Positions 1 through 33,786 of a stretch of 33,786 nt of DNA are shown here, piece after piece; the stretch's first letter is position 1; the number at the start of each line of letters is the position of its first letter. This DNA is from Candidatus Halobeggiatoa sp. HSG11 (GTDB lineage: Bacteria; Pseudomonadota; Gammaproteobacteria; Beggiatoales; Beggiatoaceae), in contig JAUCGL010000037.1 in the NCBI GenBank assembly GCA_030378105.1, positions 1-33,786 on the forward strand. The letters run 5' to 3'. The position numbers and the translations under genes were made by a program. The notes under the pieces were generated by a model that made no database searches, was not told the DNA's origin, and saw only the letters and a list, made by a program, of their open reading frames with translations.

Positions 1-96
1 TTTTCTGCATACACTTCTTTTGAGTCCCTCCAAAATGAATTATTTAATATTTTAAAAAATATTGGTGATGAATACATTATTGAGTACACCTTATAA
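1..96 (+). CDS. 3' end of an unidentified ORF (partial)
   Basis: An open frame enters from the left edge and ends at the TAA at 94-96, leaving 31 residues that end in GDEYIIEYTL. I do not recognise the family. It stops about 25 bases before the LysR remnant becomes recognisable, so it may be the end of whatever replaced the 5' part of that gene, for example a transposase. That is inference from position only. Confidence 0.35.
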   Translation, partial: FSAYTSFESLQNELFNILKNIGDEYIIEYTL

Positions 97-112
97 ATGT
101 TAAAATACTTTT

Positions 113-844
113 GTGTATCTACATATAGCAGGTCGAACTTTGTTGGAAGAGGGACGGGATTTATTGAGTTTGGCAAATAATGTTGAGCGTAATGTGCAAC
201 AAGTTATTGATGGTTGGGAGGCAGAGTTACGGATTGCAGTCAGTGACTTAATAACCGATAAACAAATATTAGCTATTTGCCAAGAATTTTATCAAGTGCA
301 AACTAATACCGAGCTGCGGATTGTTACTGAAGTATTGGCTGGAACTTGGGATGCGTTGTTTTCTAACCGAGTAGATTTAATAATTGGAGCTCCGAGTCGA
401 GCAATGTCTGGTGGTAGTTATACTTTACATGCTATGGGTAAAGCAAGATTTATTTTTACGGTAGCTAAACATCATCCGTTAGCAACTGTTTCTGAACCAT
501 TATCTAATTCTGTGATTCGTAAATATAGGGCGGTGGTAGCTGCGGATAGCTCTCGTAATTTACCAGCTTTAAGTTATGGTTTGTTGCCCGGTCAGCCAAT
601 TTTTACTGTACCAAATATTTTGATGAAAATTGAAGCTCAACGAATGGGATTAGGTGTTGGTCACTTGCCGAAGCATATGATAATTAATGATATTGCTAAT
701 GGAAATTTGGTAGTTAAGACTACTGAAGATGACATTGGTGAATTGCCAATTCATTATTATGCGTGGCGGACTAATAATAAGGGTAAGGCTTTAGAGTGGT
801 TTAAACAGAGATTGTGTAAGGAATCAATTGATTGGTTTGGGTAG
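113..844 (+). pseudogene. LysR-family transcriptional regulator, truncated (no HTH)
   Basis: The 243 residues match the linker helix and effector-binding domain of a LysR-type regulator: the segment AGRTLLEEGRDLL is the usual linker just after the wHTH, followed by the EVLAGTWDALFSNRVDLIIGA block typical of the PBP2-like domain. LysR proteins are about 300 residues, and the roughly 60-residue N-terminal helix-turn-helix is absent. The only upstream start in frame is the GTG at 113 and no homologous sequence precedes AGR, so the break lies at about 113-130. Without the HTH it cannot bind DNA as a normal LysR protein, so I call it a remnant. A short effector-domain protein is possible but less likely. 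The frame is otherwise intact, so the truncation looks recent. Confidence 0.8.
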
Positions 845-860
845 TAATTAAAATCAAAGA

Positions 861-892
861 GACCTAACAGGTTTTGGAAACTTGTCAGGTCT
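861..892. repeat. Hairpin repeat, family C (GACCTGACAGG type)
   Basis: GACCTAACAGG, a short loop and CTTGTCAGGTCT form an imperfect hairpin between the convergent lysR remnant and rnfB. A second copy lies at 13391-13423 and a half copy at 22388-22402. It could serve as a bidirectional terminator, but no clear T-run follows on either side. Confidence 0.6.
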
Positions 893-969
893 GAGAACTT
901 TTATTTTTCTGAAAATCAATCGTTGCGAGACATGGAAAGGTGAAGCCGTAGTCATTTCTTATCAATGTG

Positions 970-1794
970 TTAAGTCTTTATATCAACAAACTGTTTGCCT
1001 TCTAACCATTGAATTGAACCAGTTGGGCAACGGAAAGTAGCTTCTGGTTTAGCAAGACCGCCGTTGGCATAGTCTATAACTGGTAAGTTATTTTTCATTT
1101 TAATCAAATTAGAGGCAGCATCTGCTTCACATTTTCCACAAGCATCACAGGCAGTACGACATAACATTCGAGCGTCTTCACCTTCAAGTGGAATGGAACA
1201 TTGTACAAACAGCTTATGATTCAGTGGTACAATTTCAAATAAATCTCGTGGACAAACATCCACACAATCTCCACAAGCAGTGCAATTATCCACCTCAACA
1301 ACTGGTAAAGCATCGTCATTCATTTGGATAACGTTAAAAGTGCAAGCTTGTTCACAATCAGCCAGTCCCAAACATCCCCAAGAACAACCTTTTCCACCAC
1401 TGGAAACCTGAGCAGCAGCATGACAGCTTTCAAAGCCTTGGTATTCAGCTATTTGATAAGCTTGCCTTTTACCACCAGCACAATGTAAACGAGCAACTCT
1501 TTTTTCTTGTTTACCCGGGTCAACATCAAGGAAGTCTGCAATAGTTTCAATCATATCGGGACTAGCCACCGTACAGCCTCCGGGTTGGCTATTTCCTTTT
1601 GCAAGTTGTTCGGCAAAGCCATGACAGCCGGGTTGCCCACAAGCTCCACAATTAGTGCCGGGTAAAAATCCTTCGACTTGTTCAATGCGTGGGTCTTCTT
1701 GAACTTGTAAAAATTTATAGGCTACAGCAATGATAATTCCAAAAAATAGACCTAATCCAACCATGATAGCTGGAGCTAATAAAAAACTTTGCAT
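970..1794 (-). CDS. rnfB: Electron transport complex subunit RnfB (RsxB)
   Basis: RnfB is the iron-sulfur subunit of the membrane Rnf/Rsx complex, which moves electrons between ferredoxin and NAD or toward SoxR. Residues 1-28 form a single N-terminal membrane helix. The Fe-S domain follows with GTNCGACGQPGCHGFA (47-61) and a further Cys at 74. Two ferredoxin-type clusters come next: Cys 137/141/147/151 and CTACGDCVDVCP (171-182), then additional Cys at 199, 212, 216, 219, 222 and 256. At 274 residues it belongs to the longer Cys-rich RnfB type rather than the roughly 190-residue E. coli RsxB. No other rnf gene is adjacent. The RNase P RNA gene lies upstream on the same strand. The ATG at 1794 has no strong Shine-Dalgarno but is the only start that keeps the membrane helix. 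Confidence 0.93.
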   Translation of the reverse strand: MQSFLLAPAIMVGLGLFFGIIIAVAYKFLQVQEDPRIEQVEGFLPGTNCGACGQPGCHGFAEQLAKGNSQPGGCTVASPDMIETIADFLDVDPGKQEKRVARLHCAGGKRQAYQIAEYQGFESCHAAAQVSSGGKGCSWGCLGLADCEQACTFNVIQMNDDALPVVEVDNCTACGDCVDVCPRDLFEIVPLNHKLFVQCSIPLEGEDARMLCRTACDACGKCEADAASNLIKMKNNLPVIDYANGGLAKPEATFRCPTGSIQWLEGKQFVDIKT

Positions 1795-1904
1795 ATTTTT
1801 TTAATTCTTAATTATAAATGCTTAATTCTTAATGAAATTCAAAATCTTTTTAAATGTTAGGTTTTAATTAAGCATTAAGAATTAAGCATTAAGCATTATA
1901 AAAA
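1795..1904. repeat. Inverted AT-rich repeat between rnpB and rnfB
   Basis: The block AATGCTTAATTCTTAATG type sequence near 1816-1834 is answered by its inverse CATTAAGAATTAAGCATT near 1873-1890, so the spacer can fold into a long AT-rich stem. It separates the end of rnpB from rnfB. The function is unknown. Confidence 0.4.
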
Positions 1905-2253
1905 GAGGAGTTAATCTATAAGCCGGGTTCTGTACGTTAAAACGTGGCAACCATTCATCTGGGATGTTTGTCACCAAACACCTCTAGCGACCTACCCTGA
2001 AACGATGCGGACCACATCATATATTTCACTATTTGGTCTTGCTTCAGGTGGGGTTTACCATGCCATTGATGTCGCCACCAATGCGGTGAGCTCTTACCAA
2101 CACCTTTTCACCCTTACCACCGAAGTGGCGGTATATTTTCTGTGGCACTTTCCATAGGCTTTCACCTTCTAGATGTTATCTAGCACCCTGTCCTTTGAAG
2201 CCCGGACTTTCCTCCATATTTAAAAATATAGCGATTGCCCAATTAACTCCTCT
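1905..2253 (-). ncRNA. rnpB: RNase P RNA (bacterial type A)
   Basis: Read on the minus strand this is the catalytic RNA of ribonuclease P, which matures tRNA 5' ends. The 5' end GAGGAGTTAATTGGGCAAT and the 3' end ATAGATTAACTCCTC pair as helix P1. Conserved blocks are present in order: GGAGGAAAGTCCGGGCT, ACAGGGTGCTAGATAACA, GGGTAAGGGTGAAAAGGTG, AGAGCTCACCGC, GGCAAACCCCACC and, near the 3' end, AGAACCCGGCTTATAGATT. The length of about 349 nt fits gammaproteobacterial type A RNAs. A TTTTTAT tract follows P1 and may end transcription. Ends are assigned from P1 and may be off by a few bases. Confidence 0.96.
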
Positions 2254-2261
2254 GAGATAGA

Positions 2262-2267
2262 TTATAA
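2262..2267 (-). promoter_or_regulatory. Probable -10 box of rnpB
   Basis: On the minus strand a perfect TATAAT lies 8 bases before the predicted first base of RNase P RNA, the expected spacing for a stable-RNA promoter. No convincing -35 is visible in the A/T run upstream. Confidence 0.5.
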
Positions 2268-2284
2268 AACTTTAAAAAAAAAAT

Positions 2285-2380
2285 ATCTATAGTTTTTCAG
2301 ATAAATAATTTCACTTATAAACCTACGAGGTTTCCAAAACCTCACAGGTTTCACACGAATGTATTTTTATGAATGTCTAT
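2285..2380 (-). repeat. Family B interspersed repeat, copy 1
   Basis: A roughly 95-bp element with a hairpin core (GAGGTTTTGGAAACCTCGTA on the minus strand), flanked by conserved arms: ACATTCGTGTGAAACCTG on one side and GTGAAATTATTTATCTGAAA on the other. It is nearly identical in reverse orientation to 17944-18045 and partly to 20094-20169. No terminal repeats or coding capacity are seen. It fills much of the 2254-2623 spacer, which otherwise holds only AT-rich sequence and the start region of the next gene. Confidence 0.75.
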
Positions 2381-2623
2381 AATTTAACTTGAGATATTGT
2401 TCTATAATAGGAGAAGAAATTTCTTCTTAAATTTAAATTGTATATGGTGTTATTTTAAGGATTGTATTTACAAAAGTTTCACATACTATATAATATTTAA
2501 GTGCAATGAATTAAACCTTAATTTTATTGTACTAAACCCTGAAAATTCTTTAATTTTATAAATCACAGTTTTTAATGATTAAAACACAACTTCCTTCGAC
2601 CATTGACCATAGTGAGGTTTGAT

Positions 2624-5600
2624 ATGTCTATCCCTATTAAAACTTTAATTACCATCCTGTTTTTGTTAACTATAAACGTATATGCAGAAACTGAAATTTG
2701 TAGTTCTACCACTCCTACTATCCCAAATAATAATGCTACCGGCATAACTGATACTATAAACATAAGTGATGCTGGTAATATCACTGATTTAAAAATAACT
2801 CTTGATATAAGCCATGATAAAGTAAGTGAATTAAATGTTAACTTGACACATGATGCAACTAATATAAATTTACTGGATTATCCCGGTGCCATTGATGCAG
2901 CAGATACCGCAGATGAAGGTTGTGAAGGTAAAAATATCCCAAATTTAACGATAGCCGATAATGGTACTAAATCGTTAGAAAATGATTGTACCTTGAAGGA
3001 ACCAGCTTATAGTAGTGGTGTTGTCTATACACCTAATGATTTCTTAGCTAGTTTTGATGGTAAAGATATAACTGGTAATTGGGTATTGAAAGTTAGCGAT
3101 AACAATACTTACAATAATGCTGACGGAACTTTAAATAGTTGGTGTATAAAATATAACCGTGAATCGTCCGTGACTTTGAATCCAGAACCACCATTTGCTG
3201 CTTTGACTTTTGGAGGAGTAGATATTGGAAAATCTGGTGATACGCCAGCTACTTTAACTGGTACTGGTGATAAAATCATAATTTATTCAGCTGATTTTAC
3301 TGGTGCTAATACAAGTGAATTTACCTTAACTTCACACAATATTAACACTGCTTTTGAAATGGAAATTGTACCTGTACCACCGGGTAATGCTACGGTAACT
3401 TTTACTATTGAATGTACTCCAACTCAACTTGGCACAAGAACTGCGAATTTTAATTTGTATACTAATATTCCTGCTTATCCAACACTTACTTATCCATTAA
3501 CATGTGAAGCAAAAGGAGGAGCTTATAGTGATAATGGTACTAGCCCTATAAGTTTTGGCTTGGTTGAAGTCACAAAACCAACTGGTACAACTAGTTCTGA
3601 ACACACTTTTGATATAACTGCTGGAGCTGGAGCTGATTTAACTTTAAGTTACACCAAAACTGGTTCACATAGAAATGATTTTTCCATTACTCAATTTCCT
3701 TCTAGTCCTCTTACTGTTGGGAATACTGGTACTGTTGGAGTAACATGTACACCAAAGGCTGTGGGTAATCGTACTGGTAAACTAAAAATAACAACTAACG
3801 ATCCTGCTAATGATAGAATAACATATAACCTAAAATGTACTGGTGAGGGAGTCACTTTCAATTCAACTCCTGTCGATGAGGGGGATGAATTAGAATTTGG
3901 TTCAGCTAAACCCGGTGAAGGAGGTACTAGTAGGAATTTAAATATAGGTAATAGCGGTAATCTATCTTTAAGTATAGATGATATACAAATAACTGGTACT
4001 GATGCTGGTTTATTCAGCTTTTCACCAGCAGCAACGGCTTTAACCTTAGGAATTGGTATAAATTACGATATTGATATAGCATGTAATCCAGCAACTCTTG
4101 GAGATTTCTCAGCCACATTAGAAATATCACATAATGACACTTCTGGTTTGTTGCCTAATCCCTTAACTTATGATTTAGCTTGTTCTGGTACTGACCAAGA
4201 TGCTGAACCTTTATATTATTCCATTCCAGCACCAAGCAATACAATCAATGTTGGCAGTGCAGTAGCAGCTAATTCCGCAATAAGTGGTTCTACAACCACA
4301 GCAACTTCTAATTTAAATGTTAAAGAAAGAGGAAATGCTGATTTAATAATTAATTCCTATACCATAACTGGGACTAATGCCAGTGAGTTTACAATTAACA
4401 ATTCAACTACTTTTCCAGTAACTATTCCTGATACTCCTGATGATACTGGCATTGATATAACTATTGAGTGTAGCCCTCCAGTTGAAGGACTTAGAACAGC
4501 AATTTTAACTTTTGCTACTAATGATCCTACTAATTTTCCTGCTCCTAGTTATAATTTAGAATGTACTGGATTAGTAGCCGGGTACGATTCTACACCAGAA
4601 CACCCAGGAGAAACTATAAATGTTGGTAGTCAACCGATATACGATACTATTACTTACAATTTAACAGTTGAAGAAATTGATAATGCCAAATTACTAGTTG
4701 ATTTAGCCACTCCTGCAATAACTGGCACTTATGCTAGCAACTTTAGTTTAAATACAAGTTTTCCTTTTACTGTTAATAGTGGTGGCAATACAACAGTGAA
4801 AATTCAATGCACCCCATCTTTTATAGGATTACATGATGATACTGCTTTGCACTTTGTTACCAACGATCCAGATCAGCCAACTATAGATTATGATTTAGAA
4901 TGTACCGGTATGGAGGCAATTGGTCCCGGCTACAGTTCTACTCCAAAGTCACCGGGTGAAACTGTTGATTTTGGTACTACCCCAATGCTAGTTAAAGCCA
5001 ATGAACAAACTTTAACCATCAAAGAGGTTGGCACAACTAAACTTAATTTGGATTCGATTAGTATTGGTGGTACTAATTCTAGTGATTTTAATATTGAGAG
5101 TATAACTCAAAGTGGAAATTCAAAACCCTTCCCGAGTTTTATTGGTGATGGAGATGCTGATTTTGAAATAGTAATAAGTTGCACTCCTTCAGCGGAAGGA
5201 ACTCGCACTGCTACTTTAGATTTAACTACTAATGACACTAATAACTCTAGCCCAAGCTATGATTTAACTTGTTTAAGTGGACCACCATTAATTCCAGTCT
5301 ACACCTCCAATCCAGCTATAAACAGCACCATAGACTTTGGTAGCGTGTTGGAAAGTAGCACTGTGCTTACCAAAACAATTACCATAACGGAAGATGGTAA
5401 TACTGATTTAGAGATAACCAATGCAACTCTAACTGGTGATAGTGAAATTACTTTAATCAGTCCAACTTCTCCTATAACAATTGCTGATGGTGGTAGCTCT
5501 GAAACTATAACTTTACAATGCAGTCCAACTAGTGCTGAAACTTATACAGCTCAATTAGAAATAGCTACCAATGATCCAAACAACTTAACCGTAACTCATA

Positions 5601-8600
5601 ACATAACTTGCACTGGTACATTACCACCTCAAAACGGGGAAGTAACTGTTCCTTTACCATCAGAATTAACCTTGACTGTTAAATTTGCTGGTGATGGCAA
5701 CGGTAAATTCAATGGCATGGATTGCAAGACCGAACCATGTTCACAACTGCATGAAACCGCTAGTACCGTTCAACTTGCAGTTACACCAGATTCCGATTCT
5801 ATATTTGAACGTTGGAGTGGCAATAGCGATTGTAGTGATGCAGAAGTATTTATGGTTAAAAATATCACCTGTACAGCTTATTTTAAACTGAAAAATCCAC
5901 CAGTTGTGGAAACTCCAGTTGTGGAAACCCCTGTTATCAAACCAACTTGCACTCAGGCAACTGAAATTTTATATGTGAATCATGCAGCAAGTGGTTATGA
6001 CAGTGGGCTAAATTGGCAAGATGCTTTCACCGACCTGCAAGATGCGTTAGATGCTGCTAGAAATAACTGTCCCAATATTAAACAAATTTGGATAGCTAAA
6101 GGAACCTATTATCCAACTGCTGACAATGACCGTACCGTTAGTTTTGACTTAGTGAATGGCATAAAAATCTATGGTGGTTTTACTGGTCATGAATCTCAAT
6201 TGGAAGACCAAAATTGTAGTGCAAATCTCACTATTTTAAGTGGTAATATTGGAATTAAAAATGATAATTCTGATAATAGCCAACATGTTATAACAGCTAC
6301 TGGAGTTGGAAGAAATACCTTGCTTAATTGCTTAACTATAATTGATGGTTATGCAGATGAATGTGGTGGCGGTATGTTTAACGACCACGCCAGTCCAACT
6401 TTGAAATATATGTCTTTCAGTAGTAATCACGCTGAATATGGTGCTGGTTTATGTAATATAAATAACAGTAAGCCATTAATATGCCAAGTATTTATTCAAA
6501 CAAATACTGCTATACATGGTGCTGGGATAGCTAATTTTGAATCAGCTCCAGTATTAAAACAAGCCAATATAACTGATAACAATGCCGCTAAATCAGGTGG
6601 TGGTATGTTTAACAGTGCCAGTAATCCACTTATAAGTCACAGTATCATAAGTAAAAATAATGCTGAACAAGGTGCTGGAATGGTGAATTTTGATAGCAGT
6701 CCATTGATTGGCCATTTAGTCCTTACTTCTAACAGTTCCGAAGCAATGCTGAACGAAAATAGTAGTCCGTCAATCACACAATCAACTGTTGCGTTCAATC
6801 AAAGTGGAATTGTGAATTATTCCAGTTCAGCAAAAATAAATAACAGTATTTTATGGGATACAACTCCAATTATTAACGAAAAAAACAGCATGGCTATTGT
6901 TAATTATTCCATAGTAAGAAATGGTTGGGATGGAAATTGGAATAGAGCTTCTGACCCGTTATTTACTAAAAATATCAATAATTTGTTACCAACAATGGCA
7001 GATAATGTACATTTACAACCTCAATCTCCAGCTATTGATGCAGGTAATAACGATTTAGTTCCACAATATCTGGCCAATTCAGAATGTGATGTTTTTGTTA
7101 ATAATACAGCCGTTGATTTAGACTTTGATGGCAAAAATCGTGTGTCAGATGGCAATGCTGATGGTGTGCAAACTGTTGATATGGGAGTTCATGAAGCTAG
7201 TTTTTCATTTACTCATTCACTCACAGTTGAATTGACTGGTGAAGGTTCTGGTTCAGTTGTATCAAATAATCCAGGAATTAACTGTGGCAATGATTGCTAT
7301 CATAATTATTCAAGTGGGATTGATGTGTTATTAACTGCCAAAGCTGACCAAAATTCCGTGTTTAATGGTTGGAGTGGAGATTGCGGTAACAACGGTTATG
7401 TCAAAATGACTGGTTTTAAAAGATGCCAAGCTCAATTCGATTTGCTTCTTAACACTGAAGATAGCTATCTGCCAGAATCTGAAGATAGAACTTGTTCAAC
7501 TGGCAATGTGATTAACACAACTTGTAACTTTGGTTGGGATGATGCTGAAGATATTCTGATCGAAGAAAAAGGCAATGTCTCCAACATGATCATCAAATCT
7601 GACATTAAAAACAATGGTCGAATAGCTAATTCTGAAATAACCAAAGGCAAGAAAGTAACTGGTGGTATTTTAAGTGGTTACATAGATAATAAAGGTATTT
7701 TAGCTGACTTTGAATTTTTGGGTGCTGAAATCCGAGGTGGTAAGTTAGTTGGTAATATTGTGAACAATAGTGATGATACTGTGGATGGAATTATAATAGA
7801 TGTGTCATTAGCTCCTAATACTCGTATAACTGGCGGTCGATTGGGTGGTAGAATCATCGGTAATTCTATTGTACCTGCAATTTTAGAAGATTTAGTTATA
7901 ACTGACGGTACTTATTTAACCAATGTCATTATCGGTAACAACGTAACTTCAGTTGGTGAGGTTGAATATGGGCCCGGTATCCAGTTTTACTTTGGTACAA
8001 AATCAGTGCCGTTTGAAAAGACTATAGTTAATGAGGGGACAATTAAAGACCTTACTTTCAGAGGTAAAAATTTGTCTGGTGGTACTTTAGACGGTGACAT
8101 AAATATCACGATGGGTGGAACCGTTATCAATGTTGAATTGACTGCTGGAACTAAAATCAATGGCGGTAACGTTAAAGGCAAAGTCATAGGTGATGCCAAA
8201 AAACCAGCCATATTAACTAACCTCAGTGTTGTCGCTGGCAGCTATTTGGAAAATGTTATTATTTCTGAAGGAGTTTATTTACCAGATGATGTTGAATTGG
8301 GGCCTAATGTTACTAAAATTGAAGAACCTGTTGAAGAAGTTGAAGATTTGCCGACAGCTTTTTTGATTGATGAATATTTGGGAGTGTATGACCTGTTTGA
8401 TGCTAGTTTTATTACCAACATAAAAACTGGTAAAGTAACTCACCCTAACCACGCTATGTTGACTTTTGAGCAGGTCAAAAAATTAAAATTATCAACTAAT
8501 ATAAAAGTGTTACCTGATGATAAAGGTAAATCAGCCGATATGTTGGTGGTTGTTGAGCATAAGGATAGAAAAAATCCGGATCGTAATTCTATTAAAATGC

Positions 8601-9709
8601 TTGAGCCACCTAAGTGGAATTCTTGGGATAATGATATTTTTAGTTTAAAACCCATGCAGCATTATAAAAAGTTACCATTAAGTTTTAAATTGCCGGTTTA
8701 TACTGGTGATTTGAATGATATTGCTGAAAAAATATCTTTTATGTCTAATGGGCATAAGCTATTTTTGAGTGATACCTCTGGGGAATATAATTTTTATATC
8801 GGTTATCGTTTGCCAGACCAGTCTATTGTTTATAATGGTCCAGAACCATTGCATTTCTTTGTTGAAACTGCCCCAGAGTCTTGTATTTTGTATGCTTTAC
8901 ATGATGATAAGCTTAATGATTCTCAAGTTGTTGTGATTGATTTAAGTGCTGGTTTAAAAGGCAGTATGAAACCATTAGGTCCGATGCGGCCGGGGCGTGA
9001 TATGGAAGGTTTGGCTTTGCATCCTGATGATCCTGATTTGCTGTTTGCGAGTGCTGGTAATCATGCTGAGGTGGATGGTGAGGAGTTGGATGGTTATTTG
9101 TATACTATTCACCGTGAAACAGGAGATATGAAGGTTATTGGGCCAACTGGGTTTGAGAAGACGGCTGGATTGGCTTTTAATCCGGTTGATAGGACTTTGT
9201 GGGCTTGGGGTCGTAATGAGGGTGGTTCGGATAAATGGCGAGGTGATGGTAGTAATTGGGAAAGAGATAATGATATTGTTACTGATAAATGGAGTGGTCT
9301 TATCAAAATTGATATTGAGACTGGTAAAGGTACTCCTGTTAAGCAATTAGATTATAATCTTCATGATATGGGTGGTTTAGCTTGGAGTTTTGAGGGTGAT
9401 AAGCTTTATGCTTCTGGTGATGACCATTTGTGGGTTTATGATTTGGCAACTCAATCTTTTGAAGTTGCTTGTGATTTTGTTGATCATGGTCGTATTGAGG
9501 GGCTTGATACTCAGCCAAATGGTTTCTTGTTAGTTGGAGTTGATCGTAAGGGTAAAAATGGTCGGGAGACTCGTATTTTGGCTTATGATCCAGTGGAATG
9601 CAAGATAATTCATAAGCGGGTTTATAAGGGTTTGCAGTATGATGATATTGAGTCTATTGTGTGGCCGGCTACTGAATGTAATGATACTTCTTGGTTGTCG
9701 GATCATTGA
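2624..9709 (+). CDS. Giant exported multidomain protein (P-domain, Ig-like repeats, beta-helix, beta-propeller)
   Basis: The ATG at 2624 is preceded by GTGAGG and gives a clean signal peptide ending near VYAETEI; a TTG at 2603 is the alternative. Order over 2361 residues, approximate: a proprotein-convertase P-like domain (22-180); about seven ASPM/SPD-2/Hydin-like Ig repeats with recurring CTP or CSP and TNDP motifs (185-1000); an InlB-type repeat with FERWSG (1014-1089); a PVVETP linker; a right-handed beta-helix with GGGMFN and GAGLCN turns (1114-1520); a second InlB-type repeat with FNGWSGDC (1529-1606); a duplicated module rich in ITGGRLGG-like turns (1620-1900); an unidentified segment; and a beta-propeller-like domain with AGLAFNPVDRTLWAWG (2086-2356). 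No membrane anchor or sorting signal was seen. Probably a secreted or surface adhesive or structural protein; the exact role is unknown. Base composition changes toward T/G-rich codons in roughly the last 1.3 kb. Confidence 0.85.
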   Translation: MSIPIKTLITILFLLTINVYAETEICSSTTPTIPNNNATGITDTINISDAGNITDLKITLDISHDKVSELNVNLTHDATNINLLDYPGAIDAADTADEGCEGKNIPNLTIADNGTKSLENDCTLKEPAYSSGVVYTPNDFLASFDGKDITGNWVLKVSDNNTYNNADGTLNSWCIKYNRESSVTLNPEPPFAALTFGGVDIGKSGDTPATLTGTGDKIIIYSADFTGANTSEFTLTSHNINTAFEMEIVPVPPGNATVTFTIECTPTQLGTRTANFNLYTNIPAYPTLTYPLTCEAKGGAYSDNGTSPISFGLVEVTKPTGTTSSEHTFDITAGAGADLTLSYTKTGSHRNDFSITQFPSSPLTVGNTGTVGVTCTPKAVGNRTGKLKITTNDPANDRITYNLKCTGEGVTFNSTPVDEGDELEFGSAKPGEGGTSRNLNIGNSGNLSLSIDDIQITGTDAGLFSFSPAATALTLGIGINYDIDIACNPATLGDFSATLEISHNDTSGLLPNPLTYDLACSGTDQDAEPLYYSIPAPSNTINVGSAVAANSAISGSTTTATSNLNVKERGNADLIINSYTITGTNASEFTINNSTTFPVTIPDTPDDTGIDITIECSPPVEGLRTAILTFATNDPTNFPAPSYNLECTGLVAGYDSTPEHPGETINVGSQPIYDTITYNLTVEEIDNAKLLVDLATPAITGTYASNFSLNTSFPFTVNSGGNTTVKIQCTPSFIGLHDDTALHFVTNDPDQPTIDYDLECTGMEAIGPGYSSTPKSPGETVDFGTTPMLVKANEQTLTIKEVGTTKLNLDSISIGGTNSSDFNIESITQSGNSKPFPSFIGDGDADFEIVISCTPSAEGTRTATLDLTTNDTNNSSPSYDLTCLSGPPLIPVYTSNPAINSTIDFGSVLESSTVLTKTITITEDGNTDLEITNATLTGDSEITLISPTSPITIADGGSSETITLQCSPTSAETYTAQLEIATNDPNNLTVTHNITCTGTLPPQNGEVTVPLPSELTLTVKFAGDGNGKFNGMDCKTEPCSQLHETASTVQLAVTPDSDSIFERWSGNSDCSDAEVFMVKNITCTAYFKLKNPPVVETPVVETPVIKPTCTQATEILYVNHAASGYDSGLNWQDAFTDLQDALDAARNNCPNIKQIWIAKGTYYPTADNDRTVSFDLVNGIKIYGGFTGHESQLEDQNCSANLTILSGNIGIKNDNSDNSQHVITATGVGRNTLLNCLTIIDGYADECGGGMFNDHASPTLKYMSFSSNHAEYGAGLCNINNSKPLICQVFIQTNTAIHGAGIANFESAPVLKQANITDNNAAKSGGGMFNSASNPLISHSIISKNNAEQGAGMVNFDSSPLIGHLVLTSNSSEAMLNENSSPSITQSTVAFNQSGIVNYSSSAKINNSILWDTTPIINEKNSMAIVNYSIVRNGWDGNWNRASDPLFTKNINNLLPTMADNVHLQPQSPAIDAGNNDLVPQYLANSECDVFVNNTAVDLDFDGKNRVSDGNADGVQTVDMGVHEASFSFTHSLTVELTGEGSGSVVSNNPGINCGNDCYHNYSSGIDVLLTAKADQNSVFNGWSGDCGNNGYVKMTGFKRCQAQFDLLLNTEDSYLPESEDRTCSTGNVINTTCNFGWDDAEDILIEEKGNVSNMIIKSDIKNNGRIANSEITKGKKVTGGILSGYIDNKGILADFEFLGAEIRGGKLVGNIVNNSDDTVDGIIIDVSLAPNTRITGGRLGGRIIGNSIVPAILEDLVITDGTYLTNVIIGNNVTSVGEVEYGPGIQFYFGTKSVPFEKTIVNEGTIKDLTFRGKNLSGGTLDGDINITMGGTVINVELTAGTKINGGNVKGKVIGDAKKPAILTNLSVVAGSYLENVIISEGVYLPDDVELGPNVTKIEEPVEEVEDLPTAFLIDEYLGVYDLFDASFITNIKTGKVTHPNHAMLTFEQVKKLKLSTNIKVLPDDKGKSADMLVVVEHKDRKNPDRNSIKMLEPPKWNSWDNDIFSLKPMQHYKKLPLSFKLPVYTGDLNDIAEKISFMSNGHKLFLSDTSGEYNFYIGYRLPDQSIVYNGPEPLHFFVETAPESCILYALHDDKLNDSQVVVIDLSAGLKGSMKPLGPMRPGRDMEGLALHPDDPDLLFASAGNHAEVDGEELDGYLYTIHRETGDMKVIGPTGFEKTAGLAFNPVDRTLWAWGRNEGGSDKWRGDGSNWERDNDIVTDKWSGLIKIDIETGKGTPVKQLDYNLHDMGGLAWSFEGDKLYASGDDHLWVYDLATQSFEVACDFVDHGRIEGLDTQPNGFLLVGVDRKGKNGRETRILAYDPVECKIIHKRVYKGLQYDDIESIVWPATECNDTSWLSDH

Positions 9710-9773
9710 TTTGATGTGGTTGTAACAATAGACTATAATTATCTGTGAAGTTTGTATTAATTTATCAAGCCAT

Positions 9774-9857
9774 GTAGGGTCGGTGAAGCAACGTGCAACC
9801 GACCATTATGTATAATTAATCGAAATGGTCGGTTTCATTTCATTACACCGACCCTAC
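9774..9857. repeat. 84-bp palindromic element (GTAGGGTCGGTG ends)
   Basis: The ends GTAGGGTCGGTG and CACCGACCCTAC are perfect inverted repeats, and an inner pair AACCGACCATT / AATGGTCGGTT extends the stem. This is a typical MITE-like intergenic palindrome lying between the two exported-protein genes. The rest of the 9710-10004 gap holds AT-rich DNA and the ribosome binding site of the next gene. Confidence 0.7.
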
Positions 9858-10004
9858 CCAGCTTAACATAGGCGTTAGAGGGAGATTGTTATAATTGAGC
9901 TTGGATTAATATTTCTCGACTTATTTCTTGAGCTAATTTCAGCAAATATCGCATCACAATTAATTTTACTCTAACCCCAATTATTTATTGTTAGGAGAAT
10001 TTTT

Positions 10005-11276
10005 ATGAAAACGTTTATACACATTGCCCTTGCATTAATTATTGCAATGGGTATTTCGGGAACTGCTTTTCCGTCTGTTGGTGATAATGACATTGACTTG
10101 CAGCAAATGCGAGTAATTGCATTAGAAAACCAGATAAACATGGAGCGGGAAATAACATCAACACGTAGGGGGCAACTTAGAGCTGATATCAGTACACCAC
10201 TATCAACAACTCCCGGTAACCCAAATTACACTATAGATGTACCTGGGTCCTACACTAGCGGTAACTTTAGTATGACCGTTTGGCGCGAACTGCAAGCAGA
10301 TGGTAATTATTTGTTATTATTAAGGGTAATTCCCACAGAAGATAAGCCAGTGATGGTATGTGGCTCCAGTTTTACTGTTTTCACTGCGGATGAAAATGGG
10401 ATTACTCCATATTCCAATATTAGTCTCAAGGATGATAACGTAATTTCATCTGGTGGTAGTTATTGCTTTGGTGAAGATATAGATGGAGATTCTTTAGGAG
10501 ATGGCACAACTGTTCCGCTTACTTTAATCTTTGGGCAGTGGAGCCATAAAAAACAGTTTGATAATACCAAATCTCTTCTTATTCTTTCTGATGATTTTGA
10601 TGATGGAACATCATTAGAGATTCCGGATATAAATGGTGGCCGTTTTGGTGCTATGCTTGGCGGAGCTGGTGATAGTTGTCCTAATGTTAATACTTCATCT
10701 TCTGGAAATACGCCTGTTAGTAGCGATTGTATGGCAAACCATTTTACTTCTGGTCAATTGCATGTACCTTGTGTGTCTGTGCCAGATACGTCAACTGTTT
10801 ATGATATTAAGTTGAATCAACAAACTGGGTCTTTTACTTTTGATTTAGATATGGACAGTGTTAAGCCTAAAGATATGGGCAGTGTTAAGCCTAAATCAGA
10901 AACACCACCTTTAAACGGGGAAGTTTCTGGCACCGCCTCGTCGACATGCCATATATGGTCGATTCCGCCTCCCATTGGGGTTGAGGAGGTTTCGATTATT
11001 ATCGGCACTTTGACCCCGCTAACAACAGCATGTGATTTATCCGGCACGTTATATAAGGAGAGCGGCTCTGTTATAGGAACTGCCAACATTCCTGCTATTC
11101 CTCCCAGCGGGGTGACCAGATTATCACACCCCAGTTTTGAAGAGTTGTTTGGCGCGTGGTCGTCCGGACGTGCACATTTAACGCTGGAAAGCACATGTGA
11201 TCTTGACGGAATAATGAGGGTGAGACCGCATCAAGGCGGCGGGCTTTCGGTAATACCTCTAGACTGCGGTAACTAA
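10005..11276 (+). CDS. Exported protein of unknown function with GC-rich C-terminal segment
   Basis: AGGAG at 9992-9996 precedes the ATG. Residues 1-24 form a signal peptide (hydrophobic ALALIIAMGISGTAF), followed by a charged helical stretch and a beta-rich domain (about 60-280) with paired Cys. A 24-bp unit is repeated in tandem at 10848-10895 and encodes DMDSVKPK / DMGSVKPK. From the PPLNGEV linker (near residue 303, about 10904) to the end the DNA becomes clearly more GC-rich (roughly 53 percent by hand count against about 40 percent before), and the encoded segment has four Cys (CHIW, ACDL, TCDL, LDCGN). The TAA stop is the first base triplet of a repeated palindrome. I do not recognise the family. 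The composition break suggests that the last 120 residues were acquired separately, in frame. Confidence 0.8.
   Translation: MKTFIHIALALIIAMGISGTAFPSVGDNDIDLQQMRVIALENQINMEREITSTRRGQLRADISTPLSTTPGNPNYTIDVPGSYTSGNFSMTVWRELQADGNYLLLLRVIPTEDKPVMVCGSSFTVFTADENGITPYSNISLKDDNVISSGGSYCFGEDIDGDSLGDGTTVPLTLIFGQWSHKKQFDNTKSLLILSDDFDDGTSLEIPDINGGRFGAMLGGAGDSCPNVNTSSSGNTPVSSDCMANHFTSGQLHVPCVSVPDTSTVYDIKLNQQTGSFTFDLDMDSVKPKDMGSVKPKSETPPLNGEVSGTASSTCHIWSIPPPIGVEEVSIIIGTLTPLTTACDLSGTLYKESGSVIGTANIPAIPPSGVTRLSHPSFEELFGAWSSGRAHLTLESTCDLDGIMRVRPHQGGGLSVIPLDCGN
10848..10895 (+). repeat. Tandem 24-bp duplication inside the exported-protein gene
   Basis: Two copies of a 24-bp unit differ at a single base (GATATGGAC versus GATATGGGC). 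The duplication is in frame and lies just upstream of the composition break at about 10904. Replication slippage is the simplest origin. Confidence 0.85.
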
Positions 11277-11350
11277 CTCGTAAAGTGTATAAGCGGAGCG
11301 TCATACACCAAATCCGTCCATACGGTGCATGACACTATCGTTTATACGAG
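11274..11350. repeat. Family A palindrome, copy 1 (starts at a stop codon)
   Basis: Starts TAACTCGTA and ends TATACGAG. The two arms (GTGTATAAGCG..GTCATACACC and GGTGCATGACACTATCG) form an imperfect palindrome. The TAA is the stop of the exported-protein gene. Related copies start at 11684, 30041 and 33459, and a half copy lies at 11779. Confidence 0.75.
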
Positions 11351-11379
11351 CTACGAACTTAAGAATATGATTGTAACAA

Positions 11380-11421
11380 ATGAAATTTTTTGAATGGGAT
11401 AACGAAAAAAATAATGATTAA
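11380..11421 (+). pseudogene. Remnant of a BrnT-type toxin gene (13 codons)
   Basis: ATG AAA TTT TTT GAA TGG GAT AAC GAA AAA AAT AAT GAT TAA encodes MKFFEWDNEKNND, which matches the characteristic N-terminus of BrnT-family toxins (MKFFEWDxxKN). The frame then stops inside the start of the downstream antitoxin gene, so about 80 codons of toxin are missing. Coding by chance cannot be excluded for such a short piece, but the position directly upstream of the matching antitoxin class supports it. Confidence 0.5.
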
Positions 11422-11686
11422 AGAAAATTACAATTTGGATATAGAAGAGCAAGAGATTCTTGATTCTTTCAATTGTGGAGAATGGATATCAAAAAAGGAA
11501 GACTTAGATAAATATAAAAAAGCTGCAAAACAAACATTCAAAAAAACGCACAGTGTTAATTTTTGCTTAAGTGAAAAAGATTTTAAAAATATACAAATAA
11601 GAGCTATAGAAGAAGGAATATCTTATCAAGAATTCTTATCTAGTATCGTTCATAAATATTTATCTGATCAGTTGAAAAAAGCTTAA
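11414..11686 (+). CDS. Ribbon-helix-helix (CopG-like) antitoxin, orphan
   Basis: A 90-residue protein from the ATG at 11414; a TTG at 11390 is possible but unlikely. The N-terminal half has the EEQEILDSFNCGEW motif, and the C-terminal half the INFRLSEKDLxxIQxRAxEEGIxYQxxLSSIxHKY pattern of CopG-type antitoxins, here VNFCLSEKDFKNIQIRAIEEGISYQ and onward. Such antitoxins bind their own promoter and a BrnT-like toxin that is normally encoded just upstream. Only the first codons of that toxin remain here, so this antitoxin is orphaned. It may act alone as a repressor or as an anti-addiction factor, which is inference. Its TAA stop is again the start of a family A repeat. Confidence 0.8.
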   Translation: MIKENYNLDIEEQEILDSFNCGEWISKKEDLDKYKKAAKQTFKKTHSVNFCLSEKDFKNIQIRAIEEGISYQEFLSSIVHKYLSDQLKKA

Positions 11687-11740
11687 CTCATAGGTGTATA
11701 GAAGCATCATACACCAAATCCGTCTATGTGGTACTAACTC
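11684..11740. repeat. Family A palindrome, degenerate copy
   Basis: TAACTCATAGGTGTATAGAAGC followed by ATCATACACCAAATCCGTC matches the left arm and loop of copy 11274-11350; the right arm is lost. It supplies the antitoxin stop codon. Confidence 0.65.
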
Positions 11741-11778
11741 GCAAGTTGTGTATACTTGATAAATAAACTGTAATTTGG

Positions 11779-11808
11779 TAGGGTGCATAAGCGATAGTGT
11801 CATGCACC
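11779..11808. repeat. Family A half copy (hairpin)
   Basis: TAGGGTGCATAAGCGATAGT and GTCATGCACC form a short hairpin with GGTGCAT / ATGCACC arms, like the arms at 30073-30103. Confidence 0.6.
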
Positions 11809-11858
11809 TTATCTCTAACTTAATCTTATACTTATATTACTTTTGTCAGGCTGTCAGG

Positions 11859-11957
11859 GTGATTCACATTCAATCCTTTCAGGATTTGAACAACCCCAAT
11901 GGGGTTAAACTTGAATAGCCATAGGTACTTTAAAAATCAAAAACCGAGAAATTTTAA
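11859..11957 (+). repeat. Family D repeat, copy 1
   Basis: A block with GATTCACATTCAA, AACCCCAATGGGGTT, GAATAGCCATAGG, GTACTTTAAAAATCAAAAA and GAAATTTTAA in order. The reverse complement of 13163-13285 shows the same blocks in the same order. The two copies flank the cytochrome b gene in inverted orientation. Confidence 0.7.
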
Positions 11958-11962
11958 ATTGG

Positions 11963-13072
11963 TTATTCTGGCAAATACATAGCAGCATCCTCAAAAGTGC
12001 CTTGCTTTGCATCTTGATGACAAGCCGGGCAATTACCTTTAACATTAACTTCAGGATGTTGCCAAATTTCAGAAGCTATATCTTGATGTTTAACTACCCA
12101 ATAATCTATTTTGGTTATTTGTAATGGCGATTGTTCAGTCGGAATAGAACGGTTATTTTTCCATGCTACTTCAGTCAAAGTATTTTCTGCTGAGTTTTCA
12201 GTTGCAAAGGTTTGTAATTCAGCTATCACATCTGGCTCTAAATATAAATCTTCCTCAAAATGATTAGCCTGTTCTGCTAACATTCGTTGCCAAGACCGGG
12301 CTGGTAATAAACTCGGATGGTAAGCAAGATGACATTCCCCACAAGCTTCTTGCCATGTAGCATTATTTGGTAGTTCAGGCCCAACAAATGGCCGATAATT
12401 TTTTACCAATAAATAGCCATTGAAATAACTAACAATTCCAACAATAGTTAAACAAACAAGAAAGATTGCTATCAAGCTATGTTTTGGAACATTTATTGAT
12501 TGAGTTGTTGCTGGCTTAAAACCAGTAAACATTGATTTAATTAAATTTTCATTATGTAACCAACTTTCTACTAACACTCCCAATATATGTATTCCAATAA
12601 CAGCTAACATAAACCAAGCTATAATATTATGCCACCAATGAAAGCTGTCTCCCAATTCAAAACTTATCATACCAGCCAGAGGTCCATGCCGTTCTTCACC
12701 GCCTAACGTCAATAAACCTGTGACTGAAACAATTATTCCTAAACTTAAAATAACAAATACTGCCCAACTGCCAGCCGGGTTATGTCCCAAATAATGCTGA
12801 CGTTGTTTGGTAAATAGAGTTCTTAGGTAATTCACAATTTTTAAGTAAGGAAAATTTGCAAATTTAGCATATTTACTACCTATCAGTCCCCAAATAAGTC
12901 GAAATATTAATAAACTGAAGAACAAATAGCCAGCAAAAACATGTATATCCAAATAACGGTCATCGCCTTGACTGAGCCAAGCTATGATGAAAGCTAATAC
13001 TAATAACCAATGAAATATACGGATTGGTAAATCCCAAACTCGAACTGGGTGTTTTGAGTAAATGATTGGCAT
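11963..13072 (-). CDS. Cytochrome b561-type membrane protein fused to a diheme cytochrome c (DHC) domain
   Basis: Residues 1-190 are a four-helix Ni/Fe-hydrogenase-type b-cytochrome, with VWDLPIRIFHWLLV at the first helix, DIHVFAGY, SFHWWHNIIAW and VIGIHILGV as haem-ligand regions. A fifth helix (about 200-220) leads into a periplasmic DHC domain with two haem c sites, CGECH (244-248) and CPACH (348-352). The family normally moves quinol electrons to periplasmic carriers. DHC donates electrons to the SHP oxygen-binding cytochrome, so this protein is probably the membrane entry point for the two genes upstream. The DHC half is clearly homologous to the separate DHC protein at 13445-14095 (both contain LLPARSWQ), so the operon carries two DHC domains. 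The ATG at 13072 is used. A 252-bp MITE separates it from the upstream gene. Confidence 0.9.
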   Translation of the reverse strand: MPIIYSKHPVRVWDLPIRIFHWLLVLAFIIAWLSQGDDRYLDIHVFAGYLFFSLLIFRLIWGLIGSKYAKFANFPYLKIVNYLRTLFTKQRQHYLGHNPAGSWAVFVILSLGIIVSVTGLLTLGGEERHGPLAGMISFELGDSFHWWHNIIAWFMLAVIGIHILGVLVESWLHNENLIKSMFTGFKPATTQSINVPKHSLIAIFLVCLTIVGIVSYFNGYLLVKNYRPFVGPELPNNATWQEACGECHLAYHPSLLPARSWQRMLAEQANHFEEDLYLEPDVIAELQTFATENSAENTLTEVAWKNNRSIPTEQSPLQITKIDYWVVKHQDIASEIWQHPEVNVKGNCPACHQDAKQGTFEDAAMYLPE

Positions 13073-13132
13073 AATATTTTTTCAGATTTTAAGTTAGGAA
13101 TTGTGCATATTAATTAATATCAATAATTAGAC

Positions 13133-13384
13133 TAGCCTGTCGAAAAACAGCTTTTATTCTGTCTTAAAATTTCCCATTTTTGATTTTTTAAAGTACCATA
13201 GGTTTCTATGGCTATTCATGTTTCACCCCTTCGGGGTTAACAATTGATTCATAAACCATGAAAGAGTTGAATGTGAATAGCCACTGATGAAATTGGTGGA
13301 ATATATTAAATCCTACCATAACTTTCAATTTTCAATTGTTTGGGATACAAAAATTAGTCAAAATAGTTGTTTTTCGACAGGCTA
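13133..13384. mobile_element. 252-bp MITE with 20-bp terminal inverted repeats and 9-bp target duplication
   Basis: The left end TAGCCTGTCGAAAAACAGCT (13133-13152) and the right end (13365-13384) are inverted repeats matching at 19 of 20 positions. TAATTAGAC occurs directly on both sides (13124-13132 and 13385-13393), a perfect 9-bp target duplication. There is no coding capacity. The interior contains a family D block (13163-13285). A 9-bp duplication fits mobilisation by an IS4- or IS1-type transposase, but the ends differ from the IS element at 30238-31769. Confidence 0.85.
13163..13285 (-). repeat. Family D repeat, copy 2 (inside the MITE)
   Basis: Reverse-complement counterpart of 11859-11957, with small insertions around the CCCCTTCGGGG hairpin. 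It occupies about half of the MITE. Confidence 0.7.
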
Positions 13385-13390
13385 TAATTA

Positions 13391-13423
13391 GACCTGACAG
13401 GTTTTGGAAACCCATCAAGTCTG
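13391..13423. repeat. Family C hairpin, copy 2
   Basis: GACCTGACAGGTTTTGGAAA followed by CCCATCAAGTCTG, matching 861-892. It abuts the right target duplication of the MITE, so the MITE inserted next to or into this repeat. Confidence 0.6.
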
Positions 13424-13444
13424 CTTCAATATTTTGGAATTTTA

Positions 13445-14095
13445 TCAATCATTTCCAACTATATCTTTATACAATTTTTTAGCATCATTTTTAATGCTAC
13501 CCAAAAAACCTGATGAATGCTCATATTCTTCCCAATTGCCATAGCCGGGAACTACAATATCATTCTCTGAATAGCTACCAGTAACAGCGTTAGTATGACA
13601 TTTATCACAGTAACTTAAGGATTTCACCTCTGGATTTTCAGCTACCATTTTGGGTGTCAAATCATCATGCTTTTTCACTATATACGGTATTTCTATTATA
13701 CGCAATGGAGTTACATCTTTTGCTAAAGAACGCATTATTTTAACTGAGCGTTTATGTTTGGAAAATTCAGCAGCGTTTTTAATCATATAAGCTGTCAAAG
13801 CTTTCTGTTCTTCGGCTTCTAATTCTGCATTTTCACCAAAATGATCAGCAAGATTTATCATTAATTTTTGCCAAGAACGAGCTGGTAACAATCCCGGTTG
13901 GTAGGCGAAATGACATGCACTGCATTCTTCTGTATAAAGTAGATTATTGACTGGAACAACTCCGGGCTTTTTGGAGCTACTTGAATCATCATCCACTTTC
14001 TTCGTTTGGGTAATTTTTTTACGACTACTTGAGTCGTCATCGTCTGCTAACACAGCATAGCTAGATAACATCAATAATATTAAGATAAATTTCAT
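13445..14095 (-). CDS. Diheme cytochrome c (DHC family)
   Basis: The ATG at 14095, preceded by GGAG, starts one base after the upstream gene's stop. It gives a signal peptide (MKFILILLMLSSYAVLA) and a 216-residue periplasmic protein; a longer reading from 14161 would begin inside the upstream gene and bury the signal peptide. An acidic Ser/Asp/Lys-rich linker (18-45) leads to haem site CSACH (58-62), then LLPARSWQ, and the second haem site CDKCH. In purple bacteria DHC is the electron donor of SHP. It is homologous to the C-terminal half of the cytochrome b fusion downstream, but carries a C-terminal extension of about 40 residues. Confidence 0.9.
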   Translation of the reverse strand: MKFILILLMLSSYAVLADDDDSSSRKKITQTKKVDDDSSSSKKPGVVPVNNLLYTEECSACHFAYQPGLLPARSWQKLMINLADHFGENAELEAEEQKALTAYMIKNAAEFSKHKRSVKIMRSLAKDVTPLRIIEIPYIVKKHDDLTPKMVAENPEVKSLSYCDKCHTNAVTGSYSENDIVVPGYGNWEEYEHSSGFLGSIKNDAKKLYKDIVGND

Positions 14096-14096
14096 G

Positions 14097-14498
14097 TTAT
14101 TCTCCGTTAAAATTTTGGATAAAAAGTAAAATATTGCCTTTTTCTTGAGCGTTACATTCACGTCCTAAAGTCCATTTACAATTACGCTTGAACCATTTAC
14201 GAATTTTCTTTAGCTTGGTCAAGCGTTCTGGATTAGTATTTGGAGCCAATGGTTTGATAACTTTACCAGTTTTAGCATGTTTGCCTTCATTGCGTAAATC
14301 TGCGGTATGGCAAGTGGAACATTGACGAATTTTCCCAGTTTTAGCATCGGTAAATTCTTGAGTCCATAATGCTTTTCCAGCTTCCACATCAAAAGTTTCC
14401 ACTCCTTCAGAACGATATTCTGCCAGTAGTTCATCAACTGGAGTAGCATATAATGATGTTGATAATAATAATAAAATAACAGTTAATTTGATTTGCAT
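14097..14498 (-). CDS. SHP-type oxygen-binding cytochrome c (DUF1924)
   Basis: A 133-residue exported monohaem cytochrome: signal peptide 1-18, haem site CSTCH (60-64), then the family block GKHAKTGKVIKPLAPNTNPE, KWFKRNCKWTLGREC and EKGNILLFIQNF. This is the signature of SHP (sphaeroides heme protein), a cytochrome with an exchangeable haem ligand that binds O2 and NO-like ligands and takes electrons from DHC. AAGGA lies 7 bases before the ATG. It is the first gene of the leftward SHP-DHC-cytochrome b unit. The physiological role of SHP is still open; oxygen or NO handling and disposal of excess electrons have been suggested. Confidence 0.92.
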   Translation of the reverse strand: MQIKLTVILLLLSTSLYATPVDELLAEYRSEGVETFDVEAGKALWTQEFTDAKTGKIRQCSTCHTADLRNEGKHAKTGKVIKPLAPNTNPERLTKLKKIRKWFKRNCKWTLGRECNAQEKGNILLFIQNFNGE

Positions 14499-14526
14499 AG
14501 TTTAATCCTTAAAATTTAAGTACAGT

Positions 14527-14562
14527 ACTATAATAACAAATGAATCTTAACTGAATCTTAAG
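14527..14562 (-). promoter_or_regulatory. Promoter with PmrA/QseB-like direct repeat before the SHP operon
   Basis: On the minus strand CTTAAG-ATTCA-GTTAAG-ATTCA (14562-14541) is a direct repeat with 11-base period, close to the (C/T)TTAA(G/T)-N5-(C/T)TTAA(G/T) box of PmrA/QseB-class response regulators. A -10-like TATAGT (14532-14527) lies at the distance where the second half-site would overlay the -35, the usual arrangement for activation by this class. The regulator itself is not in the window. Confidence 0.5.
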
Positions 14563-14766
14563 ATTAAATTTAAAAAATGCGATTACTACCAATTTCTCGT
14601 TTCCAATGTCTTAAGTTGGGAATGCAGTTGGGATGCTCGGTGTCTCACAACGAAATTAGAGAAAAGGTTGAGGGTTTGAACAAGCTGGATAGGAGTCACT
14701 GCTATTTGCATTAAGGGTAACCATAAAGGATTACTTTTACAAAACACAATATATTTCAATATCGTA

Positions 14767-14790
14767 GGGGCGAACCTATGTGTTCGCCCT
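14767..14790. repeat. Short palindrome AGGGGCGAAC/GTTCGCCCT
   Basis: A hairpin with a seven-base loop in the spacer upstream of the SHP operon. The rest of 14563-14830 holds no gene that I can support; near 14598-14635 it contains a degenerate TTCCCAAC-type palindrome related to 22273-22383. Confidence 0.55.
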
Positions 14791-14830
14791 GCTTAAAGCA
14801 AATGGCAGTGAGAGGCCGGTTTTCACTCAT

Positions 14831-14959
14831 GTGATTGGTATTGATGGTTCAAAAATTTTATTACCGGATAATATTGAAAACTGTATTATAACATTTCCCG
14901 ATTGGATAGACCACAGTTATATTAAGCAAGAATCTGATATTTTTATAGATTTTAATTAA
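14831..14959 (+). pseudogene. Gene remnant, 42 codons (DGSKILLPDNIENC..)
   Basis: An open frame VIGIDGSKILLPDNIENCI and onward to DIFIDFN ends at TAA 14957-14959 and has no start or RBS. Its 3' part is repeated in degraded form at 26222-26310, where the frame is broken. It looks like the 3' end of a protein family spread in this genome. The family is not recognised. Confidence 0.4.
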
Positions 14960-14988
14960 TAATTAAGAATTGCTATAACTCCATATTT

Positions 14989-16083
14989 TTACCGTTGGCC
15001 ATTGCTCCACCAGATTCGACAAGCTCCTTCATCAGAGACCATGCAAGGGCCTATCGGTTCCCGAGGTGTGCATTTGCCATATAACTTACATTCATTTGGA
15101 TAAATTTTACCCAAAACCACCTTAGCACAACCACAACCGGCCGGCATTTTGCCCAATCTTTTACGCTCAGGGTCTGCATAGGAAGGCAAACAAACTCTTG
15201 CATCATGATTCGCATAAGTTTTTTTAAGAGCAAAACCAGATTTTGGAATAATTCCCACTCCTCGCCAATTAGCATCTACTATATCTGTTACTTGAGCCAA
15301 ATGCTGTTTTCCAGTTGCATTGCCACCATGAGTCACAACTTCAGGATAACAATTGTCAAGAAAGCATTTATTGTCCTGCAATTGCCGCAAAGTTGAATAA
15401 AATGCTGCTAATAAACTTTCTGGAGAAAATCCGGCCACTGCCGCCGGAATATGATGTTTTGCTGGCACAAATTCCCATTCTTCAGGACCCATAACAGTGG
15501 AAACATGTCCCGGAGCAATCAAAGTATCAAAACCCGGTTCGCCTGAATCAAGTAACATTGCCACTGCTGGCCAAGTCAAACGCCCTGACATTAATACCAA
15601 TAAATTATCTGGTACACCTTGCACCAACATTGAAATCACTGGCAATATAGTTGTTTCAAACCCGGCTGCAAAAAATACTACTGGTTTATCAATCTGTTCT
15701 GCAATTTCAACTGCTTCCATAGGTGATGCAATAGGTCGTATATCGGCTCCAGCAGACCGTGCCTGTTCCAAAGACCGAATTTCATTTTTAGGCAAATTAA
15801 CTGGAACTCGTAACATATCTCCAAATGCAACCAAAGTTATTGTTTCATTCAAAGCTAATTGAATTGCTTCATAAATATCTTCTTCTGGACAGACACAAAC
15901 TGGGCAACCCGGCCCGGGAATTAAACTGATAGCTTCAGGTAATATGCTACGTAATCCGGCTTGGGAAATACTGCGTTCGTGACCACCACAGACATTCATT
16001 ATTTTGACTGGTTTGGTTAATTTCAAAGTTTGAATCTGTTGTAACCAAAATTTTGCATCATGCGACGTGAAGTTGGGTTTCAT
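14989..16083 (-). CDS. hypD: Hydrogenase maturation protein HypD
   Basis: HypD holds a [4Fe-4S] cluster and, with HypC, assembles the Fe(CN)2CO unit of [NiFe]-hydrogenase in the cytoplasm. The 364 residues contain CGGHE (32-36), GPGCPVCVCP (about 57-66), PGHVSTVMG and the C-terminal Cys-rich part AGCGCAKV..NECKLYGKCTPREPIGPCMVSDEGAC. The length is normal. The ATG at 16083 lies inside the end of hypB (26-base overlap), with AGGAAAT upstream, so the two are translationally linked. No hypC lies between or beside them, although hypC normally precedes hypD. Confidence 0.96.
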   Translation of the reverse strand: MKPNFTSHDAKFWLQQIQTLKLTKPVKIMNVCGGHERSISQAGLRSILPEAISLIPGPGCPVCVCPEEDIYEAIQLALNETITLVAFGDMLRVPVNLPKNEIRSLEQARSAGADIRPIASPMEAVEIAEQIDKPVVFFAAGFETTILPVISMLVQGVPDNLLVLMSGRLTWPAVAMLLDSGEPGFDTLIAPGHVSTVMGPEEWEFVPAKHHIPAAVAGFSPESLLAAFYSTLRQLQDNKCFLDNCYPEVVTHGGNATGKQHLAQVTDIVDANWRGVGIIPKSGFALKKTYANHDARVCLPSYADPERKRLGKMPAGCGCAKVVLGKIYPNECKLYGKCTPREPIGPCMVSDEGACRIWWSNGQR

Positions 16084-16777
16084 TTTGTTTAATTTCCTGT
16101 TGTAACCAGTTAAACCAAGTTTCCATCCTTAGTTGCTTCCGAGCTGAAATTTGTAACATAGGAATGTCTTTAGCGAGTGCTTGTAAGTTTTTTTCGGCAT
16201 TTTTTGGCTCAAAATCATCTAACACTGGCAGCAAATCAGTTTTGGTCAATAATACCAAGTCTGAAGCCCGAAACATAACTGGATATTTAGACGGTTTATC
16301 ATCACCTTCAGTGACAGAAAGCAAGGTGACATTACGATGTTGACCCAAATCAAAACTAGCTGGACAGACTAAATTTCCAACATTTTCAATAAATAACACA
16401 TCTATATTTGCTAATTTTATCTGATGGAGAGCATGGTGAATCATTTTCGCATCTAAATGACAAGCTGTGCCAGTGGCTATTTGAATAGCATCAACACCTT
16501 TGGCTCGAATCCGTTCAGCATCATTTTCAGTTTCTAAATCACCTTCAATAACAGCAATTGACAGCTCTGGATGCAAAGCTTCAATGGTTGCTTCCAACAA
16601 TGCGGTCTTACCTGAACCGGGTGAGGACATAAGGTTAATACATAAAGTTTTATGTCGGTCAAAATGGTCTCGGTTATGAGTTGCTTGATGATTGTTTTCG
16701 GTCAGTAAATTTTTTAATACTGTTACTGTACCCGGTTCATTTATTGATGTTATATTGCATCCGCAAGTGTCACACAT
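16058..16777 (-). CDS. hypB: Hydrogenase/urease nickel incorporation GTPase HypB
   Basis: HypB delivers nickel to the [NiFe]-hydrogenase large subunit with HypA. The N-terminal CDTCGCN (2-8) is the high-affinity nickel motif. The G1 loop SSPGSGKTA is at 51-59, ACHLD carries the second metal site, ENVGNLVCP is the switch region and LLTKTDLL is the G4 guanine-recognition motif. At 239 residues it is a normal length without a long His-rich linker, though TENNHQATHNRDHFDRH is moderately His-rich. It is the first gene of a leftward two-gene unit with hypD. No hydrogenase structural genes are in the window. Confidence 0.96.
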   Translation of the reverse strand: MCDTCGCNITSINEPGTVTVLKNLLTENNHQATHNRDHFDRHKTLCINLMSSPGSGKTALLEATIEALHPELSIAVIEGDLETENDAERIRAKGVDAIQIATGTACHLDAKMIHHALHQIKLANIDVLFIENVGNLVCPASFDLGQHRNVTLLSVTEGDDKPSKYPVMFRASDLVLLTKTDLLPVLDDFEPKNAEKNLQALAKDIPMLQISARKQLRMETWFNWLQQEIKQNETQLHVA

Positions 16778-16889
16778 GATATACCCTGTTATTTGTTTTG
16801 AATATTTTTAAATGATGTTAAGTTTAATTAACGTGAAGCGTATCACCACAGTATAAACAAGTCAATATAGTAGCTATGAAACAGGCACA

Positions 16890-16922
16890 AAAAAAGCCCC
16901 AAGTCAATATGACAAGGGGCTT
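16890..16922 (-). terminator. Rho-independent terminator for leftward transcription
   Basis: On the minus strand a GCCCC/GGGGC stem (16896-16900 with 16916-16920) is followed by GCTTTTTTTGTG. It lies directly after the CRISPR array in the leftward direction and before the hypB promoter region, so it probably ends the pre-crRNA transcript. Confidence 0.75.
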
Positions 16923-16926
16923 AATT

Positions 16927-17518
16927 GTTTCAATTGCCTGATCGGCGAACTTCCATGAAAGCATGTATTCATCGATGGGAAAGGCTTCAGGATCTGTTTC
17001 AATTGCCTGATCGGCGAACTTCCATGAAAGGATAAAATATGAAGGTGAAAACGTTGAGATTATTGTTTCAATTGCCTGAACGGCGAACTTCCATGAAAGA
17101 TGATGTAGTTGATGAAGTTATTTCTGGAGAATTACGTTTCAATTGCCTGACCGGCGAACTTCCATGAAAGAATGATGATTGCTATTCTCGTGCTATAGTT
17201 TTGGAGTTTCAATTGCCTGATCGGCGAACTTCCATGAAAGATTGGGATGAATTTGATGGTAATTTATCTTCTCTCGTGTTTCAATTGCCTGATCGGCGAA
17301 CTTCCATGAAAGATGAAGTTAGAATACCTAGAATTAGAGGAATTAGAGTTTCAATTGCCTGATCGGCGAACTTCCATGAAAGACCATTAGTTCAATTATT
17401 AGGTGAAAAGACCTAGTTTCAATTGCCTGATCGGCGAACTTCCATGAAAGCCTAGTAGCAATAGTAATTATATGGTTAATAATGTTTCAATTGCCTGATC
17501 GGCGAACTTCCATGAAAG
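16927..17518 (-). CRISPR. CRISPR array, nine 35-bp repeats and eight spacers
   Basis: Repeats start at 16927, 16996, 17065, 17136, 17206, 17278, 17348, 17416 and 17484, each 35 bp, with spacers of 33-37 bp. On the plus strand a repeat begins GTTTCAATTGCCTGATCGGC and ends TTCCATGAAAG. Read leftward its 3' end is ATTGAAAC, the usual 8-base crRNA handle of type I/III systems, and a terminator follows on the left, so the transcript is probably minus strand with the leader at 17519 onward. TTGCC/GGCGA can form a stem around a TGATC loop. Repeats three and four differ only at one base of that loop (TGAAC, TGACC). No cas gene lies within the window, so the effector type cannot be fixed. Confidence 0.97.
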
Positions 17519-17845
17519 AGCGGGTTATTTCCCACTTTTAAAATCAATGACTTAAAAAGCAAATCGGAGCGATCCCTTAATAACCTTACTTTTAACAAGG
17601 CCATTAAGCTATTTTCACCATTTTTTCACTACTAAATTTAATATAACTAACTGATTTAATTATGTTCGGAGCGACAACACCTTGTTATTTATAAGTCTTT
17701 ACAAAGCAACACTTTGATTTAAACCATAAATATGATATTTACTTACTTTTAGCCAACTTTTTTACATAGCTGGCTCCGACACCTTTAAAATCAATAACTT
17801 ATAAAAATTGCTATAAAATTCAATCTGTTAAAGAACATTAAACAA
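17519..17845. other. AT-rich probable CRISPR leader and spacer DNA
   Basis: No credible gene is present. The stretch is AT-rich and contains two similar blocks (ACTTTTAAAATCAATGACTT near 17535 and ACCTTTAAAATCAATAACTT near 17780) and repeated CGGAGCGA / GGCTCCGAC motifs at about 17565, 17668 and 17772. Given the orientation of the array, the part next to 17518 is the expected leader. Confidence 0.5.
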
Positions 17846-17943
17846 ATGCCTGAACGGCCAAAACGTTATCTAATGAAGAATTATAACAAACTTAAGTTTA
17901 ATTTGTCAAATATTTTTGAACATGATTTAATATATTTAATTAC

Positions 17944-18045
17944 CTATAGACATTCATTAAGATACATTCGTGTGAAACCTGCGAGGTTTTGGAAACCTCG
18001 TAGGTTTTTAGGTGAAATTATTTATCTGAAAAACTATAATCTATA
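17944..18045 (+). repeat. Family B interspersed repeat, copy 2
   Basis: Contains ACATTCGTGTGAAACCTG, the hairpin GAGGTTTTGGAAACCTC and GTGAAATTATTTATCTGAAA. Nearly identical to the reverse complement of 2285-2380. Confidence 0.75.
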
Positions 18046-18061
18046 ACCAAATTGTTAACCA

Positions 18062-18505
18062 ATGAAATACTCACAAGCTAAATCAGGTCGAATTTTTGTT
18101 ATTCGCTTAGAAGATGGTGATATCGTCCATCAAGAAATAGAACGATTCGCTAAAGAACAGTCAATTAAAGCAGCAACTTTGACAATTTTAGGTGGAGCTG
18201 ATAAAGGTAGTAAATTGATTGTTGGGCCAAAAGACGGAACCCAAAGACCAATTTCCCCTATGGAATATATTCTGGAAGATGTCCATGAAATAACTGGTAC
18301 CGGAACTATCTTTCCAAATGAAGCTGGAGAACCAATTTTACATATGCATATGGCTTGTGGCAGAAATAATGCTTCAATAACTGGTTGTATTCGTAAAGGT
18401 GTGAAAGTATGGCATGTTATGGAAGTTATTTTATTAGAATTAATTGATACAACAGCAATTCGTGCCTTAGAATCTGAATCTGGGTTTGAATTGTTGCAGC
18501 CTTGA
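18062..18505 (+). CDS. PPC/PCC-domain (DUF296) protein
   Basis: A 147-residue single-domain protein. The PPC fold is visible from SGRIFVIRLEDGDIVHQEIERFAKE through LTILGGADKG, the EITGTGTIF strand, the HMHMACGR metal-site-like motif and TGCIRKGVKVWHVMEVILLEL. Bacterial members are trimeric cytoplasmic proteins of uncertain function; in plants the domain is joined to AT-hooks and binds DNA. The GR and HxH residues conserved in the family are present. It stands alone, 16 bases after a family B repeat, with a weak RBS. Confidence 0.88.
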   Translation: MKYSQAKSGRIFVIRLEDGDIVHQEIERFAKEQSIKAATLTILGGADKGSKLIVGPKDGTQRPISPMEYILEDVHEITGTGTIFPNEAGEPILHMHMACGRNNASITGCIRKGVKVWHVMEVILLELIDTTAIRALESESGFELLQP

Positions 18506-18637
18506 AGTTCAAAATATGGTAATCCTGAATAAAGTAGTTATAACTCCAAAAAACTCCTATACCTCAAAGATATAGCGATTTAACACTACATATTTTAGGA
18601 CTACCAAAAATTTCATCGAAAGTTAGTTAAAAAGAAC

Positions 18638-19963
18638 TCAAAAGAGCGAATCTTTTAACAGTAAATCCTTTAAAGTACATTTTTTCAAAACTTGTTCGGT
18701 ATTATTATCCGCAACAGCCATCAACTCTGTAACTTTATCATTGAACCTCAAAGTTTGTAAATTAAAATATTTATCTTCCTCTGCACTACGAATTGTATCT
18801 AATACCTCTTTTATGGCTATTGTTTCAGGAGCTTTTGCCAGAACATATAACTCCTCATTTGTTCCAGCTTTAATAAGTAAACCATTGTTTTTTAATATAT
18901 CTAAAACTACTGATAAAACTTTTGTTGGAATTCCCAAATGTTGTGCTAATCCATTACCATTCCAAGCCGGCTTGCCTTGAAAATGGTGTTGGGTAATAAC
19001 ATACAAGGAAGATAAAGCTAAATGTTCTTTCAAACGATTGCTCAAAGTTTGTTCTCTTTTACGGATATTTAAATACTCTGGATGTTGATGATAAAAAGCA
19101 ATACTAGAACCAATCAATAAAATAAGCCAAGCTAAATATAACCAGATCATAAAGACAATTAAGATTGCGAAACCAGAATAAATCGTTGCATATTGAGTAG
19201 AAGAAACCACGAAATACGCAAATCCCCAGCCAATAGTTTGCCAAAGAAAACCAGCAACTAAAGCTCCAATAAATGCAGATGTGAAGCGTACTCGAACATT
19301 AGGTATTAAAATATAGAGAAAAGTAAATGCTCCAATAATAAATATATAAGGCATTGATTGGGTAGTTGAATCGACAATTATACTGAAATAACTTATGTCA
19401 GATAATTTTTGTACGAAAGGGCTAGTCATAACCGAAGCAGTGGTTCCAATAGCCAAAAATAGTAATAATGGTCCAATGAAAATTACACTCAAATAGTCGC
19501 TAAAACGTCTCACAAATGGACGATTTTTATCTATTCTCCAAATAAAATTAAATACTTTCTCTATTTTATAAATCAAAGCCACGATAGTATAAATAAGGAT
19601 ACTCATACCAAGAATACCCAAAACTCCAACATTAACATTTTCCACAAAACCTATAATTTTTTCAGTAATTTCAACTCCTTTTTCTCCCAATGGAGCGAGT
19701 ATATTTTGTAATAATGGTTTAATTTGGTTATGCACTCCTAAGCCTTTCAACATTGAAAAACTGACAGCTAATAAGGGTACGATGGACAGTAAAGTTGTGT
19801 ACACCAGACTCATTGCATTTAAGCTTAAATTACCTTGGTTAACATCACGTACTACCACATAAATTGTGCGAAATATTCGAGCTGATACAGAACGCCAAAA
19901 TGGTAAAGAACGTAAATTACTTTCCCAAAAAAAATCTTCTATTTTTTCTAACGTATTTTTCAT
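18638..19963 (-). CDS. YihY/BrkB-family inner membrane protein
   Basis: A 441-residue membrane protein with six hydrophobic segments between about residues 35 and 290 and the family features LSLNAMSLVYTTLLSIVPLLAVSFS, FNFIWRIDKNRPFVRRFSDY and the loop LIPNVRVRFTSAFIGALVAGFLWQ. The last 140 residues are soluble and resemble a winged-helix-like domain (LGIPTKVLSVVLDILKNNGLL). The family was once misnamed RNase BN and has no firm biochemical role; envelope or transport functions have been suggested. The ATG at 19963 keeps the normal N-terminus. Confidence 0.9.
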   Translation of the reverse strand: MKNTLEKIEDFFWESNLRSLPFWRSVSARIFRTIYVVVRDVNQGNLSLNAMSLVYTTLLSIVPLLAVSFSMLKGLGVHNQIKPLLQNILAPLGEKGVEITEKIIGFVENVNVGVLGILGMSILIYTIVALIYKIEKVFNFIWRIDKNRPFVRRFSDYLSVIFIGPLLLFLAIGTTASVMTSPFVQKLSDISYFSIIVDSTTQSMPYIFIIGAFTFLYILIPNVRVRFTSAFIGALVAGFLWQTIGWGFAYFVVSSTQYATIYSGFAILIVFMIWLYLAWLILLIGSSIAFYHQHPEYLNIRKREQTLSNRLKEHLALSSLYVITQHHFQGKPAWNGNGLAQHLGIPTKVLSVVLDILKNNGLLIKAGTNEELYVLAKAPETIAIKEVLDTIRSAEEDKYFNLQTLRFNDKVTELMAVADNNTEQVLKKCTLKDLLLKDSLF

Positions 19964-20093
19964 CAGGGTTATTTTTGTTCATACAACTTAAGTTAAATTT
20001 ATGGTAGCTATGCAATATATAGTAACAAATTTATTAGCTATTTGATATTTAAGATTTTTTATAATAAACACTACTGAAAATTGAAAGTTATGG

Positions 20094-20169
20094 TATAGAT
20101 ATTCATAAAAATACATTCGTATGAAATCTGCGAGGTTTTGGAAACCTCGTAGGTTTTAAGTGAAATCTA
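20094..20169 (+). repeat. Family B interspersed repeat, copy 3 (shorter)
   Basis: Shares ATTCATAAAAATACATTCGT, the GAGGTTTTGGAAACCTCGTA hairpin and AAGTGAAAT with the other two copies, but lacks the last arm. Confidence 0.7.
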
Positions 20170-20176
20170 TGGTACT

Positions 20177-21319
20177 TTAAAAAAGCAAAAAATTAAGTGA
20201 TTCTATCAGTCTATCTATTTGTTTTTTATTATGTAATGCCGATAAAGTAACTCTTAAGCGAGCTGTCCCTATGGGAACTGTTGGGGGACGAATTGCGGTG
20301 ACTATAATCCCACGTTCATATAATTTTTTGCTTATTTTTAAAGCAGTTGCAGAATCACCCAATATAACTGGCTGGATTGGGGTAGATGATTCCATTAATG
20401 GTAAATTGCTTGCATGGTTACGAAAATAATCTATCAATTCCTGCAAATGTTGTCGCCGCCAATTTTCTTCTGTCACAATAATCAAACTTTCCCTTATTGT
20501 TTCCGCCAATGCCGGTGGTAAAGCGGTTGTATAAATATAACTACGAGCCAACTGGATTAAAGTCTCAATTAATAATTCACTGCCAGCAACAAAAGCCCCA
20601 AATACTCCAAAAGCTTTGCCTAAAGTTCCCATTAATATTGGTACTTCTTCAACTTCATAGTCATATAACTCAACAGTTCCTCGCCCAGTTTTACCAATAA
20701 CTCCCAAACCATGAGCGTCATCAACCATCACCCAAGCATTATAAGTTTTGGCTAATTCAACAATTGTTGATAAATTGGCAATGTTGCCATCCATACTAAA
20801 CACTCCATCAGTAATAATCAATTTGTGGTTAGCAGATGATTTAATTAACATTTGTTCTAAAACTTTTAAGTCTGAATAACGATACATTTTAGCTTGAGAC
20901 AATCGAGCCGCATCTATCAATGAAGCATGGTTTAATTTATCCAAAAATACTGCATCATGCCGTCCTAACAATGCAGTTATAACTCCAAGATTGGCCATAT
21001 ATCCAGTTGAAAATAATAATGCTCTTTCTCGTTTAGTATACGCTGCTAATTCTTGTTCAAGAGACTGATGAGCTGAGGTATGTCCAGTGATTAAATGCGA
21101 GGCTCCGCTACCTATTCCGTATTTTTCAGCTCCTTCTTGCCAAGCTTTCTTTAACCGTAAATCACTAGCTAGACCTAAGTAATCATTGCTACAAAAAGAT
21201 AAATATTCTTGGTCATTTATTAACAGGGTCGGAGTTTGAACGCTAGTGTGTAGCTGACGGATACGATAGAGATTGTCTTGTTGACGCTGTTGTAATAAGG
21301 ATTTAAGAAAATTCTGCAT
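20177..21319 (-). CDS. bioF: 8-amino-7-oxononanoate synthase (biotin synthesis)
   Basis: BioF condenses pimeloyl-ACP (or CoA) with alanine to form 8-amino-7-oxononanoate, a PLP-dependent step of biotin synthesis in the cytoplasm. The 380 residues show FCSNDYLGL (42-50), SGASHLITG (71-79), DGVFSMDGNIA, the cofactor-binding VDDAHGLG (199-206) and the PLP lysine in GTLGKAFG (K235). The length is normal and the start MQNFLKSLLQQR is typical. It is not next to other bio genes. Related alpha-oxoamine synthases (KBL, SPT) are the alternative, but the SFCSNDYLGLA and GAFVAG patterns fit BioF. Confidence 0.93.
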   Translation of the reverse strand: MQNFLKSLLQQRQQDNLYRIRQLHTSVQTPTLLINDQEYLSFCSNDYLGLASDLRLKKAWQEGAEKYGIGSGASHLITGHTSAHQSLEQELAAYTKRERALLFSTGYMANLGVITALLGRHDAVFLDKLNHASLIDAARLSQAKMYRYSDLKVLEQMLIKSSANHKLIITDGVFSMDGNIANLSTIVELAKTYNAWVMVDDAHGLGVIGKTGRGTVELYDYEVEEVPILMGTLGKAFGVFGAFVAGSELLIETLIQLARSYIYTTALPPALAETIRESLIIVTEENWRRQHLQELIDYFRNHASNLPLMESSTPIQPVILGDSATALKISKKLYERGIIVTAIRPPTVPIGTARLRVTLSALHNKKQIDRLIESLNFLLF

Positions 21320-21398
21320 AGTTTTAAACGAAATTTAAATGTGTGGTGTATTAATTGCTGCATAGATTTTAATTAAATTACTATGAGAATATATAAGA

Positions 21399-21791
21399 AT
21401 GTATAATTTATTTTGTGAAATGTGGATGCAAGAGCTTGCAAGTTTATGGAACAATAATCAACTAGAAAAAATAAATAATACCAATATGAATATAGGTTAT
21501 GGATTTATTGGCTCTGAGTTGCCTTTAGGGGTGTTAATTATAAGTGATAGTAAGGCAACAACTGAGTTATATGTTGGGCAAAATCTTGATTTGGATGTAC
21601 GTGCTGATATAATGGACTGGCAAAATTGGTTAACAAGTGAATTTACTCTTTCTCAGTTAGGAATGTTGATTGTACATAACAGATTGCAATTTAACGGTAA
21701 TAATTCTCAAAAAATATTAAAAATACCTTCTTTTGCCACTATTTTTTTTCATAGTTTTAAATTAATGAATAAAATACCTACAAAATTTTAA
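21399..21791 (+). CDS. SCP2-like small protein, hypothetical
   Basis: A 130-residue protein with no signal peptide. The order MWMQELASLWNNN, IGYGFIGSELPLGVLIISD, LDLDVRADIMDWQNWL, LGMLIVHNRLQFNGNNSQKI resembles small proteobacterial SCP2 sterol-transfer-domain proteins, which bind lipids. This is pattern recognition from memory and I am moderately sure. It starts near the divergent bioF. The second ATG at 21420 is an alternative start. Confidence 0.55.
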   Translation: MYNLFCEMWMQELASLWNNNQLEKINNTNMNIGYGFIGSELPLGVLIISDSKATTELYVGQNLDLDVRADIMDWQNWLTSEFTLSQLGMLIVHNRLQFNGNNSQKILKIPSFATIFFHSFKLMNKIPTKF

Positions 21792-21798
21792 GTTTTTT

Positions 21799-21868
21799 TG
21801 GAGTCCAAAGCAAAGCTTTGAAGATGTTTAATTTTTACTACAAAGCAAAGCTTTGCTTTGAACTCCAA
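21799..21868. repeat. Palindrome with CAAAGCAAAGCTTTG arms
   Basis: TTGGAGTCCAAAGCAAAGCT on the left is answered by AGCTTTGCTTTGAACTCCAA on the right. A fragment of the right arm (CTTTGAACTCCAATA) recurs at about 26456, just before the LplT-Aas gene. Confidence 0.65.
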
Positions 21869-22066
21869 TAGATAGTTTAACTCCTCTAGTCCAATCCAGT
21901 TTTATCTCTCATATTTTTTCTTGGAATATTATATCCTATTTTTGATTGGGTGTGTATTTATTGTCTGAGGCTCACTAAAAATATTTTTGATGAAGGTATA
22001 ATGATGTTAAAAAAACAAGCAGTTTAGACAAGTCAAGAGCTAAATGAGGATTTGTAGGGGTAATCC

Positions 22067-22176
22067 CTTCTCTCCGCCATTTCCTGCCAATAGTTTAATC
22101 CATCTTTTCCCCAACCGTTGGCGAGTTTTTCTATAGCTTATTCTGGTTCTGTGTGGATATTGGTAATATTAAATAA
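22067..22176 (-). pseudogene. Decayed 3' fragment of a CHAT-TPR paralogue
   Basis: On the minus strand it reads TLFNITNIHTEPE, a stop, then AIEKLANGWGKDGLNYWQEMAE. The intact gene downstream has RTLFNIAHIHLAKQEQ and ALEQLANGWEQDGLNYWKEMAG in the same order, so this is a paralogous C-terminus with an internal deletion and an in-frame stop. It lies about 220 bp beyond the end of the intact gene. Confidence 0.8.
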
Positions 22177-22177
22177 A

Positions 22178-22210
22178 GTAGGGTGGATAGAAGTGAAGCG
22201 GAAATCCACC
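22178..22210 (+). repeat. Single arm of the GTAGGGTGGATAGAAG element
   Basis: The 33 bases match the left arm of the 25504-25652 element except for one base (AAGTGAAG for AAGCGAAG). It has no partner arm. Confidence 0.7.
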
Positions 22211-22272
22211 AAAAAATCACCAAGTCCATATTTAAATTGATATTTATTGGGTTAATCGTTTGGTCATTATTA

Positions 22273-22383
22273 CCTCGTTCCCAACGACTACGTTGGGAAT
22301 GCAGTCATGACGCACTAGCGTCAAGTATAGTGAACGACGCTGGTGCGTCTGGAATGGGTTACCACTCTGGTGAGTGGGAACCA
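22273..22383. repeat. Compound palindrome (TTCCCAACG/CGTTGGGAA)
   Basis: Three hairpins in a row: GTTCCCAACG/CGTTGGGAAT, GACGCACTAGCGTC with GACGCTGGTGCGTC, and CCACTCTGGTGAGTGG. Related to the palindrome split by the IS element at 30238 and to degenerate sequence near 14600. Confidence 0.65.
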
Positions 22384-22387
22384 GATT

Positions 22388-22402
22388 TAACCTGTCAGGT
22401 CT
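22388..22402. repeat. Family C half copy overlapping a stop codon
   Basis: AACCTGTCAGGTCTT is half of the family C hairpin. On the minus strand its ACC TGA CAGG carries the stop codon of the CHAT-TPR gene. Confidence 0.55.
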
Positions 22403-25400
22403 TCATTTTCCCCGCCATCTCCTTCCAATAGTTTAAGCCATCTTGTTCCCAACCGTTGGCGAGTTGTTCTAGGGCTTGGAGGACTTGATGTAAACCAATT
22501 TCAGAGGCTATTTTATAGGCTTGGACGAATTTTTCCATAGCTTGATCTTGTTCTTGTTTGGCTAGGTGGATATGGGCGATATTAAATAAGGTACGACATA
22601 AACCACTGGTATCGCCAATTTCACGTCTTATTAAAAGCGATTGTTCTAAATAGGATAGGGCTGTGTCGTAGTCGCCTTTGGCTTTAAATATTAAAGAAAT
22701 ATTATTGAGAGTAGTTCCCTCGCCTTGTTTGTCGCCAATTTCACGGTCTGTTGTTAGTATTTGTTCAAAATATTCCAGTGCTTTGTCATAATCACCTCTT
22801 GAATAATAAATACTGCCAATATTAGATGAAGTAGTTCCCTCACCTTTTTTATCACCAATTTCACGTACTATCGCCAACGATTGTTCCAAATAGGATAGAG
22901 CTGTGTCGTATTCGCCTCTGGATTTATAAATTCTAGAAATATTATTGAGAGTATATCCCTCGCCTTGTTTATCGCCAATTTCACGCCTTATCAAAAGTGA
23001 TTGTTCCAAATAGGATAGTGCTGTGTCTAAGTCGCCTTTTGCATAATAGATTTGGGAAATATTATTGAGGGTAGTTCCCTCGCCTTGTTTATCGCTAATT
23101 TTACGTCTTATCAAAAGCGATTGTTCCAAATAGGATAGAGCTGTATTGTAATTTCCTATGTGAAAACGAATTTCACCAGTTTTATTTAAAGCATCACCTT
23201 TCAAATTCTCATCCGTAGTCTGCAAAATATCCGGCAACCAGTCAGTCAAAATATCATGATACAAACCAGTCATATCAAAATGAGGCACAATTGTATCCAA
23301 CGCAAATCGCCGAGCCTCTTCAACTTCCTCCGCTAACAACAACGCCTGATGCACATTCAAAGCCTGACCAATAGTCTTCTTATCAGTATAAACCAACTGC
23401 TTTTGATACCGAGCTGCTTCCGCATAATCCTCCTTACCAATATTCGGCTGTAACCAATCCTTAACCAAAGACGAAACTTGATAAACCTCAGTATTTAAAT
23501 CCAAATCAAGCTGCACTTCCAACAACGAATAATCCAACAAATTCTGAATCAAAGCCTGTGACTGCAAAGCCTCAATTCCAGCTAATGGCACTGGCGACTG
23601 ATAAGCTGGCAAGCGAGCTAACAACTGCTGTTCACTTTCCGTCAACAACTCAAACAAAGCCGCAATCGCCATATCCACATATAAATCCTGTTGAGCTTGC
23701 TGCAAACTCTGCTTAAACTCAGGATTTTTCGCTTGAGCGGTTAAAAAGAATATCACCCCTCGAAAATTACCATTTAAATCTTGATATAAACGCTGTAAAT
23801 CATGCTCCAAAGCCAAATTTTGCCGTTGTAAATAGTACGTAAAATCAAAGAAATTAGCCTTTTGTAACGCATGATGCCGTTCACCATCCCAACCCGGCAA
23901 TCTATACCGAGAAGTCAACAATAACTTGCTACCAGTTGCACGAGTTATTTCCGTTAGCCAAATATTCAACACCGAATGATTTAATTCTCTACTATTCGCA
24001 TCCTGAATTGACTCTAAATTATCAAAGAAAAATAACACCTTACCTTGAGTTTGACGTAATAATAAATCTAATAAAACTCCGGCTTCCTGCTCTGGAGTCT
24101 CACAAAATTCCCGATTCTGCTTAAACTCCTCCTTAAATTCCCCAGTTAAAACTTTGGTTTTTAATTTAAAAAGAAAGCTTTGCCAACTATTTTCCGGTTT
24201 CGCCACATAAGTCACCACCGTATAACCATCATGCTCCAACCGTTGAGCTAACCGAGTGGCTAACGCAGTTTTACCCTGTCCACCCGGACCAGTAATTAAC
24301 AATTGAGCTTGCGAACCATGCACAAACCGACTGCCCAAATCTCGCAATTCCGACCGCCGACCAATAAACCGCTCAGTCGCAAAATCTGGAATTCCTTCCC
24401 AAATATTCCGCAACTTATATTCAACATTCACTGGCTGGGGCGTTAAATCCCAATCCACCAACGGAGCAGTTAAATCTTGACTAAACAACAACGGCAAACA
24501 CCATTGATTTTGGCTCAACTCAGCCGAATGAGACAAATCCTTGCTTAAATCCCGTAAAGTAACAGTATCCTTAACCTCAGTTAATATAGCTCGCCGAGCC
24601 GCTTGCACTGCAATATCAACTCGCTCTTTACGACCAATCCTGCCACAAAAACTCTTCGCAAACGCAATTCCAGCCTTATCCAAAATAGATTCCCGCATCC
24701 CGACCACATGCGTTATCCCCTGCTGTACCAAAGCTTGAGCCAAACCAGTCGTGGCCTTCGCCGACTCACAAGCCGACAACACCACACATTGCACTCCCCG
24801 CCCAATAAATGCCTTAGCTAACTCACTATCTACAACTGGCTCTGCTTTACCCTGCTGATCTTCAAAATAAAACACCCCATATTTCTGTTCCGATTTATAT
24901 TGACCATGCCCACTCAAAAACACCAAATGATATTGATATTCCTGTAATTTATCCACCAAAGTTTGATAACGCCCATCATCCAGCACATCCAGTTTCACCC
25001 AGCCTTGTTGCACCCATTCATTCAACGCAATTAATACCTGAGCCTGTTCCTCCTCAATATCCAACCGTGCCACATTATCCGGCAATGAAGAAAACAGTAA
25101 TACCCGCAATGGCCCAGCAGTTAAGTTAGTCTCAGTTTTTATTGCTGGCAAACAACGAGATAAAGTAAATCCCAATTCTTTAGCCAAAAATTTATAATCA
25201 GGATGATACAAACATTCCCACGGCAACGCCTGAATTTCCGCCTTATCACTAGCAATAATCACCGGCCGAATTTTATCCTGCGGTGGAGTTATCTCCCCCG
25301 ACCATAAAGCCTGCCCCATCGCCTGCAAAGCATCTTCATTCACCAATTTATCCCTAGCAGCATAAGCCCGTGTCAATTCATTAGCTAAATGTTTTAAATT

Positions 25401-25466
25401 AGGTTTCTGCTCCAATAAATCATCTGGAATTTTGAGGTAATCTGGTTCTTTGTGTATGTCTGTCAT
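22395..25466 (-). CDS. CHAT protease - STAND NTPase - TPR protein
   Basis: The 1023 residues have three parts. A CHAT domain (about 60-300, caspase/separase-like fold) has the catalytic His in LSGHGQ (H187) and Cys in LSACESA (C233), both present. An NB-ARC-like P-loop NTPase (about 360-600) has FIGRRSEL, Walker A GPGGQGKT (393-400), Walker B KVLFFFDNLES and LLLTSRYRLPG. Five to six tetratricopeptide repeats (about 760-1000) of 40 residues each follow (ALSYLEQSLLIRREIGDKQGEG). The TPR part would sense a ligand, the NTPase oligomerise and the CHAT domain cleave a target, as in STAND-type defence or cell-death proteins; that role is inferred. The ATG at 25466 has AGGA in front. A repeat supplies the stop codon. 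No cas or other defence gene is adjacent. Confidence 0.92.
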   Translation of the reverse strand: MTDIHKEPDYLKIPDDLLEQKPNLKHLANELTRAYAARDKLVNEDALQAMGQALWSGEITPPQDKIRPVIIASDKAEIQALPWECLYHPDYKFLAKELGFTLSRCLPAIKTETNLTAGPLRVLLFSSLPDNVARLDIEEEQAQVLIALNEWVQQGWVKLDVLDDGRYQTLVDKLQEYQYHLVFLSGHGQYKSEQKYGVFYFEDQQGKAEPVVDSELAKAFIGRGVQCVVLSACESAKATTGLAQALVQQGITHVVGMRESILDKAGIAFAKSFCGRIGRKERVDIAVQAARRAILTEVKDTVTLRDLSKDLSHSAELSQNQWCLPLLFSQDLTAPLVDWDLTPQPVNVEYKLRNIWEGIPDFATERFIGRRSELRDLGSRFVHGSQAQLLITGPGGQGKTALATRLAQRLEHDGYTVVTYVAKPENSWQSFLFKLKTKVLTGEFKEEFKQNREFCETPEQEAGVLLDLLLRQTQGKVLFFFDNLESIQDANSRELNHSVLNIWLTEITRATGSKLLLTSRYRLPGWDGERHHALQKANFFDFTYYLQRQNLALEHDLQRLYQDLNGNFRGVIFFLTAQAKNPEFKQSLQQAQQDLYVDMAIAALFELLTESEQQLLARLPAYQSPVPLAGIEALQSQALIQNLLDYSLLEVQLDLDLNTEVYQVSSLVKDWLQPNIGKEDYAEAARYQKQLVYTDKKTIGQALNVHQALLLAEEVEEARRFALDTIVPHFDMTGLYHDILTDWLPDILQTTDENLKGDALNKTGEIRFHIGNYNTALSYLEQSLLIRRKISDKQGEGTTLNNISQIYYAKGDLDTALSYLEQSLLIRREIGDKQGEGYTLNNISRIYKSRGEYDTALSYLEQSLAIVREIGDKKGEGTTSSNIGSIYYSRGDYDKALEYFEQILTTDREIGDKQGEGTTLNNISLIFKAKGDYDTALSYLEQSLLIRREIGDTSGLCRTLFNIAHIHLAKQEQDQAMEKFVQAYKIASEIGLHQVLQALEQLANGWEQDGLNYWKEMAGKMKT
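22612..23170 (-). repeat. 120-bp tandem repeats encoding TPR units
   Basis: Units of 120 bp recur in phase, each with the conserved stretch translated as LSYLEQSLLIRREIGDKQGEG. Several units are nearly identical at the DNA level, which points to recent duplication or gene conversion. Confidence 0.85.
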
Positions 25467-25503
25467 TTATTATCCTGTTAATAATTATATAATTTTACAA
25501 TTC

Positions 25504-25652
25504 GTAGGGTGGATAGAAGCGAAGCGGAAATCCACCTTTCCCAAAACTTTCCATTTCCCAAAACAATAAAATCCAAACAATCATTATCCGTTTAATTTTG
25601 GGGCTGTTTGGTGTTGTTTGGTGGATTTCCGCTTCGCTTCTATCCACCCTAC
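25504..25652. mobile_element. 149-bp MITE-like element with perfect 33-bp inverted ends
   Basis: The left arm 25504-25536 (starting GTAGGGTGGATAGAAGCGAA) is the exact reverse complement of the right arm 25620-25652. The 83-bp centre is AT-rich and non-coding. I could not identify a clear target duplication. It separates the CHAT gene from the hypothetical gene upstream. Confidence 0.75.
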
Positions 25653-25661
25653 ATAATATAG

Positions 25662-26213
25662 CTATTCATAAACCTTATTAAACACAATCTGTTCGGTTAA
25701 AATAATTCTATCAGTTTCTAATCGAATACATTTTAATTCCACTAAATTCTGCAAACTCTGTTGCACTATATCAGCTTTAACATCCTTGAGCAATTTTGAT
25801 TTATGGAAATTTTCCAATAAAATAACTCGACCCGATAAACCACTTTCACCTACTTGATACAAGGTATATAAAACTAGAGCATCAGTTTCTGTAACTTCAA
25901 TCTTTACCGATTTAATCACTTTGCTTAAAAATATAATCACAAAAGAAGTTGTGGGAAAACTGCTAGTTAAAACAATATCTAACACAATTTTCCAATCTAA
26001 CTTAGCATAGTTTTTAATCATCTCAATATCAGATTTTTTGGTTTCTGACACAGCCCGTTGCAAATTAAAAATGCTATTGGGTAATTTAACTGTATTAGCC
26101 GTTATCCGTTCTGGATGTTGTTGTAAATTAACCTGTTTCAACAATGGTTTTGAATCAGATTCTAAAAATTTAGCTAATGGAGTAAATAATTCTTGTTCTG
26201 GAGGTAGTTGCAT
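25662..26213 (-). CDS. Hypothetical protein, possible C-terminal winged helix
   Basis: A 183-residue protein that I do not recognise. The middle (about 75-100, IVLDIVLTSSFPTTSFVIIF) is hydrophobic. The last 75 residues have the pattern TDALVLYTLYQ..SGRVILLENF..KADIVQQSLQNLVELKCIRLETDRIILTEQIV, which resembles a winged helix-turn-helix ending in a beta-hairpin. It points the same way as the CHAT-TPR gene 195 bp downstream, but a MITE-like element lies between, so cotranscription is uncertain. RBS weak. Coding is supported by the uninterrupted frame and reasonable composition. Confidence 0.6.
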   Translation of the reverse strand: MQLPPEQELFTPLAKFLESDSKPLLKQVNLQQHPERITANTVKLPNSIFNLQRAVSETKKSDIEMIKNYAKLDWKIVLDIVLTSSFPTTSFVIIFLSKVIKSVKIEVTETDALVLYTLYQVGESGLSGRVILLENFHKSKLLKDVKADIVQQSLQNLVELKCIRLETDRIILTEQIVFNKVYE

Positions 26214-26221
26214 ATATTTAT

Positions 26222-26310
26222 AGCATTTCCCGATTAAATAGATTACAGTAATACAAAATAAATAATTGATATTTTTGTAGAATTTAATTAATAATTAATC
26301 ATTCATAATT
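26222..26310 (+). repeat. Degenerate copy of the 14887-14975 sequence
   Basis: AGCATTTCCCGATTAAATAG, TTGATATTTTTGTAGA and TTTAATTAATAATTAA follow the order seen at 14887-14975, where the sequence is the end of a short ORF. Here the frame is broken. Confidence 0.55.
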
Positions 26311-26492
26311 AATAATTGCCATATATTCTTGGTTACATTAACTTCATTATACTCAAAAAAATTGGGTTATGGCAATATGCTATTATGAGTAAATTAGGAA
26401 TTGAACAAACTATGTATTAAACTAATTAAGAGTCTTACAGTTCGATTAATCCAAACTTTGAACTCCAATATTTCAACCAACAAGGTATCAAC

Positions 26493-29400
26493 ATGTGGAA
26501 AAGTAAAGGGTTTGTCCCCTATCTAACAATAGTCTTCTTCAATGCCTTTACCGATTTAGGGCATAAAATAATCATCCAAAACGCTCTGTTTAAATTCTAT
26601 GATGGAACTGAGCTAAGAATTTACACTGCCATCATTCAAGCGATGATTTTAATTCCCTTTGTGATGGTATTTACTCCAGCAGGTTTTTTATCCGACAAAT
26701 TTCCCAAAAACCGAGTTATCCAATTTGCCACCTTTGCAGCAATCCCAATAACTATAATTATAACATGGTGTTACTACAATGGTGAATTCTGGTTAGCTTT
26801 CTGGATGACATTTATTTTAGCTTTGCAAAGTGCATTTTACTCTCCCGCTAAATATGGTTATATCCGTGAATTAGTCGGTAAAAATAACTTAACTTCAGCT
26901 AATTCTGCTGTCCAATCAGTAACTATCGTTGCAATCTTGGCAGGAATAGCAGTTTATAGCGTATTTTTTGAAAGCTTATTTGTTGACAACTTCACCGAAA
27001 TTGGCGATATTTTAGTAGCAGTCAAATATGTCGGCTTTTTATTAATAGCTGGAATTATTCTGGAAGCTTTATTATCCTTACGTTTACCTAAAAAACAAGA
27101 AACTAATCCAGAATTACACTTTGATGTCAAAAAATACTTAGGTTTGCGGTATTTCCGAGACAACTTAAAAGGAGCTTGGTTAAACCAAGGAATTTGGTTA
27201 AGTATCATTGGATTAGCAGTATTTTGGGCTATCAATCAAACTATATTAGCTGCCTTTCCAGCCCATTTGAAAGATGTGATAGGTGAAACTGATACAAGAG
27301 TTGCTAATGGAATCATGGCATTAGCTGGAATTGGTATTGTATTTGGAGCAGCGTTTGTTAGCAAAGTATCGAAAAATTATATCGAAACTGGCTTAATTCC
27401 ATTAGGTGCATTGGGAATTTGCATTGCGTTACTTATAATCCCATCATTGCAAGATAGCATAACTTCTGGTGTAGTATTTCTGGTATATGGTTTCTTCGGT
27501 GCTATGTTTATCGTGCCACTCAATGCGTTAATCCAATACTATGCGAAAGAAGGCGAAATTGGTATGATATTATCAGCCAATAATTTCATCCAAAACATAT
27601 TCATGCTGGCATTTTTAGGCATTACTATTGGTTTGGCTTATATCGAATTTTCTAATCAAAACACTTTCTATTTACTAGCTATCGTTACTTTTGTTGGAAC
27701 TATGTATTCTATTGTTAAACTACCACAATCTTTTATTCGTTACGTCATAACTGGCTTGTTAAGACGGCGTTATCAGGTGCAAGTTGTTGGCATGAAAAAT
27801 CTGCCATCTACTGGTGGAGTGTTGTTACTTGGCAATCATGTTAGCTGGCTGGATTGGGCAATGTTACAAATTGCTTCCCCACGCCAAATTCGGTTTGTTA
27901 TGTTGCGGAGTTATTACGAAAAATGGTATATGAAATGGTTTTTAAACATGTTTCAAGTCATTCCGATTGGAGCAACTGGCAGCAAGCAAGCTCTGCAAAA
28001 AGTCCATGACAGCCTCAGTAATGGCGAAGTGGTAGCAATCTTTCCTGAAGGTCATATCAGTCATAACGGTCATTTGAGCATATTTAAGGCTGGTTTTGAA
28101 CGTGCAGTTAAGGACACGCAAGCAGTTATAGTTCCGTTTTATTTACGGGGTTTATGGGGCAGCTATTATTCCTATGCAACTAAAAAATATCGTTATTCAA
28201 CTGGTAATTCTGGTCATCGTTTAATAACAGTCGGATTTGGTGAGGCTTTACCATCCAGTTCAAGTGCTGGGGAAGTTAAGCAAGCAGTATTAAAAACCTC
28301 CATCCACGCTTGGCAGGAATATGGTCAAATTTTAGAACCATTACCAATCAGCTTCTTACGCACTGCTAAAGCTCAACGCAAGAAAATGATTGTGATGGAT
28401 GCCACCACAGAATTGAGTTATGAACGGTTATTAACTGCTTCCTTAGTGTTCGCCAAACAGTTGCAATCAGCCATGCAAGGCCAGCAAAATATCGGTTTAT
28501 TATTGCCAACTTCGGCTGGAGCTACGATAGCCAATTTAGCCGTGTTAATCAATGGCAAAACGGTAGTCAATTTAAACTATACTGCTCCTCCAAAAACAGT
28601 TGAACTATGTATGGAAAGAGCTGATATCAAAACCATACTCACTTCCAAACGCTTCCTAAAAAAACTTGGGGAACGTGGAGTTGATATGACTCCGTTACAA
28701 GACCACGCTAAATTCATCTATTTGGAAGATGTCAAAGCGGAAATTCCTAAATTAACTCTATTATTAGGGCTGTTGAAAGCTAAATTCTTACCAGTTGCAA
28801 TTCTGAAAGCTTTCTATTTCCAGAAAACTAAGTTGGAAGATACTGCGGCTATTTTATTCAGCAGTGGTAGTGAAGGTGTGCCGAAAGGTGTGCAGTTGAC
28901 TCATGCCAATATTATGGTGAATATCAAACAGGTTATTTCGGTGTTGAATCCAACCGATGATGAAGTGGTGCTTAATTCTCTGCCTATTTTTCATGCTTTT
29001 GGCCTGACCGTGACTACTTTTATGCCATTGATGGAAGGTATTCCGATGGTATGTCAACCTGATCCGACTGATGCGAAAACGATTGGTAGTTTAGTGGCTC
29101 GCTATCAAGTTACTATTTTGGTTGGAACTTCGACTTTCTTTAGGATTTACACTCGGAATAAGAAGCTGCATCCATTAATGTTTGAATCGTTGCGGTTTGT
29201 GGTGGCTGGAGCAGAACGGCTGAATCCAGACGTGCGGAATGCTTTTAAGGAGAAATTTGGCAAGGATATGTATGAAGGTTATGGAGCTACGGAAACTACT
29301 CCGGTTGCTAGTTGTAACCTGCCGGATATTTTGTTGTCTTATTCTGGTACTGTGCAAGTTGGTAATAAGATTGGGACAGTTGGGCTACCTATTCCGGGTA

Positions 29401-29930
29401 CTACGATTAAAATTGTTGATCCAGATAGTTTGGAGGAGTTAGCGATTGGTGAGGCTGGATTAATTTTGATTGGTGGGCCACAGATTATGCTGGGTTATCT
29501 GAAGGATGAGGAGAAAACTGCGGCTGCTGTTGTGGAAAAGGATGGGGTGCGTTGGTATAAAACTGGTGATAAGGGCAAGATAGATGCGGATGGTTATCTG
29601 ACTATTTTGGATCGTTATTCTCGGTTTGCTAAGTTAGGCGGTGAGATGATTAGCTTGACTGCTATTGAGGTGCAGATTGCTGAACTAATCAACGATGAGG
29701 AAGTGGAAATTTTGGCTGTGGCGATTCCTGATTCTGCTAAAGGTGAACAGGTTATTTTGTTGGTTGCTGGTGAGATAGATGTGGCTGATTTGAAAAGTTA
29801 TGTTCTGAAAAGTGATATTAATCCGCTTATGTTACCGAAGCAGTATTTGGCAGTGGAGGCTATTCCGAAACTTGGGACTGGTAAGGCTGATTTTAGTGGA
29901 GCTAAGAAGTTGGTTTTGGGGATGGTTTGA
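26493..29930 (+). CDS. LplT-type MFS transporter fused to acyltransferase and acyl-ACP synthetase (Aas)
   Basis: This 1145-residue trifunctional protein salvages lysophospholipids at the inner membrane. Residues 1-420 are an MFS-like lysophospholipid flippase of LplT type (12 helices). Residues about 430-620 are a PlsC-type 2-acylglycerophosphoethanolamine acyltransferase with NHVSWLD (H449, D454) and FPEGHIS (517-523). Residues about 630-1145 are an AMP-forming acyl-ACP synthetase with the P-loop FSSGSEGVPKG (789-799), YEGYGATET, YKTGDKG and the C-terminal catalytic Lys in GTGKADF (K1131). E. coli encodes LplT and Aas as two adjacent genes; the fused form is known in other proteobacteria. 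AAGG precedes the ATG. It stands alone between AT-rich spacers. Confidence 0.95.
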   Translation: MWKSKGFVPYLTIVFFNAFTDLGHKIIIQNALFKFYDGTELRIYTAIIQAMILIPFVMVFTPAGFLSDKFPKNRVIQFATFAAIPITIIITWCYYNGEFWLAFWMTFILALQSAFYSPAKYGYIRELVGKNNLTSANSAVQSVTIVAILAGIAVYSVFFESLFVDNFTEIGDILVAVKYVGFLLIAGIILEALLSLRLPKKQETNPELHFDVKKYLGLRYFRDNLKGAWLNQGIWLSIIGLAVFWAINQTILAAFPAHLKDVIGETDTRVANGIMALAGIGIVFGAAFVSKVSKNYIETGLIPLGALGICIALLIIPSLQDSITSGVVFLVYGFFGAMFIVPLNALIQYYAKEGEIGMILSANNFIQNIFMLAFLGITIGLAYIEFSNQNTFYLLAIVTFVGTMYSIVKLPQSFIRYVITGLLRRRYQVQVVGMKNLPSTGGVLLLGNHVSWLDWAMLQIASPRQIRFVMLRSYYEKWYMKWFLNMFQVIPIGATGSKQALQKVHDSLSNGEVVAIFPEGHISHNGHLSIFKAGFERAVKDTQAVIVPFYLRGLWGSYYSYATKKYRYSTGNSGHRLITVGFGEALPSSSSAGEVKQAVLKTSIHAWQEYGQILEPLPISFLRTAKAQRKKMIVMDATTELSYERLLTASLVFAKQLQSAMQGQQNIGLLLPTSAGATIANLAVLINGKTVVNLNYTAPPKTVELCMERADIKTILTSKRFLKKLGERGVDMTPLQDHAKFIYLEDVKAEIPKLTLLLGLLKAKFLPVAILKAFYFQKTKLEDTAAILFSSGSEGVPKGVQLTHANIMVNIKQVISVLNPTDDEVVLNSLPIFHAFGLTVTTFMPLMEGIPMVCQPDPTDAKTIGSLVARYQVTILVGTSTFFRIYTRNKKLHPLMFESLRFVVAGAERLNPDVRNAFKEKFGKDMYEGYGATETTPVASCNLPDILLSYSGTVQVGNKIGTVGLPIPGTTIKIVDPDSLEELAIGEAGLILIGGPQIMLGYLKDEEKTAAAVVEKDGVRWYKTGDKGKIDADGYLTILDRYSRFAKLGGEMISLTAIEVQIAELINDEEVEILAVAIPDSAKGEQVILLVAGEIDVADLKSYVLKSDINPLMLPKQYLAVEAIPKLGTGKADFSGAKKLVLGMV

Positions 29931-30040
29931 GGGGTTTGGTATGGTGGGTGATTTGCTTACCATATCATTGTATTTTTAGTTTGGTATAATTTTTGATATG
30001 GTTATACTTGACTTATTTATCGGTTAATATCTACAAATAA

Positions 30041-30180
30041 TAACTCGTAAGCCGTATAAAATTGTGATTTAGTAGGGTGCATAAGCTATAGCGTCATGCA
30101 CCGAACATGGAATTTAATTTTGATATTTTTTAATGGATGAATTTGGTGTATGACGCTTTGCTTATACACCCTACGAGCTA
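30041..30180. repeat. Family A element, long copy with both arms
   Basis: TAACTCGTAAG begins it. The arms TAGGGTGCATAAGC..GTCATGCACC (30072-30103) and GGTGTATGACGC..TTATACACCCTA (30144-30173) are inverted, and CTACGAGCTA closes it. The spacer 29931-30237 otherwise holds no gene. Confidence 0.7.
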
Positions 30181-30237
30181 CGATCTATTAATGATGAGTA
30201 ACGCAGAGCGTCACGGTAGGCATTCCCACGCAGAGCA

Positions 30238-31769
30238 CTCATCGTTATACACAAGTATTTAAGTATTTAATTTGAATAATAAAAATATTATTTATGTATA
30301 AATTGATATATTCCCAAAAAATATGTATTAAGCATTTTTCATAGCATATAAAATGAGTACAAAATCTCGCATTCGCTGTAGTCCGATCCAAATAGATTTT
30401 GGACCAGGTGGCCCATCATTTTTTCGACCAAGGTATCCTCCCAAACGAGCAATCATTGGTATGATTTCACCTATTGATGGTGATGTTGTTGGTAATGGAG
30501 TTTGATTCAAAACTAAATGAATTGCTTGCCATTCTTCGACAGCAAAAAGTAATTCACAATCAAGTTCTGGATAAGTTCTTCCAAACATAGTAATAAATAA
30601 AATACGCCAAGTAATTATCATATAAAATGCTAAACAAGGTTCAAGTCTGTCAGAAGTTTCTAATTGCAGTTTTTCAACTTGGCAGCCACTTTTTAAAGTT
30701 CTGAAAAAGATTTCAATTTCCCAGCGACAAGTGTACCATTTAATAATATTAACTGCTTGTTCAAAAGTATCTATTTTCATTGAAGTTAAGAGTAACCATT
30801 CAATAGGTTTTTCACCTACAGGAGGATTTTCTTCCTTAGCTAATACGACGTTTATTTTAACATTATCAAATTTATAGCCAGCTCTATAAGGTGCTTTGAT
30901 AATTATACTAGCAGACCTAACAGTTTGTTCAACCTTGCGGGCTTTGCGATTACCAGAAGCTGGTAAATTAAATTTTATCGTACCAAGAACTGGTTGTTTT
31001 TCAAGTTTATTCCAAATTTTCCTGGTTTCTTTATCTGACGTTTCTAAGCAACGATTTTGAGCTGCTCGAATTATCCATTGAGAACGAGTGTTTGGAGAAT
31101 ATTCTTGTGTTTCTAAGAACCATTCATAAATATCACCTTCACGATCTGCAATGTTAACAATAAGTGTTTCTGACACACTACCACTTACTTCACAGGCAAT
31201 TTGATAGCCATTTAACCAATGATGACTTTCTTTCTCATTGATTGGTTTGTTTCTACGTTCTTTTCGAGGACTTTTTTCTTCTCGTTTCCAAATATCTGCA
31301 CCAACAACACCTAAGCAAAGTCTGTCAGGTGTGATAGCAATCGTTGGATGCAAAAAAACTTCTTTTTTCTCTATTTCTTTTAAATTTCCAATTCCTTTTA
31401 AACCTTTGGTAACTGTATGAATTAAATCAGTTGTATCTTGAATTAATAAAACCACAGGATAACAGGAAATTCTTTCTATTGATGAATGAACATGGCTTTC
31501 AAGTACTTGCTCAAAGGTCACTTTATCATTATCAAAAAAACGATATGCTGCCAAGGTCTCAGCCCAACCACCACAAGCGATTGGAATACTTTGTGTTGGT
31601 TTATTGCCCAATTGTTCTAAAAGTACTTCCATACGTTTATTTAAACGCTCATCTCCAAAATTTGCTGTTTTGGTTTCATCAGATGCCCAGTGACTCATTA
31701 TCAATTCTCCTTGAACTGTTTTAAAAATGTCACTTTACCATATCATTTTGACTTATGTATAACGATGAG
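30238..31769 (-). mobile_element. IS4-family (Tn5/IS50-like) insertion sequence, complete
   Basis: The 1532-bp element is bounded by 19-bp terminal inverted repeats, CTCATCGTTATACACAAGT at 30238-30256 and its complement at 31751-31769 with one mismatch. The inner twelve bases TTATACACAAGT equal the Tn5 outer end. The 9-bp CGCAGAGCA is duplicated exactly at 30229-30237 and 31770-31778, the target length of Tn5-type elements. The transposase frame is intact, so the insertion looks recent and may still be active. Confidence 0.95.
30328..31698 (-). CDS. IS4-family transposase (Tn5 type)
   Basis: The 456 residues begin SHWASDETKTANFGDERLNKR, the usual N-terminus of this group (end-binding domain). 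DDE motifs follow: the first Asp in LLIQDTTDL, the second in NIADREGDIYEW, and the Y-R-E signature YTCRWEIEIFFRTLKSG with the catalytic Glu. The ATG at 31698 has GGAG 8 bases upstream; a TTG at 31704 is too close to it. No frameshift or stop is present. It lies inside the 30238-31769 element and is read leftward. Confidence 0.95.
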   Translation of the reverse strand: MSHWASDETKTANFGDERLNKRMEVLLEQLGNKPTQSIPIACGGWAETLAAYRFFDNDKVTFEQVLESHVHSSIERISCYPVVLLIQDTTDLIHTVTKGLKGIGNLKEIEKKEVFLHPTIAITPDRLCLGVVGADIWKREEKSPRKERRNKPINEKESHHWLNGYQIACEVSGSVSETLIVNIADREGDIYEWFLETQEYSPNTRSQWIIRAAQNRCLETSDKETRKIWNKLEKQPVLGTIKFNLPASGNRKARKVEQTVRSASIIIKAPYRAGYKFDNVKINVVLAKEENPPVGEKPIEWLLLTSMKIDTFEQAVNIIKWYTCRWEIEIFFRTLKSGCQVEKLQLETSDRLEPCLAFYMIITWRILFITMFGRTYPELDCELLFAVEEWQAIHLVLNQTPLPTTSPSIGEIIPMIARLGGYLGRKNDGPPGPKSIWIGLQRMRDFVLILYAMKNA

Positions 31770-31878
31770 CGCAGAGCATGGGAACGAGATAACGAGATAA
31801 TCTACGAGCTATTAAATCGTTGAATTTAAGAATAACCAATTGAAAACGCAAAAAAAAATCAATTAACCCATCTTAAAG

Positions 31879-31906
31879 TTGATATTTTGATTAATTTTAG
31901 TATAAA
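31879..31906 (+). promoter_or_regulatory. Probable promoter of the reverse transcriptase gene
   Basis: TTGATA (31879-31884), 16 bases, TATAAA (31901-31906). The ribosome binding site AAGGGA at 31929-31934 and the ATG at 31941 follow at normal distances. It lies 110 bp beyond the IS element, outside it. Confidence 0.5.
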
Positions 31907-31940
31907 ATAACCCTTTAATCTAAATATAAGGGAAAAAATT

Positions 31941-33461
31941 ATGTTTTCTTGGCTTTTACCTTTTAAAAAACCACAAGTAAATACCAGTTCGCATCTTGCA
32001 AAATTAGAATATGAACCAAATCATCTGTTATCACAAGTAGTTGCTGATGATAATCTGGAAGCAGCTTTAGTTTGGTTGCGTGAAAGTAGTTCTAAACAAG
32101 ATAATAGTGATGTTTGGAATTATAGTCGTGATTGGGAAGATAATAAAAAATCTTTACAACAACGGATACTCAGTGGGCAGTTTGAATTTCAAGTTGTGAG
32201 TGAGGTTGAAAATGCTGCTGGGGAATTTATGGAGATTCGTTGTGCGGAAGACCGGTTGTTAATTCGGGCTATTAGTCAGGTATTGACCCCAATTTTTGAT
32301 GCTAATATTGCTGCTGAATGTGTACATCTGGTTGGACGTGGTGGTACTCAGCAAGCAGTTAAAGATGTTCATGCTCAACTTTTGTCCCAACCTAAAGCTC
32401 AGGTGATGAAGTCTGATGTTAAGGGATACTATGCTAATGTTGATCATCGGATTTTGTTGGACCAGTTTGCTACTTTGTTGCCCAATGAAACTGAGTTACA
32501 ACGGTTATTGTGGATGTTTTTGCAACGGACTGTGGAGCGAGGTGGTAATTATCGGGATATAACTAAGGGTTTACCTTTAGGTGCTTCTATTTCGCCACAG
32601 TTGGGAGCTTTGTATTTAAGTCCGTTGGATGTGTTGTTTAGTACCGACGCTAAGCATTTTTATCGGCGGTATATGGATGATTGGGTTATTTTCTGTAAAA
32701 ATAGTTGGGACTTGCGGAAAACGGTCAAAAAGGTATATACTGTTTTACATGCGTTGAGAGTTGAAGTTGCTCCAGACAAAACTTATATTGGTAAAGCAAG
32801 CAAAGGTTTTGATTTTCTGGGCAAGCGAATTCTTCCCATTGGGATTCTACCTTCGGCATCAGCGTTGTCACGTTTGCAAAAGAACACGGTTCGGCTTTAT
32901 GAGCAAGGTGCGACTAGGAAACGCATTGAATTGTATTGGAAACGGTGGCTAGGATGGGTTTGTATCACAGCGGGGATAGTTTCAGTTCCAGTCTCCGCCG
33001 AGAATTGCATAACCTTCCCTACCTCCGGCGATACATGTCATTGCGAGAGTCCCGTCGGGCAAACCGCTTCGGGTATTGGTTCGTACGCCGTCCTTTCCGG
33101 GGCCGGCTCGGACGGGGCATTCCTCTGGTCTAACGTCACTAACGCCGGCTTTTGTCTTGACGAAGACGATACGACGTGTACCGAGCCTGCACCAAATTCC
33201 CTTGCTACAGGGGACGTCTTATATCTTAAAAACACCTCACCCAATGCTACCGACTACTACACTTGTTCTATTACACTAGGTACCCAGATGGTAGGATCGA
33301 CATACACGCCGAGTTCAGGTCCTAACCCGCCGCCTGTATCAGCACCAATAGGATTTTCCGCTATGTCATACATGATTTGGGTAATTTTTATTATGATGGC
33401 GTACATCGTTTTTCCGACCAGGCGGGATCGATGTAACAACGTGAAAACTTCCAAACCGTAA
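31941..33461 (+). CDS. Reverse transcriptase fused to an exported-type C-terminal segment
   Basis: Residues 1-335 are a group-II-like reverse transcriptase without a maturase domain: motif A SDVKGYYANVD (D159), GLPLGASISPQLGALYLSPLD (motif 4 region), the catalytic YMDD (244-247), and PDKTYIGKASKGFDFLG. After KRIELYWKRW the frame continues without stop through a hydrophobic stretch LGWVCITAGIVSVPVSAENC (337-356) that looks like a signal peptide, then a Cys- and Thr-rich segment with about eight Cys, a PPP-rich stalk, and a final membrane helix (about 472-492) with a basic end TRRDR, like a protein-sorting tail. From about 32990 the DNA is far more GC-rich (52-65 percent by line) than the RT part (about 40). 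A TTG at 32931 behind AGGAA could start the tail separately. The biological role is unknown. The RT is not of the DGR class (SP rather than SQ in motif 4). Confidence 0.85.
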   Translation: MFSWLLPFKKPQVNTSSHLAKLEYEPNHLLSQVVADDNLEAALVWLRESSSKQDNSDVWNYSRDWEDNKKSLQQRILSGQFEFQVVSEVENAAGEFMEIRCAEDRLLIRAISQVLTPIFDANIAAECVHLVGRGGTQQAVKDVHAQLLSQPKAQVMKSDVKGYYANVDHRILLDQFATLLPNETELQRLLWMFLQRTVERGGNYRDITKGLPLGASISPQLGALYLSPLDVLFSTDAKHFYRRYMDDWVIFCKNSWDLRKTVKKVYTVLHALRVEVAPDKTYIGKASKGFDFLGKRILPIGILPSASALSRLQKNTVRLYEQGATRKRIELYWKRWLGWVCITAGIVSVPVSAENCITFPTSGDTCHCESPVGQTASGIGSYAVLSGAGSDGAFLWSNVTNAGFCLDEDDTTCTEPAPNSLATGDVLYLKNTSPNATDYYTCSITLGTQMVGSTYTPSSGPNPPPVSAPIGFSAMSYMIWVIFIMMAYIVFPTRRDRCNNVKTSKP

Positions 33462-33548
33462 CTCGTATCTCGTAAGGTGTATAAGCGAAGCGTCATACAC
33501 CAAATCCATTCATGTGGTGCATGACATTATCGTTTATATACCTTACGA
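33459..33548. repeat. Family A palindrome after the reverse transcriptase
   Basis: TAACTCGTATCTCGTAAGGT and arms GTGTATAAGCGAAGCGTCAT..ACACC against GGTGCATGACATTATCG..TACCTTACGA. The TAA is the stop codon of the reverse transcriptase fusion. Very similar to 11274-11350. Confidence 0.75.
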
Positions 33549-33572
33549 ATTCATATAATAATTAATTGGATA

Positions 33573-33786
33573 TCAATTACTACCAAAAATCTTTTCATCT
33601 ATTTCAACCATAGTTAGGTAACGATTCATGTGATAATCAATTTTTCGTTTAAGAAAATTAATATAGTAACATTCCTATATTTTTACACCATTAAAATTAA
33701 TTATATTCTGAAAAATAAAATCTATTGTTTCGATAAGTGAATCAAATTTATAACGAAACTGCTTAATGTAACGTTTTAATGAAGCC
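33573..33786 (-). pseudogene. Broken ORF fragment at the right edge
   Basis: On the minus strand one frame reads ASLKRYIKQFRYKFDSLIET and on to NGVKI, a TAG at 33677-33675, then ECYYINFLKRKIDYHMNRYL and on to KIFGSN before a TGA at 33575-33573. The continuity of composition on both sides of the TAG suggests a gene with a premature stop, cut by the window edge. The family is not recognised. Confidence 0.4.

Follow-up and report, generated by a model that had tools for sequence, protein, structure and literature searches.

A reverse transcriptase (RT) of the UG4 class and an exported-looking, membrane-anchored tail share one reading frame at 31941-33461 of the window (the whole 33,786-nucleotide stretch of Candidatus Halobeggiatoa sp. 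HSG11 DNA that was analysed), and across relatives of this RT the gene that abuts the RT 3' end can be hypervariable. Where loci can be compared, variability sets in at the RT 3' end; the variable stretch is often bounded and is found with targets in both orientations. The evidence leans towards UG4 RTs acting in cis to diversify the surface-protein gene next to their own 3' end, with enzyme and target making up one protein in the window. We regard as evenly balanced the broader reading that UG4 is a second, template-repeat-free diversity-generating system, present in several phyla and on conjugative plasmids and in some lineages fused with its target into one polypeptide.

The fused reading frame and its paralogues

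The ORF is a single uninterrupted frame of 506 aa with an ATG start. Its parts and immediate surroundings are:

31880-31993, + strand: 5' leader with the opening 18 codons; paralogue C275 has them at 80% identity, joined straight to the RT 3' end (DNA comparison)
31941-32963, + strand: UG4 RT domain, residues 1-341, with YMDD at 32670-32681 (profiles, alignment, AlphaFold2 model)
32867-32963, + strand: RT 3' end, retained as a remnant ahead of other secreted-looking ORFs (C275, C113, C301; DNA comparison)
32931-32933, + strand: in-frame TTG with an SD-like AGGA upstream, a possible internal start (sequence)
32949-32999, + strand: signal-peptide-like hydrophobic segment, residues 337-353, with possible cleavage after VSA353 (hydropathy and reading of the sequence, no dedicated predictor)
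33000-33344, + strand: Cys-rich ectodomain, residues 354-468 (115 residues), unrelated in near relatives (sequence comparison)
33345-33458, + strand: C-terminal hydrophobic helix (about residues 469-494) and basic tail (sequence and hydropathy)
33466-33549, no strand assigned: dispersed palindromic REP-like repeat directly after the stop codon (genome comparison)

The window RT matched Pfam RVT_1 (E 9.4e-21) and the PADLOC profile RT_UG4 (E 9.7e-84, residues 36-340 on profile positions 3-301 of 307); RT_UG4 was its best PADLOC profile and covered the whole domain, which places it in UG4. The YMDD motif occupies residues 244-247, and MDD is invariant in 28 aligned sequences. When the RT part was modelled alone (AlphaFold2, residues 1-342, from 28 sequences), the prediction was confident up to the last helix (326-341), with a mean pLDDT of 91.6; a model of the full-length 506-aa protein had a mean pLDDT of 45 and was discarded. 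Because the profile match is nearly end to end and the model is confident up to helix 326-341, with the tail directly after it, we take the RT to be complete and the tail to be an addition. The nearest solved folds were GsI-IIC (6ar1), a diversity-generating retroelement (DGR) RT (8ub7) and G2L4 (9d4s), GsI-IIC being nearest in both sequence and fold. Directly upstream of the RT gene is an ORF (30328-31704, - strand) that is presumably transposase-like.

Hydrophobic windows begin at residues 336-340 and 469-480 of the protein, eight cysteines follow residue 339 versus three before it, and the C-terminus is TRRDR. The original prediction of an RT and an exported-looking, anchored tail in one frame is therefore borne out by the ORF, the UG4 profile, the hydropathy and the Cys count. 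The tail had no Pfam or NCBIfam match at E 1 or better, and neither collection placed a fimbrial domain in it. Its GC3 is 0.506, as against 0.310 for the RT and 0.22-0.33 for three other genes of the window. Internal initiation at the TTG (32931) is possible from the sequence, although it is not needed to account for the long ORF, since paralogue C275 has the 5' leader and first codons ahead of a secreted-looking ORF with no RT core. The REP-like repeat occurs again at 11274-11346, both copies lying directly after the stops of secreted-looking ORFs, and about 20 matches to it were listed in the genome. At 33657-33786 there is an IS-like sequence of ~126 bp, within which the contig ends; some 20 genome matches to it were listed, often near contig ends.

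The fusion is recurrent, and homology is broken sharply at the RT end. A protein search of the whole own genome returned five places. In C304 another RT and a different secreted-looking anchored tail form one 557-aa frame, and in C322 an RT 3' piece lies within a 2569-aa open frame with secreted-looking repeats. In C275 the element's 5' leader and first codons run straight into the RT 3' end, followed by a signal-like segment. C113 and C301 (the latter found by DNA) have one layout in common: leader, run of nine Gs, RT 3' end, signal-like segment, divergent ectodomain, and an anchor and 3' flank that are nearly identical. By 50-bp windows, identity is 82-88% in the RT remnant, 28-59% in the ectodomain and 82-98% around the anchor. 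As sequenced, the leader frame of both stops at a TAA after the nine-G tract (C113, L053 5177; C301, L096 6448); a different number of Gs would possibly open it, as in phase-variable genes.

Among 42 genomes of the family, the UG4 profile matched at E 0.001 or better in 34, a count that includes other RT classes, and 15 places in 8 of the 42 reached 1e-50. Fused RT-tail ORFs occur twice in G010, of the same genus, and twice in G028, of the same family. The amino-acid identities of RT and tail were 86 and 31% (window and C409), 88 and 26% (window and C31), 88 and 29% (C409 and C31) and 92 and 58% (the G028 pair). At the DNA level, the window and C31 are 93-98% identical at ORF bases 881-1000 and 32-54% from base 1001 onward. 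The UG4 RTs examined in G001, G002, G003 and G020 are separate, unfused frames. In G002 the RT 3' end is also present in tandem, as three partial copies spaced 161-163 bp apart (L042 5884-6374).

An assembly or sequencing accident at the junction was considered and rejected, because the own genome (C304), G010 (two cases) and G028 (two cases) all have further ORFs joining an RT to a secreted-looking tail. The RTs of homologues do end near residue 340, as the original prediction had envisaged for the case of a one-off fusion, but the fusion itself is recurrent. Of the three origins that it had offered, replacement of the RT 3' end by foreign sequence comes closest in form, given the sharp break at the RT end, although the tail is a recurring arrangement and not one foreign insertion.

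The gene at the 3' end of UG4 reverse transcriptases

A scan of one genome per species (84,980 species) gave 143 relatives, 80 of which were kept, and a scan of viral contigs added one strong relative, L190. In 63 of these 81 loci the RT reaches its end and the flank is sufficient for the abutting gene to be judged; this gene was sought between 160 nt upstream and 400 nt downstream of the RT 3' end and was called secreted-like by a crude heuristic. Eight loci have it fused to the RT, 33 have it on the opposite strand and 16 on the same strand, and 6 have none, so that 55 of the 63 judged RTs are unfused. By this heuristic, 42 of the 63 genes at the RT end are secreted-like, compared with 140 of the 358 other genes of the same loci (p 5.6e-5); the 21 not so called include the 6 loci without any gene found. 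RT_UG4 was the best PADLOC profile in 19 of 20 other representatives tested. The exception, L189, has another best profile and is therefore not UG4; without it the count is 41 of 62. In the accessible text of PMC4244168, UG4 is described as restricted to Proteobacteria, whereas here RTs with UG4 as best profile were also found in records named Symploca, Okeania, Nostoc, Rhodopirellula, Planctomycetota and Bacteroidales, several of which are MAGs.

The arrangement recurs with targets in both orientations and of unrelated families. Ten abutting proteins were searched against NCBIfam and ten against Pfam, those on the minus strand being entered one codon short of their start. In NCBIfam, five had a PEP-CTERM, VPLPA-CTERM or IPTL-CTERM match above cut-off, three had weaker PEP-CTERM-like ends and two had neither; in Pfam, Fib_succ_major (L131) was above cut-off, PEP-CTERM (L121) and Ice_binding (L130) were below it, and seven proteins had no match. 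Five of the six Alteromonadales-type loci shown have the gene tail to tail with the RT, overlapping its 3' end by some 30-65 bases. In Thiocystis (L114), the start of an IPTL-CTERM protein lies within the RT 3' end, in a different frame. Serratia, Pantoea, Rahnella and others have pilin-like genes (so named by reading), then the RT, then a secreted-looking gene, and most of the enterobacterial plasmid records examined list a fimbrial usher and chaperone next to the RT. The abutting genes of these fimbrial operons, which are annotated as hypothetical or not at all, would from their position be adhesins; six fimbrial-type abutting proteins that were tested matched no Pfam family. In Klebsiella and Cedecea, the RT and a secreted-looking protein form one ORF of 693-719 aa, the Klebsiella tail again matching no Pfam family. 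Among E. coli genomes, 8 of 5426 had any DNA match to the E. albertii RT and none had a DNA match to the Klebsiella fused ORF.

Convergent giant ORFs of ~1,890-1,950 aa, not called secreted, lie against UG4-type RTs in L115, L133, L146 and L162. In L190, a contig of a viral collection, a 628-aa protein without a Pfam family (7078-8964, - strand) is convergent to the UG4 RT.

Hypervariability beyond the RT 3' end

Two near-identical E. albertii loci (L275 and L278) differ by 12 substitutions in ~12.9 kb, and all 12 lie in the ORF that follows the RT, 113-310 nt beyond its stop codon, a placement with a chance of 9e-16 if substitutions were uniformly spread. The RT is identical in the two, and outside the ORF there are only two single-base indels; nine codons of the ORF, which is unannotated in both records, are changed, three of them synonymously. 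Similarly, in six E. coli goat plasmids with an open RT frame and YMDD present, all three variable sites in 12.3 kb are in the gene after the RT, 126-199 nt past its stop (chance 1e-4 under uniform placement); they define four haplotypes, and one site has three alleles. Other close comparisons gave less: one of six substitutions between L279 and L280 is in the adhesin-position gene, L276 and L277 are identical over 3.6 kb, and L289 and L290, where the RT is broken, are identical. Downstream of the adhesin-position gene, L276 carries a ~165-bp copy (8512-8677) of an internal piece of the RT, 90% identical to it.

More distant pairs show the extent of the variable stretch. Between L279 and L281 (E. 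albertii), the RT is 97-99% identical, after which identity is 49, 62, 51, 59, 75 and 94% with increasing distance. In Salmonella the target is an inverse autotransporter gene of 5.5-5.7 kb, convergent to the RT; the RT is 94-100% identical where present, and the adjoining ~1 kb is mostly 37-71% identical. Across L274, L291 and L292 the rest of the autotransporter gene is 90-100% identical, the edge of the scrambled part being graded over some 200-400 bases. L291 and L292, two of the four Salmonella loci, have an RT without its 5' part; L274 and L293, both with whole RTs (94-100% identical), have a scrambled stretch of about 3.3 kb. For the Cedecea and Klebsiella fusions, amino-acid identity is 92% in the RT and 34% in the tail, and 81-90% nucleotide identity returns for about 240 nt after the tail. 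In several Alteromonadales PEP-CTERM pairs the protein ends are better kept than the middle. We also compared 88 locus pairs of the same arrangement with RTs at least 55% identical over >150 residues, 13 differently arranged pairs having been dropped; with a crude choice of target, target identity was 14-40% in 87 pairs and 56% in one.

As an RT-free control we chose three E. albertii operons, in which at most weak RT traces (tblastn E 0.001-0.014) precede the adhesin position. This control did not separate the possible readings, because the adhesin-position gene is variable there too: L296 and L298 have windows of 77 and 84% identity there and 93-100% elsewhere, and L296 and L297 have windows of 75-78%. 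The variability of the control operons may have been inherited, or it may mean that variation does not require the RT.

Origin of the variation and comparison with known systems

If the RT is the cause of the variation, as its place, the boundaries of the variable stretch and the recurrence of the arrangement suggest, the process would begin with a gene for an adhesin or other exported protein adjoining the RT 3' end, whether as a fusion, in the same orientation or tail to tail. From the RNA (or DNA) of the stretch just past its own 3' end the RT would make a low-fidelity copy, and recombination would put this error-bearing copy back in place of the original, so that some hundreds of bases would change but the RT, the anchor and the remainder of the gene would not. 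In the window protein, the RT would remain cytoplasmic, the signal-like segment would export the ectodomain and the C-terminal helix would hold it; the fusion would thus give strict cis action together with export of the ectodomain by its own internal signal segment.

Error-prone copying in cis is proposed because a template repeat was looked for without success and adenine is not the only base that changes at recent sites. The search covered four targets, in the E. albertii plasmid (42.5 kb), the window (33.8 kb) and 13 kb each of the E. coli and Salmonella plasmids. It consisted of an ungapped scan allowing any change at A or T, with blastn in addition for the E. albertii and E. coli plasmids; neither method gave a template repeat in these stretches, and no re-insertion signal was visible. 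The recent variable sites include A in 10 of 15 cases and lack it in five, and none is C/T; among those with two alleles, six are A/G and none C/T, which hints at a strand-asymmetric spectrum. The older Salmonella differences have no A bias, and their edge is roughly symmetric. A drift of scrambled DNA to 50% GC was not general over 58 loci (abs(GC-0.5) unchanged, Wilcoxon p 0.83): 13 AT-rich loci rise to 0.45-0.47 GC at +100 to +200, and 12 GC-rich loci do not fall.

The chief rival of diversification in cis is that the surface gene varies by selection and by homologous recombination anchored on the conserved RT 3' end, the RT having another role (e.g. phage defence) or being a hitchhiker. 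We find this possible but doubtful. Cassette exchange predicts a sharp break at a conserved gene border, and it fits with the RT 3'-end remnants that precede other secreted-looking ORFs, with the tandem RT 3' ends of G002, and with variable genes that lie beside broken or nearly absent RTs. However, the recent substitutions are scattered single bases, partly synonymous, and a search of 72,556 plasmids with two of the genes yielded no donor allele, each gene matching only its own group; moreover, the rule holds for targets in both orientations and of unrelated families.

A strict DGR, in which a template repeat, overlooked or located in another part of the genome, directs mutagenesis at adenines, is very improbable. 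In its favour, the targets resemble the binding proteins that DGRs vary, the closest folds include that of a DGR RT, and A is involved in most recent sites without any C/T. Against it, no such repeat was found in the stretches of plasmid and window searched, a third of the recent sites lack A, and the older Salmonella differences are not A-biased. It is also very improbable that the window protein is a membrane-tethered RT with a constitutive structural tail and no diversification. One frame does hold both the signal-like segment and the anchor, and C275 has the leader and first codons in front of a secreted-looking ORF that lacks the RT core, but most of the judged RTs are unfused and the tails of near-identical RTs are unrelated.

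Returning to diversification in cis by UG4, a link of this class with fimbrial domains, as co-occurrence or as a fimbrial domain, is described in the accessible text of PMC8934634, and a fimbrial domain nearby or fused is reported for 66%; it is a frequent companion of UG4 and not a strict criterion. The RTs described here and the UG4 RTs with fimbrial neighbours belong to the same class by PADLOC profile and have a surface-protein neighbour in common. The words 'hypervaria' and 'diversif' are absent from the accessible text of PMC8934634, and neither there nor in that of PMC4244168 are hypervariability, an orientation rule, or PEP-/IPTL-CTERM or autotransporter targets reported. In the open-access literature searched, no function is assigned to UG4 and no report of diversification by it was among the titles and abstracts listed; the proposal is a new functional reading of a known RT class. 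If true, UG4 may be a mutation machine for bacterial surface proteins, a further source of surface variation next to DGRs, phase variation and cassette recombination. An adhesin diversifier carried by conjugative plasmids would also account for plasmids in which the RTs are 97-98% identical but the genes that follow them can no longer be recognised as alike.

DGRs resemble this arrangement in that an RT is thought to vary an adjoining binding protein, and the fold of 8ub7 is close (TM 0.79 by its own length). They differ from it in that here the stretches searched lack a template repeat, changes are not confined to adenine, the RT has the UG4 profile and the target can be fused to the RT. The group II intron RT GsI-IIC and the G2L4 RT both match the window RT in fold, but the window RT scores 110.8 bits against TIGR04416 (cut-off 300), its domain ends after the helix at 341, and Rfam gave no group II intron RNA in 30000-33786. 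Nor did Rfam, from which many retron RNAs are absent, give a match to a retron msr-msd RNA in the same interval. Finally, PADLOC files UG4 under DRT and the window RT has several weak Drt matches, but the five NCBIfam Drt models listed for it are far below cut-off, and the neighbour of UG4 is usually an exported protein.
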